This document shows positions 1 to 64,000 of a DNA stretch of 64,000 nucleotides, in pieces (position 1 is the first letter of the stretch; each line of letters begins with the position of its first letter). The DNA comes from Aurantiacibacter arachoides. GTDB taxonomy: Bacteria > Pseudomonadota > Alphaproteobacteria > Sphingomonadales > Sphingomonadaceae. The position numbers and the translations under genes were made by a program. The stretch covers positions 2,877,592 through 2,941,591 of the forward strand of contig NZ_WTYH01000001.1 of NCBI RefSeq assembly GCF_009827335.1, read 5' to 3'. The notes under the pieces were generated by a model. The model worked only from the letters and a program-made list of their open reading frames with translations, was not told the DNA's origin and ran no database searches.

Positions 1-139
1 TCGAAAACTCCAAGTCGTTCAAATGCGGAGAGCGGCTGGAAAGACCGGTGCTATCGCTAATACAGTTTTTGCTGAGCTATTACCGTCTACGCGGGGAGGG
101 GAATGGCAATTAAGGCAGGCATCACGACAGAAGTTGCCT

Positions 140-164
140 GTCCGCTAACGACTCCGTTGCGGAC
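140..164. repeat. Dispersed degenerate repeat, copy A
   Basis: The core GCTAACGACTCCGTTGC is enclosed by GTCCGC and GCGGAC arms, so it is a short imperfect palindrome. Two related copies lie at about 610-639 and 700-737. This is a sequence observation; the function is unknown. Confidence 0.45.
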
Positions 165-185
165 CTTCGCTCGTAAGTCACACCG

Positions 186-518
186 CTAAGCAGAACTCCT
201 GTCTCGGCGGGCGCCCCACGCAAGCAGCACCAGAACAGCCGTCCAGATCACCACGTTTGCCAGGAAGGGCAGCCAGTCGAGCCGGTCGGCCGCGATCCAC
301 ACCTCAAGGATGTCGGCCGAGTTGACCACGGACATGCCGGTGTAATCCCGAACGAACACTAAGGGCCATCCGCTCGCGGCCACCCTGCAGCTTTGCTCGC
401 AGCCCATTATCTCCGGGTAGGTGGCGATAGCCGAGCGGGTGCCGACAAAGGTAGACAGAAGTGTGATGAATGTTGCGAGAAACGCCGAGGCAAGCACTCG
501 CCTAAGGATGTTTGTCAT
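186..518 (-). CDS. Hypothetical small membrane protein
   Basis: This is a 110-residue protein when started at the ATG at 518. The frame stays open to 629, but the extra N-terminus is arginine-rich and looks untranslated. A hydrophobic N-terminal segment (about residues 8-25) could be a signal anchor. A Cys-x3-Cys pair (GCEQSC) follows, and a second hydrophobic segment (about 83-102) precedes a charged tail, so it is probably an inner-membrane protein with two crossings. I do not recognise the family. It stands alone between repeat copies A and B, which suggests a loosely constrained accessory stretch. Confidence 0.55.
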   Translation of the reverse strand: MTNILRRVLASAFLATFITLLSTFVGTRSAIATYPEIMGCEQSCRVAASGWPLVFVRDYTGMSVVNSADILEVWIAADRLDWLPFLANVVIWTAVLVLLAWGARRDRSSA

Positions 519-609
519 GGGCCGTGCTCTCCGATCGAGCGCTCTCGGTAGCGCACGACGGCGGGAGAGCGCAACGCTAACGTTCGGCCTGCGCTGCCGA
601 CGCATGAGG

Positions 610-639
610 ATGTCCGCTAACCACCCCAAAATCGGACAT
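610..639. repeat. Dispersed degenerate repeat, copy B
   Basis: The arms ATGTCCG and CGGACAT enclose CTAACCACCCCAAAAT. It resembles copies A and D in the GTCCGCTAAC core. No gene covers it convincingly. Confidence 0.45.
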
Positions 640-699
640 TCAAGTATCGTCGGCTGCGCGCCATAAGCGGACCGGCAGCCTTGGGGCCTGTTTTTGCCA

Positions 700-737
700 T
701 AAGCGGAAATTCAGCTAACGACCCCATTGCAGACACT
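700..737. repeat. Dispersed degenerate repeat, copy D
   Basis: The segment contains AGCTAACGACCCCATTGC followed by AGAC. It matches copy A closely in the centre (GCTAACGAC..C...TTGC.GAC). It is preceded by CATAAGCGG, which also occurs at 662-670, so the area holds several decayed copies of one element. Confidence 0.4.
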
Positions 738-902
738 GAAGTCAAATCGGCATTCCCGATCACAGCGACCACTCTCTTCGGTTTGTGCGATTAGTCGCTC
801 TCAGATAGGGGGCGATCATCTTGAGTTAGTCCCAAAGGATTTGGACCGCTTTGGTGGCGGGAGACTGCGGGACCAAATTTCGTGATCGAAGGTTATCTCC
901 AC

Positions 903-1175
903 ATGACGAATCGACGAGAAAAAGCGATGCGCGAGTTCCGCCGCACCATGAGTTGGCTCGTGGTTCTCGCGGTCCTGATGGTGGTAGGCGCGCTCACCTT
1001 CCTCGCGGTCATGGGAGAACTCCAGACCCATATGGTCGTCGCCACCATCCTTGGCGTGTTCATCTCAATGATGCTCGGCTGTGGCCTGTTCGCTCTAGCC
1101 TTCTTAAGTGATAAGAGCGGTCATGACGATGTCGTCACGGACGCATCCAAGCGCAAAGACCCTCCGAAGCCGTAA
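903..1175 (+). CDS. Small two-helix membrane protein
   Basis: This is a 90-residue protein from the ATG at 903; an in-frame ATG at 882 is possible. A GAAGG lies about 11 nt upstream of 903. A basic N-terminus (NRREKAMREFRR) precedes two hydrophobic helices at about residues 18-38 and 44-68, then a polar tail (SDKSGHDDVV...KRKDPPKP). This pattern, with the helix end LAFLSDKSGHD, looks like a small inner-membrane protein common in sphingomonads, but I cannot name a function. The basic N-terminus predicts a cytoplasmic start. Confidence 0.7.
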   Translation: MTNRREKAMREFRRTMSWLVVLAVLMVVGALTFLAVMGELQTHMVVATILGVFISMMLGCGLFALAFLSDKSGHDDVVTDASKRKDPPKP

Positions 1176-1555
1176 GCCGCTTCATGCTTAAAGCCCCGGG
1201 AATGTCTGCTTTCCACCCCATTCTCGCCATTCGATTGCCAATCGACAAACCGCCAAAGCGGACGCAGCCCAAAGAATTGGGGGTACTATAGGGGGTATTT
1301 CTGAAATTCGCTGAGAAACTTTCAGGATAATTCAATTTGATGGTGGGATTTCGCGGTTCCCGCTACCCGCTCCATTCCCCTACAAGGTTGCGTCGGCTGA
1401 ACAATCGGCACTATCAGAAGCGCAGAGCCGACCCGGACTCCGGAAGACAGGTCCTCGCCCGACCCGGCTGTTCGTCTGCCCCTGGCGGTTCCACTTGCGG
1501 ACGGTAAGGGTAGCTGCAAGAAGAACAGCAGGATTTTGAGGAAGGGGGCCCGGTA
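1176..1555. other. Intergenic stretch without a supported gene
   Basis: I see no convincing coding frame on either strand in these 380 bases. The short minus-strand ORFs have no start signal or recognisable sequence. A spaced direct repeat GGGGGTA occurs at 1279-1285 and 1291-1297. The stretch ends in a purine-rich segment that serves as the ribosome site of the next gene. Confidence 0.5.
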
Positions 1556-1954
1556 GTGAAAGGCTTGAACAGATACGCTCCGCTCATGCTGGGCATTCTC
1601 CGGATCATGAGCGGCTTGCTGTTTCTGGCCCATGGCACCCAGAAATTTCTGTCGTTTCCAGATGGTGAGCGGGCAGGATCGGGCTTGGCATTCGCGAATG
1701 CCGGGGCCTATGCAGGTGCCATCGAACTCATCACGGGTTCGTTGATCGCGCTCGGTCTGTTCACCCGCCCTGCGGCGTTCCTGGCATCGGGCACGATGGC
1801 CTTTGCCTATTTCATTGGCCACGCGTCCCAGGGGTTCTGGCCGGTCAACAACGGTGGCGACGCTGCCATTCTTTACTGTTTCGTCTTTCTCTATCTGGCC
1901 GTCGCGGGCCCTGGCGCCCTGAGTATCGACGGCGTACGCAAGCCGAGGCCGTAA
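1556..1954 (+). CDS. DoxX family membrane protein
   Basis: This is a 132-residue protein starting at GTG, with a purine-rich GAGGAAGGGGG just upstream. Family features: a first helix carrying the motif RIMSGLLFLAHGTQKFL, then GAIELITGSLIALGLFTRPAAF, then two further hydrophobic helices (FLASGTMAFAYFI and AILYCFVFLYLAVAGPG). Four transmembrane segments and this length are standard for the DoxX/YphA group. DoxX relatives are linked to redox or thiol stress, but the substrate is generally unknown, so only the family is called. It has no operon partner here. Confidence 0.88.
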   Translation: MKGLNRYAPLMLGILRIMSGLLFLAHGTQKFLSFPDGERAGSGLAFANAGAYAGAIELITGSLIALGLFTRPAAFLASGTMAFAYFIGHASQGFWPVNNGGDAAILYCFVFLYLAVAGPGALSIDGVRKPRP

Positions 1955-2115
1955 GACATTACGAGCGGCTGCTGGTGTCGCTGTTCCTCGGCCTGGATGG
2001 TTCGAAATACCGGCCAACCAGATAAGGGCCACTCGCCGAGCTTTGAACGGCCAGCTACTGCTCTCGATGGCCGACGTCAGAAACGCGCCATGGCGCTCGC
2101 GCTCGGCTGGGTGCG
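1955..2115. other. Convergent intergenic gap
   Basis: These 161 bases lie between the ends of the DoxX gene and panC. I see no gene and no strong terminator hairpin with a T-run. Confidence 0.4.
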
Positions 2116-2982
2116 TTACCCGATCGCCATGGTGTCGATCAGCCGTGTTCCGCCGATGCGCGCGGCAACGAACAGGCGGGCGTTGCGATTGTCGGCATCC
2201 AGCGGCGCGAGAGTGTCTGCATCGCGCAGTTCGGCATAGTCCACGCTGGCGAAACCCGCGCCCAGCAGCGCGTCCTCCAGTGCGGCTAGCGTAGAGGTAG
2301 CGTCCTGCCCGTCCGCAATCCGCGCCACGGCCTCGCGCATGGCGAGCGGCAAGGTCGCGGCGGCCGCACGGTCGGCAGGCGAGAGGTAGGCGTTGCGGCT
2401 CGACATCGCCAGCCCGTCGGCCTCGCGCACGATGGGCACGCCCAGAATCGCGTCAACATGCGGTTGCATAAGGTCGAGATCGCGCGCCATGCGGCGGATC
2501 ACGGCAAGCTGTTGCCAGTCCTTTTCGCCGAACAGCGCCAGGTCGGGCCGGACCTGGTTGAACAGTTTGAGCACCACGGTCGCCACCCCGTCGAAATGGC
2601 CCGGCCGGTCTGCGCCGCACAGCCCCGCGCTCACGCCCGCAACGCTGACGTTTGTGGCATAGCCCGCCGGGTACATGGCCGCCACGCCCGGCGCCCAGAG
2701 CAGCGCCACGCCCTGCGCCTCCAGCTGCGCCGCGTCCTGCGCCAACTGGCGCGGGTAGGCGTCGAGATCCTCGTTCGGGCCGAACTGGCGCGGGTTGACG
2801 AAGATCGATACGGCGACGTGGTCGGCCCGCTTCGCGGCCTCGCGCACCAGCGTCAGGTGCCCTTCGTGCAGCGCGCCCATGGTGGGCACCAGCGCCAGCG
2901 TGGCTGCCGCTGTCCCGCCGTGGGGCGCGCGCAATTCATCCACAGCCTGGCGCAGCGCTTCGATTGTCGTGACGGTTTGCAA
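2116..2982 (-). CDS. panC: Pantothenate synthetase
   Basis: PanC joins pantoate and beta-alanine using ATP to make pantothenate in the coenzyme A pathway, in the cytoplasm. The 288-residue length is normal. Visible motifs: the nucleotide-binding PTMGALHEGH (HxGH type) near residue 34, SIFVNPRQFGPNEDLDAYPR for pantoate and ATP contacts, GEKDWQQLAVIRRM, and the late SSRNAYLS loop (KMSKS-like position). It is divergent from mipZ with only about 66 bases between starts, so the two share a promoter region. No panB is nearby. Confidence 0.97.
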   Translation of the reverse strand: MQTVTTIEALRQAVDELRAPHGGTAAATLALVPTMGALHEGHLTLVREAAKRADHVAVSIFVNPRQFGPNEDLDAYPRQLAQDAAQLEAQGVALLWAPGVAAMYPAGYATNVSVAGVSAGLCGADRPGHFDGVATVVLKLFNQVRPDLALFGEKDWQQLAVIRRMARDLDLMQPHVDAILGVPIVREADGLAMSSRNAYLSPADRAAAATLPLAMREAVARIADGQDATSTLAALEDALLGAGFASVDYAELRDADTLAPLDADNRNARLFVAARIGGTRLIDTMAIG

Positions 2983-3048
2983 GGGTGCATGCCTCCGGTA
3001 GTATTACGAAACGTGCTAGCCGCGCCGTTAACCCAGAGGAAGCCCGTC

Positions 3049-3876
3049 TTGGCCACCACACCGCATCGTATCGTCTTCGCCAACGAGAAAGGCGGCACCG
3101 GCAAGTCCACCACGGCGGTGCACGTAGCCGTCGCGCTCGCCTACCAGGGCGCCCGTGTCGCGGCGATGGATCTCGACACCCGCCAGCGCACGTTCTTCCG
3201 CTATTGCGAGAACCGTGCCGAGACCCAGCGCCGCCGCGGCATCGCCCTGGCCGGGCCGACGTTCGACGTGTGCCACGGGGACGATATCGCCAGCCTGGAG
3301 GAAGAGGCCGCGCGCCTTGGCGAAGGCGCGGATTTCCTGCTGTTCGATACGCCCGGCCGTGACGATCCCTTCGCCCGCCACGTGGCCGCCAGCGCCGATA
3401 CGCTGGTGACGCCGATGAACGACAGCTTCGTCGACTTCGACCTGATCGGGCAGGTGGATGCAGAAAACTTCAAGGTCCGCCGCCTCAGCTTCTATGCCGA
3501 GCTGATCTGGGAAGCGCGATTGAAGCGCAGCCGGGCGCAGATCGACGAAGGGCGACGCGAGATGGACTGGGTCGTGGTCCGCAACCGCACCGGCTATACC
3601 GACGCGCGCAACCAGCGCCGCATCGACCAGGCGCTGACCGAACTTTCCAAGCGCGTGGGCTTTCGCGTCTCGCACGGGCTTTCCGAACGCGTGGTTTATC
3701 GCGAACTGTTCCCCTCGGGCCTGACCTTGCTGGACAAGGGGCAACTGGGCGAGCTGGGCACCAGCCATCTCGTGGCGCGGCAGGAGGTGCGCAACCTCGT
3801 TGCCAACCTGCGCCTGCCGATGCCGACCTCCGGCGACCGCGACGAGGCGCGCCTGCCCGAGACCCAGGCCGCCTGA
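3049..3876 (+). CDS. mipZ: MipZ-type ParA ATPase, division-site placement
   Basis: This is a P-loop ATPase of the MipZ branch, which in Caulobacter forms a bipolar gradient that keeps FtsZ at midcell. The deviant Walker A NEKGGTGKST lies at residues 12-21. Branch-specific blocks are VTPMNDSFVDFDLIGQV, MDWVVVRNR, KRVGFR and VVYRELFPSGLTLLDKG. I chose the TTG at 3049 because AGAGGA lies about 7 nt upstream and homology begins there (LATTPHRIVFANEKGG), giving 275 residues. A longer frame from 2458 runs antisense through panC and is spurious. The J-domain gene follows after 4 bases, so they are probably one transcript. Confidence 0.93.
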   Translation: MATTPHRIVFANEKGGTGKSTTAVHVAVALAYQGARVAAMDLDTRQRTFFRYCENRAETQRRRGIALAGPTFDVCHGDDIASLEEEAARLGEGADFLLFDTPGRDDPFARHVAASADTLVTPMNDSFVDFDLIGQVDAENFKVRRLSFYAELIWEARLKRSRAQIDEGRREMDWVVVRNRTGYTDARNQRRIDQALTELSKRVGFRVSHGLSERVVYRELFPSGLTLLDKGQLGELGTSHLVARQEVRNLVANLRLPMPTSGDRDEARLPETQAA

Positions 3877-3880
3877 CCAG

Positions 3881-4165
3881 GTGCTGCGGTTCGTCGTCCT
3901 TGCCGGCGTAGTGGTGCTGATCTTTCGCTGGATCGTAGGGCGCTGGCCGTGGCAGCCGAAGGTTTCCACCCGCAACCAGGCCATCTTTCGCGCCCGCCGC
4001 CTCTTGGGGGTGGAAACGGGTGCAGCGCGCGACGAGATCCTCGCCGCGCACCGGCGGCTCATCGCCCTGGTCCACCCCGACCGCGGCGGATCGAACGACC
4101 AGGTGCACGAGGCCAATGCCGCGCGTGACCTGTTGCTAGACGAGTTGCCGCACCACCTGCGCTGA
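3881..4165 (+). CDS. Small membrane-anchored J-domain protein
   Basis: This is a 94-residue protein from a GTG 4 bases after the mipZ stop. An N-terminal hydrophobic stretch (LRFVVLAGVVVLIFRWIVG) anchors it. A short J domain follows: RARRLLGVETGAARDEILAAHRRLIALVHPDRGG, with the HPD tripeptide that stimulates DnaK ATPase, then EANAARDLLL. It lacks the Gly/Phe and zinc regions of DnaJ, so it is a DjlA- or Tim14-like co-chaperone placed at the membrane. Close spacing to mipZ suggests co-expression; a link to division is only inferred. Confidence 0.85.
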   Translation: MLRFVVLAGVVVLIFRWIVGRWPWQPKVSTRNQAIFRARRLLGVETGAARDEILAAHRRLIALVHPDRGGSNDQVHEANAARDLLLDELPHHLR

Positions 4166-4202
4166 GCTAACCGGAGGGGCAACTTAAAAGGCTTCTCCAC
4201 CC

Positions 4203-5630
4203 ATGCCCCACGACTTTGATTCCACCGTGCTGCGCGAATACGACATTCGCGGTATCATCGGCGAAACCCTCGGCCCCGACGATGCCCGCGCAATCGGCCG
4301 CGGCTTTGCCACCTTGCTGCAGCGCGACCTGGGTGACGACGTGACGCCGCTGGTGGCGGTGGGTTACGACGGGCGGGTAAGTTCACCCATCCTCGAACAC
4401 GCGTTGATCGAAGGGCTGACCGCCAGCGGCTGCAACGTGCGCCGCATCGGCATGGGGCCGACCCCGATGCTCTATTATGCCGAGGCGTCAGCCGAAGAGG
4501 TGGATGGCGGCATTCAGATAACTGGCAGCCACAATCCCGCCAATTACAATGGCTTCAAGATGGTATTTCGCGGGCGACCCTTCTTCGGCGCCGATATCCA
4601 GGCGCTGGGACGGCTCGGCCGGGAAGCGGATTGGTTGGACGGATCGGGCGAGGTCGAGAGCCTCGACGTCATGGACGCCTACATCGACCGGCTGATGACC
4701 GGCCTCGATGGCATCGACACCGGTGCCCTGGCGGGGCTTTCGGTGGCCTGGGACGCGGGCAACGGCGCGGCCGGTCCGGCGCTGGAGCGTCTGGCCGCCC
4801 GTCTGCCGGGCCAGCACCACCTGCTCTTCACGGAGGTCGACGGAAACTTCCCAAACCATCATCCTGATCCCACTGTCGAGGCGAACCTGGAGGACTTGCG
4901 CACCCTGGTCGCCGAGAAGTCTTGCGACTTCGGAATAGCCTTCGACGGCGATGGCGACCGGATCGGCGCGATCGACGGCGAGGGCCGTGTCATCTGGGGT
5001 GATCAACTCCTGATGATCTATGCGGAGGACCTATTAGGGAAACTGCCTAATTCGACCATTATCGCCGACGTGAAGGCCAGCCGTGCGCTGTTCGAGACTG
5101 TCGAGAAGCACGGCGGCAAGCCGCTGATGTGGAAGACCGGGCACTCGCTGATTAAGTCCAAAATGAAGGAAGTTTCCTCGCCGCTGGCAGGGGAGATGAG
5201 CGGGCACGTGTTCTTCGCCGACACCTACTACGGCTACGACGATGCGCTTTACGCCGGCGTGCGCCTGATCGCCGCCTCCGCGCGGCTGGGCCGCTCGGTC
5301 ACCGAGCTGCGCGGCACGATGCCGGCCATGCTCAACACGCCCGAATTGCGCTTCCAAGTGGACGAAAGCCGCAAGTTCGCCGCCATCGACGAGGTCAAGA
5401 CCCGCCTGACCGGGCCCAATGTGCCGGCGGATGTCGAGGTGAATTCCACCGATGGCGTGCGCGTGACCACACCCGATGGCTGGTGGCTGCTGCGCGCCTC
5501 GAACACGCAGGACGTGCTCGTCGCCCGCGCAGAGAGCGAGACGCAGGACGGCCTCGATAGGCTGATGGGCCAGATCGACGAGCAGCTGTCGCTGTCCGGT
5601 CTGGAGCGCGGGGACAGCGTCGGGCACTGA
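4203..5630 (+). CDS. manB: Phosphomannomutase/phosphoglucomutase
   Basis: This alpha-D-phosphohexomutase interconverts the 6- and 1-phosphates of mannose and/or glucose, feeding GDP-mannose and UDP-glucose for surface polysaccharides. The 475 residues show the four family signatures: REYDIRGIIG at the N-terminus, the phosphoserine loop TGSHNP at 107-112, the metal loop DGDGDR at 248-253, and the sugar loop GEMSGHVFF. The phosphate-binding end reads LLRASNTQDVLVARAES. Gmd and Fcl at the right end of the window and GalU near 52 kb use the downstream products. AlgC-type dual specificity is equally possible. Confidence 0.94.
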   Translation: MPHDFDSTVLREYDIRGIIGETLGPDDARAIGRGFATLLQRDLGDDVTPLVAVGYDGRVSSPILEHALIEGLTASGCNVRRIGMGPTPMLYYAEASAEEVDGGIQITGSHNPANYNGFKMVFRGRPFFGADIQALGRLGREADWLDGSGEVESLDVMDAYIDRLMTGLDGIDTGALAGLSVAWDAGNGAAGPALERLAARLPGQHHLLFTEVDGNFPNHHPDPTVEANLEDLRTLVAEKSCDFGIAFDGDGDRIGAIDGEGRVIWGDQLLMIYAEDLLGKLPNSTIIADVKASRALFETVEKHGGKPLMWKTGHSLIKSKMKEVSSPLAGEMSGHVFFADTYYGYDDALYAGVRLIAASARLGRSVTELRGTMPAMLNTPELRFQVDESRKFAAIDEVKTRLTGPNVPADVEVNSTDGVRVTTPDGWWLLRASNTQDVLVARAESETQDGLDRLMGQIDEQLSLSGLERGDSVGH

Positions 5631-5660
5631 CGGCGGCGAGGGGCGGCGGCGAGGGGCGGG
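5631..5660. repeat. Short tandem repeat, 13-bp unit
   Basis: The unit CGGCGGCGAGGGG occurs twice head to tail (5631-5643 and 5644-5656), with the start of a third copy. It begins directly after the stop of the phosphohexomutase gene. Confidence 0.6.
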
Positions 5661-5722
5661 CAGCGCGTCACGCGGGCCCTCGTCGCGTTAGCCCGAGCGG
5701 GTCATCCGAGACGGGAGCGGCG

Positions 5723-5750
5723 GGCGGCGATCCCCTGGGTGACCGCCGCC
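5723..5750. other. GC-rich hairpin between convergent genes
   Basis: GGCGGCG and CGCCGCC form a 7-bp stem around a 14-base interior. It has no T-run on either side, so it may end transcription poorly or be chance in GC-rich DNA. It lies between the converging mutase and amidohydrolase genes. Confidence 0.3.
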
Positions 5751-5760
5751 TGCTGGCCTC

Positions 5761-7128
5761 TCAGTGCCGATACGCTGGCGGAAGCTGGGTCTCGTCAAGC
5801 GTGCGATAGCGATCGCGCAGGCGGGTCTGGTGATTTTCCAGCGGCTGTTCGACACCGTCGATGAACACCCGGACCGGCGCGCTCGACAGTTCGAGCGGGT
5901 CGCCATCCCAGATCACCACGTCCCCATGCGCACCGGCGGCCAGCACACCGGCATCGTCCATGCCGCCGATCCGTGCCGGCACCGAGGTGATGGCCGCAAA
6001 GGCCTCGCCCCAGGTGAGACCCGTGGCGCCGGGAATGCGGCTGAGCGCGACCATGTTGCCGGCCTGTTGCGGCAGGCCGCGCGGGTGGTCGCCGCTGCTG
6101 CCGTAACCGGCAATGGCCACGGTGACGCCGGCATCGACCATGCGGCCGACGTTGCTCTGGGTGGCGGCGAGCTGTTCGAAGCTGACGGGCAGGTCGTTGA
6201 GGGCCGCGGCGATCACCGGCACGCCGCTGGCGGCGATGCGGTCGGCGACCATCCACCCCTCCGTCGCGCCGATCAGCACCATGTCGAGCCGCGGGAATTC
6301 CTCGCGCAGCGCCAACACCGAGAGGATGTCCACCGCACGCTCGACATGGACGTAGAGCTTCTGCCGCCCGGTCACCACCGGCACCAGCGCGGCGGCATCG
6401 AAGCGGGTGAGCAGCACGTCGCCGTCACGCTCTGCACGGCCGGTCAGGCGCGGGTCGATCGGCAGATCGTCACCGGTCTCGACGTCGGCGTTCCGGGTGG
6501 AGGCGGTGAGCTGGGCGTCCTCGCCATAGGTGCCCGCCTCGCGCAGGGCATTGCGGAGGAGGGCATGGGCCGAGGTGCGGCTGCCGCCCGCGAGGCGCGC
6601 ACCGGTTTCGCCCATCTCGACGTACTGAAAGGCGCGGCGGCGCAGCACCGCGTCGAAATCCGCGCCGAGATCGATCACCGCGCCCTGGCCGGCAAAGATG
6701 CTGGAGCCCGCGCCTGGCGTGACGGTTGCGCGCGTCACGCCGCCCGCGCGGCTGATGGCGACATCCTGCGCTGCCGGATTGATCGCCGGGGCCACGTCGA
6801 GCGCGGCGGAAAAGGGCGAACTGTTGGCGTCGACATCGTTGCTGTCGCCGACCGCGTCGACATCGACGAGGCCAAGGTTGGTGATCGAGGCAAAGATGCC
6901 CGGCGTCACCCACAGGCCCCGCCCGTCGATCGCCTGAATCCCCGCGGGGACGGCAACGCCGGCGCCCGCGGCGATCACGCGCCCGCCGCGCACCACGACG
7001 GTGGCATTCTGAATGGGATCGGACCCGTCACCCGTGGCGACCGTCGCGCCGGTGATCGCCACGTCCTGTGCGGAAGCGGGAAGGGCCAGCGCCAGCAGAG
7101 CCGCCCCGGCGAGAAAACGCGCGTTCAT
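5761..7128 (-). CDS. Exported amidohydrolase-like protein lacking the HxH motif
   Basis: This 455-residue protein has a signal peptide (LAGAALLALALPASAQ). The start is the usual composite-domain beginning (VAITGATVATGDG...VVVRGGRVIAAG). At the place where active relatives read PGxxDxHxH, this one reads TPGIFASITNLGLVDV (about 75-90), so the first metal-binding pair is missing. The C-terminal return to the beta-sandwich (GVLAAGAHGDVVIWDGDPLELSSAP) is intact. Its ATG overlaps the stop of the upstream amidohydrolase (ATGA), so the two are translationally coupled. It may be a regulatory or structural partner of an active homologue rather than an independent enzyme. Confidence 0.85.
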   Translation of the reverse strand: MNARFLAGAALLALALPASAQDVAITGATVATGDGSDPIQNATVVVRGGRVIAAGAGVAVPAGIQAIDGRGLWVTPGIFASITNLGLVDVDAVGDSNDVDANSSPFSAALDVAPAINPAAQDVAISRAGGVTRATVTPGAGSSIFAGQGAVIDLGADFDAVLRRRAFQYVEMGETGARLAGGSRTSAHALLRNALREAGTYGEDAQLTASTRNADVETGDDLPIDPRLTGRAERDGDVLLTRFDAAALVPVVTGRQKLYVHVERAVDILSVLALREEFPRLDMVLIGATEGWMVADRIAASGVPVIAAALNDLPVSFEQLAATQSNVGRMVDAGVTVAIAGYGSSGDHPRGLPQQAGNMVALSRIPGATGLTWGEAFAAITSVPARIGGMDDAGVLAAGAHGDVVIWDGDPLELSSAPVRVFIDGVEQPLENHQTRLRDRYRTLDETQLPPAYRH

Positions 7129-8522
7129 TTCGTGTCTCCTTCGCCCGGCTGGCCAAGCTCGAAATCGCTCACCGGGCGGAGCTGCGGGTTGTTCATGTTA
7201 TACATGGTCGCGCCGTCGATCCAGACCATCTCGGGCCGGGAGTAGATGCTCAGCGGGTCGCCATTCCACAGCACCACGTCGGCCATCTTGCCGGGCTCCA
7301 GGCTGCCGGTCCATTCCTCGATCCCCATGGCCTTCGCGGCGTTGAAGGTGATCCAGCGAATGATCTGGGCGTCCGCGATCTGGATGCCCATGCGCGCGCC
7401 GTCGGCCTGCGCCTTGGCGGCTTCCTGGTTGAGGCGCTGGATGCCGTTCTCGTCATCCGAGTGGATCACCACGCAGGCACCCGCCTGGTGCAGCAGCGCG
7501 GCGTTTTCCGGAATCGCGTCATAGGCTTCCATCTTGAAACCGTACCAGTCGGCCCAGACGGCGGAGCACACGTCGTTCTCGCGCAGCAGGTCGCCGATCT
7601 TGTAGCTTTCCACCGCGTGGTGAAAGGCCGAGACGCGATAGCCGAACTCGTCGGCCATGCTCATCACCAGCGCCATCTCGTCGGCGCGGTAGCAGTGGTT
7701 CTGGATCATGATCTCGCCGCGCAGCACGCCGGCCAGCGTTTCCATGGCGAGGTCACGGTCGGGGTCTTCCTCGGCCATGTATTCCTGCGCCTGGAGCCAG
7801 GTTTCGCGGTTGACGGCGAAGTTGCCCATGCGGGTTGAGGGCATCCGGCCCCGGCCGCCGTAGACGCGCTTGGGGTTTTCGCCGCAGGCCATCTTCATGC
7901 TGTAGGGCGCGCCGGGGAACTTCATGCCCTGCACGGTGCGGCTAGGCACGTTCTTGAGCGTGACTGAGCGCCCGCCCATGAGGTTGGCCGAGCCCGGCAG
8001 GATCATCAGCGACGTAATGCCGCCGTTGGCCAGCGCGCGGGAGAAGCCCGGGTCCTGCGGCCAGACCGAGTGTTCGGCCCATACCTCGGGCGTGGTCGGG
8101 TCGGTCGCCTCGTTGCCATCCGAATGCGCGTCAACACTGGGGGTGGGATAGTCACCGAGGTGCGAGTGCACGTCGATGATGCCCGGCGTCACGAACTTGC
8201 CGGTGCCGTCGATGCGGGTGTAGCCGGCCGGAATGGTCAGGCTGGCATCGCCCACGGCGACCACCTCGCCATCGGCGAACAGCACGGTGCCGCCCACGAT
8301 CTGCCCGCCGAGCCCGTCGTAGACCGTCGCCCCGACGATGGCCGTGGGCGCGCCGGGGTAGCGGCGGTAGGTGGAGGCGTAGGGCACCGCGTCCGCCGCA
8401 TCGGCAGAACTGGTGCGGGTGCTCGGCCGGTCGGAATCGGCAGCGGTGCAGCTGGCGAGCGCGATTGCGGCCAGGGGGGCGAGCAGGACGGCAGGGCCGC
8501 CCTTCGATGAAAGACGGCCCAT
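7125..8522 (-). CDS. Exported amidohydrolase, imidazolonepropionase-like
   Basis: This is a 465-residue metal-dependent hydrolase of the amidohydrolase superfamily, probably periplasmic. The N-terminus carries a lipoprotein-type signal (LLAPLAAIALASC), so it is likely tethered. Motifs: TPGIIDVHSHLG with HSH at 119-121, a histidine-rich middle (IQNHCYRADE, SAFHHAVES), VVIHSDDENG for the late Asp, and KMADVVLWNGDPL at the end. I chose the ATG at 8522; the frame stays open to 8903 but that part lies inside the permease gene. It follows the peptide permease by 5 bases. The likely role is dipeptide or cyclic amide hydrolysis; the exact substrate is unknown. Confidence 0.9.
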   Translation of the reverse strand: MGRLSSKGGPAVLLAPLAAIALASCTAADSDRPSTRTSSADAADAVPYASTYRRYPGAPTAIVGATVYDGLGGQIVGGTVLFADGEVVAVGDASLTIPAGYTRIDGTGKFVTPGIIDVHSHLGDYPTPSVDAHSDGNEATDPTTPEVWAEHSVWPQDPGFSRALANGGITSLMILPGSANLMGGRSVTLKNVPSRTVQGMKFPGAPYSMKMACGENPKRVYGGRGRMPSTRMGNFAVNRETWLQAQEYMAEEDPDRDLAMETLAGVLRGEIMIQNHCYRADEMALVMSMADEFGYRVSAFHHAVESYKIGDLLRENDVCSAVWADWYGFKMEAYDAIPENAALLHQAGACVVIHSDDENGIQRLNQEAAKAQADGARMGIQIADAQIIRWITFNAAKAMGIEEWTGSLEPGKMADVVLWNGDPLSIYSRPEMVWIDGATMYNMNNPQLRPVSDFELGQPGEGDTK

Positions 8523-8527
8523 GACGA

Positions 8528-10111
8528 TTATCCCTTCGGGCGGGTTGCGGGGTGGATGCCGGCTTCCTGCGGTTCGAGACCGGCACCGGCTTGGCCTTCG
8601 AGATCGTCGCCGACATTGTCGTCGCGCAGCGTATCGAGGTGCATCAGCTTCTTGATCAGCGGGCTGATGACGAGGACGACGATGCCCACGCCAACCGCGA
8701 CCCAGCCGACCGTCGAGTAGACGTCGAGCACGACCTGCTTGCCCGCTTCCTCGCCCACGCCTTCCGCGCCCGTCGCCGCGGCGATGAGGCCGGCGGCGAA
8801 GTTGCCGGTGGCAGAGGCGAAGAACCACACGCCCATGATCAGCGAAGCCATGTGCGCCGGGGCCAGCCGGTTCATCGCCGAAAGGCCGACCGGGCTGAGG
8901 CACAGCTCACCCGTGGTGTGCAGCAGGTAGATCAGGAAGATGAAGATGACCGGCGTCGGAACGTCCACGCCCACCGAAGATGCACCCCAGACGAGGACCA
9001 GGAAGCCGAGGCCCACCTGGATCACGCCGAGGCCGAACTTGAACGGGGTGGACGGCTCGATACCCTTGCGGCCCATGTAGGTCCACGCGGTGGCGAACAG
9101 CGGGGCCAGCAGGATGATGTAGATCGCATTCACCGACTGGAATACCGATGCCGGAACCCCGCCGCGATCGACGTGGCGATCGGTGAACAGGTTGAGGCTG
9201 GAGCCCGCCTGTTCGAACAGGGCCCAGAAGATGATCGAGGTGATGATCAGGATCAGCGCGGCAAAGATGCGGTCACGCTCTTCCGCGGCGAGCTTGGTGA
9301 CCGCCACGAAGATCACGTAGGCCACCAGCAGGCCGCCGAACACGCCGAGCAGGCCGCCGACGACCGACTGGTTCTGCACCAGCACCCAGCACAGCGCGAC
9401 GAGGCCGACGCCCACAGCGTACATGGACCATTCCCGGCCCTTGGTGAGCCCTGTGGGCGGTTCGCCCCGGCCGAGCAGCAGCCCGCGCCCGAGCACGAAC
9501 ACCACGAGGCCGAGCAGCATGCCGATACCGGCAAGCCCGAAACCGTAGGCCCAGCCGTAGGTTTCGCCGATGTAGCCGCACAGCAGCGAGCCGAGCGCGG
9601 CGCCCAGGTTAATGCCCATGTAGAAGATGGTGTAGGCACCGTCGCGGCGCACGTCGGTGCGCGGGTAAAGCTGGCCGACGATCACCGAGATGTTCGCCTT
9701 GAGGAAGCCCGAGCCCACGATGATGAGGGCCAGCGCCAGCCAGAACACGTTGATGACCGGATTATCGGTATGGCCCGCGGCGGGCGATCCTTCGAAGGCC
9801 ATGAAGAAGTGGCCCAAGGTCAGCAGCACGGCGCCGAACTGCACCGCCTTGCGCTGGCCGAGATACCGGTCGGCCAGATAGCCGCCGACGACCGGGGTGA
9901 TGTAGACCAGCGCGGTGTACGCGCCGTAGATCACGCCCGCCTCGGCATCGGAATAGAGCCAGTGCTTGGTCAGGTAGAAGATCAGCAGCGCCCGCATGCC
10001 GTAGTAGGAGAACCGCTCCCACATCTCGGCGAAGAAGAGCATGAACAGGCCCTTCGGGTGCCCCAGGAAGGTGCCGGCACTGTCGCCGTGCGGTAGTTGC
10101 GCTGATGCCAT
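8528..10111 (-). CDS. POT family proton-dependent oligopeptide transporter
   Basis: This 527-residue MFS protein imports di- and tripeptides with protons. The PTR2 signature is present: FFAEMWERFSYYGMRALL (ExxERFxYYG) near residue 28, then GGYLADRYLGQRKAV, FLKANISVIVGQLYP and the NLGAALGSLLCGYIGE segment. About 12-14 hydrophobic helices are visible. It is first in a three-gene minus-strand operon with two exported amidohydrolases. This suggests peptides are cut in the periplasm and imported, or that products of related substrates are taken up. It is divergent from a GntR regulator 234 bases away. Confidence 0.95.
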   Translation of the reverse strand: MASAQLPHGDSAGTFLGHPKGLFMLFFAEMWERFSYYGMRALLIFYLTKHWLYSDAEAGVIYGAYTALVYITPVVGGYLADRYLGQRKAVQFGAVLLTLGHFFMAFEGSPAAGHTDNPVINVFWLALALIIVGSGFLKANISVIVGQLYPRTDVRRDGAYTIFYMGINLGAALGSLLCGYIGETYGWAYGFGLAGIGMLLGLVVFVLGRGLLLGRGEPPTGLTKGREWSMYAVGVGLVALCWVLVQNQSVVGGLLGVFGGLLVAYVIFVAVTKLAAEERDRIFAALILIITSIIFWALFEQAGSSLNLFTDRHVDRGGVPASVFQSVNAIYIILLAPLFATAWTYMGRKGIEPSTPFKFGLGVIQVGLGFLVLVWGASSVGVDVPTPVIFIFLIYLLHTTGELCLSPVGLSAMNRLAPAHMASLIMGVWFFASATGNFAAGLIAAATGAEGVGEEAGKQVVLDVYSTVGWVAVGVGIVVLVISPLIKKLMHLDTLRDDNVGDDLEGQAGAGLEPQEAGIHPATRPKG

Positions 10112-10345
10112 TTTACGACCGATCCCTCATTCGCCTTAGCCGTCTCTGCGGCCATAATCGCGCCACACTAGCGGCGGATTTGCCGATGTGAAGCCATTGT
10201 TTCATCCGCAACCGGCTGAACCGGGGTTGAAGAGGTATTCCGAGAGGCGTTCCGGGAGGCGCGGGAAAGCGGAGCTTGCCCCACCCCCTACCCACGGTTC
10301 GGCGACTTGACCCGACCCGCTGTATTATGGCACTGCTGCACCAGC

Positions 10346-10696
10346 ATGGCCGATACCCGCCCAGTCTATCTGCGTCTGCGCGAACAGATCGCCGCCGCCA
10401 TTATCGACGGGCGCTATGCCGAAGGTGCCATGCTGCCCAGCGTGCGCGCCTTTGCTGCCCAGCAGGGCGCCAACCCGCTCACCGTGGCCAAGGCCTATCA
10501 GCAATTCCAGGCGGACGGCCTGATCCGCGTGCAGCGCGGGGTAGGGATGTTCGTGCGCGAAGGAGCCGCGGCCCAGCTTCGCAGCGCGGAGCGCGAGCGG
10601 TTCCTTCACGAGGAATGGCCCGCGATCCGCCAGCGAATGGAGCGGCTCGGCCTGTCCATTGACGAACTGCTGACAACCGCCGGGGAACGGGCATGA
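10346..10696 (+). CDS. GntR family regulator, YtrA type
   Basis: This 116-residue repressor-like protein has an N-terminal winged helix: PVYLRLREQIAAAIIDGRYAEGAMLPSVRAFA, NPLTVAKAYQQFQADGLIRVQRGVGMFV. The short C-terminal helical tail (RSAERERFLHEEWPAIRQRMERLGLS) marks the YtrA subgroup, which lacks a large effector domain. The ATG at 10346 is preferred over 10307 because the family begins with DxRPxYLQLR. YtrA members usually sit beside ABC transporters, but here the neighbour is the divergent peptide permease, a plausible target by position only. Confidence 0.9.
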   Translation: MADTRPVYLRLREQIAAAIIDGRYAEGAMLPSVRAFAAQQGANPLTVAKAYQQFQADGLIRVQRGVGMFVREGAAAQLRSAERERFLHEEWPAIRQRMERLGLSIDELLTTAGERA

Positions 10697-10754
10697 CCGG
10701 ACAAACCGCGCAATTAACGGGTTACCTGCTGCGTTGCCTATGCGCCAAAATTAT

Positions 10755-10780
10755 GGCATGTTAACATATTGTAATATGCC
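10755..10780. promoter_or_regulatory. AT-rich imperfect palindrome upstream of ihfB
   Basis: The 26 bases run from GGCAT to ATGCC, with most inner positions also symmetric, and contain TAATAT near the right end. It lies 60-86 bases before the ihfB ATG in an AT-rich patch unlike its surroundings. It may be an operator or promoter element, possibly for autoregulation. Confidence 0.3.
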
Positions 10781-10840
10781 GCGCACCATTGCCGGCGACA
10801 TCGTTATGCGGGTCGCGCCCATAACTCTCGGGGAACCGGT

Positions 10841-11122
10841 ATGATCAGGTCCGAACTTCTCCAGGCTCTGCAGGACGACCACCCCGACCTGCGGCCAGAG
10901 GAAATCGAGCAAGTCGTGGACATCTTCTTCGACGAGATCGCCGCGCGGCTGGCCGAAGGCGGCCGGGTGGAATTGCGGGGCTTCGGCACGTTTTCCACTC
11001 GCGAGCGCGAGGCCCGCACGGGGCGCAACCCGCGAACGGGCGATGCGGTGGAAGTCCCCGCGAAGCGCGTTCCGTATTTCAAGCCGGGCAAGGAAATGCG
11101 CGAACGGCTCAACTCGCAATAG
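10841..11122 (+). CDS. ihfB: Integration host factor subunit beta
   Basis: This is the beta subunit of IHF, a DNA-bending architectural protein of replication, transcription and site-specific recombination. The 93-residue length is normal. It begins MIRSELLQAL, shows the HU/IHF dimer core (IEQVVDIFFDEIAARLAEGGRVELRGFGTFSTRER) and the arm motif ARTGRNPRTGDAVEVPAKRVPYFKPGKEMRERLN, including the intercalating proline region RNPRTG. It is a single gene 67 bases upstream of tRNA-Leu. The neighbouring island integrase may well need IHF for recombination; that is inferred from enzyme family habits. Confidence 0.95.
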   Translation: MIRSELLQALQDDHPDLRPEEIEQVVDIFFDEIAARLAEGGRVELRGFGTFSTREREARTGRNPRTGDAVEVPAKRVPYFKPGKEMRERLNSQ

Positions 11123-11189
11123 GCGGCAGCGCCCGTGTCGCCAGGCATTGGCAAGGGGGCACTGTGCGCGCTAGGCACCATCGCGCGTA

Positions 11190-11274
11190 GCGGGCGTGGC
11201 GGAATGGTAGACGCCGGGGACTTAAAATCCCCTGATCCTTGATCGTGCGGGTTCGAGTCCCGCCGCCCGTACCA
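11190..11274 (+). tRNA. tRNA-Leu (anticodon UAA)
   Basis: The 85-base gene folds as a cloverleaf: acceptor arm GCGGGCG with CGCCCGT (one G-U pair), anticodon stem GGGGA/TCCCC around loop CTTAAAA giving anticodon TAA, a class II long variable arm, and the T-arm GCGGGTTCGAGTCCCGC. The discriminator A and CCA are encoded (11271-11274). Its 3' 54 bases are duplicated at 25085-25138, marking it as the integration site of the island that follows. Confidence 0.97.
11219..11272. repeat. attL: left end of the genomic island
   Basis: This is the left copy of a 54-bp direct repeat, from the anticodon stem to the last A-C of tRNA-Leu. It matches 25085-25138 at 51 of 54 positions. The three differences (11236, 11238, 11242) fall in the variable arm, and the final 30 bases are identical. 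The integrase gene ends 28 bases beyond the tRNA. Confidence 0.93.
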
Positions 11275-11302
11275 TTTTGATATAGAACGATTTATTTGAG
11301 AA

Positions 11303-12499
11303 TTAGGCTGCGCTTTTTTGCGATTCGTTTTTCGTTGTGTGTAGTTCTGGTGTAAACGCGTCAGAAAACGTGGCGTCGAGATAAGCAACCGACCTGTCGA
11401 TGTGTTCGTCAGAAAGCTGCGTATACCGCAGCACCATCGACAGGGTTTTGTGCCCGAAGATCTTCTGGATGGTGGGCAGATCGACGTTCGCCTTCACCAA
11501 CTCAGTGATCGCGGTATGCCGCAGAATGTGCGGAGTCACTTTTTTGGGGTTTAAGTTCGCGCGCACTGCTGCACGCCGGAATTGCGCCGACATGTTTTGC
11601 CGACAAGGATGTCGGGGGTGTTCGCGGTTGGTCGGGAAGAGGTAGCCTTCGGGCTTCCCGCACTGTTCCCATTCGGCGAGAAGCTTTAGGCCGAGACTAC
11701 CGGGGATTGGTTGATCGCGTTGCCCTGCCTTTGCCCGGCCTACGAAAATGCGCCGTTGAGCGAAATCGATCTCTTCCCAGCGGATACGAAGAATTTCCGC
11801 GTGTCGCATCCCTGTGCCAATTGCGATAGCTACGAAAAGCCAAGTGAGGGGGTCTTGATCGGCAATTGCGCCAGCCAACAACGCTCGCTTTTCATCGTCT
11901 GATAGGACGACAATCTGCTTCCGTTGCTCCTCGCCTTTGGCGATCTTGGGCTTCGACTTGATCCATCCCCATTCGACGCAGCGAGACAAGAAATGGGACA
12001 GGGTCGACAATTCGCGATTGACCGTCGCCTGGGCCGCGCCTTGGTCGAGCCGATGTCGGTTATAGTGGGAAATGCTGAAGTCGGTGAGCGAGTCCGGGCG
12101 CTGCGCCTTGAAATAGGGGACCAAACGCTCGCGGATATGATGGCGCTTGCGGGTCAAGTTCCTGCCATGCCTTGAGTGCGGCTCGATACGGGTCAGATAC
12201 TCGTCGGCCGCCTCGGCAAAGGACCGATGAACTTTGCGCCCGCTGGGCAGATCAAGCCTGTTCTCCCGCGCCTTTGTGCGAAAGTGTTCGATGGCACGCT
12301 CGGCCTGCTCCCGGGTCGTATTCTCGCTCTCCCGTCCGATCACACGGTGGATGCGCTGACCATCCACCATGACGTTGATGCTGTAGCGCACGTCACCATT
12401 GGTCTGACGTTCTGCGATAATGCCATGCTCGTTTATCCGTTGACCCGCCTCCAAGGCACGGATTGCGGGTCGGGTTAGTTTGGTGAATTTCAGCGCCAT
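11303..12499 (-). CDS. int: Tyrosine-family site-specific integrase
   Basis: This 398-residue phage-type recombinase catalyses insertion and excision of the island. Domains: N-terminal arm-binding part (GQRIHRVIG...REQAERAIEHFRTKA), SAM-like core-binding domain (SFAEAADEYLTR to about residue 180), then the catalytic domain with the Arg in GTGMRHAEILRIRW, HILRHTAITEL (HxxR), the His in FGHKTLS and the nucleophile Tyr in MVLRYTQL. It points toward the tRNA and ends 28 bases from it, the usual tRNA-island arrangement. Its start overlaps the end of the ribbon-helix-helix gene by 10 bases, so the two are co-expressed. Confidence 0.96.
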   Translation of the reverse strand: MALKFTKLTRPAIRALEAGQRINEHGIIAERQTNGDVRYSINVMVDGQRIHRVIGRESENTTREQAERAIEHFRTKARENRLDLPSGRKVHRSFAEAADEYLTRIEPHSRHGRNLTRKRHHIRERLVPYFKAQRPDSLTDFSISHYNRHRLDQGAAQATVNRELSTLSHFLSRCVEWGWIKSKPKIAKGEEQRKQIVVLSDDEKRALLAGAIADQDPLTWLFVAIAIGTGMRHAEILRIRWEEIDFAQRRIFVGRAKAGQRDQPIPGSLGLKLLAEWEQCGKPEGYLFPTNREHPRHPCRQNMSAQFRRAAVRANLNPKKVTPHILRHTAITELVKANVDLPTIQKIFGHKTLSMVLRYTQLSDEHIDRSVAYLDATFSDAFTPELHTTKNESQKSAA

Positions 12500-13224
12500 G
12501 ACGAAATCAGCCCGAGAAAATGCTCTGCATTGAACGCCTCGCCAAATGTCCTTTGATGAGAAGCTTGGTCTTGCAGATGGCTTCGATAGATCTCGCGCCC
12601 TTTAAGTTCCGCTTCCCAGTAAGGGCGCATCGCATCGCCGTAGGCATGGCGCAGGGCATCGAAGTCAGCATCTAACGCAATCAACTGGTCGTGAAGGCTC
12701 AGTGCCTGTTGGCGCAGAGCGGGGTCGGGTATTGCGTCGATACTAGACCGCTCAAGGTTGCGGCTGGCAATTTTGAGCAATCCACCGAACTTGTTGTCTT
12801 GGCTAATAGACAAACCAATTTCAGCCAACTTGCTCACAACATTGGCCTTTTGGTCGTAGGTGTTGATCAACTGCCCAAGGATCGCCTTTACGTCCTCCTC
12901 ATCCCAAGGGTCGTCGGGCCTCATGGCCGAGATCGGGCCTCCGGCCAGCATTTCTGCGACAGCGGACCAACTCGTCAAATCGGCATGCCACCGCTTTCCC
13001 TTGTTCCGCTTGGTAAGAGCAACGATCTCTGCGCTGATCTGCCTGACAAGATCGAGACCCTGCGCATCAAGGCCCACTGTTGCTGCAACCCGCGCCTCAA
13101 TTTCTTTACCGAGGCTGCGCCCATTGGCAGCTGCATGTTTTTCCAACCTCGCCCTTACGTCCGGGTCGAACCGAAGCGTCACCGGCTGGCGACGGTCTTC
13201 TTCAGACTTGCTCGGCCGACCCAT
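12490..13224 (-). CDS. Ribbon-helix-helix domain protein, island operon
   Basis: This is a 244-residue protein. The N-terminus looks like an Arc/MetJ-type DNA-binding fold (RQPVTLRFDPDVRARLEKHAAANGRSLGKEIEARVAATV, about residues 12-50). The rest is a long helical region of unknown family. I chose the ATG at 13224 because GGAGGT sits 4 bases before it; the upstream ATG at 13236 has that same Shine-Dalgarno inside its own codons. The gene overlaps int by 10 bases. It probably regulates int, itself or the divergent excisionase-like gene. Base composition is visibly less GC-rich than the host genes. Confidence 0.75.
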   Translation of the reverse strand: MGRPSKSEEDRRQPVTLRFDPDVRARLEKHAAANGRSLGKEIEARVAATVGLDAQGLDLVRQISAEIVALTKRNKGKRWHADLTSWSAVAEMLAGGPISAMRPDDPWDEEDVKAILGQLINTYDQKANVVSKLAEIGLSISQDNKFGGLLKIASRNLERSSIDAIPDPALRQQALSLHDQLIALDADFDALRHAYGDAMRPYWEAELKGREIYRSHLQDQASHQRTFGEAFNAEHFLGLISSWR

Positions 13225-13326
13225 CCGCACCTCCATAAATGTAAGCGTTTAACGATGCTGTTTTTGATGCCCTAAAGGGTCCGATAGGCTAACTCGGGGT
13301 CTCGCACAACGGTGACGGAGGGTTTC

Positions 13327-13551
13327 GTGGACCAAGTTCAGTTTTTGAAGGTGCAGGTTTTGCCGGATGGGCGCGTTGACCGCGTCAATGCCGCACGTTT
13401 CCTGGGCAAGGCTCCCAAGACGCTCGCCGAATGGCATCGGCTTGGGATTGGTCCTCGAAGCCTGCTGGTTGGAGGTCGCCGGTTCTATCACCTGACCGAA
13501 CTTCAGAGTTTTGTGAACGGCGGGAGGACTGCCGTTCAGACCAGTTAGCAC
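13327..13551 (+). CDS. Excisionase-like helix-turn-helix protein
   Basis: This 74-residue protein, started at GTG 13327, has GGAGGG 6 bases upstream; an in-frame GTG at 13312 lacks such a site. The core reads VNAARFLGKAPKTLAEWHRLGIGP, then a wing-like VGGRRFYHLTELQSFV. This is the MerR/AlpA-type excisionase fold: helix-turn-helix recognition plus a beta wing ending in the typical Y/F-x3-DL-x-F pattern. It is divergent from the ribbon-helix-helix/int operon with about 100 bases between. The likely role is recombination directionality or repression. Confidence 0.75.
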
Positions 13552-13879
13552 TTCGCTAATTAAATCCTTCGCGCTGGGTGGCTAAACACGGTGGCGGCGC
13601 GATTGAAATGCTGCACCACTGGGGTCCGGTCATAGCAGCAACCCGAGTCCGAAAGACAGAGCGGGGACCGGTAGGCGAAGGCGCCGATTAGCAACTGTCG
13701 AGGCTTGGGGTGCCTTCTACCACCAAGTTGCCTGTGTCGCTCGTCCCGGCTCCATAAGCCACGGAGAGATACTGCATAGGGAGGACTGCCCTCGGCATCG
13801 AGCAATCGCTCAGAGCCGGGGGTAGTCGTCCTATGCCCGGAACGCTGAACCCTCACCACAGCCATGGTTTAGATGAGAA
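13549..13879. other. Island stretch with no clear gene, one large imperfect hairpin
   Basis: No frame is convincing across this region. Two minus-strand readings (a 101-residue frame at 13560-13865 and a 36-residue one at 13688-13798) have no recognisable sequence. The arms GCATAGG (13774-13780) and CCTATGC (13830-13836) bracket a longer imperfect stem with a 60-base span. It may be remnant DNA or a structured RNA. Confidence 0.35.
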
Positions 13880-14421
13880 GATGCAAGGGAAGTAGTTCAC
13901 TCCACGCGAGGCGAATTTCAGACAGCAGATTTGGATTTCACTGCAACCCTACCCCAACCAAATCGGGCCGAGCAAATTTGGCTCGATCCCCAGAAATCAT
14001 GGTTTTCAGCGGCTTTTGCCGCCGTTAGGACAGAAAAGCGGTTGGATAAACTTGCGGTAGCGCAGGCGCCGGGCTTCCCGCGGGATCATATGCGGCGGCG
14101 CAGCTAAAAGAAACGATCTCCCATCCAACAACCATCGAGGAAAAGCGGGCACTGGCACGAGAGAAGCTGGAAACCGTCGTCGCGCGGAGTGCGCAGAAGC
14201 GATGCTTCGCCTTTGCTAGCGTTCGTCCTAAAGATGATCCGCCCCGGTTGGTCTGGTGCATCGCGGATGCGAACAGCCGCGAAGTCCCGGTTGGCCCAGA
14301 CCAACCCAAGCCTGTTCTGAAATCCGCAAAAACCATGCTGGCTGCGGATGATCCGCCGACCCCGGCCAATGACGATCTCGTTGAACAGTGCGGATTGGGC
14401 ACTACCCTTTGCGACAAGTAG
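13880..14421 (+). pseudogene. Decayed gene fragment, two frames
   Basis: Two adjacent plus-strand frames read like protein but neither has a start codon. Frame one (about 13880-14107) contains QIWLDPQKSWFSAAFAAV and EKRLDKLAVAQAPGFPRDH. Frame two (about 14050-14421) contains HPTTIEEKRALAREKLETVV, FAFASVRPKDDPPRLVW and PTPANDDLVEQ. They overlap near 14050-14107, so one frameshift would join them. The parent family is not recognised. The absence of starts and the shift indicate a decayed gene. Confidence 0.5.
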
Positions 14422-14615
14422 GGCGATTTGCAGCAAAGGCTTCGTACGTCTGCCGCGACGTCGGCGCGACCGTGAACGGTATCGAAGGCTTCCAGGCGCA
14501 GTTGAAGCGCGGCATCAATGGCACCCACACTTGCGTCAGCGCGAAGCATCTTTCGAAGTATCTCGTGGTGTTCGAGTTCCGCCATGATCGTCCGCAGACG
14601 ATGCTCACGAGTTGA
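14412..14615 (+). pseudogene. C-terminal remnant of an IS1595-type transposase
   Basis: This plus-strand frame holds the end of the DDE domain of IS1595/ISXO2-like transposases: AAKASYVCRDVGATVNGIEGF (compare the family pattern NxxEGF), QAQLKRGINGTH, VSAKHLSKYLVVFEFR. The N-terminal two thirds and the first Asp are absent, and the frame stops soon after. Its codons favour G/C in third position, unlike the opposite minus-strand frame. I saw no terminal inverted repeats. It is evidence of past insertion within the island. Confidence 0.65.
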
Positions 14616-14690
14616 TCGTTTCTTTCCCACGCCAAGGGCTTCGCCTTCGACCATGCGCCTTAGGAGCGCATCGAAGCGCTTGTTCATTCG

Positions 14691-15368
14691 TCAAGTCATG
14701 CCTCTTGGGATCGCGCCGAACTCATCTTCGATTTCGCTCATCATTGCCGAGCGCACGAACTTCCGAAGAGATGCTTCGTCATATTCTGACCCGCCCCCCT
14801 CGACTTCTCTCACACTGGCCGGATTATCTTGCCCAAACGCATCCAGCGACAACTCAAGGTAGAGCCTGAATTTCTTGCGCTGCTTTTCGCTCGCCGATAG
14901 TCCGGTTGTCCCTGGCATGGTGAAATCCAGCAGGCTCGTAGCCGGGCGCTTTATTTGACCCCATTCGGAATGGCGCATCAATGCGATTGCGGCTTCGCGA
15001 TCGATCCAAACCCTCTCAACCAAAAGCTTTCTCCAATCGAACCACAGCCTATGACGGAGGCGCCACACGCCAGGCAACCGCCACAGAAGCGATAGCACCC
15101 CTGCCACGACCAGCACCACCCTCACCCATGGCTGATTGACCCACGCGGCAAATTCGACAGCCCGCTCCGCCAATGCCAAAACTCGATCATCGCGGGTCAT
15201 TTTGCTGACCAACTTCTGCCACGCCGCAATGTCCTCGCGCAGACCAGCGAGGCCGAGAACGGTGATAGCACTGCCCACGGGGCATTTGAGAGGGCGAAGC
15301 AGAAAATCTTTAGCCTTATTGGAGACCCAAAGGCTCTTGTTGCTTCGCTGCTTATGCGATCTCCCCAT
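14691..15368 (-). CDS. Hypothetical single-pass membrane protein
   Basis: This is a 225-residue protein of unknown family. Features: a basic N-terminus (GRSHKQRSNK), a moderately hydrophobic CPVGSAITVLGLAGL segment (about 29-43), a helical stretch, a clear transmembrane helix (WVRVVLVVAGVLSLLW, about 80-96), then a soluble acidic/basic domain with DREAAIALMRHSEWGQIKR and KQRKKFRLYLELSLDAF. It is transcribed away from the restriction genes. The membrane location and position in a defence-carrying island raise the possibility of an accessory effector, but nothing in the sequence proves it. Confidence 0.55.
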   Translation of the reverse strand: MGRSHKQRSNKSLWVSNKAKDFLLRPLKCPVGSAITVLGLAGLREDIAAWQKLVSKMTRDDRVLALAERAVEFAAWVNQPWVRVVLVVAGVLSLLWRLPGVWRLRHRLWFDWRKLLVERVWIDREAAIALMRHSEWGQIKRPATSLLDFTMPGTTGLSASEKQRKKFRLYLELSLDAFGQDNPASVREVEGGGSEYDEASLRKFVRSAMMSEIEDEFGAIPRGMT

Positions 15369-15486
15369 TTCCCGGCCATATCACCGCTCCGACCGGTGTC
15401 GAGGTATGCTTGGCGGGGAGGATAAGCCCCCTCGCGATTGCGGCAATATCGGCCATTAGTATGTTGCCGCTCAGCAGTTCGTCGCC

Positions 15487-15814
15487 ATGACGCGCGGGTC
15501 CAATCTGATTTGCGCAGCATCGGGCGACCAGCATTTCCGGCGACGGTTTCGGCCATCGAACCTTATGGGACGAATATTGCCATGAAGCGCGCCACGGCCC
15601 GACGCCCGCGCTGGAATATGCTTGGCCGGAGGCCTTGCATCCCTACATCGCCGAAAAGATCGCAGCCCTTCAGCATCCAACTGCGGTTCTGCTGACTATT
15701 GCCGCTGAGTATGCCGCCGGAGAATCGAAGGATCAGGATCGCAGAACGAGCAACGACCATCTGATGAATGGCGTTGGGAAGGATCTTAACGCGCTCGCCG
15801 TCAGGCGCAGGTGA
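15487..15814 (+). pseudogene. Frameshifted small gene upstream of the restriction locus
   Basis: The frame ending at 15814 has convincing coding character (TLWDEYCHEARHGPTPALEY, HPYIAEKIAALQHPTAVLL, LMNGVGKDLNALAVRRR) but no start codon after the stop at 15506. An ATG at 15487 in another frame begins MTRGSNLICAASGDQHFR and would join it with one frameshift near 15535. The family is not recognised. It ends about 80 bases before the restriction-methylation gene, on the same strand. Confidence 0.45.
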
Positions 15815-15892
15815 TAGGTTCGATATTCTTCGCTAAGCCCAGATACACTGGACGTTTGCGCCGCCTTCGCTGCCATGCTCTATCAGAGGGCA

Positions 15893-18800
15893 ATGGAGGG
15901 CATCATCGACATAGAGGGGTTCATCGCGCGCTGGGCGCAAACTGGCGGATCGGAACTGGCGAATACGCAGAGTTTCATCAACGGTCTGTGCCGACTGATT
16001 GGCGTTGAGCCGCCCCATGGCAGCATGGCAGACGATGCCAGCAACGATTACGTGTTCGAGCGCCGCGTGTTTCAGGACAATGGGGATGGAACGCAGAGTT
16101 TTGGCCGGATCGACTGCTATCGTCGCGATAGCTTCATCCTCGAAGCAAAGCAGGGAAGCGAGGGCGACCGGGCTGCTGCAACGCGCGGCGAGGACGATAT
16201 CGACCTATTTGGACAGACCGCCACAGCGCGGCTGAAACGCGGCACAGCGAAGCGCGGCACTCCGGCTTGGGCCAAGGCGATGGTACAGGCCAAGGGGCAG
16301 GCGGAACGTTATGCCAAGGCGTTGCCGCTCGATCACGGGTGGCCGCCGTTCCTGCTCGTCGCCGACATTGGCCACTGCATCGAGGTTTACGCCGACTTCA
16401 CCGGCACCGGCAAAGCCTACGTCCAATTCCCTGACCGCGCCCGATATCGCATCATGCTGGACGATCTGCGCGATGAAAAAGTGCGAGAGCGCTTGAAAGC
16501 AATCTGGACTGCCCCAAAGGCGCTTGATCCAGCCGCCCGTTCGGCCCGCGTCACGCGCGATATTGCCGATCTGCTTGCCACGGTCGCCCGGCGGCTGGAA
16601 AAGCGCGGGCACAGTGCGGAGCGGACCAGCGGTTTCCTGATGCGTGTGCTGTTCACGATGTTCGCCGAAGACAGCGGCCTGATCCCCCCGGAAAGCTTCA
16701 CCCGGCTGCTTTTGAACCAGCGCGCCCACCCAGAGCATCTTAAACACCAGTTGTCGGCCCTGTGGGCTGCTATGGACGAAGGCGAGTTCTCGCCCGCGCT
16801 CGGCGTGCCGCTCAGGAAGTTCAACGGCTACCTGTTCAAGGACCGCACCGCCATCGCTCTGGAGGCTGAAGAACTGGTGGTGCTGATCCGCGCGGCGCAG
16901 CACACTTGGACCGAGGTGGAACCGGCGATATTCGGAACCCTACTGGAACGCGCGCTCAATCCGAAAGAGCGGTCGAAGCTGGGCGCGCACTACACGCCGC
17001 GAGCCTATGTCGAGCGGCTGATCGCGCCTACCATCATGGAACCATTGCGAAATGACTGGACCGGAGTGCGGGTGGCGGCGGCAGACCTGATCGAGCAGGG
17101 CAAGTCAAACGAGGCGAAATCGCTCGTGGAAGCGTTCCACCTAAAGCTGGCGGGCACCAAGGTGCTTGATCCAGCCTGCGGCACCGGCAATTTCCTCTAT
17201 GTCGCGATGGCGCGGATGAAGGAATTGGAGAGCGAGGTTCTCGAATTTCTGGTCGAACTGGGCGATCACCAATACGTGGCCGAACTGACCGGGCACACCA
17301 TCACGCCGGAAAACTTCCTCGGCATCGAGATCAACCCGCGCGCGGCGGCGATCGCGCAACTGGTGCTGTGGATCGGGTATCTACAGTGGCATTTCCGCGT
17401 AAACGGTGCAGACCGCGCCCCGCCAGAGCCGATCCTGAAAGACATTCGTACTATCGAGAACCGCGATGCGCTGATCGACTACGAAGCCTGCGAACTGGAG
17501 CGGGACGGGGATGGCAAGCCGGTTACCCGATGGGATGGCGAGGCGATGAAGCCGCACCCGGTAACCGGGCGCATTGTGCCGGATGAGGCGGCCCGCGCCG
17601 AAGTCTATCGCTATGTGAAACCCCGCGCGGCGGCGTGGCCGAAGGCGGATTTCATTGTCGGCAACCCGCCCTTTATCGGCGGCAAGGATGTGCGCGACAA
17701 GCTGGGCGATGGCTATTTCGATGCGCTATTCGCCACCACCGATGTGCCCGAAAGCGCCGATTTCGTGATGCATTGGTGGGACAAAGCCGCCGCCGCTGTG
17801 CGCAAGGGCGGTGTGCGCCGGTTCGGGTTCGTCACGACCAATTCAATCACGCAGGTGTTCAGCCGCCGGGTGATTGCCAAGCATCTGGATGCGAAAGGCG
17901 GGGTGAGCCTGCGCTTTGCCATTCCGAACCATCCGTGGGTCGATGAGAAGGACGGGGCGGCCGTTCGGATCGCCATGACGGTGGCTGAACCGCATGGGAA
18001 GGCGGGGCGGGAGGCCGGGCTATTGCTCATCGTCACCAATGAGAGCGAAGCGCCGGACATTATTGAATTTGGCTCCAATACCGGATTGATCTCCAGCGAT
18101 TTGCGCATCGGTGCAGATGTGACTGCGACGGTGCCGCTCAAGGCGAATGAAAAGCTGGCTTCACGGGGCGTTCCTTTACACGGGAAGGGCTTTTTGATCG
18201 AAACTGAGCAGGTGCCATTTATGAGCCAACGCACGTCACCTGACCTACCTGAGATTGTTTTCTCCTACCGTAACGGTCGTGATCTGGCGAACAGGCCCCG
18301 CGGGCTTTGGGCTATAGACACATATGGACTTACCGAAGCGCAACTTAGCGAGGGTTATCCCAACGCATACCAGCACCTCTTTATTCACGTGAAGCCGGAG
18401 CGCGACCAGAACAAGCGGGGGCATCGGTCCAAACGCTGGTGGTTGCACGGAGAACCCGTCGAATTGATGCGCGGAGGTCGGAAGGGCCTCTCTCGCTACA
18501 TCGCCACCATCGAAACAGCGAAACACCGCGTGTTCCAGTTCCTTCCCAAGTCGATCCTGCCGGATAATATGCTTGTCTGCATAGCGCTGGACGACGCCTA
18601 TTTCCTTGGCGTGCTGTCGAGTCGGTTCCATGTGCCGTGGGCCATCGCCAGCGGTGGTCGGCTCGGCATGGGTGACGATCCACGCTACAACAAATCGCGC
18701 TGCTTCGACCCTTTCCCATTCCCAGCCGATTCGCCCGAACCCCTCAAAGCCAGCATCCGCGCCGAAGCCGAAGCGCTCGATGCGCTGCGCAAGTGCGTGC

Positions 18801-19357
18801 TCCAGAGCCATGAAGACCTGACTCTCACCAAACTCTATAATGTGCTGGAAGCGCTGAAAGTGGGCCGCGCGCTCACCGAGGTGGAGCGTGACATGCACGA
18901 CCGGGGCCTCGTCACCCTGATCCTCCAGCACCACACTGCCATCGACGCGCTGGTGGCCGAATCCTACGGCTGGCCCGCAGACCTGCCTGACGAGGAAATC
19001 CTCACCCGGCTGGTGGCGCTCAACAAGGAACGTGCGGGGGAGGAGGCCAAGGGCCTGATCCGCTGTCTGCGTCCCGAATATCAGGCCCCGGACTACACCG
19101 CGCCCGTCACCCAAGGCCTCGATTTCGGTGAAATGGCCGCCCCGCTGCCTGAAAACGTCATCCCATGGCCCGACAAGCTGCCCGAGCAGGTCAGCGCCGT
19201 GCAAGCAGTCCTTGCCGCCGCAACCACCCCGCTCGCCGCTGGAGATATTGCCCGCGCCTTCAAGGGTAAGCGCACGTCAACCGTTCGACCCGTATTGGAC
19301 GCACTTGCAGGCATCGGCATGGCTCGTCGATTGAGCGACGGAAGGTACGCGGCTTGA
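15893..19357 (+). CDS. MmeI-like restriction-methylation polypeptide (type IIL/IIG)
   Basis: This 1154-residue single-chain enzyme is predicted to methylate adenine and cut unmodified DNA. The N-terminal nuclease shows D74, then nine residues, E84-A-K86 (from GRIDCYRRDSFILEAKQ), exactly the D-x9-E-x-K spacing of MmeI. A helical spacer with NPKERSKLGAHYTPRAYVE precedes the gamma-class methylase: VLDPACGTGNF (AdoMet motif I, 426-434) and NPPF (motif IV, 591-594). A target-recognition region follows (ILPDNMLVCIAL, SRCFDPFPFP). The last 60 residues look like a winged helix, an unusual extension. Start: AGAGGG lies 2 bases upstream of 15893; ATG 15875 is the alternative. Confidence 0.9.
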   Translation: MEGIIDIEGFIARWAQTGGSELANTQSFINGLCRLIGVEPPHGSMADDASNDYVFERRVFQDNGDGTQSFGRIDCYRRDSFILEAKQGSEGDRAAATRGEDDIDLFGQTATARLKRGTAKRGTPAWAKAMVQAKGQAERYAKALPLDHGWPPFLLVADIGHCIEVYADFTGTGKAYVQFPDRARYRIMLDDLRDEKVRERLKAIWTAPKALDPAARSARVTRDIADLLATVARRLEKRGHSAERTSGFLMRVLFTMFAEDSGLIPPESFTRLLLNQRAHPEHLKHQLSALWAAMDEGEFSPALGVPLRKFNGYLFKDRTAIALEAEELVVLIRAAQHTWTEVEPAIFGTLLERALNPKERSKLGAHYTPRAYVERLIAPTIMEPLRNDWTGVRVAAADLIEQGKSNEAKSLVEAFHLKLAGTKVLDPACGTGNFLYVAMARMKELESEVLEFLVELGDHQYVAELTGHTITPENFLGIEINPRAAAIAQLVLWIGYLQWHFRVNGADRAPPEPILKDIRTIENRDALIDYEACELERDGDGKPVTRWDGEAMKPHPVTGRIVPDEAARAEVYRYVKPRAAAWPKADFIVGNPPFIGGKDVRDKLGDGYFDALFATTDVPESADFVMHWWDKAAAAVRKGGVRRFGFVTTNSITQVFSRRVIAKHLDAKGGVSLRFAIPNHPWVDEKDGAAVRIAMTVAEPHGKAGREAGLLLIVTNESEAPDIIEFGSNTGLISSDLRIGADVTATVPLKANEKLASRGVPLHGKGFLIETEQVPFMSQRTSPDLPEIVFSYRNGRDLANRPRGLWAIDTYGLTEAQLSEGYPNAYQHLFIHVKPERDQNKRGHRSKRWWLHGEPVELMRGGRKGLSRYIATIETAKHRVFQFLPKSILPDNMLVCIALDDAYFLGVLSSRFHVPWAIASGGRLGMGDDPRYNKSRCFDPFPFPADSPEPLKASIRAEAEALDALRKCVLQSHEDLTLTKLYNVLEALKVGRALTEVERDMHDRGLVTLILQHHTAIDALVAESYGWPADLPDEEILTRLVALNKERAGEEAKGLIRCLRPEYQAPDYTAPVTQGLDFGEMAAPLPENVIPWPDKLPEQVSAVQAVLAAATTPLAAGDIARAFKGKRTSTVRPVLDALAGIGMARRLSDGRYAA

Positions 19358-19403
19358 CCTTTTTCCCTGCTGGGTTTGCGACGTTTCACACGGGTAGCGC
19401 ATC

Positions 19404-22400
19404 ATGACCGGCAACCGCCCCTACATGCAGCGCGGCATTAATGAACTGGAGAAGCTGGTCGAAGAGACTCGCGCCGATCCAACAACGCTGCGCCGCGTGC
19501 TCGCCGAACTCAGCCATCGAGAAACGGACCGGGCGGGGCGGCTCCGCGGCAAGATTAAGGCCATGCTCGATGGCTTGGAATTGCCGCTCGCAGAGCCACA
19601 AACCCAATCGGCAGTTGCCACAGAACCTGAGTTGCTGGGGTTCAACCCCAATCGAAAGGGCGGATTGGTGATCCCCAATCTAGTTGGGGCCAGTCGCACA
19701 GCATTGAAGGCCGAGTTGAAAAAGGTACAGTCCGAGAAGCAATCGAACTCCCTGGAGAACAGGCCCCAAGTGCCAGAAACCGCTGCCGCGGCGCCGATTG
19801 TAGAGCCGGTTGCCAACCCGACCAAGCCCCGCCAGCCGCCATCGTTGGTCGTATCGCGGATGTTAGACCTGATCGACTACGTGATCGCGGTCGAGAAGGA
19901 TAAACTCAAAACAGTCACCGATGTAGGTGAGCATAAGGGCTTCCACCGCACGCACGACGAACTGGTCGATCTGCCGGGAGTGTCGTTTAATGTCATTGAT
20001 GGTGGCGAAGCGGCATGGTTACAGGTTGAGCGGCTGGCGAAATTGGCTCCGCCGGTGCCCGTGGACCCGCTTCTCGCGACATGGGTGGTTCTTTCCGATG
20101 ATCCCGTTGTGCAGCCACGTCTTCGCGAAAGTCTCTCCGAAGCGGAGTGCAAAAAGGCCGGTATTGCCCTTGAACCGGACCAGCCCGGCATTGCCCTGAT
20201 CGACCTGCCCCAGCGGGAGGATGTGGAAACCGCCCTCGCTTCGTATGTCGCAGGGCCTTGGTCAGCGTGGTCACGGCAAGAGCGACCCCGCCGCGCCAGC
20301 ATTGCCCTGTATGGCAATCTGTTCGCCCTGCAAGCGAGCCTCTCAGCCCCAGACGGAACCCCGCAGGAGTTTGTCTGCGGCATCGGCTATGCAGGCCTGT
20401 CGCACGACGGGAAGCGGCTTCGCTATCCGTTGCTGACCGTTCCGCTCGAAATTGAACTTAATCGCCATAGCCATGTTCTCTCGGTCATCCCCCGCGAGGA
20501 GGTCGCTCCATCGGCGGAGGTCGATCCGCTCGACGCGATGGGGTTCGCCCAGGTCGATGCATGGCGCAAGGATGCGCGGCGAACACTGGATGGGCTGGAA
20601 GATGATCCCCTCTCGCCTTTCGCCCCTGGCACATATGATCGGATCCTGGGGCAAGCCGCCGCCCTGTTGGACTCGCGGGCGCAATATCATGGTGGCGGCG
20701 GCGCAGGGTTCATGCCGCCGCCTACGCCCGGGCCTGAATTGATCATCACCAATGCCTTTGGCTTCTTCCAGCGCGAACGCCGCGCGACACAATTGATGGC
20801 CGATCTGCTGGCGTTCAAAGAATTGCTCGAAGATGGCGGCGACATGGCCATACCTGGCTCTATCGCCGCATTGTTCACCGAGCCATCTACCACAGTTGCC
20901 AGCGAGGACTTCCCGACCTTCCGGGGCATTAATTCCATTCCCGGCTTCACGTCCTCTGATGGCGGCGGTGACGACCTGTTCTTCCCCAAGCCTTTCAACG
21001 GCGAGCAGGTCCAGATCGTGCAGCGACTGGCCGTGCGCGACGGGGTGGTGGTCCAAGGCCCGCCGGGCACTGGCAAGACCCACACCATCGCCAATATCAT
21101 CAGCCATTACCTCGCAACGGGGCGACGTGTGTTGGTCACTTCGCAGAAGTCACCTGCGCTTCAGGTGCTGCAAGGGCAGCTTCCCGCCGCAATCAGACCA
21201 CTAGCGGTCAGTTTGCTCGATAGTGATCGCGAAGGGCTGAAACAGTTCCGCGGCTCAGTCGATCTTATTGCCGAACGCCTGCAAGGCCTGCGCAAGTCAG
21301 ACCTAGACGATGAGATCGCCGGTTTGGGGCGGCAGATCGATGGCCTTCACCAAACGCTCGCGCAGATCGATCACGAAATTGACCGGCTGGGCCGCACGGC
21401 GCTTGAGCCTGTTACCATAGATGGCCAAGTCGTCGCCCCGCTGGATGCCGCACTTGAGGTTCTTAACGCGGGCGACGACGCGCTATGGATCGAGGATGCG
21501 ATCACACCCGCGAGCGCTCACGACGCCGCATTTGCCAATGATGACATTGCTTCAATCAGGCAGGCCCGCGCCACACTTGGTGTTTCGCTCGACTATCTCG
21601 GAAAGGAACTGCCGCCTGCCGATCTGTTCGCCGATATTGAGGGCATTGTAGCCACCCACCTTGACCTGGTGCGGGCATCTTCAATCGACGGTGAAATCAG
21701 CGATGGTATAATCTGGGCGCTGGCTGACGATTGGCCGGAAACTGTCGATGCGGTGTCTGGCCTTTGTGAACGGTTATCGACCTGGACATTGCAGCGTGAC
21801 CAGCTTCGCAACACTGCCACCGCATGGGAGAGTGCAGCCCACGGTCTACTGGCTTCGCCAGCCGATCCGTTGCTGCTCGCGATCCAAGGCATGGAAAACG
21901 AAGCGCGCGCTTTGGCGAGCGACCATGCTTGGTTCCTGACCCGCCCAGTCCAGCTTCCAGATGGCGCTTTAGACGATCCTCGCTTCCTTGCGGCGATAGA
22001 TGATCTGCAAAATGGCGGACAGGGGCTGGGTACATTGGCTGGCCTTTTCGCCCGTAAGACCAAGCAATATCTGGACGCGGTGCGACTGTGTGCAAAAGCG
22101 CCGAAAAGCGCTGAGGATTGGCAAACCGTTGCGCGTTTCATCTCGGCCTCGGATCGCGCCACTGCCCTTATCTCAAGCTGGAATCACGCAATTGCAGGAA
22201 CCGGCCTTCCAGCGAACAATTCGACTGGCCCAGCTGCCGGGCGCGAAATCGTACACATCATGGAGCGGATCGAAGAAATTGCATCCGTTCAAGGGGAGGC
22301 TGCGCACCTGACCAGGGATTTGCGCCGATTGCTCCCACATTGGCCTGGCATAATCACGCAAGAAAACGAAACGTCGCCGGTATTGAATTGCTTGCACCTA

Positions 22401-24764
22401 CACCTGGACCGAGCGCGTCTGAGAAAAGCCGAGACGAACCGGCAGAGTCTTTTGGCAAGACTGGGGACGCATGAAACCGAAATCCATGGAGAAATGCGGC
22501 TGCTTGTCGCCAACCTTGGTCAGGAACGGCTCGCCGCCTCCACCGTCCGCGATGAAGCGATAGCATTAGCGAGGCGTGCGCAACGGTTGCACGGGCACCG
22601 CCCCCATTTCGACGTGGTGGCGGCTGTGAGCGAGAAAATTCAAAACTCTGGTGCTGCGCGTTGGGCGACACGACTGCGCAGTGAACCTGCAACAGGCGAA
22701 GACCCGCTTTGTCTAGGCGATTGGCACAAGCGGTGGCGACTGCGGCGCCTGGCAAGCTGGCTCGACGCTTCGCAGAAGCTTGATCAATTCCGCACGCTCC
22801 ATGGAAATCGTCAGCAGGCAGAGAGCGATCTATCGCGTTCTTACACCCGCATGATTGAACAGCGCACATGGCTGGCGCTGAAAAAGCAGGCCTCTCCCGC
22901 CATTATGGCTGCCCTCAGCGCATATGCTGTTGCTGTAGGGAAGATTGGCAAGGGCACGGGTAAGAGCGCAAACCGGCACCGTAAATCTGCCCGGAGCGCT
23001 GCAAACGCCGTAAAGGGCGCCTTGCCTTGCTGGATCATGCCGCATCATCGCGTTTCAGAGTCCCTGCCTCCAGAACTCGCCATTTTTGATCTGGTAATTG
23101 TTGACGAGGCCTCTCAGTCGACGCTTTCCGGCTTACCAGCATTGTTTCGGGCGCGCCAAATCCTGGTGGTTGGCGATGACAAACAGGTCAGTCCCGACAA
23201 TGTCGGACTATCGATGGATCAGGCCGATGCGCGGGCCGCGCGCTACCTCGCCTCCCAAGTGTCCATTTTTAATGCGCCGATGCGCGAAGAAAATTCCCTT
23301 TACGATCTGGCGAAGGTGGTCTTCGGCGGGGACAAGCTGATGCTGCGTGAGCATTTCCGCTGCGCGGCCCCCATCATCGAATTTTCCAAGAGGCAGTTCT
23401 ACGACAACGAACTGCGCCCGCTCCGCCTATCGAAGGCATCCGAGCGCTTGGACCCAGCATTGATAGATGTGCGCGTCAAAACCGGCTTCCGGAAGGGCAA
23501 GACTAATCCCGCTGAGGCAGACTTCATCGTGAGCGAACTTAGCCGCATGGCTGATGATCCGGCGTTCGACGGACGGACGCTCGGCGTTACCACTCTGCTT
23601 GGAACAGAACAGGCGGCGCTGATCTACAACCGCATCTTGGGCGAATTGGGCATCCCCTTCATCGAGAAATATCATGTGCGGGTAGGTGATCCCTCCGTAT
23701 TTCAAGGTGACGAGCGCGATGTGATGTTCTTGTCGATGGTCGCCACTCCCGGCAATGCGACTGCGCTTAGCGGTTTGGCATTTGAGCAACGCTTCAATGT
23801 CGCCGCATCGCGCGCCCGCGAACGCATGATTTTGGTGCGCTCAATCGACCTCGAACAGTTAAGCCCAAAAGACGCGCTGCGACGGGCACTCTTGGAACAT
23901 TTCCGTTCACCCTTCCCAGTGGATACGTTTGATCAGAGAGAAGCGCGCACTCGGTGCGAATCTGATTTCGAGCGCGAAATGTTCGATGAACTTTCCGGGC
24001 GCGGCTACAGCATAGACACGCAAGTGCGGGTCGGCGCTCATCGCATCGATTTGGTGATTGAAGGCGACGAAGACCGGCGGCTAGCGATTGAGTGCGACGG
24101 TGATCGCTATCACGGCCCTGAGCAGTGGCCTGCGGACATGACCCGTCAGCGCACGTTGGAACGCGCAGGATGGCGCATTTGGCGGTGCTTTGCCTCGCGG
24201 TTTGTGCGGGATCGCGCTGAAGTTCTGTCCGAACTTACTGACTTGCTTACCGCGCTCGACATTCATCCCCGACAGACAAGCGAACGTTCGAGAACCTACA
24301 CCGAATACCGGGAGTGGCCGGATGCAGCATCCGATACCGACCCCGTAAATTCGCCCGTTCCGGAGGAGTTTGATCTACATCTAGGTGATGGGTTGGTTGA
24401 AGACGATGGCAGTCACGATCATCCAGAAGATAGCCCTCTTCTTTTTCACGGAGACGCAGCCTCGTCACCAGCACCCCTACAAGACCACCACGCGACCCGA
24501 ACGACAGAACGCGAGGTCCAGGCGGCTATTTTGGATTTGATGCAGGATGGCAATGTTTGGACCAACGCAGGTCTCAAGGCAGCTATTCCTGCCATCTTGG
24601 CGCTCACTGTCGGCGATCGTGAAATGTCGCTTACCAGACCGAAAGAGGAGAAATGGGAGGAATTGGTCAACAACGCCTTGTCGGAACACGGTCGCAGCAA
24701 TTCCCTATATGCCCGCGGGCTGCTCTCGAAGGTGGGGCACGGCCAGCATCGCTTGAAAAGATGA
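19404..24764 (+). CDS. SF1 helicase fused to a Vsr/DUF559-like nuclease
   Basis: This is a 1786-residue protein. The first 540 residues are a specific N-terminal region with no named domain. The helicase has Walker A GPPGTGKT at 552-559, a long helical insertion with coiled-coil character (EIAGLGRQIDGLHQTLAQID), motif II VDEAS at 1233-1237, VVGDDKQVSP, and motif VI NVAASRARER at 1465-1474. The nuclease at about 1515-1600 has E1519, RIDLVIEG (D1549) and E1563-C-D in AIECDGDRYH, then GWRIWRCFASRF, like the MTES_1575/Vsr group. A winged-helix-like end follows. It starts 46 bases after the methylase gene. The likely role is phage defence. Confidence 0.87.
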   Translation: MTGNRPYMQRGINELEKLVEETRADPTTLRRVLAELSHRETDRAGRLRGKIKAMLDGLELPLAEPQTQSAVATEPELLGFNPNRKGGLVIPNLVGASRTALKAELKKVQSEKQSNSLENRPQVPETAAAAPIVEPVANPTKPRQPPSLVVSRMLDLIDYVIAVEKDKLKTVTDVGEHKGFHRTHDELVDLPGVSFNVIDGGEAAWLQVERLAKLAPPVPVDPLLATWVVLSDDPVVQPRLRESLSEAECKKAGIALEPDQPGIALIDLPQREDVETALASYVAGPWSAWSRQERPRRASIALYGNLFALQASLSAPDGTPQEFVCGIGYAGLSHDGKRLRYPLLTVPLEIELNRHSHVLSVIPREEVAPSAEVDPLDAMGFAQVDAWRKDARRTLDGLEDDPLSPFAPGTYDRILGQAAALLDSRAQYHGGGGAGFMPPPTPGPELIITNAFGFFQRERRATQLMADLLAFKELLEDGGDMAIPGSIAALFTEPSTTVASEDFPTFRGINSIPGFTSSDGGGDDLFFPKPFNGEQVQIVQRLAVRDGVVVQGPPGTGKTHTIANIISHYLATGRRVLVTSQKSPALQVLQGQLPAAIRPLAVSLLDSDREGLKQFRGSVDLIAERLQGLRKSDLDDEIAGLGRQIDGLHQTLAQIDHEIDRLGRTALEPVTIDGQVVAPLDAALEVLNAGDDALWIEDAITPASAHDAAFANDDIASIRQARATLGVSLDYLGKELPPADLFADIEGIVATHLDLVRASSIDGEISDGIIWALADDWPETVDAVSGLCERLSTWTLQRDQLRNTATAWESAAHGLLASPADPLLLAIQGMENEARALASDHAWFLTRPVQLPDGALDDPRFLAAIDDLQNGGQGLGTLAGLFARKTKQYLDAVRLCAKAPKSAEDWQTVARFISASDRATALISSWNHAIAGTGLPANNSTGPAAGREIVHIMERIEEIASVQGEAAHLTRDLRRLLPHWPGIITQENETSPVLNCLHLHLDRARLRKAETNRQSLLARLGTHETEIHGEMRLLVANLGQERLAASTVRDEAIALARRAQRLHGHRPHFDVVAAVSEKIQNSGAARWATRLRSEPATGEDPLCLGDWHKRWRLRRLASWLDASQKLDQFRTLHGNRQQAESDLSRSYTRMIEQRTWLALKKQASPAIMAALSAYAVAVGKIGKGTGKSANRHRKSARSAANAVKGALPCWIMPHHRVSESLPPELAIFDLVIVDEASQSTLSGLPALFRARQILVVGDDKQVSPDNVGLSMDQADARAARYLASQVSIFNAPMREENSLYDLAKVVFGGDKLMLREHFRCAAPIIEFSKRQFYDNELRPLRLSKASERLDPALIDVRVKTGFRKGKTNPAEADFIVSELSRMADDPAFDGRTLGVTTLLGTEQAALIYNRILGELGIPFIEKYHVRVGDPSVFQGDERDVMFLSMVATPGNATALSGLAFEQRFNVAASRARERMILVRSIDLEQLSPKDALRRALLEHFRSPFPVDTFDQREARTRCESDFEREMFDELSGRGYSIDTQVRVGAHRIDLVIEGDEDRRLAIECDGDRYHGPEQWPADMTRQRTLERAGWRIWRCFASRFVRDRAEVLSELTDLLTALDIHPRQTSERSRTYTEYREWPDAASDTDPVNSPVPEEFDLHLGDGLVEDDGSHDHPEDSPLLFHGDAASSPAPLQDHHATRTTEREVQAAILDLMQDGNVWTNAGLKAAIPAILALTVGDREMSLTRPKEEKWEELVNNALSEHGRSNSLYARGLLSKVGHGQHRLKR

Positions 24765-24858
24765 GAGATTGCCCGGATCGCCAGACTGGTTGTCGTGATG
24801 AGCGAGCATCCCACCCTTAAAGTTGGCCTGTTTTGCCGAAATCGGAACTCTGTTGAAT

Positions 24859-24907
24859 GACCCTTCAAACACTCTTGGATGACACTTCAAAGAGTGTTCG
24901 AAGGGTC
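24859..24907. other. 18-bp hairpin near the right island end
   Basis: The arms GACCCTTCAAACACTCTT (24859-24876) and AAGAGTGTTCGAAGGGTC (24890-24907) pair with one A-C mismatch around a 13-base loop. It lies 95 bases after the helicase stop and 178 before attR, with no T-run. It could be an RNA end structure or a recombination-protein site. Confidence 0.6.
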
Positions 24908-25084
24908 TTCATCTGGCCCAGATCGTGAAAAAGGCTGACGAGTGTGGCCGTGTAGATCGTGTGTAACTGCGCAGGGAATGAACAGGGTTTTCCGGGTATG
25001 TTCCGACATAGTGATCCGCGCATGTTCGAAGTGTCAGCGAGGTTTCAGGCAACTTCAGGAACCGACCGGAAATTTGCTCCCCTA
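24908..25084. other. Island right edge, no gene
   Basis: Between the hairpin and attR I see no supported coding frame. Together with the attR repeat and host DNA up to 25316, this makes a gene-free stretch of about 550 bases after the helicase gene. Confidence 0.5.
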
Positions 25085-25138
25085 GACTTAAAATCCCCTG
25101 AGCATTGCTCGTGCGGGTTCGAGTCCCGCCGCCCGTAC
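25085..25138. repeat. attR: right end of the genomic island
   Basis: This partial copy of the tRNA-Leu 3' part matches 11219-11272 at 51 of 54 positions. The last 30 bases are identical up to ...CCGTAC, after which the left copy continues CATT and this one GCTG. It lacks the acceptor 5' half and D-arm, so it is not a tRNA gene, and no CCA is encoded. Confidence 0.93.
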
Positions 25139-25316
25139 GCTGCTGGCCCAACATTTCCCCGCGGCAAACGTAAACGTTCGCTTCACCTGTTCTGGCAACA
25201 AATGCGCAGGGGCAGCGGTACGAAATGACAGTCGCCACACGTTAGGCCCTGATTCTCCGACAACCGGAATGTTGGTCGCAGGCGGCCACGTCCAGCGAGG
25301 ACAACGAGAGCAGCCC

Positions 25317-25940
25317 ATGGGTGAAGTTCAGCGCAAGTACTACGATGACCCAATGCCGCCGGTCAGTGCGCCGACCAGCGATCAGCGCACTGCGCAGCGA
25401 TATACTTTCCTGATCCGCACGGCCAAATTGGTAACGCGGCAGGGCGAGTTCCTGTGCGTTATCCGCGATGCGTCGGAAAACGGCATCTCGATGCGCATCT
25501 TCCACCCCTTGCCTGAGGGGCAGGCGATGATGGTCGAACTGCAGAACGGCGATCGTTACGGCGTCGACCTGCGCTGGCAGGAGGGGGATCGCGCCGGCTT
25601 CCGTTTCACCGCAGACGCTGACATCGACCGTATCATCGCCAGCCCGAGCCGGTTCTCCCGGCGGCCGGTGCGGCTCAACCTCACGGCGCAGGCCGAGATC
25701 GAATCGCACGGGCGCAGCGAATACGCCACCATCCAGGACATCTCGCAGCAGGGCGCCAAGGTCGCCTGTTCCAGCCGCCTGGCGCTCGATCAACGCGTGA
25801 AGCTGCGCGCGGATGGCCTGCCCGACACGATCTGCAAGATCCGCTGGCGGCGCGAGGGCACCTGTGGCCTGGTGTTCGAGAACACGCTGCAATACGATGA
25901 ACTCGCCCGCATCGCGCAGCGCCTGCAGGCGCGGGAATAG
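25317..25940 (+). CDS. Protein with two PilZ domains
   Basis: This 207-residue cytoplasmic protein is made of tandem PilZ-like c-di-GMP-binding domains. The first contains RDASENGISMRI (DxSxxG), preceded by QRYTFLIRTAKLV. The second has the more complete pair RRPVRLNLTAQ and DISQQGAKVAC. I chose the ATG at 25317 because GAGAG lies 6 bases upstream; the frame is open earlier but lacks a site. It is the first host gene right of the island. The likely role is motility or exopolysaccharide control in response to c-di-GMP; which process is not shown. Confidence 0.88.
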   Translation: MGEVQRKYYDDPMPPVSAPTSDQRTAQRYTFLIRTAKLVTRQGEFLCVIRDASENGISMRIFHPLPEGQAMMVELQNGDRYGVDLRWQEGDRAGFRFTADADIDRIIASPSRFSRRPVRLNLTAQAEIESHGRSEYATIQDISQQGAKVACSSRLALDQRVKLRADGLPDTICKIRWRREGTCGLVFENTLQYDELARIAQRLQARE

Positions 25941-26030
25941 CCGCCCAACAGCTAGGGTGTGGAGGCGGCGTTAACCATCCCATAACCAATTTCCTTCACG
26001 CCCGGTCAGGACACCAGACCGGGGGTATCG

Positions 26031-27626
26031 ATGGACGTGCAGGGCGCTCGCAATACGGGTGAGATCAAGGTCGATGTGGCCATCATCGGCGCCGGGCCAG
26101 CAGGGCTGACGGCAGGCTATCTGCTGACCAGGGCCGGCAAGAGCGTGGCCATCATCGAGAAGGACGCGACCTATGTCGGCGGCATCAGCCGCACGGTGGA
26201 GCACGAAGGCTACCGCTTCGACATCGGCGGGCACCGGTTCTTCTCGAAGAGCCAGCAGGTGGTCGACCTGTGGAACGAGATCCTGCCCGACGACTTCATC
26301 CAGCGCCCGCGGATGAGCCGCATCTATTACGAGGGCAAGTTCTACAGCTACCCGCTTCGCGCGTTCGAGGCGCTGTGGAACCTGGGCCTGTGGCGCAGTG
26401 CCATGTGCATGGCGAGCTATGCCAGGGCCAGGGTCTTCCCCAACCGGGACGTGAGGAGCTTCGAAGACTGGACCAGCAACCAGTTCGGCAAAAAGCTCTA
26501 TTCGATCTTCTTCAAGACCTACACGGAAAAGGTCTGGGGGATGCCGTGCAACGAGATGAGCGCCGACTGGGCGGCACAACGCATCAAGGGCCTGTCGCTG
26601 TGGGGCGCGGTGGTCGATGGGCTGAAGCGCAGCCTCGGCCTCAATAAACTGAACGACGGCAGCGGCGCGCAGGCGAAGACCCTGCTCGAAACCTTCCGCT
26701 ACCCCCGCCTCGGCCCCGGCATGATGTGGGAAGCGGCGCGCGACAGGATCGTCGCCACCGGCAGGGGCCAGGTTATCATGGGACACGAGCTGAAGCAGCT
26801 CGCCGCCGACAGCGCCGAAGAGAATGGCGGCGGCTGGCGCATGACCGCCTCTTCGCCCGAAGGTGGCGAGGTCGTCATCACGGCCGCCCACGTCATCAGT
26901 TCCGCGCCCATGCGCCAGCTCGCCGCGCGGCTGCATCCACTGCCCGAAACGACGCTGGAAGCCTCGCGCCTGAAATACCGCGACTTCCTTACCGTGGCGC
27001 TGATGATCGAGAGCGAGGACCTGTTTCCCGACAACTGGATCTACATCCACGACAGCAAGGTGAAGGTCGGCCGCGTGCAGAACTTCCGCAGCTGGTCGCC
27101 CGAGATGGTGCCAGACGAACGCGTGGCCTGCGTCGGCCTCGAATATTTCTGTTTCGAAGGCGACGGCCTGTGGTCGATGGCGGACGACGATCTTGTCGAA
27201 CTGGCGAAGGCGGAGATGGCCATCCTCGGCCTCGTCAGCCCGGACAAGGTGATCGGCGGCGCAGTGGTGCGGCAGGAAAAGGCCTATCCCGTCTACGACG
27301 AGGACTATGCCGCCAACGTCGCCGCCATGCGGACCGAACTGGAGGCGCGGCATCCCGACCTGCATCTCGTCGGGCGCAACGGGATGCATCGTTACAACAA
27401 CCAGGACCACGCGATGATGACCGCCATGCTGACGGTAGAGAACATCCTCGCCGGACGGCGCATCTACGATACCTGGTGCGTCAACGAGGATGCCGAGTAT
27501 CACGAGGCGGGCGACGAGGGCGTGGAGCGCGAGCTGCCCGCGCGCCCTGTCACGCCCGATCAGGCCGCGGCGCTTGCATCGGTGCGCGAGGTGCCCGCTC
27601 GGGTCGACGAGCGCAAGGCCGCCTGA
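26031..27626 (+). CDS. NAD(P)/FAD-dependent oxidoreductase, amine-oxidase fold
   Basis: This 531-residue flavoprotein opens with a dinucleotide-binding fold (VDVAIIGAGPAGLTAGYLL) and the flavin-contact segment RFDIGGHRFFSKSQQV, as in UDP-galactopyranose mutase and protoporphyrinogen oxidase relatives. Later blocks include PYRYPRLGPGMMWE-like text (FRYPRLGPGMMWEAA), EYFCFEGDGLWSM and GRNGMHRYNNQDHAMMTAM. Followed directly by GtrA and a GT-C protein, it probably acts on a lipid-linked or nucleotide sugar for surface glycans. The exact reaction is unknown. Confidence 0.85.
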   Translation: MDVQGARNTGEIKVDVAIIGAGPAGLTAGYLLTRAGKSVAIIEKDATYVGGISRTVEHEGYRFDIGGHRFFSKSQQVVDLWNEILPDDFIQRPRMSRIYYEGKFYSYPLRAFEALWNLGLWRSAMCMASYARARVFPNRDVRSFEDWTSNQFGKKLYSIFFKTYTEKVWGMPCNEMSADWAAQRIKGLSLWGAVVDGLKRSLGLNKLNDGSGAQAKTLLETFRYPRLGPGMMWEAARDRIVATGRGQVIMGHELKQLAADSAEENGGGWRMTASSPEGGEVVITAAHVISSAPMRQLAARLHPLPETTLEASRLKYRDFLTVALMIESEDLFPDNWIYIHDSKVKVGRVQNFRSWSPEMVPDERVACVGLEYFCFEGDGLWSMADDDLVELAKAEMAILGLVSPDKVIGGAVVRQEKAYPVYDEDYAANVAAMRTELEARHPDLHLVGRNGMHRYNNQDHAMMTAMLTVENILAGRRIYDTWCVNEDAEYHEAGDEGVERELPARPVTPDQAAALASVREVPARVDERKAA

Positions 27627-27628
27627 TC

Positions 27629-28042
27629 GTGGTCGCCGCGATCCGGCAGGTCGTGGACCGCCGCCTGACCCGATACCTGCTGGCGAGCGTGGGCGCGCTG
27701 GCGGTGGACATGGGCACGTTCCTGGCGCTGCTGACACTGGGGCCAAGCCTTGAGCTGGCACCCGCGGGTGCCTCGGCGAGTGGCTACGCGCTCGGCATCG
27801 CGGCGCACTGGCTGATGTCCAGCCGCGCGGTCTTCGTCGGCAGCCTGGCCGAGCGCGGCGTGGCGCGCCATCGGCAAAAGGTTCTGTTCGTTGCCTCCGC
27901 ATTGATCGGCCTGGCGCTGACCACGGGCATCGTCGGGGCGGGCGACAGGGCGGGGTTCGACCCGCGGATCGCCAAGCTTGCCGCCATCGGAGTGAGCTTT
28001 TCGGTCACCTGGCTACTGCGCAGCCGCATCGTTTTCCGCTAG
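27629..28042 (+). CDS. GtrA family membrane protein
   Basis: This 137-residue protein has four hydrophobic helices (RYLLASVGALAVDMGTFLALL, ASGYALGIAAHWLMSSRAVF, LFVASALIGLALTTGIVG, AAIGVSFSVTWLLRSRIVF), the GtrA layout. GtrA proteins are thought to help move polyprenyl-linked sugars across the inner membrane. I chose the GTG at 27629, 2 bases after the oxidoreductase stop, so they are translated together. It sits between an oxidoreductase and a membrane transferase, a common arrangement for O-antigen or lipid A decoration. Confidence 0.88.
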   Translation: MVAAIRQVVDRRLTRYLLASVGALAVDMGTFLALLTLGPSLELAPAGASASGYALGIAAHWLMSSRAVFVGSLAERGVARHRQKVLFVASALIGLALTTGIVGAGDRAGFDPRIAKLAAIGVSFSVTWLLRSRIVFR

Positions 28043-28054
28043 AGGCCGGTCCCG

Positions 28055-29860
28055 ATGATAGTGCGGGGCAATGACAGGGGCCTGTTCGCGGGCGATTTCC
28101 TGCGATCGGCAAGTGCGGTGGTGCTGGTCTGGCTGCTTTACAGCGGCCTGCGCCTGGCGTTGCTGCCGTTCCTCGGCTGGAATCCGCAAAGCGCCGACGA
28201 CTGGACGCGCCTGCTCGAAGTGCGTGACTGGCTCGGCGGGCAAAGCTGGTGGGACGTCAGCCAGCACCGGATGAACCCCCCGCAGGGCTTTTCGATGCAC
28301 TGGTCGCGCCTTGTCGACTTGCCGCTGGCTGCCGCGATTGCCGTGATCGGAGAACGCTGGGGCATGGCGCTGGTGCCGCTATTGTGGCTGCTGGGCGGTC
28401 TGTTCGCCTTGCGCGCGATCATGCTGCGGCTGGGGCTTTCGGGCCTTGCCTACGGCTTCGGCCTCTTCGCGTTCGTGCTGTTTCCGCTGGTGCCCGGCGT
28501 CTTTGCGCCCATGGCCATCGATCATCACGGCCCACAGGCGGTGATGGCGCTGGCGACGACGGCAGCGATGCTTTCTCCCTTGCGGCGAGGGGCGCTGGCA
28601 GCAGGACTTTTCGCAGCGACATGGCTGGCGATCTCGCTGGAAGGGCTGCCGCTGGTGGCGGTGGTCGCGGCGCTCTATGGTCTGCGCTACCTGGGGGAAG
28701 AGCGGCGTTTGCTGCCCTGGTTCCTGCTGTCGCTGACGAGTTTTGCGCTTCTCCTCTCGCTCGCCACCCGCCCCAATGCCGAACTGCTCGGCCCCTGGTG
28801 CGACATCCTGCTGCCGGGGCACATCACCGCCTTTGCCATGGCGACGCTGATGGCGGGGATCGGACCATTCCTGCCGTTCCAGCACACGCCCGCCGGGCGC
28901 TTGGCAGCGCTGGCGCTGGTGCCGCTCGCCGCCTTGCCGACCGCCCTCGTGCTGCTCGGCCCCTGCGCCGCCAACCCGATGGCCGCGCTCGATCCGGTGC
29001 TGATGCAGTGGTGGCACGGCTACATCGGCGAAGGCTTGCCGTTCTGGCGCCAGCCGGTCTCGACCGCGCTGATGTTGGTGTGGCTGGTGGTGCCGCTGGT
29101 GGGGGGATACTGGCTGGCGGGACGTGGTGGTGGCTTTGCCGACGGGGCGGGCGGAAACTGGCTGCTGTTGTTCGTGCTGGCGCTGGCCGCGTGGCTCTAT
29201 TCGCTGCTGGTCATGCGCGAGGCGTTGATCGCGCAGTGGCTGGCTATACCCTTTGCCGCCGCGCTGCTGGCGCTGCTGCTGCCGGGCGCCCGCGCGATCC
29301 CTTCGCTGGTGCCGCGGCTGGCGGCAACGCTGGGGGTGTTCGTCTTGGCAACGCCTCTGGTGGTGACGGCGATGGCCAAGCCGCTCGACCCGCTGCTGCC
29401 CACGCCGACGATGGCGCGGGGCGCCGCCGCGCCGGTGGTGGCGGGATCCTGCGATTTCGCGCGGCTGGCAGGGCTGAAGCCGGGCCTGCTGCTGACCCCG
29501 ATGGACGACGCGCCGGAAATCCTCGCCCGCACGCAGCACAGCGTCATCGCCGCAAGCTATCATCGCAACCAGCGCCCGATGGTGGACACCATTACCGCCT
29601 TCAGCGGATCGGCAGACGATCTGCGCCGCATCGCGGCAGACTATGGCGCGAACTATGTCGCGGTGTGTCTCTCCGCGAGCGATTTCGCGCTCTATCGCAC
29701 CGCGCCCGGCGACAATGCCGCGACCATGCTGGCGAGTGACAGCCAGCCCGCTTGGCTGGTGCCGGTCGCCGGTCTGGATGGTGTTCTGCGCGTCTGGCGA
29801 GTCGCGCCAGACGTTACACAGCAGGTCAGGCGGGCCGGAACGCCAGCGCCACGCCGTTGA
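28055..29860 (+). CDS. GT-C type integral membrane glycosyltransferase
   Basis: This 601-residue protein has many hydrophobic helices and the family start NPQSADDWTRLLEVRDWL, an acidic first loop typical of GT-C enzymes that use polyprenyl-phosphate sugars. The following DVSQHRMNPPQGFSMHWSRL is conserved in related proteins. A soluble C-terminal part follows the last helices (about residue 455 on), ending in DGVLRVWRV. It belongs with the upstream oxidoreductase and GtrA genes. Its 3' end overlaps the convergent msrB by 35 bases. Donor and acceptor are not identifiable. Confidence 0.82.
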   Translation: MIVRGNDRGLFAGDFLRSASAVVLVWLLYSGLRLALLPFLGWNPQSADDWTRLLEVRDWLGGQSWWDVSQHRMNPPQGFSMHWSRLVDLPLAAAIAVIGERWGMALVPLLWLLGGLFALRAIMLRLGLSGLAYGFGLFAFVLFPLVPGVFAPMAIDHHGPQAVMALATTAAMLSPLRRGALAAGLFAATWLAISLEGLPLVAVVAALYGLRYLGEERRLLPWFLLSLTSFALLLSLATRPNAELLGPWCDILLPGHITAFAMATLMAGIGPFLPFQHTPAGRLAALALVPLAALPTALVLLGPCAANPMAALDPVLMQWWHGYIGEGLPFWRQPVSTALMLVWLVVPLVGGYWLAGRGGGFADGAGGNWLLLFVLALAAWLYSLLVMREALIAQWLAIPFAAALLALLLPGARAIPSLVPRLAATLGVFVLATPLVVTAMAKPLDPLLPTPTMARGAAAPVVAGSCDFARLAGLKPGLLLTPMDDAPEILARTQHSVIAASYHRNQRPMVDTITAFSGSADDLRRIAADYGANYVAVCLSASDFALYRTAPGDNAATMLASDSQPAWLVPVAGLDGVLRVWRVAPDVTQQVRRAGTPAPRR

Positions 29861-30326
29861 TGCAGTGCCGGTGGCCGGTAGGCTGCGGCCCGTCGTTGAA
29901 GCGATGGCCCAGATGCCCGCCGCAGTCGGCGCAATGTTCCTCGGTGCGGGCGTAACCCAGCAGGCGATCGGTCTTGTAGCCCACGGCCCCCGAATCGATG
30001 GGCTGCCAGAAGCTTGGCCAGCCGGTGCCCGAATCGAACTTGTGCGCGCTGGAAAACAGGCGGTTGCCGCAGCCCTGGCAATGGAAGGTGCCACGTCGAT
30101 GCTCGTCGTCGAGCGGCGAGCTGTAGGGCCGTTCGGTCGCTTCCTGGCGCAGCACGCGATACTGCATGGCAGTCAGCCGGCTGCGCCACTCGGCATCGGT
30201 GCGCGTGACGCGAAAGCTCTGCTGCGCGGCGGCGGGATCGACACCGCAGGCGGCAAGGACGGGAATGGAGACGCCGGCCCCGATCCAGAACAGGGCGGAA
30301 CGGCGGGTTGCGGTGGCTTGGGTCAT
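29826..30326 (-). CDS. msrB: Exported peptide-methionine (R)-S-oxide reductase
   Basis: This 166-residue MsrB repairs methionine-R-sulfoxide in proteins. Zinc-binding pairs are CQGC and CADC; the catalytic Cys is in GHRHCINGVAL; substrate contacts include GTGWPSFWQP. The N-terminus TRRSALFWIGAGVSIPVLAAC combines a twin-arginine signal with a lipobox-like LAAC, so it is probably exported folded and anchored as a lipoprotein. The start at 30326 keeps the signal compact; 30350 is possible. The gene converges on the GT-C gene and overlaps it. Confidence 0.92.
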   Translation of the reverse strand: MTQATATRRSALFWIGAGVSIPVLAACGVDPAAAQQSFRVTRTDAEWRSRLTAMQYRVLRQEATERPYSSPLDDEHRRGTFHCQGCGNRLFSSAHKFDSGTGWPSFWQPIDSGAVGYKTDRLLGYARTEEHCADCGGHLGHRFNDGPQPTGHRHCINGVALAFRPA

Positions 30327-30336
30327 GCCGATGACC

Positions 30337-31602
30337 TTACGCAGCGCCACCGGAACCCTTGCTGAACAACCCTGCCATGGCCCTGCCGAGGCCGCGGCGG
30401 CCGGAACTGCGCGGCCCGGATTTCATCACCCGGCGGCGGAAAAGCGTGGAACCGGCCTTCACGAAAAGCGCCACCCACAGCCCCTGCCACGCCAGCGCCA
30501 GCAGGTGCGGCCACAGCGTTTCCTCCATCGCCGCGCGCGCCAACATGGTGAAGGGCGAACTCAGCGGAAAGGCGATGGCGACAGCCTCGACCCAGCCGCC
30601 CCGGTCGGTCACCGCCAGGCTGGCGAGGAAGAAGACCACGATCTGCATCATCGATGCGGGCATGGCCATGGTCTGCACCTCGCGCACCGTGGTGGCGAGC
30701 GAGCCGACGGCGAGAAAGATCGAACCGAGCAGCAGGTAGCCCATCGCGAAATACAGCGCGAACAGCAGCAGGAACACCGGCCAGCCGACGCCGGGATTGG
30801 CGAAATCGGAGAGCGATTGCCCGGCGGCGAACAGCACGCTCGCCCCGGTTGCGCCCCACACCACGATGCCGACCACGGAGACGCCGAGCATGGCGAACAG
30901 CTTGCCCAGGAACACCGCGTCCATGGGGATCGCGGCGGCGAGGATCTCGATGATCTTGTTGCCTTTCTCCTCCACGAGATTGGACAGCACCATGCCTGCC
31001 AGCAGCATGATCAGCAGGAACAGCATGACCTGCGCGCCCTGCGCCGTGCGCAACCGGCCCGAACTTTGCGAAGCGCCGCTGGTGCCCACCACGCGGGTGG
31101 CGACGGGCGGATAGGCGCGGGCGGCCGGCTCCTGCGCAGCCTCGGCGATCATGCCGACCATGCCCTGCCAGCGCCCCACATGTCCCTCGGTGGCTATCAG
31201 GACCGGGGCCTGCGGGGATCCGCTGACCACGGCGGCGAGGCTTCCTTGTGCGTTCTCCAGCACGGTGCGGGCGTCGTAGGTTTCGCCGGGCTGCAACCGC
31301 GCCACCGCGACCATCGGCGGCACCGCGCCGCCCAGTTGCGCGGCCAGGTCCTCGCGCGCGGCGAGCATGGCGTCAACGTCCGCAGACTGCATCGCCACGC
31401 CGACATCGACGCTGGCCGCCGCGCTCTGCACCTGCGCGCCCACGCCGCCCGCCATCACCATCACCACCACCGGGAACAGCGGGCCGAGCAGGAAGAAGAT
31501 GAAGGACCGGCTGAACAGGATGGCGGTGAAATCGCGGCGCGCGATCACCCACGCGGCCTGGAGCAGCGGCAGGCGCCCGCCTGACTGGACCGCGCGGTTC
31601 AT
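30337..31602 (-). CDS. ABC transporter permease, NatB type
   Basis: This 421-residue membrane subunit has an N-terminal helix (SFIFFLLGPLFPVVVMVMAGG), a long extracytoplasmic domain (about 55-220), then five or six helices with the typical EEKGNKIIEILAAAIPMDAVFLGKL segment of ABC-2 exporters. Its start overlaps the stop of the ATPase gene (ATGA). The pair resembles NatAB/YhaQ-type exporters of ions, drugs or lipids; the substrate is unknown. The frame is open upstream to 31941 inside the ATPase gene and that part is spurious. Confidence 0.9.
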   Translation of the reverse strand: MNRAVQSGGRLPLLQAAWVIARRDFTAILFSRSFIFFLLGPLFPVVVMVMAGGVGAQVQSAAASVDVGVAMQSADVDAMLAAREDLAAQLGGAVPPMVAVARLQPGETYDARTVLENAQGSLAAVVSGSPQAPVLIATEGHVGRWQGMVGMIAEAAQEPAARAYPPVATRVVGTSGASQSSGRLRTAQGAQVMLFLLIMLLAGMVLSNLVEEKGNKIIEILAAAIPMDAVFLGKLFAMLGVSVVGIVVWGATGASVLFAAGQSLSDFANPGVGWPVFLLLFALYFAMGYLLLGSIFLAVGSLATTVREVQTMAMPASMMQIVVFFLASLAVTDRGGWVEAVAIAFPLSSPFTMLARAAMEETLWPHLLALAWQGLWVALFVKAGSTLFRRRVMKSGPRSSGRRGLGRAMAGLFSKGSGGAA

Positions 31603-32573
31603 GCCGGTTCTCCCACGGCGGTTCTGGCCATGTCGGCCGCCGCCGCCTCGCCGGCGATGGCGACAAAGGCATCGTGCAGCCCGGCCCGCTCGATGCTGAG
31701 CGACTGCACGCCCGCCTCGCCCTCGATCAGCGCCTTCAGCAGCGGTTCCACCCCGCTTTCGGGCAGGGCAAAGGACCAGAAATCGCCTATCTGCCTGGCA
31801 TCGGCTGGCAGGGCCGCGCGCCAGGCACCGTCGCGCCGCCGCGTTTCCAGCCGCACCTGTGCCGGGATGCGATCCCGCGCGGTCTCCACGCTGCCGGCAT
31901 AGGGCACGCGGCCCCCGGCGATGATGGCGATGCCTTCGCACATCCGTTCGGCATGGGCGATGACGTGGGTGGAGAAGATGACGGTCGTGCCCCGGTCGGC
32001 AAGGCCGCGGATCAGCACCTCCAGCTTGCCCTGGTTGATCGCGTCAAGGCCGCTGAACGGCTCGTCGAACACCACCAGCCGCGGCTCGTGCACCAGCGTG
32101 CCGAGCAGCTGGACGGTCTGCGCCATGCCCTTGGAAAGCTGGCGGATCTGCCGGTCGATGGCGTGGCCCAGGCCGTGTTCTTCCATCAGCGCCTTGCCCC
32201 GCGCCCGGCCCGTGGCCAGCGGCAGGCCGCGCAGCGCACCCATGAAGGCGATCGCCTCGTAACTCTTCATCGACGGATAGAGCCCGCGTTCCTCGGGCAG
32301 GTAGCCGATCAGCCGGGCGACATCCTGCGGATCGTCCGCGCCGAGCACGCGGCGGGTGCCGGCATCGGGGTCGATGATGCCGAGCAGCATCCGCAAGGTC
32401 GTTGTCTTGCCCGCGCCGTTGGGGCCGAGCACGCCGTAGATCGCGCCTTCGGGAATGGCGAGGTCCACCCCGTCCACCGCCAGCGTGTCATCGAAGCGTT
32501 TGACCAGCCCGCGCGCCTCGATGGCGAAAGGGCGGGTATCCGCTGTGTGCAATTCGCCTGTCGCCATATCCAT
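31599..32573 (-). CDS. ABC transporter ATP-binding protein, NatA type
   Basis: This 324-residue ATPase has Walker A GPNGAGKTTT, signature LSKGMAQ, Walker B RLVVFDEPFSGLD and the switch FSTHVIAHAE. A C-terminal 90-residue extension (ARDRIPAQVRLETRRRDG...SLSIERAGLHDAFVAI) matches NatA-type exporters. The start ATG at 32573 gives MDMATGELHT; the next ATG at 32567 is equally usable. It is the first gene of the two-gene exporter operon and is divergent from queG with about 45 bases between starts. Confidence 0.93.
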   Translation of the reverse strand: MDMATGELHTADTRPFAIEARGLVKRFDDTLAVDGVDLAIPEGAIYGVLGPNGAGKTTTLRMLLGIIDPDAGTRRVLGADDPQDVARLIGYLPEERGLYPSMKSYEAIAFMGALRGLPLATGRARGKALMEEHGLGHAIDRQIRQLSKGMAQTVQLLGTLVHEPRLVVFDEPFSGLDAINQGKLEVLIRGLADRGTTVIFSTHVIAHAERMCEGIAIIAGGRVPYAGSVETARDRIPAQVRLETRRRDGAWRAALPADARQIGDFWSFALPESGVEPLLKALIEGEAGVQSLSIERAGLHDAFVAIAGEAAAADMARTAVGEPA

Positions 32574-32618
32574 CCCGCCTCCGCTAGGGCTTAGGAATGA
32601 ACGAGCGACTAGCGCAAC

Positions 32619-33668
32619 ATGGTTAATTCGCCCGCTACCCTGACGATCGAGGATCGCCTGAAGGCAAAAGCGCGCGAACTGGGGTTCGCCGCTGTCGGCA
32701 TTGCGCCCGCCGCAGACGATGCGGTGCGCGCCGGGCGCCTGCACGATTGGCTGGGCGAAGGCTTCCACGGGTCGATGGGCTGGATGGAGGACCGCGCCGA
32801 AGTGCGGCAGGGCCCGCAGAGCATGTGGCCCGAGGCGAGGAGCGTCATCGCGCTGGGCATGAGCTACGCGCCCGCGATCGATCCGCTGGCGCCGGCCGAG
32901 GCCAGGATTTCGGTCTACGCCCAGGGCCGCGACTATCACGACGTGCTGAAAAAGGCCGCCAAGGCGCTGGCACGGTGGCTGGTGGACGCGGTGCCGGGGG
33001 TGCAGCTCAAGGTCTTTACCGATACCGCGCCGGTGATGGAAAAGCCGCTGGGCGAGGCGGCGGGGCTGGGCTGGCAGGGCAAGCATACCAACCTGGTCAG
33101 CCGCGAACACGGCAGCTGGCTGTTCCTGGCGGCGATCTACACCACGCTGGATCTTGCGCCCGACGCGCCGCATGCCGACCGCTGCGGAAGCTGCCGCCAG
33201 TGCCAGGATGCCTGCCCGACCGATGCCTTTCCCGCGCCCTACCGCCTCGATGCGCGGCGCTGCATTTCCTACCTTACCATCGAGCACAAGGGGCCGATCC
33301 CGCACGAATTTCGCGAGGCGATGGGGGCCCGCATCTACGGCTGCGACGATTGCCTGGCGGTATGCCCGTGGAACAAGTTCGCCGACACCGCCGCACGCCA
33401 CGCCGCCTTCGTGCCGCGCGAGGAGCTGCTCGCCCCGAACCTGGCCGAATTGCTGGCGCTGGACGATGCGGGCTTCCGGGCCAAATTCTCCGGCTCACCC
33501 ATCAAGCGGATCGGGCGGGACCGGTTCGTGCGCAACTGCCTGATCGCGGCGGGCAACGCGGGCGACCCGGCCCTCGCCGGGCAGGTCGAGGCGCTGACGG
33601 GTGATCCCGACCCTGTCGTGGCGGAGGCGGCACGCTGGGCGCTGGGGCGAATCCCGGTCGGCGACTAG
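32619..33668 (+). CDS. queG: Epoxyqueuosine reductase
   Basis: QueG reduces epoxyqueuosine to queuosine in the tRNA wobble base, using a cobalamin cofactor and two [4Fe-4S] clusters. The 349 residues include [27 protein letters not shown], the ferredoxin-like clusters [12 protein letters not shown] and [10 protein letters not shown], and a C-terminal HEAT-like helix pair ([29 protein letters not shown]). The length and the two four-Cys sets are complete. Confidence 0.96.
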
Positions 33669-33794
33669 CCGACCGCAAGGGCAGGCGCCCGCCCGCAACG
33701 GGCACGCAGCGAAGCGGAGTGCGTCTGGCGAGGGAAGCGAAGCTGAACGGGCAAAGCCCGGACACCGGCCCGCGGAGGCGGGCTCGCAAACAAA

Positions 33795-35018
33795 TTACAG
33801 CAAGTCCTTGAGCGGCACCTCGGCATCCGCCAGCAGTTCGGGCGCAACCGTGGCGCGTGCCTCGATCAGCTTGCGGCCCTGGACATAGTCCTTCGTGCGA
33901 TTGACGGCGTCTATCGCGATCAGGCGCCCGTCCTTCAGGTAGAGCACCGAAAAGCTCCGGCTTTCCGGCTCGCCGCGCAGCACGGTGGCATCGTGGCCGG
34001 TGGAAATGCCCGCGGTCTGCAGCTTGAGGTCGTACTGGTTCGACCAGAACCACGGGAAGGCTTCGTAAGGCTGCGGATCGCCACAGATCGCCCGCGCCAC
34101 GGTGGTCGCCATGTCATGCGCGTTCTGCACGCTTTCCAGCCGGATAACCGCGCCGTCCGCCCAGATGTTGGCATGGGCGGCGCAATCGCCGATGGCGTAG
34201 ACGTCGTCGAGGTTGGTGCGGCAGATGTCGGTCACGTCGAGCCCGTTGGACCCGGCGGCGCCCGCCGCCATCAGGGTGCCCACCGAAGGCACGATGCCGA
34301 TGCCGACGATCACGCCGTCACAGGGCAGTTCCTCCCCGTCTTCGAGCACCACGGCGGTGACGCGGTCCTCCCCCGCCAGCCGATCGACCGCGGCACCGGT
34401 GCGCACGTCGACGCCGTGGGCGCGGTGTTCGGCTTCGTAGAAGGCGGAAAGCTCCGGTCCGGCCACGCGGTTCAGCACGCGCTCCTGCGCCTCCACGACC
34501 ACTACTTCGCAGCCGAGCTTGGTGAGTGCGGCAGCCGCTTCCAGCCCGATATAGCCGCCGCCGACGACCACGAACCGGCGCGCGCCACCTTCGATTTCCG
34601 CCATCAGCGTATCGACGTCGCGCCTGTCGCGTACGGTATGGACGCCGGCCAGGTGACCCCCGGGGCACGACAGCCGCCGCGCATCGCCGCCGGTGGCCCA
34701 GATCAGGTGGCCGTATTCGATCGTGTCGCCGCCGCTGAGTTCGACCAACTTCATTTCGGGATCGACCCGGGTGACGCTGGTGCCCAGCCGCAATTCCACC
34801 GCGCGTTCGGCCCAGAACGCCTCGGGCCGGATCATGATTCGCTCGAACGGCTTGTCGCCCGAAAGATAATCCTTGGAGAGCGGGGGGCGCTCATAGGGCG
34901 GGTTGGCGTCGCGGCCGATCATGGCGATCGAACCGGCGAAGCCTTGCTGGCGCAGCGCGATGGCGGCCTGCGCACCGCCGTGCCCGGTGCCTACGATGAC
35001 GACGTCGAAGCGGTTCAT
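33795..35018 (-). CDS. NAD(P)H-dependent ferredoxin/rubredoxin reductase
   Basis: This 407-residue flavoprotein passes electrons from NAD(P)H to a ferredoxin, usually for a P450 or dioxygenase. It has the FAD fold [18 protein letters not shown], the contact [11 protein letters not shown], the NAD fold [17 protein letters not shown] and the second FAD contact [14 protein letters not shown]. The ATG at 35018 fits the family start; the upstream open part lacks similarity. The partner ferredoxin and oxygenase genes are not in the window. Confidence 0.93.
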
Positions 35019-35102
35019 GGCCGCCACGGCTGACCCGAAAGTGGTGCTCGCGTCAAGCGGCCACCCCCTTTCGGTCACCATGGCCGGTTGCGCCAAAGGC
35101 AC

Positions 35103-38100
35103 TCAGCCCTGGCCCTGCCCCTGCAGCAGATTGCGCGCCTGGCTGGCGATTTGTGCCAGCATCGCGGGCGCTACCGGCGTTGCCGCCTGCGCCCGCGCGA
35201 TCATCCGGCGGAACTGGGCGATCGTGCCCGTATGCCGGGCCGCCCAGGTGCCGATCAGGGCCTGCGGATCGCCTGCATCCTTGCCGCGCTTGCGGGCAAG
35301 ACCACGCAGGAAATCGAACCGCATCTGTTGGAAATCGCGGGCAAGACCCGACACCAGCAGCCGTTCCCACGGATCGGCGGGGTTCATGATCGCGGCCCGC
35401 GATTGCGCCCAGTCGATGCCCAGCAGCGTGCCCAGATCGACAAAGGCGTGGGCCAGCGCCACGGGCTTGATGCCGGTTTCGCTTGCCAGTCGCGACAGGC
35501 CGATGGCACCGTCCACCGCGAACAGCCGCGCGACCATCTGGGCGTGCTCCTCGCTCGCGCCCTCTGCCGTCATGCGCGCGGCAATGGCGTCGACATGGGC
35601 GCGCGCCTCGTCGCCCAGCAGCGTCTCCACCTGTTCGTCCAGCTTGGCCACCATCGGCCCGATCTGGTCCTGCAAGGCGGCCGGTGAAACCTCGCCGTCG
35701 CCTGCGCGCAGCAGATCGGCCACATGCCCGCGAAGGGCCAGCGCAGCCTGGTCGAACAGCATCAGCCGCGCGGTTTCAGGCATCGTTGCGGTGTCGAGCG
35801 TTTCCCACACAGCATCCATGCCCAGCAGCGCAGTTGCCGCCACGAAGGCCGAGCCGACGGCGGCGAGACCCTCGCCCTCCTCTTCGGCCAGTTCGAACGG
35901 ATGGATCATGCCCATGCGGTTGACCAGCTTGTTGGCAACCACGGTGCCGACGATCTCGGGCCGCAGGCGATGGCTGAGCAACTGCGCCTTGTATGTGTCA
36001 CGCATCTGCGGCGGAAAATCGCCAAGCACCAGCGCATCGGCCGCCGGGTCTGCCGGCAGCTTGCCGCGTTCGACCGCGTCCTGAATCACCAGCTTGGAGT
36101 GCGACAGCAGGACGGCGAGTTCGGGCCGTGTCAGGCCATGACCGTCGGCGGCGCGCCGGGCGAGGCCTTCGCCGTCGGCCAACCCTTCGTTGGCACGATC
36201 CAGCCCGCCCATCTCCTCGAGCATTTCGATCAGCCGCGCCTGCGCGCCGACGGAGCGCGCGCCGCCCTGTTCGGCGATCGACAGCGCGAGCGCCTGCAGG
36301 CGGTTGTCTTCGAGCACCAGCGCGGCGACGTCCTCGGTCATCTCGGCGAGCAGGGCATTGCGCCGCTCCTCGCTGAGGCGTCCGGCGCGGCGTGCGGCGG
36401 TGAGCGCGATCTTGATGTTGACCTCGTTGTCAGAACAGTCGACGCCCGCCGAATTGTCGATGAAGTCGGTGTTCACCCGGCCGCCACCCAGCGCGAACTC
36501 GACCCGGCCCGCCTGGGTCAGGCCAAGGTTCGCACCCTCGCCGATCACCTTGGCGCGCAGGTCGTTGCCGTTGATGCGCAGGCCATCGTTCGCCGGATCG
36601 CCGACATCGGCGTTACTCTCGTGCGTGGCCTTGATGTAGGTGCCAATGCCGCCGAACCAGACGAGGTCGACAGGACTCTTCAGGATAAGGCGGATGAGGC
36701 CGTCGGGATCGAGTGCGCCGTCCTTGAGGTCGCCCTCCTCGATGCCCAGCGCGGCCATCGCCTCGCTCGACAGCTCGATCCGCTTGGCCGTGCGCGGGAT
36801 GATCGCCCCGCCCTTGGACAGCAGGCTTTCCTTGTAGTCGGCCCAGCTCGACCGTTCGAGCCCGAACAGGCGATTGCGTTCCTTCCAGCTCTTCGCGGCA
36901 TCGGGATCGGGATCGATGAAGATATGCCGGTGATCGAAGGCGGCGACCAGGCGGATGGCTTTCGACAGCAGCATGCCGTTGCCGAACACGTCGCCCGACA
37001 TGTCACCGCAGCCCACAACGCGCACCGGATCGGTCTGCACGTCCACGCCCATTTCCAGGAAGTGGCGCTGCACGCAGACCCAGGCGCCGCGCGCGGTAAT
37101 GCCCATGGCCTTGTGGTCGTAACCGTTGGATCCGCCGCTGGCAAAGGCATCGCCCAGCCAGAAGTCGTGCGCGATGGCGATGGCGTTGGCCGTGTCGGAA
37201 AAGGTCGAGGTGCCCTTGTCGGCGGCGACCACGAAATAGGGATCCTCCCCATCGCGGATGACCACGTCCTCGGGATGCACCACCTTGTCGTCGACGAGGT
37301 TGTCGGTCACCGACAGCAGGGTGCGGATGAAAAGCTTGTAGCTTTCCTTGCCTTCCGCGAACCAGGCGTCGCGATCGATCGCCGGGTTGGGCAGCCGCTT
37401 GGGATAGAAACCGCCCTTCGCGCCGGTGGGCACGATCACGGCGTTCTTGACCTTTTGCGCTTTCATCAGGCCGAGGATCTCGGTGCGGAAGTCGTCGCGC
37501 CGGTCGGACCAGCGCAGGCCGCCGCGGGCCACCGGCCCGGCGCGCAGGTGGATGCCTTCCACCCGCCGCGAATAGACCCAGATCTCCCGCCACGGAACGG
37601 GCTTGGGCAGGCCGGGGACGAGGGTGCTGTCAAACTTGAAGGCCAGCGCTTCGTTGCCCGCGGGCGCGAAGGCGTTGGTCCTGAGTACCGCGCGCAGCGT
37701 ATCCCAGTACCGGCGCAGCAGCCGATCGTCGTTGATGGCGACCACGTCGGCCAGGCCGGCGCGGATATCGCCTTCGACGCGGGCGATTTCCCCGGCCCGG
37801 TCGCCGTCGAAAGCGGGATCGTGCATCGCGCGCAGCAGCGCGATCAGGCCGCGCGTCACCTTGGGCGCGCCGGCCAGTGCATCGACCACGGTGTAGATGG
37901 TAAAGGCGATCGCCGACTGGCGCAGGTAGCGGTAGAAGGCGCGCAGCCAGTCCGCTTCCTGCGATACCAGCGCCGACATCACGATCAGGCGGTTGAACAC
38001 GTCGTCCTCGGCGCGTTCGTTGAGCACGGCGGTGATCGCGTGTTCGATCGCCTCGCTGCGTTCCAGCAGGTCGCCCGCGGCGATGCCAGTGGGCAGGGCG

Positions 38101-39854
38101 AGGATGAAATCGTGGATGGTGCCCTTGTCCTCTGTCTCGAGGGTGGTGGGCACCTCGGAAAGGACCTTGAAGCCGAAGTTCTCCAGCGCGGGCACCGCAT
38201 CGGACAATGGCAGCGAACCGCGGTGCTGGTACACCTTCAGCCGCAGCTGGCCGACCTCGTCCTTGTCCGACAGGTACAGGCGCGCATCGCGGCCCGCGCC
38301 ATCGTCCTCGGCATTGGCGGAGAGATGCCGCATGCGGCCGATGTCTATCGCGGCCTCGGCCGGGCCGTAGGTGGCGCGATAGTAAGCCGGAAAGGCGCTG
38401 GCATAGCGCGCGGTCAGCGTGACAGCGCGGCTTTCGTCCTCGCTCGCGGCCAGGGCTTCCTCCACCGCGTCGTTCCAGCCGCGCAGCATCTCGCCCAGCG
38501 CCCGGTCGATGGCGGGGGTGTCAGGCTCGCCCTTCTTGCCGCGGTAATCCATCACGTAGCGCAGCAGCGCCAGGTTGCCGCCTTCGATGGAGAGGCTCCA
38601 GTCGAGCGTGCTGGCGCCCGTGTGCTCTTCCAGAAGGTCCTGCACGCTGAGTCGCACCTGCGTGTTCATCATGTCGCGCGGCAGCCAGACGAAGCCGAAG
38701 ACGTGGCGGCCGAGCGGGGCGGTGATCAGCGTCGCGCGCGGGCGCGGGCGATCGTCCAAGCCCATCATGGCGATGGCGACGCGGGTGATGTCCTCTTGCG
38801 AGAAGCTGATCATCAGATCGTGCGGCAGGGTGGTGAGCGCATGCACCAGCGACTTGTAGTCGTGGCTGCCTGGCTCGAAATCCATCCGCTCCATGATCGC
38901 CTTCAGTTGCTGGCGCAGCACCGGCACGGTTTCGGGCGGAGAGACGAGCGCGGCGCTGGTCCAGATGCCGGCGTGGATCGACAGCGCGGACACGCGCCCA
39001 TCCTCGAACAACGGCACGATGAACAGGTCGAGCGGTACGCGGCGGTGGACCTTGCTCAGGCGATTGGCCTTGATGATCAGCGGCACCTTGCCGGGCGCGC
39101 CCTTGCTCTTTGCGCCATTGCCGTCGAACCAGGCAAAGGCCCGCTTGTAGGCATCTTCGGCCAGCAGGTCGGACGTGGAGGCGCGGCAAATGCCCATGGC
39201 TTTCGTCTGCTTGCCCTCGCGGGTGCGGATGACGTGGCCAAGCTGGGTCATCATGCCGCCGGCCAGCCAGCGCAGCAGCGCGGCGCCTTCAGAATCGGAC
39301 AGGCGATCCGCATCGGCTTCCAGCGCGGTGCGCATCGGTGCCCAGTCGGCCACGGCGGCGCGCACGTCCTCGATCGCGGCGGACAGTTCCTTTTCCAGCG
39401 CCCGCCGTTCGCGCGCATCGACCCGCGCGGTCTCGATATAGATCCAGCTTTCCTTCTTCTCGCCGGTATCGCCCTGCGGCAGGTCGGCGATCGCGCCGTT
39501 CTTGCGCCGCACGGGCAGCATCGGATGGACCAGCACCTGGATGGAAAGCCCGCGCGCGGCCATGGTGGCGGCGATCGAATCGACCAGGAACGGCATGTCC
39601 TTGTTGATCACGGCAATGCGCATGAACCGGCGACCCTCGGCCGCCGACTGGACGAGAATGGAGGACTGCCCCTCCTCGCGCTGACGGGCCGCTTCGATCA
39701 CGAAGGCGGTGGCCTCGTCCAGCGCATGGCCCTCCAGCGGGGGCTCGCCCGGCAGGATCGAATCGCGGATGCGTTCGCGCAGGGTCTCGGCAAAGCCGCG
39801 TTCCTTGCGGCTGAGTTGGGCGAATGCGCTCTTCGCGCGGGGCTTCGTAGCCAT
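35103..39854 (-). CDS. gdhB: NAD-specific glutamate dehydrogenase, large (180 kDa) type
   Basis: This 1583-residue enzyme deaminates glutamate to 2-oxoglutarate. The class has a very long N-terminal region with ACT-like parts (LVDSIAATMAARGLSIQVLVHP), then the catalytic core: GGLRWSDRRDDFRTEILGLM, VIVPTGAKGGFYPKRLP with the substrate lysine, CGDMSGDVFGNGMLLS, and the NAD-binding RVVGCGDMSGD / WFGGIGTYIK segments. The C-terminal helical domain is complete (EIVGTVVANKLVNRMG). The ATG at 39854 is chosen over GTG 39863. It stands alone. Amino acid catabolism is the usual role in alphaproteobacteria. Confidence 0.96.
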   Translation of the reverse strand: MATKPRAKSAFAQLSRKERGFAETLRERIRDSILPGEPPLEGHALDEATAFVIEAARQREEGQSSILVQSAAEGRRFMRIAVINKDMPFLVDSIAATMAARGLSIQVLVHPMLPVRRKNGAIADLPQGDTGEKKESWIYIETARVDARERRALEKELSAAIEDVRAAVADWAPMRTALEADADRLSDSEGAALLRWLAGGMMTQLGHVIRTREGKQTKAMGICRASTSDLLAEDAYKRAFAWFDGNGAKSKGAPGKVPLIIKANRLSKVHRRVPLDLFIVPLFEDGRVSALSIHAGIWTSAALVSPPETVPVLRQQLKAIMERMDFEPGSHDYKSLVHALTTLPHDLMISFSQEDITRVAIAMMGLDDRPRPRATLITAPLGRHVFGFVWLPRDMMNTQVRLSVQDLLEEHTGASTLDWSLSIEGGNLALLRYVMDYRGKKGEPDTPAIDRALGEMLRGWNDAVEEALAASEDESRAVTLTARYASAFPAYYRATYGPAEAAIDIGRMRHLSANAEDDGAGRDARLYLSDKDEVGQLRLKVYQHRGSLPLSDAVPALENFGFKVLSEVPTTLETEDKGTIHDFILALPTGIAAGDLLERSEAIEHAITAVLNERAEDDVFNRLIVMSALVSQEADWLRAFYRYLRQSAIAFTIYTVVDALAGAPKVTRGLIALLRAMHDPAFDGDRAGEIARVEGDIRAGLADVVAINDDRLLRRYWDTLRAVLRTNAFAPAGNEALAFKFDSTLVPGLPKPVPWREIWVYSRRVEGIHLRAGPVARGGLRWSDRRDDFRTEILGLMKAQKVKNAVIVPTGAKGGFYPKRLPNPAIDRDAWFAEGKESYKLFIRTLLSVTDNLVDDKVVHPEDVVIRDGEDPYFVVAADKGTSTFSDTANAIAIAHDFWLGDAFASGGSNGYDHKAMGITARGAWVCVQRHFLEMGVDVQTDPVRVVGCGDMSGDVFGNGMLLSKAIRLVAAFDHRHIFIDPDPDAAKSWKERNRLFGLERSSWADYKESLLSKGGAIIPRTAKRIELSSEAMAALGIEEGDLKDGALDPDGLIRLILKSPVDLVWFGGIGTYIKATHESNADVGDPANDGLRINGNDLRAKVIGEGANLGLTQAGRVEFALGGGRVNTDFIDNSAGVDCSDNEVNIKIALTAARRAGRLSEERRNALLAEMTEDVAALVLEDNRLQALALSIAEQGGARSVGAQARLIEMLEEMGGLDRANEGLADGEGLARRAADGHGLTRPELAVLLSHSKLVIQDAVERGKLPADPAADALVLGDFPPQMRDTYKAQLLSHRLRPEIVGTVVANKLVNRMGMIHPFELAEEEGEGLAAVGSAFVAATALLGMDAVWETLDTATMPETARLMLFDQAALALRGHVADLLRAGDGEVSPAALQDQIGPMVAKLDEQVETLLGDEARAHVDAIAARMTAEGASEEHAQMVARLFAVDGAIGLSRLASETGIKPVALAHAFVDLGTLLGIDWAQSRAAIMNPADPWERLLVSGLARDFQQMRFDFLRGLARKRGKDAGDPQALIGTWAARHTGTIAQFRRMIARAQAATPVAPAMLAQIASQARNLLQGQGQG

Positions 39855-40002
39855 GGCCAGCACTGTCCTTTGTCGCGGCCCGAAAAGGCGGGCCGTCTCC
39901 TCGCAACTCGTGAACCCTAGCAGCGAGTGCCCGCGCCGGAAGTTCCCCCACGGCCATATCGTCGGCCCCGGATCATTGCCACTTCAAAAGTTACAACGGT
40001 AA

Positions 40003-40992
40003 CTAACGGGCCGAGGCGAGAGCATCCATCGTCAGGTCGAGCGACCGCTGGCGCGCTTCGGGATCGAAGGTGGCGCCGGCACAGATGATCTCGTCTGCGC
40101 GGGTCCGGCGCACGAAGGCCTCGATCTTTGTGCGGACCGTGGCGGGGGAGCCGACCGCGCGGGCCTCGTCCATGCCCTCGATCATCGCCCGCGCCTCGGG
40201 CGGCAGGTTCTCGCGGTAGTCGCGCACCGGCGGCGGCAGCTTGCCCGGGTCGCCGGTGCGCAACGCGACGAAGGCCTGGTCCTGGCTCGACCCGAGATAG
40301 CGCGCCTCCTCGTCGGTATCCGCCGCCAGCACGCCCATTGCCGCCATCACGTGCGGTTTGTCGAGCGTCGCGGAAGGGCGGAACTCGGCGCGGTAGGTTT
40401 CCAGTGCGGCGTCCAGATGTCGCGGGGCGAAGTGGCTGGCAAAGGCATAGGGCAGGCCCAGCCGGGCGGCGAGCTGCGCGCCGAACAGGCTGGAGCCGAG
40501 CATCCACAGCTCGACCTTTGCGCCCAGACCCGGCGTGGCCACGATCGGCAGGTCGAGATCGCCGGTCAGCAGGGCCCGCAGTTCGACCACGTCCTGCGGG
40601 AAATATTCCGCCGCCCGGTGCAGGTCCTTGCGCAGCGCCTGCGCGATGATCGGCGCGGACCCCGGCGCGCGGCCGAGGCCCAGATCGACCCGTCCCGGAA
40701 ACAGCGCGTCCAGCGCGCCGAACTGCTCGGCGATCACGAACGGGTTGTGGTTGGGCAGCATGATCCCGCCCGAACCGATGCGGATGGTGTTCGTCACGTG
40801 GCCGATGTGCGAAAGGATGACGGCGGCCGGCCCGCCCGCGATGCCCACGCTGGCATGGTGCTCGGCCACCCAGAAGCGCTTGTAGCCGGCGCGTTCGGCC
40901 ACCTGCGCCAGCGTGCCGGCCTCGGCGATGGCCTCGGCGACCCCGCTGCCCTGGCGCACGGGGACGAGGTCGAGGATGGAAAGATCGGTCAT
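40003..40992 (-). CDS. LLM-class flavin-dependent oxidoreductase
   Basis: This 329-residue luciferase-like monooxygenase-family protein reads LSILDLVPVRQGSGVAEAI at the start (MsnO8 subgroup), then YKRFWVAEHHASVGIAGG, GGIMLPNHNPFVIAEQFGALDALFPGRVDLGLGRAPG. These blocks form the FMN/F420-binding TIM barrel; FMN is assumed in this organism. Its start overlaps the stop of the upstream hydrolase (ATGA), so the two are one operon. The substrate is unknown. Confidence 0.9.
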   Translation of the reverse strand: MTDLSILDLVPVRQGSGVAEAIAEAGTLAQVAERAGYKRFWVAEHHASVGIAGGPAAVILSHIGHVTNTIRIGSGGIMLPNHNPFVIAEQFGALDALFPGRVDLGLGRAPGSAPIIAQALRKDLHRAAEYFPQDVVELRALLTGDLDLPIVATPGLGAKVELWMLGSSLFGAQLAARLGLPYAFASHFAPRHLDAALETYRAEFRPSATLDKPHVMAAMGVLAADTDEEARYLGSSQDQAFVALRTGDPGKLPPPVRDYRENLPPEARAMIEGMDEARAVGSPATVRTKIEAFVRRTRADEIICAGATFDPEARQRSLDLTMDALASAR

Positions 40993-41711
40993 AGGGTCTC
41001 CAGCGTATGCAGCAGCAGGTCCACGTCGCTTGCGCGGCTCAGGCGATGGTCGCCGCCCTTCACCAGCGTCACCTGCACGTCCCGGCTGGCGAGCGCGGCG
41101 GCGAGGCGCAGCGATGTAGCGGGCGGTACGTCCGTATCGTCCTGCCCGTGGAGCAGGCGGACAGGGCAGGTCAGCGCGATGGGCGCACCGAGCAGGCGGT
41201 TCGCCTCCGCGTCGTGCCAGAACTTCGCATGGGTGGGCACGGGATCGTAGCCGTAGTGGCTGTCCTCGAAGATCGTCTCGCCGGATCGCAGCTTCGCCTT
41301 TTGCGCCTCGTCAAAGCCCCAGTCTGAAAAGTCGGGCGCGGCGGCCACGCCGACGAGCGCCTGCAGCCGGTCTCCAAGCGCGAGCCCGACGAGCAGCATC
41401 AGCCACCCGCCCATCGACGAACCGATCAGCACCACGCCCTCGCTCGCCACGTGCGCCGCGATCAGGGCGAGAACCTCGTCCCGCCAGCGCGACAGGGTGC
41501 CCGCGGCAAAATCGCCCGAGCTTGCCCCGCAGCCCGAATAGTCGAGCAGCAGGCACTCGCGCCCGTGCGCCTCGGCCCAGTCGAACACCGCGGTCGCCTT
41601 GCCGCCGGCCATGTCGGACAGGTAGCCGGGCAGGAACACCAGCGCCGGGCCCTTGCCGGGCCTGTGGCGACAGGCGATGGATTCGCCGTCGATGTCGAAG
41701 GTGTCGGTCAT
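40989..41711 (-). CDS. Alpha/beta hydrolase
   Basis: This 240-residue hydrolase has the nucleophile elbow GSSMGG (VVLIGSSMGGWLMLLVG), the acid in GQDDTDVPP and the late His in GGDHRLSR. The start ATG at 41711 gives MTDTFDIDGESIACRH; the upstream frame is spurious and overlaps thrS. Palmitoyl-ester hydrolases of this small size (BEM46/ABHD10-like) are the nearest type I can suggest. It is divergent from thrS with 76 bases between starts. Confidence 0.88.
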   Translation of the reverse strand: MTDTFDIDGESIACRHRPGKGPALVFLPGYLSDMAGGKATAVFDWAEAHGRECLLLDYSGCGASSGDFAAGTLSRWRDEVLALIAAHVASEGVVLIGSSMGGWLMLLVGLALGDRLQALVGVAAAPDFSDWGFDEAQKAKLRSGETIFEDSHYGYDPVPTHAKFWHDAEANRLLGAPIALTCPVRLLHGQDDTDVPPATSLRLAAALASRDVQVTLVKGGDHRLSRASDVDLLLHTLETL

Positions 41712-41787
41712 CCGCTCCAGATGGGCGCTGAGCGCCGGGCTGCAAGCCGGATTGCACGCGCGCGCCAGTGGCACTAGGTGGCGGGAC

Positions 41788-43812
41788 ATGACGGAACTCC
41801 TCAAGATCAGCCTGCCCGACGGTTCCTTGCGCGAGATGGCGCGCGGCTCCACCCCCGCCGATGTCGCCGCCGCGATCGGCCCCGGCCTCGCCAAGGCCGC
41901 GCTTGCCGCGCGCGTGAATGGAGAGCTGCGCGACCTCAACCGGCCCTTTGATGGCGATGCCGAACTGGCGCTGGTAACGCTGCGAGACGAAGCCGACGCG
42001 CTGGAACTGGTGCGCCACGATTTCGCCCACGTGCTGGCCGAGGCGGTGCAGGCGCTGTGGCCGGGCACGCAGATCACCTTTGGCCCGGCGACCGACGACG
42101 GGTTCTATTACGACGTGAAGGCGCCGGACGACCGCGAGCCGTTCTCGATCGACGACCTGCCCGCCATCGAGGAGGAGATGCGCCGCATCATCCGCGCCGA
42201 CAAGCCGCTGGTGCGCGAGGTGTGGAACCGCGAGGACCTGATCGCCCGCTGGCAGCAGAACGGCGAGACGTTCAAGGCGGAATGGGCCGCCGAACTGCCC
42301 GAGGGCGAGGAACTGACGGTCTACCACTCGGGCAGTCCGGGCGAAGAGGGAAGCTGGCTCGACATGTGCCGCGGGCCGCATCTTGCCAGCACCGGCAAGC
42401 TCGACCCCGCCGCATTCAAGCTGATGCGCGTCGCCGGGGCCTATTGGCGTGGCGACCAGGCGAACGCGCAGCTGACCCGCATCTACGGCACCGGCTGGCT
42501 GAACAAGAAGCAGCTCGACGCGCACCTCACCCGGCTGGAGGAAGCCGCCAGGCGCGACCACCGCAAGCTGGGCCGCGAGATGGACCTGTTCCACCTGGCC
42601 GAGGAGGCGCACGGCAGCGTGTTCTGGCATCCCAAGGGCTTTCGCATCTGGCGCGAGCTGGAGGCCTACATGCGCCGCCGCATGGACGCCGGCGGCTATC
42701 GCGAGATCAAGACGCCGCAGCTGATGGACGTGAAGCAGTGGGAGCGTTCGGGCCACTGGGGCAAGTATGCCGAGAACATGTTCGCCGTGCCCGACATCGT
42801 GCCTGATGTCACCGAGGACAGCGGCGTGGCCGCGCCCCGGGTGGCGCCCGACGCGGACTGGCTGGCGCTGAAGCCGATGAACTGCCCGGCGCACGTGCTC
42901 GTCTTCAAGCAGGGCACGACCAGTTACCGCGACCTGCCGATTCGCCTGGGCGAGATGGGCTGCTGCCATCGCAACGAACCGCATGGCGCGCTTCACGGCC
43001 TTATGCGCGTGCGCCAGTTCACGCAGGACGACGCGCATATCTTCGCCCGCGAGGACCAGGTGGTGGCGGAAGTGCGCGCCTTTTGCCAGCTGGCGGACAG
43101 CGTCTACCGGGACTTCGGTTTCTCCTACCACGTCAAGCTGGCGCTCCGCCCCGACAAGCGGTTCGGCAGCGATGCGGACTGGGACAAGGCCGAGCAGGAA
43201 CTGCGCGACGCCGTGGCCGAGGCGGGCATGGACAATGCCGACTTCGGTTGGGAGGAACTGCCCGGCGAAGGCGCATTCTACGCCCCCAAGCTGGAATGGC
43301 ACCTGACCGACGCGATCGGCCGCACCTGGCAGGTCGGCACGATCCAGGGGGACCGCGTGCTGCCCGACCGGCTCGATGCAAGCTACGTCGGCGAAGATGG
43401 CGAGAAGCACCGCCCGGTCATGCTCCACCGCGCGATCTTTGGCAGCTACGAACGCTTCATCGGCATCCTGATCGAACACTTCGCCGGTCGCCTGCCCATG
43501 TGGCTCGCCCCGGTACAGGCAGTGGTGGCGACGATCGTTTCCGATGCCGACGACTACGCCCGCGACGTGACGACGAAGCTGGCGGCGGCCGGCATCCGCG
43601 TCGAAAGCGATCTTCGTAACGAGAAGATCAACTACAAGGTGCGCGAACACAGCCACGCCAAGGTCCCGCACCTGCTGGTGGTGGGCAAGCGTGAGGCCGA
43701 GGAAGGCACCGTCGCGGTCCGCACGCTGGGCGAACAGCATCAGCGGGTCATGCCGCTGGAGGACGCCATCGCCATGCTCCGCGCGGGAGCAACACCGCCC
43801 GACTTGCGTTGA
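41788..43812 (+). CDS. thrS: Threonyl-tRNA synthetase
   Basis: This 674-residue class II synthetase charges tRNA-Thr. Domains: TGS (residues 1-65, DGSLREMARGSTPADVAAAIGPGL), the editing domain with HDFAHVLAEAVQ and the late CRGPHL (as DMCRGPHLASTG), the catalytic core with motif 1/2 text MNCPAHVLVFKQG (zinc Cys) and RNEPHGALHGLMRVRQFTQDDAH, and the anticodon domain with VESDLRNEKINYKVREH. Start MTELLKISLP at 41788 fits the family; the upstream frame is spurious. Confidence 0.97.
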   Translation: MTELLKISLPDGSLREMARGSTPADVAAAIGPGLAKAALAARVNGELRDLNRPFDGDAELALVTLRDEADALELVRHDFAHVLAEAVQALWPGTQITFGPATDDGFYYDVKAPDDREPFSIDDLPAIEEEMRRIIRADKPLVREVWNREDLIARWQQNGETFKAEWAAELPEGEELTVYHSGSPGEEGSWLDMCRGPHLASTGKLDPAAFKLMRVAGAYWRGDQANAQLTRIYGTGWLNKKQLDAHLTRLEEAARRDHRKLGREMDLFHLAEEAHGSVFWHPKGFRIWRELEAYMRRRMDAGGYREIKTPQLMDVKQWERSGHWGKYAENMFAVPDIVPDVTEDSGVAAPRVAPDADWLALKPMNCPAHVLVFKQGTTSYRDLPIRLGEMGCCHRNEPHGALHGLMRVRQFTQDDAHIFAREDQVVAEVRAFCQLADSVYRDFGFSYHVKLALRPDKRFGSDADWDKAEQELRDAVAEAGMDNADFGWEELPGEGAFYAPKLEWHLTDAIGRTWQVGTIQGDRVLPDRLDASYVGEDGEKHRPVMLHRAIFGSYERFIGILIEHFAGRLPMWLAPVQAVVATIVSDADDYARDVTTKLAAAGIRVESDLRNEKINYKVREHSHAKVPHLLVVGKREAEEGTVAVRTLGEQHQRVMPLEDAIAMLRAGATPPDLR

Positions 43813-43835
43813 TCCCGGCAACCCGGAGAGACCGC

Positions 43836-44423
43836 ATGAGAAAGCCCCTGTTCCTGCTGACCGCCGCCACGCTGGCGCTCGCCGCCTGTTCCGATGGCGA
43901 ACCCTCGACCGCCCCCGAAAGCGAGGCCTCGCAGGAAGGCATGGCCGGGATGGACAGCATGGAGGGCATGACGCCCGCCCAGCAGGCCTACATGCGCGCC
44001 ATGACCGAGATGCACGAGGCGATGGGCGCGCCTGCCGCCGACCCCGATCTCGCCTTCATGCAGGGGATGCGTGAACATCATCGCGGTGCGATCGCCATGA
44101 GCGAGGTGATCTTGCAGTACGGCGCGGACGAGGAAGCCAAGGCGCTGGCCCGGCAGGTTATCGAGGAACAGAGCGCCGAACTCGCGGAGATCGATGCGTG
44201 GCTGGCGGCTAACGCAGGCGGCGTATCCACCGGCACTGCGGCCGCTGCGGATGCCTCTGCCGGCAACACGTCTCCGCCCCCCGCACGGTCAATCAGCGTT
44301 CCGCAAGCGGCTCGGAGCCAGGGTGCGGCCGCACCATCCACACCAACCCCGACGCCGAGCGAAACGCCCGAGGGCGATGCCCACATGATGGATCATTCGG
44401 GAATGGACCACGGCGGGAACTGA
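43836..44423 (+). CDS. DUF305-type lipoprotein, Met/His-rich
   Basis: This 195-residue exported lipoprotein has a signal and lipobox LTAATLALAAC. The DUF305 core reads AFMQGMREHHRGAIAMSEVILQYG...LARQVIEEQSAELAEIDAWL, with its conserved HH. Flanking it are Met-rich stretches (GMAGMDSMEGMTPAQQAYMRAM) and a C-terminal HMMDHSGMDHGG after a Pro/Ser linker. DUF305 proteins often accompany copper resistance, so the Met/His motifs suggest periplasmic Cu(I) binding; this is inference. A CGGAGAG ribosome site lies 5 bases before the ATG. No copper pump is adjacent. Confidence 0.9.
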   Translation: MRKPLFLLTAATLALAACSDGEPSTAPESEASQEGMAGMDSMEGMTPAQQAYMRAMTEMHEAMGAPAADPDLAFMQGMREHHRGAIAMSEVILQYGADEEAKALARQVIEEQSAELAEIDAWLAANAGGVSTGTAAAADASAGNTSPPPARSISVPQAARSQGAAAPSTPTPTPSETPEGDAHMMDHSGMDHGGN

Positions 44424-44446
44424 CCGTTCCTGCCGGGTGGAAAGAC

Positions 44447-44569
44447 CTAGAGCGGCAGGATCTGGCCCGCGGCGATCAGCGCCAGCGCGCAGCCGGCAAC
44501 CACGGTGACGCGCAGCGCCTCCAGCGGATTGGCGGAAAGTTCACGGGTGAGGGCGACAGCCTTGGCCAT
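44447..44569 (-). CDS. Small 40-residue membrane protein
   Basis: This short ORF reads MAKAVALTRELSANPLEALR, then a hydrophobic helix VTVVAGCALALIAAGQILPL to the stop. An amphipathic N-terminus plus a single helix is typical of genuine bacterial small proteins, and the frame is GC-rich in third positions. A weak TTGGG precedes the ATG. It ends close to the convergent DUF305 gene and starts 35 bases after the end of the agmatine deiminase gene on the same strand. Function is unknown. Confidence 0.5.
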   Translation of the reverse strand: MAKAVALTRELSANPLEALRVTVVAGCALALIAAGQILPL

Positions 44570-44604
44570 GCCCAAGATTGTCTGCCCAAAATCCTAACAA
44601 ATCG

Positions 44605-45603
44605 TTAACACGGCTCTGCGTGCGCCTTGGGCACGTGCTGGCTGGCGCAGTGGAAACTGCCGCCGCCCGTCAGCACCGCATCGGCGCGGATGCCGACGGC
44701 GACGCGGCCGGGGAAGAGGGCGCCGATGGCCGCGACGGCATCCTCGTCGTGGTGCGAGCCGTAGGTCGGCACCACGACCACGTCGTTGCACACCGCCCAG
44801 TTCATGTAACTCGCGGGTTCCACCTCATCCCCTTCGCCCATCCAGCCGGGGGAGGGGACGTCGTGGACCGTCAGCCCGAAATCGCGGGCGCGGGCGCGGG
44901 CATCGGCGTAGACCGCGGCGTTGGGATCGTCCGCACCGCTCGCCATGGGAATGGCAATGGCGTTCTCGCCCACCAGCCGCGCGAGGTTGTCGACATGGCC
45001 ATCGGTGTGATCGCCCAGCAGGCCGTCGCCTAGCCACACCACCCGCTCGAAGCCGAGGTCGCGCTGGAGGTTCGCCCAGATCGCCTCGCGGCTGAGCGAG
45101 GGATTGCGGTTGGGATTGAGCAGGCACTGCTCGGTGGTGACGAGCAACCCCGTCCCGTCGGTCTCCAGCGCGCCGCCCTCGAGGACCCAGTCGGCCTTGG
45201 CATAGTCCAGCCCGCCCGCCGCGGCGAGCGATTCGCCCGTTTCCCGGTCGCCTTCGAGCAGGTACTTGTCGCCCCAGCCGTTGAAGCGGAAGCCCTGCGC
45301 GCGGCGCTTGCCGCCTTCGCCCAGCACCACCAGCGGCCCGGTATCGCGGATCCAGATGTCGCCATAGGGATGGCGCTCGAACTGGACATTGCCCGAAACG
45401 AGATCCCTCGCCCGCATCTCGGCGGCGGCATCGCGCACCACCATGCGCACCTGCTGGCCGGTCTCGGCAACGGCATTTGCAAAGGCAGCCATCGCTTCCT
45501 GCGCGGGAACGAGGTTGTCTTCCCACAGGTCGGCATGGGCGGGAAAGCCGATCCAGATCCACTCCTGCTCGGCCCACTCGGCGGGCATCCTGAAACCCGT
45601 CAT
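44605..45603 (-). CDS. aguA: Agmatine deiminase
   Basis: This 332-residue enzyme converts agmatine to N-carbamoylputrescine in putrescine synthesis. Motifs of the peptidylarginine deiminase fold: GDIWIRDTGP, GDHTDGHVDNLARL (His) and the catalytic Cys in GGGSFHCASQHVP near the C-terminus. The start ATG at 45603 lies 1 base from the stop of the M28 peptidase gene, so they form an operon. No aguB (carbamoylputrescine amidase) is in the window. Confidence 0.94.
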   Translation of the reverse strand: MTGFRMPAEWAEQEWIWIGFPAHADLWEDNLVPAQEAMAAFANAVAETGQQVRMVVRDAAAEMRARDLVSGNVQFERHPYGDIWIRDTGPLVVLGEGGKRRAQGFRFNGWGDKYLLEGDRETGESLAAAGGLDYAKADWVLEGGALETDGTGLLVTTEQCLLNPNRNPSLSREAIWANLQRDLGFERVVWLGDGLLGDHTDGHVDNLARLVGENAIAIPMASGADDPNAAVYADARARARDFGLTVHDVPSPGWMGEGDEVEPASYMNWAVCNDVVVVPTYGSHHDEDAVAAIGALFPGRVAVGIRADAVLTGGGSFHCASQHVPKAHAEPC

Positions 45604-45604
45604 G

Positions 45605-47275
45605 TCAGCACCCGCGCGTCGAGGCGGCGCAGGCTGATTCGCGTGCCTCGCGGAACTCGTCGCCCTCGTACCATTCGGGCCAGTCGCGGTTGTTCCCCAG
45701 GTTCCGGGCAAGGCGGTAGTAGAGGTCGAGGTCCTGCATCAGGCCCGACCAGTCCCAGGCGGGATCGTATTCGTCGCCCGGCGCGTGGTAGGCATTGGCG
45801 CGGTAGGCCGCTTCCGCCGCCTGCCCCGCCGCGGTGCCGCCGGTGACGAGGTCGAGGCCCGATTTCACGTAGAACATCGGCACCCCGCGCTTCGCCATGG
45901 GGAAGTGGTCGGAACGGTAGTAATACCCGGCTTCCGGGTTGGGATCGGGCGAGGACACGCGCCCCTGCACCGCAAGCACGCTGGCGAGATAGGCGTCGAG
46001 CTCGCTCTTGCCCGCGCCCCGCGCCACCACGTCGCGCGATTCCCCGCGCACCGCGATGCCGTCCATGTTGATGCCCGCCACCGTCTGCGCCAGCGGCAGT
46101 ACGGGGTTCGCGCCGTAATATTCCGCGCCCAGCAGGCCGGATTCCTCGGCCGTCACTGCCAGGAACACCTGCGAACGCTCGGTCGGCCCGGCGGCGGCGT
46201 GCGCTTCAGCCAGCGCGACGAGGGCGCCGGTGCCGGTGGCATTGTCCACCGCGCCATTGCAGATCGGATCCGCCTCGCCCTCCGCACAGACGCCGAGGTG
46301 ATCCCAGTGCGCCGTGTGCAGCACGTATTCGTCCGGTCGGCTGCGACCCGGCAGCATGGCGATCACGTTGTTCGAGGTGAACCGGCGCACCGTGTTGTCG
46401 AACCGGGTGGAGGCGCGCTGGCCCAGCGACACGGCACGAAAGCCCGGACGGCTGGCGGCGGCGGCCATTTCGGCCATGTCCATGCCCGCACCCGCAAAGA
46501 TGGCGCGCGCCGTATCCTGCTGCACCCAGCCGTTTATCACTGTCTGCTGCGCTGCGGATGCCCCGGTATCGGCATAGGCCTGCGTGCCCGACCAGCTCGT
46601 CTCCACCACGTTCCAGCCGTAGCTGGCGGCGAAATCCTCGTGCACGATCAGCGCGCCCGCGGCACCCTGCCGGGCGGCTTCCTCGAACTTGTAGGTCCAG
46701 CGCCCGTAATAGGTCATCGCCCGGCCGCCGAACGGACCGTCCAGCCCCTCGCTGGCGTAATCGGGATCGTTGACCAGGATCAGCGCGACCTTGCCGCGCA
46801 TGTCGACGCCTGCGTAATCGTTCCACCTGCGCTCGGGCGCGTTGATGCCGTAGCCCACGAACACCAAGTCGCTCGCGTCGAGCCGCGTCTCGGCCACCGG
46901 GCGATAGCTGACGCCCACCCAGTCCTCGCCATGGGCGAACTGGCGATCGCCCACGGTCAGCGGCGCGAAGTCGCTGCCGGTGATGTTGATCAGCGGCACT
47001 TCCTGCACCCAGCTGCCGTTGTTGCCCGGTTGCAGCCCGGCGGCACGGAACCGCTCGACGAGGTAGGCGATCGTCGCCGCCTCGCCCTGCGTGCCGGGCA
47101 TCCGTCCCTCGAAAGCGTCGGAGGAGAGCGTGCGCACCGCTTCCTGCATGGTTTGCAGCGAAATCCGCGGCTCGGTCTCTGCCGGCGTGGTGGTGGCGCA
47201 GGCAGCAAGGCCGAACAGGGCGGTGCCAAGCAACGCAGTGCCAAGCAATGCGGGGGGGGCGAGTGTGCGGATCAT
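45605..47275 (-). CDS. M28 family zinc peptidase, lipoprotein
   Basis: This 556-residue exported aminopeptidase-like enzyme has a signal with lipobox LFGLAAC. Metal ligands: HTAHWDHLG, GAVDNATGTGALV, TAEESGLLGAEYY (catalytic Glu-Glu), NMDG and SDHFPMAKRGVP. A protease-associated (PA) insert lies at about 120-250 (VGYGINAPERRWNDYAGVDMRGK). It is the first gene of a two-gene operon with aguA and is divergent from glnE. It probably trims peptides in the periplasm. Confidence 0.93.
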   Translation of the reverse strand: MIRTLAPPALLGTALLGTALFGLAACATTTPAETEPRISLQTMQEAVRTLSSDAFEGRMPGTQGEAATIAYLVERFRAAGLQPGNNGSWVQEVPLINITGSDFAPLTVGDRQFAHGEDWVGVSYRPVAETRLDASDLVFVGYGINAPERRWNDYAGVDMRGKVALILVNDPDYASEGLDGPFGGRAMTYYGRWTYKFEEAARQGAAGALIVHEDFAASYGWNVVETSWSGTQAYADTGASAAQQTVINGWVQQDTARAIFAGAGMDMAEMAAAASRPGFRAVSLGQRASTRFDNTVRRFTSNNVIAMLPGRSRPDEYVLHTAHWDHLGVCAEGEADPICNGAVDNATGTGALVALAEAHAAAGPTERSQVFLAVTAEESGLLGAEYYGANPVLPLAQTVAGINMDGIAVRGESRDVVARGAGKSELDAYLASVLAVQGRVSSPDPNPEAGYYYRSDHFPMAKRGVPMFYVKSGLDLVTGGTAAGQAAEAAYRANAYHAPGDEYDPAWDWSGLMQDLDLYYRLARNLGNNRDWPEWYEGDEFREARESACAASTRGC

Positions 47276-47349
47276 GCGGGCGAACCTCTCTCTGGCTTTA
47301 GGAGCCTGTGGCATTGCACCGCGCACACAGCAAGTGCAGGACCGTGTGA

Positions 47350-50010
47350 ATGATGGCGGACTGGACATCGGCGATTGGCCGCGCGCGGGCGCATTCGCCG
47401 TTCCTGCGCCTCGCGCTCGAGCGGCGGCCTGAACTGGCCGAACTGCTGGCGGCGGGGCAGGGGGAGGCGGCGCTGTCCCTGGCCCGGGCGAGCGGCGAGG
47501 GGTCCGACGACGCGGCACTGGCGCTGCGGCGCGAACGCCTGGCGCTGGCGCTGGTGCTGGCGGTGGGCGACCTCGCCGGCGCCTTCGGGCTGGCGCAGGT
47601 GATGCAGGCGCTGTCCGATTTCGCCGACCGGGCACTCGATACCGCCATGCTGGCCGCCGTGCGCCGGCGGGTGGAGGGGGCGGACACCGCGGGTTTCATC
47701 GGCCTCGCCCTGGGCAAGCAGGGCGCGCACGAGCTCAATTACAGCTCCGACATCGATCCGATCCTGCTCTACCACCCGGACCTCATCGCCCGGCGAGAGC
47801 GCGACGAGCCGGGCGAGGCGGCGCAGCGTTACGCGCGCCAGCTGGTGGAAATGCTTTCCCAGCCGACGGGCGAGGGCTACGTGCTGCGCGTCGACCTGCG
47901 GCTGCGCCCGGCCAGCGAGGTCAGCCCGCTGGCCATTCCGGTGGGTGGCGCGATCTCGCATTACGAAAGTTCGGCGCTGGCATGGGAGCGCGCCGCCTTT
48001 ATTCGCGCCCGCGCCGCGGCAGGCGACCTTGCGGCAGGCGCGGCGTTTCTCGACGACATTCGCCCTTTCGTCTGGCGCAAGAGCCTGGACTTCACTGCCA
48101 TCGAGGAAATCCGCCGCCTCACCGCGCGCATCCGCCAGTCCTATCGCGGTCCTCAGGTGCCGGGGCCGGGCTTCGACGTGAAGAAGGGGCGCGGCGGCAT
48201 CCGCGAGATCGAGTTCTACGCCCAGACGCACCAGTTGATCTTCGGCGGGCGCAACCCGGCACTGCGGGTGCGCGGCACGCGCGCGGCGCTCGATGCGCTG
48301 GCCGGCGCGGGGGTCATCGCGGCAGATGACGCGCGGATCCTGGGCGCGAGCTATGACCGGCTGCGCATCATCGAGCACCGGTTGCAGATGGTCGACGACC
48401 GGCAGACGCACCAGCTTCCCGCCGGTGCGGAGGCGATAGACGGGGTGGCGCGGCTGGACGGGCTGGCCGACGGCGCGGCGCTGGTGGGCGAACTGACGGA
48501 CATCTGCGGCGCGGTGGCAGCGCGTTATGACGATCTGCTGGGCGAGGACGCTGCCCCGCCGGTGCAAATCACCGTGCCAGACGCCTTTCGCGAACGGTTC
48601 GACGCGCGCGACCGGCACTGGCGCGAAAGCTACCGCGCGCTGCGCAGTGCAGAGGCGCGCAAGGCCTTTGCCGCCATGCGGGTCGACCTGTTGCAGGCGC
48701 TTGGCGATGCGCCCGACCCCGACCGGGCGCTGGCACGGTGGGAGACCTTGCTCGAACGCCTGCCCACCGCCATCAACCTGTTCCGCCTGTTCGAGGAGCG
48801 GCCCGGGCTGCTGCAACGCGTGCTCGCCATCCTTACCCTGGCCCAGCCGCTGGCCGATGCGCTGGCGCGGCGGCCCGAACTGCTCGACCGCCTGTTCGAT
48901 GCGAGCGGCGGCGACTTGCCGTGCGATGTCGTGGAACTGGTGGCGCGCATGGCGGTCGCCGAAAGCAGCGACTACGAGGCCGCGCTGGGGCGGCTGCGGC
49001 AGGTGGTGGGGGAGGAACGCTTCGCCCTCGGCGTGCAGCTGATCGAATGCCGCCACGATCCGCTCGCCGTGGCCGAGGGGTTGAGCCGCCTGGCCGAGGC
49101 TGCCGTGGCGACGGGTGCGGCGCTCGCCACGCGCGATTTCCGTCGCAATCACGGCGACATCGCCGATAGCGAGCTGGTCGTCTTGGGGCTCGGGCGGCTT
49201 GGCGGCGGGGCGCTCACCCACGCCTCGGACCTCGACGTGGTCTACCTGTTCACCGGCGAGATCGGCGTCGAATCCGACGGGCCCCGCCCACTGTCCTCGA
49301 CGCTGTATTACAACCGCCTCGCCACCCGCGTCACCGCGGCGCTCAGCGTGCCGACTGCCGAGGGCGCGCTGTACGAGATCGACACGCGGCTGCGGCCACA
49401 GGGCCAGCAGGGGCCGCTGGCCGTCAGCTTCACCGCCTTCGAAAAGTATCAGCGCGAGGATGCCTGGACCTGGGAACACATGGCGCTTGCCCGGGCCCGT
49501 CCGCTCACCGGATCGCCGCCCGCCCGCGCCGCGCTGGAAGCAATCATTGCCGATGTCCTGGGCACGCCCCGCGATCCCGAGACCCTGCGCGCCGACGTGC
49601 TCAAGATGCGCGGCGACATGCTTGCCGCCAAGCCGCCGGTCGGCCCGCTCGACGTGAAGCTGCTGCGCGGTGGCCTCGTCGATTCGGAGTTTCTCGTCCA
49701 TTACCTGCAATTGCGCGATGGCGTGGGACTGGATCCGGCGCTGGAAAGGGCCATCGCCGCGCAGGAGGAGGCCGGCCTGCTGCCCCCGGGCCACGGTGCG
49801 CGTCATCTGGCGCTCACCCGCTTCCTCGTCGCCGGGCGGCTGTTCGCACCCGATGGCAGCGACCCGCCCCCGGCCGCACGCCCGGTGCTCGCCCGCGTCT
49901 GCGGTCATGCCGATTACGACGCGCTCTTGCAGTCGCTGGTGGAGGCGCGGCAAGGCATCGCGGAGGCCTGGCGGCGCCATTTCGACGAACGACTGGAGAT
50001 AGACCGATGA
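47350..50010 (+). CDS. glnE: Glutamine synthetase adenylyltransferase/deadenylyltransferase
   Basis: GlnE adds and removes AMP on glutamine synthetase in response to PII and glutamine. The 886 residues hold two nucleotidyltransferase domains: the N-terminal one at GKQGAHELNYSSDIDPILLY and the C-terminal one at LGRLGGGALTHASDLDVVYLF, with the linking helical regions and LLRGGLVDSEFLVHYLQL. The enzyme is slightly shorter than the usual 930-950. Two ATGs (47350, 47353) are adjacent. It overlaps bcp by 4 bases. Confidence 0.95.
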   Translation: MMADWTSAIGRARAHSPFLRLALERRPELAELLAAGQGEAALSLARASGEGSDDAALALRRERLALALVLAVGDLAGAFGLAQVMQALSDFADRALDTAMLAAVRRRVEGADTAGFIGLALGKQGAHELNYSSDIDPILLYHPDLIARRERDEPGEAAQRYARQLVEMLSQPTGEGYVLRVDLRLRPASEVSPLAIPVGGAISHYESSALAWERAAFIRARAAAGDLAAGAAFLDDIRPFVWRKSLDFTAIEEIRRLTARIRQSYRGPQVPGPGFDVKKGRGGIREIEFYAQTHQLIFGGRNPALRVRGTRAALDALAGAGVIAADDARILGASYDRLRIIEHRLQMVDDRQTHQLPAGAEAIDGVARLDGLADGAALVGELTDICGAVAARYDDLLGEDAAPPVQITVPDAFRERFDARDRHWRESYRALRSAEARKAFAAMRVDLLQALGDAPDPDRALARWETLLERLPTAINLFRLFEERPGLLQRVLAILTLAQPLADALARRPELLDRLFDASGGDLPCDVVELVARMAVAESSDYEAALGRLRQVVGEERFALGVQLIECRHDPLAVAEGLSRLAEAAVATGAALATRDFRRNHGDIADSELVVLGLGRLGGGALTHASDLDVVYLFTGEIGVESDGPRPLSSTLYYNRLATRVTAALSVPTAEGALYEIDTRLRPQGQQGPLAVSFTAFEKYQREDAWTWEHMALARARPLTGSPPARAALEAIIADVLGTPRDPETLRADVLKMRGDMLAAKPPVGPLDVKLLRGGLVDSEFLVHYLQLRDGVGLDPALERAIAAQEEAGLLPPGHGARHLALTRFLVAGRLFAPDGSDPPPAARPVLARVCGHADYDALLQSLVEARQGIAEAWRRHFDERLEIDR

Positions 50011-50492
50011 CCACGCGACCCGAACCCGGTGACACGATGCCCGACGTGGCGATGGAACGCGCCGATGGCGGCACCGTCAAGCCATCCGATTTTCGCGGTC
50101 AGCCGCTGGTCGTGTTCTTCTACCCCAAGGATGACACGCCCGGCTGCACGACCGAGAATATCGGCTTCACCGCGCTGAAGGGCGCGTTCGACGAGGCGGG
50201 CGTTGCGCTGCTGGGCGTCAGCAAGGACCCGCCGGCAAAGCATGCGAAGTTCATCGCCAAGCACGATCTCGCCGCGCCGCTCGCTTCCGACCCGGCGGAA
50301 GGCGGATTGGCCGATGCGCTGGGCATCTGGGTGGATAAGCAGATGTACGGGCGCACCTACATGGGCATGGAACGCACCACCTATCTCGTGGATGCAGCCG
50401 GGGTGATCGTGCGCGTCTGGCGCAAGGTAAAGGTCAAGGGCCATGCCGCCGAGGTGTTGGCAGAGGCGCAAAAGGCGGTGCGCGATCGCTGA
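50007..50492 (+). CDS. bcp: Peroxiredoxin, BCP family
   Basis: This 161-residue thiol peroxidase has the reactive site FYPKDDTPGCTTENIGF, with the peroxidatic Cys in PGCT. The resolving Cys five residues on, found in many BCP proteins (CxxxxC), is absent (NIGF), so this is a 1-Cys variant needing an outside thiol. The start overlaps the glnE stop (ATGA). The likely role is detoxifying lipid and other hydroperoxides in the cytoplasm. Confidence 0.94.
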   Translation: MTTRPEPGDTMPDVAMERADGGTVKPSDFRGQPLVVFFYPKDDTPGCTTENIGFTALKGAFDEAGVALLGVSKDPPAKHAKFIAKHDLAAPLASDPAEGGLADALGIWVDKQMYGRTYMGMERTTYLVDAAGVIVRVWRKVKVKGHAAEVLAEAQKAVRDR

Positions 50493-51273
50493 CCTGTCGC
50501 AGGCCATCCGCGCCGCGCTGCTGACCGGCGACAAGCGCGGCAAGGTCATGGCCACGCGCGCGCTCGTGCGGGCGTGGAGAAAGGGCGATTTGCCGGACGG
50601 CTGGAGCGTGGCCATGCCCGATCGCCCGTGCTGGCCCGATGGTCTGAAGGTGCTCCCCGCGGCGCAGATGCCCAAGCGCGGGCGCGGCGGATCGCAGCAG
50701 GGCCGAATCGCGCTATGGCATTCCATCGCCCATATCGAATTCGTCGCCATCGACCTCGCGCTCGACATCGTGGGCCGATTCGGTGCGCAGATGGATCGCG
50801 GCTTCATCCGCGACTTTCTGCAAGTTGCCGCGGAGGAGGCCATGCACTTCGCCTTGATCGAGCGCCACCTCGCCACGATGGGCGCAGCCTACGGCGACCT
50901 GCCGGTGCATGACGGCCTGTGGCAGAGAGCCGAGGCAACGGCGCATGACGTTGCCGCACGGCTCGCGATCGTGCCAATGGTGCTGGAAGCGCGGGGGCTC
51001 GATGTGACGCCGGCGATGATCGAGCGGGTGGTGGCGCACGGCGATTCGCGTGGCGGACGGATCCTCACGCGCATTCTTGACGACGAAATCGGCCACGTCT
51101 CGACAGGGGCAAGACATTTTCGCCGCTGGTGCGCCGCGAACGGATTGGAGCCGGACAAATACTGGAAAACGTTGATCGGTTCCCATTTTCCGGGAACGAT
51201 TCGTCCACCGTTCAACGACTCAGCGCGTCTCGCGTGCGGTCTGTCGCGAGAAGTCTACGCAAGCCTTGCTTGA
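50443..51273 (+). CDS. DUF455 ferritin-like protein
   Basis: This protein has helical metal-binding motifs: HIEFVAIDLALD, AAEEAMHFALIERHL and DDEIGHVSTGARHF, the E...ExxH pattern of DUF455. The only ATG in frame with a full family N-terminus is 50443, inside bcp, giving 276 residues; the true start could be a rare codon near 50485 after RRC. Family similarity begins about DLSQAIRAALLTGDKRGKV. It is the third gene of the glnE-bcp operon. The biochemical role is unknown. Confidence 0.8.
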   Translation: MPPRCWQRRKRRCAIADLSQAIRAALLTGDKRGKVMATRALVRAWRKGDLPDGWSVAMPDRPCWPDGLKVLPAAQMPKRGRGGSQQGRIALWHSIAHIEFVAIDLALDIVGRFGAQMDRGFIRDFLQVAAEEAMHFALIERHLATMGAAYGDLPVHDGLWQRAEATAHDVAARLAIVPMVLEARGLDVTPAMIERVVAHGDSRGGRILTRILDDEIGHVSTGARHFRRWCAANGLEPDKYWKTLIGSHFPGTIRPPFNDSARLACGLSREVYASLA

Positions 51274-51419
51274 TTAACTTCTTCCCGGATACCCAATACT
51301 CACGAGACGGCGGGGGGTTCCGACCATCTCATAAAATTGTCTGTGCAACGGACCTTGGGGGGTCAGCTGTGCGGATCTGACGAGGGTGCCTCGGCACCCG
51401 GACGCAAGAAGGGATCATA

Positions 51420-52091
51420 ATGCTCGTCAAGATCACCAGCCTACTCGCTGCGGGTGCCATCGCACTCGCCACGCCTGCCGCCGCCAACGAACTGCCCGCA
51501 ACCGGCGCCATCGATGTCGAGCGTGTCGCTCCCGGTGGCAACGACGCGGAATTCGGCGAACTGTTCGCCAGCTGGGAATCGCTCGAAAATGGTGGCCGGG
51601 TCGCGACCAACGGCACGATCGTCGATGCGCCGCAGCGCCTCGCGGTATCGGTGCCTTCGCGGATGCCGATGAACGATCCGACGCTGACCAGCAGCTATGG
51701 CATGCGCAGCCACCCGGTGCTCGGCGGCCGCCGCCAGCACAACGGCGTCGATCTCGCCGCGCCGACCGGCACCCCGGTCTACGCCACCGCCGACGGCATC
51801 GTCGAAATGGCGCAGTGGTACAGCTCCTACGGCAACTACGTGCAGCTCGGCCACGGCGGCGACATGGAAACGCGCTATGCCCACCTTTCCAGCTACACCG
51901 TCAGCGCCGGTTCGCAGGTCCGCCAGGGTGACCTGATCGGTTACGTCGGCAGCACCGGCCGCTCGACCGGCCCGCACCTGCACTATGAAGTGCGCGTCGC
52001 CGGCGCCCCGGTCGATCCGCGCCCCTACATGATGGCCAACCTCGACACCGACAACGGCATCGATGCCGCCCGGGGTGGTCCCGAAGATTAA
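51420..52091 (+). CDS. M23 family metallopeptidase
   Basis: This 223-residue exported peptidoglycan endopeptidase has a signal peptide ending TPAAANE. The LytM domain has SYGMRSHPVLGGRRQHNGVDL with the first His-Asp zinc ligands, then GNYVQLGHG and GPHLHYEVR, the catalytic and third zinc ligands. It is a full active set, unlike EnvC-type activators. A strong terminator follows. Confidence 0.93.
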   Translation: MLVKITSLLAAGAIALATPAAANELPATGAIDVERVAPGGNDAEFGELFASWESLENGGRVATNGTIVDAPQRLAVSVPSRMPMNDPTLTSSYGMRSHPVLGGRRQHNGVDLAAPTGTPVYATADGIVEMAQWYSSYGNYVQLGHGGDMETRYAHLSSYTVSAGSQVRQGDLIGYVGSTGRSTGPHLHYEVRVAGAPVDPRPYMMANLDTDNGIDAARGGPED

Positions 52092-52116
52092 GTTTCCCTT
52101 GGACGGGATGTGAAAG

Positions 52117-52143
52117 AGGCGGGCCGTCGGGTCCGCCTTTTTT
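52117..52143 (+). terminator. Rho-independent terminator after the M23 gene
   Basis: A 9-bp stem AGGCGGGCC/GGGTCCGCCT with loop GTCG (one G-T pair) is followed by TTTTTT. It stands between the convergent M23 and galU genes. Confidence 0.85.
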
Positions 52144-52167
52144 GTATCTGCGAAAGAAAGAAGGGAA

Positions 52168-53055
52168 TCAGGCCCTGAGCAGCCGCTCTGCCATCGCCCG
52201 CACCTCTGCGCCCATGTCCTCGCGCGCCAGAGCCAGGGCCAGCGTGGCTTCCACGAACCCGACCTTGCTGCCGCAATCGTAACGGTCCCCCGCAAAGGTG
52301 ACGGCGTGGAACGGCTGGGTGCCGATCATCCGCGCCATCGCGTCGGTCAGCTGGATTTCACCGCCGGCGCCCTTTTCCTGGTTTTCGAGCGTGCGCATAA
52401 CCTCTGGCTGGAGAATGTAGCGGCCCGAGATGATCTTGTTCGATGGCGCCTCGGCCACCGGTGGTTTTTCGACCAGCCCACGCACTTCGGTCAGCGCGCC
52501 GCCGAAATTTTCAAGCGTCGCGCCCGGATCGATCACTCCGTAGCTGGAAACTTCCTCGCGCGGCACCTCGAGCACCGAGATCAGGTTGCCGCCGACTGCG
52601 TTATACGCCTCCACCATCTGCGCCATGCAGCCGGGCGTGCCGATCATCATCTCGTCCGGCAGGAGGATGGCAAAGGGCTCGTCACCCACGATGGCGCGGG
52701 CGCACCAGATGGCATGACCGAGGCCGAGCGGGACCTGCTGGCGCACGGTGATGATGTCGCCCGGCGTCGCGCGGGTGGCGTCCAGCGCGCTCATGTCCTT
52801 GCCGCGCGCGCTCATCGTCGCTTCAAGCTCGTAGGCCATGTCGAAATGCTCGACGATGGCGGTCTTGCCGCGCCCGGTGACGAAGATCATCTGCTCGATC
52901 CCGGCTTCCCGCGCCTCTTCCACCGCGTACTGGATCAGCGGACGATCGACGATCGGCAGCAGTTCCTTGGGAATCGCCTTGGTTGCGGGAAGGAATCGCG
53001 TGCCTAGTCCCGCGACGGGGAACACGGCTTTGCGGATTTTCTTGTGCGTCGTCAT
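52168..53055 (-). CDS. galU: UTP-glucose-1-phosphate uridylyltransferase
   Basis: This 295-residue enzyme makes UDP-glucose for LPS and polysaccharide. Motifs: AGLGTRFLPATKAIPKE with the nucleotide-binding KE, then LLPDEMMIG, EVPREEVSSYGVI and GDRYDCGSKVGFVEA. The start ATG at 53055 fits the family (MTTHKKIRKAVFPVAG). The frame open to 53595 is spurious. The product of the phosphohexomutase gene near 4.2 kb is its substrate. Confidence 0.96.
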   Translation of the reverse strand: MTTHKKIRKAVFPVAGLGTRFLPATKAIPKELLPIVDRPLIQYAVEEAREAGIEQMIFVTGRGKTAIVEHFDMAYELEATMSARGKDMSALDATRATPGDIITVRQQVPLGLGHAIWCARAIVGDEPFAILLPDEMMIGTPGCMAQMVEAYNAVGGNLISVLEVPREEVSSYGVIDPGATLENFGGALTEVRGLVEKPPVAEAPSNKIISGRYILQPEVMRTLENQEKGAGGEIQLTDAMARMIGTQPFHAVTFAGDRYDCGSKVGFVEATLALALAREDMGAEVRAMAERLLRA

Positions 53056-53184
53056 GCGCGGTAACTGGCTTGTGCAGCAGATGCGGTCAACCGGCATTCG
53101 CATGAGACCAAAGCCGGTCAATCGTTCGTCCGGCTGTGAACCTTTCCATGTCCAAACCGTTGTCGAGGCGAAGGGAATTACCAC

Positions 53185-53403
53185 ATGCTTTTGAAACTCG
53201 CCGCCCTCGGGGGCCTCGGCTACCTCGGATACCGCTATTACGAAAAGAACATTGGCCGCTCGCCTGCCGCCTATGCACAGGGAGAGACTGGCGTGCGCAA
53301 TGCCGGCCCCGCCGCAATGCGCGACAAGCCCGATACCTGGGACAGTGTAAGCGAGGCGAGCGACGCGAGCTTCCCCGCCAGCGACGCTACCGCGAAATAC
53401 TGA
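53185..53403 (+). CDS. Small conserved hypothetical protein
   Basis: This 72-residue protein has an N-terminal hydrophobic helix with repeated Gly (LLKLAALGGLGYLGYRYYEK), a Gly/Ala-rich middle (AYAQGETGVRNAGPAAM) and an acidic Ser/Asp tail (DTWDSVSEASDASFPASDATAKY). The tail motif WDxVSxASDxSFPASDA recurs in sphingomonad small proteins. It is membrane-associated and of unknown function. GAAGGGA lies about 7 bases upstream of the ATG. A terminator follows. Confidence 0.75.
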   Translation: MLLKLAALGGLGYLGYRYYEKNIGRSPAAYAQGETGVRNAGPAAMRDKPDTWDSVSEASDASFPASDATAKY

Positions 53404-53421
53404 CACTACGACCAAGCGATC

Positions 53422-53453
53422 GGGCGGCATCCTTCGGGATGCCGCCCTTTCTT
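53422..53453 (+). terminator. Rho-independent terminator
   Basis: A perfect 11-bp stem GGGCGGCATCC/GGATGCCGCCC with loop TTCG is followed by TTTCTT. It ends the small gene before the convergent hydrolase. Confidence 0.88.
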
Positions 53454-54238
53454 CAGGTGCCGACGGCGCCGCTTTCCCAGAAGCGCCAGATACGCATCGC
53501 CAACTGGTCCAGATCGACATGGTGGCCTGCACCGGGCAGGCGCACCAGCGTAGCCCTGCCGCCAGACGCGCGTTCAAGTTCTTCAGCCGCGGCATAGGCG
53601 ATCACCGTGTCCGCCGACCCGTGGATCAGCAGCACCGGCTCTGCCACACGCGCGATGGCGGCCACGTTGTCATAACGGTCTGCCAGTAGCGGGCGCGCGA
53701 CCGCCGGGGCCTGGTCCGCCAGCCGGGTAAAGGCACCCAGCGTGGCCACGCCAGCGACCTCGTGCCGCGCCGCCAGTTCCAGCGCCATGGCCCCGCCAAG
53801 CGAGTGTCCGAACAGATAGACGCGCGCCTGCGGTGCCAGCCGCCGTGCCTCGGCCAGCCAGGCCTCGGCGTCGGCCATCAGGCCAGCCTCGCCCGGTTCG
53901 CCCGGATTGCCGCCGTAACCGCGATAGGAGGCGACGAGCACACCGTGCCCCCCGGCGCGCAGCGGCTCGGCCCGCGCCGCGCCGACCAGCTGGTTGTATC
54001 CGTTGCCGTGGAAGTAGACGACCACGGTGTCGTTGCCCCGTGCTGGTGCCCAGTAATATCCCTGCAGCGCCAGGCCGTCGCCGGTGGTCGCCAGGACCGA
54101 TGACGGGGCTTCGCCAGCAAAGGTCACCGGCGTCTGTGCCACGGGGACGGGTTGATAGATGCGGTCGCGCATCAGGCCGGCACAGCCTGTGAGGGCAAGG
54201 CAGGCGGTGATCGCCGCGGCGTGTCGAATGATTCGCAT
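53453..54238 (-). CDS. Alpha/beta hydrolase, lipoprotein
   Basis: This 261-residue hydrolase has signal and lipobox ACLALTGC. Fold motifs: VVVYFHGNGYNQLVGAARAEPL (oxyanion-hole HGNG), YLFGHSLGGAMAL (nucleophile GHSLGG), LLIHGSADTVI (acid) and GAGHHVDL (His). It resembles the ABHD13/BEM46 type. Its final stop lies just after the terminator of the neighbouring gene. The substrate is unknown, possibly acyl esters. Confidence 0.9.
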   Translation of the reverse strand: MRIIRHAAAITACLALTGCAGLMRDRIYQPVPVAQTPVTFAGEAPSSVLATTGDGLALQGYYWAPARGNDTVVVYFHGNGYNQLVGAARAEPLRAGGHGVLVASYRGYGGNPGEPGEAGLMADAEAWLAEARRLAPQARVYLFGHSLGGAMALELAARHEVAGVATLGAFTRLADQAPAVARPLLADRYDNVAAIARVAEPVLLIHGSADTVIAYAAAEELERASGGRATLVRLPGAGHHVDLDQLAMRIWRFWESGAVGT

Positions 54239-54292
54239 GAAATTCCCCCTGTTCTTCTCAACAGGTTGCTTCTGCGCAGCTGAATCGCCGCT

Positions 54293-54538
54293 TTACTGCT
54301 CCGCCCGGTCGCGCAGTTCGGCCGTCAGCCAGAGCCGCACGGCGGTGGCGAGCCCCGGCGGGCGGTCCGCCTCCAGCCGCGCCGCATCCACCCGCGCGAC
54401 CACGGCGTTCAGCGGCAGGCCCTCGCGCTGGGCGGCGCGCTGCAACAGGTCCCAGAACAGGGGCTCCAGACTGATCGAGGTCTTGTGGCCGGCGATCTCG
54501 ACCGAGCGCTTGACGGGCGGGTGGAATGTTTCGGCCAT
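54293..54538 (-). CDS. Ribbon-helix-helix domain protein
   Basis: This 81-residue protein reads KRSVEIAGHKTSISLEPLFWDLLQRAAQREGLPLNAVVARVDA, then LATAVRLWLTAELRDRAEQ, a match to the RHH_4 DNA-binding group. The ATG at 54538 begins MAETFHPPVKR; the frame is open further but lacks similarity. It is divergent from the LuxR-type regulator by about 90 bases. It is probably a transcription regulator of unknown targets. Confidence 0.83.
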   Translation of the reverse strand: MAETFHPPVKRSVEIAGHKTSISLEPLFWDLLQRAAQREGLPLNAVVARVDAARLEADRPPGLATAVRLWLTAELRDRAEQ

Positions 54539-54625
54539 GGTGCCGCATCCTAGAGCCGCGGCCTGCCTTGCCCTACGATTTTTTCGGGGTGGCGGGGTGG
54601 GCATCGCGCATTAAGGCTGGTGTGC

Positions 54626-55348
54626 ATGGCGGGCGGATACGAGGCACTGAGCGAGAAGGAGCGGGAGACGCTGCGCCTGATCCTGCACGGCCACGACGCG
54701 AAGTCGATGGCCATCGCGCTCGACCTGTCGGTTCACACGGTCAACGAACGGCTGCGCAACGCGCGGCGCAAGCTGGCCGTGACGAGCAGCAAGGAAGCCG
54801 CCCGCCTGCTGTTCGAGCGCGAGAGCGAGGGCCCCCATTTTCTTGGCCACAAGACGTTGGGGGATGCAGCTGACGGGGGTGCGGGCGAGACCGGGGGCAG
54901 GGCGTGGATTTCCCGCGTCGCAATCATTGCCGGAGTTTGCATCATGTCCCTTGTTCTTGCCGCCCTCGCCCTGGGTTTTTATCCCAACGCCGCCAGCGAA
55001 ACCCCGCCGCGTTTCCAGATGGCGGAGGGCGAGGCGGAGGCCGCCGCGCGCCAGTGGCTGGAACTGGGCGATGCGGGTGATGCCGGCGCCTCCTACGCTC
55101 TCACCGCCCGGGCCTTTCGCGAGGCGAACACGCAGGCGGTATGGGCGAATGCGCTGGACGAGGTGCGCGCGCCGCTGGGCGCCACGCTTTCGCGAAACCT
55201 GATTTCGGCCGAGATGCCGCCGACCCCGCAGGGCTACGTCGTGGTGAAATATCGCACCACCTTCGACAATCGCGCAGGTGCAGTGGAGACGGTTTCGCTA
55301 TTGCGCGAGAACGGCGAATGGCGCGTGGCAGGAATTTACGTGGAGTAG
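54626..55348 (+). CDS. Membrane-bound LuxR-type HTH regulator with DUF4019 domain
   Basis: This 240-residue protein joins an N-terminal LuxR helix-turn-helix (YEALSEKERETLRLILHGHDAKSMAIALDLSVHTVNERLRNARRKL, about 5-55), one transmembrane helix (VAIIAGVCIMSLVLAALALGFY, about 98-118) and a periplasmic DUF4019 domain to the end (AARQWLELGDAGDAGASYALTARAF...LRENGEWRVAGIYVE). The layout suggests direct coupling of an envelope signal to transcription. ATG 54626 and GTG 54620 are both possible. Confidence 0.88.
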   Translation: MAGGYEALSEKERETLRLILHGHDAKSMAIALDLSVHTVNERLRNARRKLAVTSSKEAARLLFERESEGPHFLGHKTLGDAADGGAGETGGRAWISRVAIIAGVCIMSLVLAALALGFYPNAASETPPRFQMAEGEAEAAARQWLELGDAGDAGASYALTARAFREANTQAVWANALDEVRAPLGATLSRNLISAEMPPTPQGYVVVKYRTTFDNRAGAVETVSLLRENGEWRVAGIYVE

Positions 55349-55490
55349 GCTGTGGGGCCTGGCGACGGCAAAGCCGCCGCCCGGACGTCAGACCGGTTCG
55401 ACGGCCTCGCGGCCGCCGACCGGCTGGCCGAGCCGGGCGCTGCTCGGCTTCGCCGTTGCATCGGCGCGGGCGTGGCCGCGCCTGCGCCCG

Positions 55491-56213
55491 TCAGTACATG
55501 TGCTGGCCACCGTTGATGCTGAGCGTCGAGCCGGTAATGAACGCGCCTTCCTCGCTGGCGAGGAAACTCACGCCGCGGGCGATCTCGCTCGCCTGCCCCA
55601 GTCGGCCAACGGGGATCTTGGCGACGATCTTCTCCAGCACCGTGTCGGGCACGGCGGCAACCATGTCCGTATCGATGTAGCCCGGCGCGATGGCGTTCAC
55701 GGTGATGCCGAAGCGCGCGCCCTCCTGCGCCAGTGCCTTGGTGAAGCCGTGGATGCCGCTCTTGGCGGCGGCGTAGTTGACCTGGCCGTACTGACCGGCC
55801 TGGCCGTTGATCGAGCCGATGTTGATGATGCGGCCCCACTTGCGGTCCTTCATGCCCTCGAACGCGGCCTTGGCCATGTTGAAGCAACCGCCCAGGTTCG
55901 TGCGCATCACGTCGTTCCAGTCGTCGAAGCTCATCTTCATCAGCGTGCCGTCGCGGGTGATGCCGGCGTTGTTGACCACCACGTCGATCGGGCCGACCTC
56001 GTCCGCGATACGCTGGCAGGCCGCCAGCGTCGCTTCGTGATCGCCAACGTCGAACTTGTAGGCCTTGATGCCCGTCTCGTCGGTAAAGGCCTGTGCGGCC
56101 TGATCGTTGCCGGCGTAGCTGGCGACGACGGTGAAGCCATCCCGCAGGAGCGATTCGCAGACAGCGCGGCCGATGCCGCGCGTTCCTCCGGTGACGACTG
56201 CTACTCGGGCCAT
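55491..56213 (-). CDS. phaB: Acetoacetyl-CoA reductase
   Basis: This 240-residue short-chain dehydrogenase makes 3-hydroxybutyryl-CoA from acetoacetyl-CoA with NADPH for polyhydroxyalkanoate. It has the Rossmann motif VTGGTRGIGRAVCESLL, NNAGITRDGTLMKM, INIGSINGQAGQYGQVNYAAAK with catalytic Ser, Tyr and Lys, and GFTKALAQEGA. The text GQYGQVNYAAAKSGIHGFTKALA is typical of PhbB. FabG is less likely from this pattern. No phaA or phaC is nearby. Confidence 0.93.
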   Translation of the reverse strand: MARVAVVTGGTRGIGRAVCESLLRDGFTVVASYAGNDQAAQAFTDETGIKAYKFDVGDHEATLAACQRIADEVGPIDVVVNNAGITRDGTLMKMSFDDWNDVMRTNLGGCFNMAKAAFEGMKDRKWGRIINIGSINGQAGQYGQVNYAAAKSGIHGFTKALAQEGARFGITVNAIAPGYIDTDMVAAVPDTVLEKIVAKIPVGRLGQASEIARGVSFLASEEGAFITGSTLSINGGQHMY

Positions 56214-56276
56214 AAGCGTCTCTCTCCTGATTTTTATTGTGTCGCCCATGTCTTAGGAAAGGGCGGCGCGGCGCGC

Positions 56277-56303
56277 AAAGAAAAACCCCGCCGAAGCGGG
56301 GTT
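56277..56303 (-). terminator. Rho-independent terminator of the outer-membrane protein gene
   Basis: An 8-bp stem AACCCCGC/GCGGGGTT with loop CGAA is read on the minus strand and followed there by a T-run (AAAGAAAAA on the plus strand). It lies 23 bases after the stop of the minus-strand gene. Confidence 0.8.
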
Positions 56304-56325
56304 CGTTTGGCCGGCGATGATGGGA

Positions 56326-57144
56326 TCAGAACCGGAACTGCGTGCCGATGTAGACGGCCTGGCTATCCTGCTGGTCAACCTCGGGCAACGGCACGATATC
56401 GCGGTCCTGCTCGTATCGCACGCCCGCGGTAATATCGAGGTTGCGGGTGAGGCGGTAGCTGCCGCCCAGGTCGAGCATCTGGTCACCCACGCTCGGGCGC
56501 GCGTCGGGCTGACGGGCGGCGGGCCGTTCCTCGTCCATCTGGACGCGAGCGGCGAAACGGCTCTGTTCTGCACCCGACCCGCTGCGCGGATTGAAGCTGG
56601 CGAGATCGGGCAGGTTGGCATCCGAGAGCGAGCGCGACAGTGCCGCCGACCGGGTCGGCGCGCCAGCGGCCAGGCGAGTCTCTTCCGCCGCGGCGACCGG
56701 GCTTTGCGCGAAGCGGCCATAACCGCGGGCAATGCCAAGGTTGTAGCGGGTGGGCGTAACGCGCAGGGTGCTGCCACCCAGCGCGCCCTCGGGCAGCGGG
56801 GCGGCGGTCCGGGCGGCCAGCGACTGGGCCGCCAACGACTGGGCGGTCTGCCGGTCCAGCCGCACGGCGACGGTGAGCGAGCGGTCGGCCCGCGAGACGG
56901 CGGCACCGGCGGGAGTGAAGCGCATCATCTGCGGCTGGCCATCGGCGCGCTGGGCGATCAATTCCGCCATGTCAGGGTCGGCAGCGGCGGGGGTGAAGCC
57001 GATGCGGCTGGCGAGCGGGTTGTCGCCGGCCAGCATTCCCACGGCAAAGACGGAACTGGGCAACGCCACGGCGAGCAGCGTGGCGGACGCTGCGAGCGCC
57101 GCCTTTCCTGCCAGACCCTGCCGATACCTGCCCATGGCTGCCAT
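56326..57144 (-). CDS. Predicted outer-membrane protein, unknown family
   Basis: This 272-residue exported protein has a signal peptide (AALAASATLLAVALPSSVFA). A Gln/Ala-rich low-complexity middle (TAQSLAAQSLAARTAAPL) precedes predicted beta strands (LDLGGSYRLTRNLDITAGVRYEQ) and a C-terminal aromatic residue (YIGTQFRF), the usual barrel-assembly signal. GGAGAG lies just before the ATG at 57144; ATG 57135 is possible. No specific family is recognised. Confidence 0.72.
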   Translation of the reverse strand: MAAMGRYRQGLAGKAALAASATLLAVALPSSVFAVGMLAGDNPLASRIGFTPAAADPDMAELIAQRADGQPQMMRFTPAGAAVSRADRSLTVAVRLDRQTAQSLAAQSLAARTAAPLPEGALGGSTLRVTPTRYNLGIARGYGRFAQSPVAAAEETRLAAGAPTRSAALSRSLSDANLPDLASFNPRSGSGAEQSRFAARVQMDEERPAARQPDARPSVGDQMLDLGGSYRLTRNLDITAGVRYEQDRDIVPLPEVDQQDSQAVYIGTQFRF

Positions 57145-57428
57145 TCTCTCCAAACATCGATGCACGCAAAATGAACGGGCGACTCGGCCCTGCGTCATGA
57201 CTAGGACTCGCAAGCTAGGCCCCGGTGCCCGCCAAGGCCACGAATTGTCGCCGCGCGATGTGGCTTTTTCCAAAGTGTTGCGCCCATCCCACAACTGGCT
57301 GTCGCCGGCTGCGCACATTAAGCAGCGGTTCACGGCCCTGCGGCGCATTGTCCGGCCATTCGTGCAACACGCCTTGCCGCACAGTGCGCGATGCGTATAG
57401 AGGCGCAATTCCAGCGTATACAGGACCC
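57145..57428. other. Divergent intergenic region
   Basis: These 284 bases separate the outer-membrane protein gene from the DUF3576 gene. Both promoters must lie here. I see no gene; minus and plus frames in it have no start signal or similarity. Confidence 0.5.
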
Positions 57429-57881
57429 ATGATGGCTGCTTCCAACACCCGTTTCCTCGTCACTGCCGCCGCGCTTGCGTTCGCGGGGCTGGGGCTGTCC
57501 GCCTGTGGTGGGGGGAGCGACGAGCGGCTGCGCACCGACATGGCCGCTGCGCGCACGACCGCGATCGGCGTCAATTCCTACCTCTGGCGCGCCAGCTTGG
57601 AGACGCTGTCGTTCATGCCGCTGACCCAGGCGGATTCGAGCGGCGGGGTGCTGATCACCGACTGGTACGTCAATCCCGACACCCCGAACGAACGGGTGAA
57701 GGTATCTGTCTCCATCCTCGACCAGGACCTGCGGGCCGACGCGTTGCGCGTTGCCGCCACGCGGCAGACGATGCAGGGCGGGCAGTGGATGGATGCGCCG
57801 GTCGCTGCCGCCACCGTGCAGCGGCTGGAGGATATCATCCTGACCAAGGCGCGCGAACTCAGGCGTTCCACCGTCATCTGA
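57429..57881 (+). CDS. DUF3576 lipoprotein
   Basis: This 150-residue exported lipoprotein has lipobox GLGLSAC after a hydrophobic signal. The DUF3576 core reads GVNSYLWRASLETLSFMPLTQADSSGGVLITDWY, then RVKVSVSILDQDLRADALRV and the end VQRLEDIILTKARELRR. It precedes leuS, lptE and holA, an order conserved in sphingomonads, which suggests an envelope role linked to LPS export. Adjacent ATGs at 57429 and 57432 both fit. Confidence 0.88.
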   Translation: MMAASNTRFLVTAAALAFAGLGLSACGGGSDERLRTDMAAARTTAIGVNSYLWRASLETLSFMPLTQADSSGGVLITDWYVNPDTPNERVKVSVSILDQDLRADALRVAATRQTMQGGQWMDAPVAAATVQRLEDIILTKARELRRSTVI

Positions 57882-57905
57882 ACCTCAGCGCCTGCCGCTG
57901 CGCTT

Positions 57906-57924
57906 GCTGGCGAAGTTCGCCAGC
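57906..57924. other. Perfect short hairpin upstream of leuS
   Basis: GCTGGCGAA and TTCGCCAGC are exact 9-base complements separated by one base. It has no T-run, so it is not a normal terminator. It lies between the DUF3576 stop and the leuS start. Confidence 0.35.
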
Positions 57925-57984
57925 CGGGGCGTTGCAGGTGCGACGAACCTTTAATCGCCAACCGGCAGGCTCTAAGGGCGGGGG

Positions 57985-60503
<2,519 letters not shown>

Positions 60504-60507
<4 letters not shown>

Positions 60508-61013
60508 CAAGGGCGCTCACCCTTCTGGCCGCCCTTGCGCTGCTGTCCGGCTGCGGACTGCAGCCGATGTATGCGGGCGGCTCCAGCGGCACCGTTGCGC
60601 GCGGCCTGGCGCAGGTCGAGGTTCCCGCGATACCCGGCAACCAGGGCTGGCTGGTGCGCAATGCCCTGAACGACCGGCTGGGTTATGGACAGGCCTCGGG
60701 GCAGACCGCAGGGTCGGCGCAGTATCGGCTCGACGTGGTGCTGGACGATCGGCTGGAGGGCCTGGGCCTGCTGACCGACGAGACCATCGGCCGCGAGCGG
60801 CGCACATTGCGCGCCCGTTACCAGCTGGTGGAGATCGCCACCGACACCATCCTGATCGATGCCACCGCCGGCTCTGACGCGGGCATCGACGTGGTCGACA
60901 GCGAATACGCCACCATCGCCGCCGAACAGACCGCGCTGGAGAACCTGGCAAAGGAAGTGGCCGACCAGATCGTGGCCCGGCTGGCGCGCGTGCTGCGCGA
61001 CCGGGACCAGTGA
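60504..61013 (+). CDS. lptE: LPS assembly lipoprotein LptE
   Basis: This 169-residue lipoprotein inserts in the outer membrane and plugs the LptD barrel for LPS delivery. Lipobox LALLSGC follows a signal peptide, then [12 protein letters not shown], the family start. The core has ALNDRLGYG and [29 protein letters not shown] overlap with leuS and a GTGA overlap with holA place it in the operon. LptD is not in the window. Confidence 0.92.
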
Positions 61014-62044
61014 AGGCCACGCAGCGCGATCTTGCGCAGGTGCTGCGGCGCAGTGGCGGCGCGATCCGGCTGTTCTTCTTCTGCGGGCAGGACGAGGCGG
61101 GCGCCTCCACTGCCGTCGCCCGGCTGGTGGCGGACCTTCCCGACGCGGGCGAGCGGGTCGACCTGTCGGGTGCCGAACTGAAGTCCGATCCCGCGCGGCT
61201 GGTGGATGAGGCGCGCTCCACCTCCTTGTTCGGCGATACCCGCCATATCCTCGCGCGGGTTTCCGGCGACGACGCGCACGATGCCGTTGCCAGCTGGTGC
61301 GAGCTTGCCGATCGCGGCGCGATGGAGGGCGGCTGGCCGGTGTTCGTGGTCGCCACCAGTGCCACCGACAAGTCACGCACCGCCAAGCTGCTGCTGAAGC
61401 GGGCAGACGCGCTGGTGGCGGTCTTCTATCCGCCCGATCTGAAATCCGTCACCGCCGACGTGCGCGCCATGGCCGATGCGGCAGGACTGCGGCTGGGCGG
61501 CAATCTGGCCGAACGGATCGCCGGGGCAGTGAACCTCGACGTGCGGCTGGCCCAGTCGGAAGTCGACAAGCTGGCCCTCTATCTCGATGCCGCGCCGCAA
61601 AACCCGCGGACTGTCGAGCAGGCGGATTACGACCTGATCGGTGCGCGGACCGAAGAGGACGGCTTCATGCCCCTCGTCAATGCCGCGCTAAGCGGCGAAT
61701 TGAAGAAGCTGCCGGGTGAGATCGCCCGCATGCGGGAGGTATCGCTCAACCCCGTGGGTGTCGCGTTGGCGCTGGAGCGGCGCGCGGCACAACTGGCCTC
61801 GCTGTCCGGCAAGATGCTTCCGGGCGAGGACGTCATGGGTTTCCTCAAGGCACAGGGCGTATTCTTTCGCGAACATCGCGAGATCGCCGACCAGTTGCGT
61901 CGCTGGAGCGGCGGCAAGATGGAGCGACTCGTCCCGCGACTCGCCGATCTGCACCGCGCCCTGCTCGCCAACAGCCAGATTGCCGAACTCCTCCTCGCAC
62001 AGGAACTGACCCAGATCTCGCGCTTCGCTGCGGCTCGTCGCTGA
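61010..62044 (+). CDS. holA: DNA polymerase III delta subunit
   Basis: This 344-residue subunit opens the sliding clamp within the clamp loader. It starts at GTG overlapping the lptE stop (GTGA). The family texts are RLFFFCGQDEAGA near the start, SLFGDTRHILARV, LPGEIARMREVSLNPVGVALALERRAAQL and the C-terminal helical collar. The leuS-lptE-holA order is typical of alphaproteobacteria. Confidence 0.93.
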   Translation: MKATQRDLAQVLRRSGGAIRLFFFCGQDEAGASTAVARLVADLPDAGERVDLSGAELKSDPARLVDEARSTSLFGDTRHILARVSGDDAHDAVASWCELADRGAMEGGWPVFVVATSATDKSRTAKLLLKRADALVAVFYPPDLKSVTADVRAMADAAGLRLGGNLAERIAGAVNLDVRLAQSEVDKLALYLDAAPQNPRTVEQADYDLIGARTEEDGFMPLVNAALSGELKKLPGEIARMREVSLNPVGVALALERRAAQLASLSGKMLPGEDVMGFLKAQGVFFREHREIADQLRRWSGGKMERLVPRLADLHRALLANSQIAELLLAQELTQISRFAAARR

Positions 62045-62063
62045 CCCCAAGGAAGTATGCAAT

Positions 62064-63002
62064 TCAGGCTTTGCGCTGGCCTTCCAAAAAGGCGCGATAG
62101 GCATCGGCAATACCCTCGCGCAGCCCAATGGTCGGTTTCCAACCCAAGGCGGCGAGCTTGTCGCCGCTCATCAGCTTGCGCGGGGTGCCATCGGGCTTGG
62201 ACGTATCGGTGACGATCTTGCCTTCAAAGCCCACCGCATCGCACACCAGCCGCGCCAGTTCCCCGATGGGCAAATCCTTGCCGGAGCCGAGATTGACGTG
62301 CTCTTCGTCCGAATATTCCTGCAGCAGGAAGACCGCGCCGTCGGCAAGGTCGTCCACGTGCAGGAACTCGCGCCGGGGCGTACCCGTGCCCCAGATGGTG
62401 ATGCTATCGGCGCCCGTCTCCTTCGCCTCGTGCGCCTTGCGGATCAGCGCCGGCAGGACATGGCTGTTGGCAAGGTCGAAGTTGTCGCCGGGGCCATAGA
62501 GGTTGGTCGGCATGGCGCTGATGTAATCGCAGCCATACTGGCGGCGATAGGCCTGCACCAGCTTGATGCCCGCGATCTTGGCGATGGCATACCATTCGTT
62601 GGTCGGTTCCAGCGGGCCGGTCAGCAGGGCATCTTCGGGGATCGGCTGCGGGGCCATGCGCGGATAGATGCACGAGGAACCGAGGAACAGCAGCTTCTCC
62701 ACCTCGGCCTGGCGCGAGGCTTCGACGAGGTTCGCCTCGATCATCAGGTTGTCGTAGAGGAATTCGGCCGGATAGGTGTCGTTGGCGTGGATGCCGCCGA
62801 CCTTGGCCGCCGCCACGATCACCGCATCTGGACGGTTCGCGGCGAACCACGCGCGCACCGCCGCCTGTTCGCGCAGGTCCACCTGCCGGTGGGCGACCAG
62901 CACCTCGCAATGTTCGCGCGCCAGCCGGCGGACGATGGCCGATCCGACCATGCCCTTGTGCCCGGCGACGTAGACGCGCTTTCCTGCAAGGTCGTAGGTC
63001 AT
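62064..63002 (-). CDS. fcl: GDP-L-fucose synthase
   Basis: This 312-residue epimerase-reductase makes GDP-L-fucose from the Gmd product. It has the Rossmann motif [36 protein letters not shown], the catalytic [14 protein letters not shown] (Tyr-x3-Lys) and [12 protein letters not shown]. It starts directly after gmd on the minus strand (TGATG overlap), so the pair is one operon. Confidence 0.96.
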
Positions 63003-64000
63003 CAGTCGAAGCCCGCGATCGGTTCGGCCTTCATCACCTCCATGTCGGCCAGCACCATCTCACGCGCCAGATCCCGCGGGCTCGTCTCGTGCTTCCAGCC
63101 GAGCTGCTCGTTCGCCTTGGTGGGATCGCCCAGCAGCAGTTCCACCTCGGTCGGGCGGAAATAGCGCGGGTCGACCTCGACGAGGCAGCGCCCGTCAGCC
63201 TTGCTGTAGGCCTTTTCGTCGATGCCCTCGCCCCGGAATTCAAGCGGCACGCCCGCATCCTCGAAGGCCCAGCGCACGAATTCGCGCACCTCGGTGGTGA
63301 CGCCGGTGGCGAGCACGTAATCGTCGGGCTGGTCCTGCTGCACCATCATCCACATGCCGCGCACATATTCGCGGGCGTGGCCCCAGTCGCGCTTGGCATC
63401 GAGGTTGCCGAGGAACAGCTTGTCCTGCCGGCCCAGTGCGATGGCGGCAGCGGCGCGGGTGATCTTGCGGGTGACAAAGGTTTCGCCGCGCAGCGGGCTT
63501 TCATGATTGAACAGGATGCCGTTGCTGGCGTGCATCCCGTAAGCCTCGCGGTAGTTCACCGTGATCCAGTAGGCATAGAGCTTGGCCGCGGCATAGGGGC
63601 TGCGCGGGTAGAACGGCGTCGTCTCGCGCTGCGGTACTTCCTGCACCAGGCCGTAAAGCTCGCTGGTCGATGCCTGGTAGAAGCGCGTGGTCTTCTCGAG
63701 GCCGGCGATGCGGATCGCTTCCAGCAGGCGCAGCGTGCCGATGGCATCGGCATTGGCGGTGTATTCGGGCGTCTCGAAGCTGACCGCGACGTGGCTTTGC
63801 GCGGCGAGGTTGTAGATCTCGTCGGGCCGGGTTTCCTGCACGATGCGAATGAGGTTCGTGCTGTCGGTCAGGTCCCCATAGTGCAGGGTGAATTTCTGGT
63901 TGTCGACGTGCGGATCCTGATAGATGTCCTCGATCCGGCCGGTGTTGAAGCTGGAACTGCGCCGCTTGATGCCGTGCACCTCGTAACCCTTTTCGAGCAA
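63002..64000 (-). CDS. gmd: GDP-mannose 4,6-dehydratase (partial)
   Basis: The first enzyme of GDP-L-fucose synthesis. The window edge removes the N-terminal glycine-rich start; the visible 332 residues begin [20 protein letters not shown]. Motifs: [46 protein letters not shown] (Tyr-x3-Lys) and [18 protein letters not shown]. It lies before fcl with a 1-base overlap. With the phosphomannomutase near 4.2 kb it gives a mannose-to-fucose route. Confidence 0.95.

Follow-up and report, generated by a model that had tools for sequence, protein, structure and literature searches.

An MmeI-like restriction-modification enzyme followed by an SF1 helicase–nuclease gene in a mobile tRNA-Leu island

Type IIG restriction-modification (R-M) enzymes are usually viewed as self-sufficient, and Hhe, a DUF4011–SF1 helicase–Vsr protein represented in PADLOC and NCBIfam, is a one-gene system. 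Large helicases, some of them nuclease-ended, also occur in defence islands as parts of DISARM, ARMADA and Druantia; helicases of the YprA family are SF2 enzymes. The excerpted text of PMC12458937 places the helicases of DISARM, ARMADA and Druantia in the YprA family. The combination of a methylase with a helicase–nuclease has a precedent, which uses a helicase other than the one described below: according to the relevant sections of PMC12839542, BREX-related type-1 systems hold an N6-MTase and a helicase–nuclease effector in an R-M-like module. For giant SF-I helicase–Vsr–wHTH proteins, the part of PMC3710099 that deals with them describes associated modification genes as entirely absent.

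The main cargo of a ~13.9-kb tRNA-Leu island in the 64-kb stretch of Aurantiacibacter arachoides DNA analysed here (the window) is a pair of genes encoding an MmeI-like R-M enzyme and an SF1 helicase–nuclease (Table 1). The initial annotation had described two same-strand genes 46 bases apart inside a mobile island, and this description is borne out. The two ORFs lie on one strand with a 46-bp gap, Pfam, PADLOC and motif positions agree with the domains and motifs claimed for both, and the island has an integrase, a tRNA-Leu, a 54-bp repeat at its bounds and a lower G+C content (58.7%) than the remainder of the window (67.3%). The first gene starts at 15875, and the earlier-noted 15893 is a later in-frame ATG. 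Elsewhere in the genus, 28 of 30 genomes carry relatives of the PilZ gene directly after the island; in 10 of 11 such loci scanned, all but L158, tRNA-Leu(TAA) lies within ~0.6 kb of the PilZ gene. Between 15300 and 25200, promoter and terminator scans gave counts not above those of shuffles. On the same chromosome, ~4.6 kb before the window, there is a second MmeI-like gene (1049 aa; L195 7853-11002, G000:C1); it has no helicase gene beside it, and an ORF upstream of it looks integrase-like by eye.

Table 1. Positions of island features in the window
Feature	Position	Strand	Basis
tRNA-Leu (TAA), integration target, attL side	11190..11274	+	ARAGORN; 54-bp repeat
Tyrosine integrase, beside tRNA-Leu	11303..12499	-	Pfam Phage_integrase 103 bits; NCBIfam XerA-type match below cut-off
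TraY/DDP1-like, probable mobilisation or regulatory factor	12490..13236	-	Pfam TraY 23.3 bits (cut-off 21.3); weak NCBIfam DDP1
Small protein, excisionase-like by eye	13327..13548	+	inference; no Pfam family at E<=0.001
Two adjacent cargo ORFs (14025-14687, 14691-15368)	14025..15368	-	no Pfam, NCBIfam or PADLOC match at E<=0.001
MmeI-like type IIG/IIL R-M enzyme (gene 1), 1160 aa	15875..19357	+	Pfam, PADLOC, PDB matches
Endonuclease motif D-x9-E-x-K (D80, E90, K92)	16106..16150	+	motif search, homologue alignment
AdoMet motif DPACGTGNF, residues 432-440	17168..17194	+	motif search
Methylase catalytic motif GNPPF, residues 596-600	17660..17674	+	motif search
SF1 helicase–Vsr-like nuclease–winged helix (gene 2), 1786 aa	19404..24764	+	Pfam, motifs, alignment
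N-terminal ~75-aa segment of gene 2	19404..19628	+	alignment occupancy
Walker A GPPGTGKT	21057..21080	+	motif search
Walker B VDEASQ	23100..23117	+	motif search
Helicase motif VI NVAASRAR	23796..23819	+	motif search
MTES_1575 (Vsr-fold) nuclease domain, residues 1522-1613	23967..24242	+	Pfam 100.6 bits (cut-off 38.2)
C-terminal winged-helix domain, residues ~1699-1786	24498..24761	+	alignment
Repeat of tRNA-Leu 3' end, attR side	25085..25138	+	51/54 identical

Gene 1 shares with MmeI, a type IIL (IIG) enzyme (PDB 5hr4, matched at E 1.4e-37), the domain order and the nuclease, AdoMet and NPPF motifs, but it is longer than the 919 aa of the PDB chain. The Pfam families MmeI_N (78.3 bits), MmeI_hel (53.8 bits) and MmeI_Mtase (115.2 bits; cut-offs 27) match in order, and the target recognition domain MmeI_TRD scores 24.9 bits, just under its cut-off of 27. 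The PADLOC type IIG model PDLC03627 covers residues 12-1160 (1483 bits). The spacing of the nuclease residues equals that of D70-E80-K82 of MmeI, as given in the excerpted text of PMC4833311. The DrmMI model matches residues 592-1034 (223 bits), and PglX models match partially, with at most 28.8 bits.

Gene 2 carries the motifs GPPGTGKT, VDEASQ, GDDKQ, FQGDE and NVAASRAR in SF1 order, with Pfam matches to AAA_11/AAA_12 and a further match to UPF1/SMUBP-2. Both the Pfam score and the fold place its nuclease domain in MTES_1575 of the Vsr fold, with the ECD motif IECDGD at residues 1562-1567. Pfam lists no HEPN or transglutaminase domain in gene 2, and a Foldseek search gave no match at E<=0.001. 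According to the occupancy table, the N-terminal segment is found in the nearest homologues and is missing in the short forms and in G114 (a genome whose pair is described below); by eye, it resembles the start of some Hhe-like helicases. The segment was ruled out as a hallmark of pairing with R-M genes because the G114 helicase does not have it.

As the initial annotation had supposed, the pair has no name in any library searched. Gene 2 has the SF1 core and Vsr-like nuclease end in common with Hhe, but reaches 152.8 bits against an NCBIfam equivalog cut-off of 2000. The best profile matches across its helicase and nuclease are anti-phage ProA (NCBIfam NF058533; 234.4 bits, partial and under the cut-off of 1500) and the PADLOC candidate PDC-S37 (237.7 bits, partial, best stretch 706-1354 of 1550, for a model given no cut-off); a combined-term search of open-licence PMC found no paper on ProA. 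With the giant proteins, as portrayed in the excerpt of PMC3710099, gene 2 shares the helicase, the MTES_1575 nuclease and the C-terminal wHTH, but relatives of gene 2 sit behind modification genes. BREX-related type-1 systems, in the sections of PMC12839542 on them, use a Swi2/Snf2 helicase and a DUF499 ATPase, where the window has an SF1 helicase and a self-sufficient R-M enzyme; neither a DUF499 ATPase nor a Swi2/Snf2 helicase–nuclease was matched among the island proteins scanned. Unlike the YprA-family helicases of ARMADA and Druantia, gene 2 is of the AAA_11/AAA_12, UPF1/SMUBP-2 kind. A PADLOC scan that took in genes 1 and 2, both minus-strand cargo ORFs and the PilZ gene listed no DrmA, DrmB or DrmC (for gene 1, among the best 25 of 27 families), and the proteins scanned include no BREX pglZ, brxC or brxL and no further gene of DISARM, ARMADA or Druantia. 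An operon of MmeI-like enzyme and SF1 helicase–Vsr protein is undescribed in the open-licence PMC matches listed, a set outside which lie subscription papers, supplements and most preprints.

The pairing of the two genes is found elsewhere, as had been anticipated. In G912, a genome of another genus, the same pair overlaps by 4 bp (ATGA), with an MmeI-like enzyme 70% and a helicase 58% identical to those of the window. A second MmeI subfamily, represented in G114 and 30% identical to the window enzyme, overlaps helicases of the same family as gene 2 in G114 and G893 (99.9% identical to each other over the pair) and in G704 (a fragment at a contig end); the G114 helicase is 49% identical to that of the window. 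In G143, an enzyme of this second subfamily (68% identical to that of G114) overlaps a distant, Hhe-like helicase, which is nearer to Hhe (1031 bits, still under the cut-off of 2000) and 26% identical to gene 2 over 464 C-terminal columns. The MmeI and helicase sides have thus each changed partners; G143 is a case of partner exchange and not of a single inherited cassette. Order and strand are identical in four pairs with ATGA, TGATG or GTGA junctions (start codons taken mechanically). Helicase, nuclease and methylase motifs are conserved. Paired enzymes have not lost the MmeI nuclease, as its motif is intact in both paired subfamilies (the G704 fragment stops short of it). The MmeI comparison did not recover a single clade of paired enzymes: the window enzyme shares 74% identity with each of two lone enzymes and 70% with that of G912, at an unsupported fork. 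GmrSD-type genes adjoin the pair on the helicase side in G912 (L147 334-2472) and on the MmeI side in G114 (L079 15302-17149), and also in G893; another stands beside an MmeI-like gene alone in G142 (L183 8174-10063). McrBC lies behind the Hhe-like helicase of G170.

We surveyed both sides of the pair. The helicase search gave two other close helicases (G114, G132) in 296 genomes of the order, with only distant ones in 28 genomes; 12 genomes plus the window's own among 397 of the family; three others among 385 of the class; six among 94 of the genus of G171 (taken as Sphingobium or near); and no additional case among 287 relatives of G912. Ten plasmid records matched at >=80% coverage, and 3 of 50,697 records of named phages matched weakly. 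The 115 homologous proteins found are nearly all without genome context, and a scan across 84,980 species genomes supplied 18 loci, in none of which the DNA examined has an MmeI-like gene. MmeI-like relatives (E<=1e-50) occur in 29 of 296 genomes, and a helicase–Vsr gene is adjacent in three of them (window, G114, G143); it is near but divergent in G170, the MmeI ORF of G126 is unreadable, and the remaining 24 have no helicase within about three ORFs (phmmer, three queries).

From the helicase side, the picture differs. Long forms are defined here as helicases that possess the C-terminal extension or, where truncated, belong to the same clade. Of the 12 long-form loci with a visible upstream region, 11 have an R-M gene immediately before the helicase, MmeI-like in five (window, G912, G114, G893, G704) and type III in six (pSF1, CAP-1, MH, DC-6, G1029, G1064). 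The twelfth, G703, has no R-M neighbour; the gene next to it resembles mfd by eye. This count takes G1028 and G1001, at the coordinates of CAP-1 and MH, once, and excludes G726 (upstream off the contig), G862 (a fragment), KK22, G992, G339 (context not taken in) and G641 (L124, split). It corresponds to about four of five lineages, because G893 is nearly the same as G114 and the type III cases form one lineage. The initial annotation had rested its pairing on the helicase gene commonly being next to a methylase gene; this fails on the MmeI side (3/29) and holds for the long-form helicase (11/12), with type III as the neighbour in six.

The R-M partners are of several kinds. The type III version, a mod-res operon with a long-form helicase ~125 bp behind it, is carried by Sphingobium and Rhizorhabdus plasmids; G1029 has the same arrangement and G1064 only a visible res. 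On two Acinetobacter plasmids, 63 bp separate a distant relative (724 bits) from the brxL that precedes it in a BREX-1 operon; the excerpted text of PMC9455709 reports a BREX segment on the p3ABAYE plasmid lineage and makes no mention of the helicase. On a viral contig (L170 10007-17108) a helicase is followed ~200 bp on by an hsdM gene, possibly a type I version of the arrangement. On the Sphingobium sp. CAP-1 plasmid (L088 2174-5811) the type III Mod is split by IS21 elements, and the res and helicase frames are intact. CAP-1 may represent a natural modification-minus case; the disruption of Mod could be recent, and a different Mod could take its place. Elsewhere, the helicase of R. wittichii DC-6 (L090) is split by IS1380, and those of S. 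fuliginis KK22 (L091) and G992 (L209) are cut to the last 669 aa, with no R-M gene; both remnants keep the nuclease–winged-helix end.

Of the short-form relatives examined, most are solitary, and some have ter genes beside them. As G703 and nearly all short forms examined have no R-M neighbour, the helicase can probably act alone. In a tree of 46 helicases (quick maximum likelihood, SH-aLRT support only, long basal branches; L006, L008, L009, L012, L016, L017, L153 and several plasmid copies absent), the window and G912 form one supported clade and the G114 group another, to which the type III helicases are sister; the ter-side short forms lie nearby, and the BREX and hsdM helicases are far from both. 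R-M adjacency changes at least four times over 28 labelled rows, with the BREX and hsdM cases taken as adjacent; the 28-row count was used because the tree group table puts rows of unknown context in other groups. Of 24 lone helicase loci, 20 have no winged helix, three (L007, L010, L092) are ambiguous and G703 has one. The winged helix is associated with an R-M neighbour (7/8 against 2/20; naive Fisher p 2e-4), in a count that omits L007, L010 and L092 (ambiguous C-terminus), L143 (cut), all P-proteins (no context), the type III loci L206 and L207, and L088 and L090. The winged helix was dropped as a hallmark of R-M pairing, as there are just two independent contrasts, with a median p of 0.5.

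We favour, with a probability of roughly 0.45, the reading that the locus is a complete single-chain R-M enzyme with an appended helicase–nuclease in a mobile defence island. Its observed basis is the domains, motifs, gene order, island borders and recurrence behind R-M genes. The MmeI-like enzyme would mark host sites with N6-methyladenine and cut unmarked foreign DNA. The SF1 helicase–nuclease would then load onto R-M-bound or cut DNA, with the winged helix as DNA reader; the helicase would unwind the DNA and the Vsr-fold domain cut it up, turning one repairable break into destruction. We infer such cooperation of the two proteins from sequence. The helicase–nuclease looks like an add-on part for modification-based systems, a putative plug-in whose family follows type IIG, type III and BREX-1 genes, with one member preceding a type I hsdM. 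The broader proposal is more tentative, and we lean against it: that SF1 helicase–Vsr–winged-helix proteins are a transferable effector subunit, joining and steered by type IIG, type III, BREX and perhaps type I systems, and converting site-specific cutting into processive destruction.

This modifies two claims of the initial annotation. It had seen a composite of these two genes; a fixed two-gene MmeI–helicase system is ruled out, since most MmeI-like genes are without a helicase and the helicase partners vary. Because MmeI rarely adjoins the helicase and the long form is mostly behind R-M genes of differing type, an exchangeable add-on fits better. It had also proposed that modification marks self against the helicase–nuclease. 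A need for modification to shield the cell from the helicase is disfavoured, both because the CAP-1 helicase frame is intact despite the split Mod and because many members of the family have no R-M gene beside them. Several observations weigh against the favoured reading itself: the sample is small, given the missing context of most homologous proteins; G703 and nearly all short forms examined lack an R-M neighbour; most MmeI-like genes lack a helicase; cut-down helicases persist without R-M in KK22 and G992; and the GmrSD-type genes flanking the G912 and G114/G893 pairs also fit stacked defences.

The main rival, a serious one that we nevertheless think somewhat improbable, holds that one transcription unit carries two independent defences: the R-M enzyme would cut unmodified DNA, and the helicase–nuclease–winged-helix protein would be a type IV-like or structure-sensing nuclease in its own right, aimed at modified phage DNA, ends or replication intermediates. 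Hhe and ProA, helicase–Vsr relatives, are named anti-phage proteins in NCBIfam, and the winged helix is weakly Mrr_N-like in L149. The lone short forms, the GmrSD-type flanking genes, the McrBC behind the G170 helicase and the intact CAP-1 helicase are also consistent with independent action, and the excerpt of PMC3710099 proposes a modification-independent role for the giant helicase–Vsr–wHTH proteins. Independent action leaves unexplained, however, the consistent order of R-M gene then long form and the several touching or overlapping frames.

That order also argues against chance, by which defence genes pile up in islands and adjacency is meaningless. The low MmeI-side count, the divergent G170 genes and the other defence genes flanking some pairs would suit this explanation, but the shared order, strand and junctions of four pairs, and the 11 of 12 long-form loci behind R-M genes of several types, make it unlikely. 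Less likely still are a backup or suicide device, in which the R-M enzyme holds the helicase–nuclease inactive until phage inhibition frees it, as proposed for PrrC-like partners (guarded backup effectors of R-M systems are proposed in the excerpted PMC3710099 text, but the intact CAP-1 helicase beside a split Mod and relatives alone in many genomes are unexpected for a freed killer), and an MmeI-like enzyme that is a self-marker only, with the helicase–nuclease as sole restriction effector as proposed for BREX-related type-1 systems (a division of labour described in the relevant sections of PMC12839542, but at odds with the intact MmeI nuclease motif in both paired subfamilies).

If the favoured reading is true, a helicase–nuclease that accompanies type IIG enzymes as well as type III and BREX systems would make the boundary between simple R-M and multi-gene defence less sharp, and would offer a testable explanation for the occurrence of helicase–nucleases both alone and in operons. 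The R-M-adjacent relatives contrast with the absence of modification partners reported for the giant SF-I helicase–Vsr–wHTH proteins in the excerpt of PMC3710099.

For the lone helicases, the neighbour scan took at most the six longest ORFs lying within 3 kb at each locus and covered 126 of these 139 ORFs (L006, L008, L012, L016 and L017 dropped as short contigs). One cytosine methylase was found among the 126, probably a phage gene on L174 by eye. The family tables run to 103 entries for Pfam and 44 for PADLOC; within the first 25 of each, DUF475 and TerD have five ORFs each, and singleton families may lie beyond. DUF475/TerC-like and TerD genes adjoin the short forms of L080 (Pfam) and, by eye, of L150, L151 and L208, all from relatives within the same family; G1058, also a short form, has ter-like neighbours by eye as well. 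The location of short forms near ter genes suggests a chromosomal, ter-linked role.
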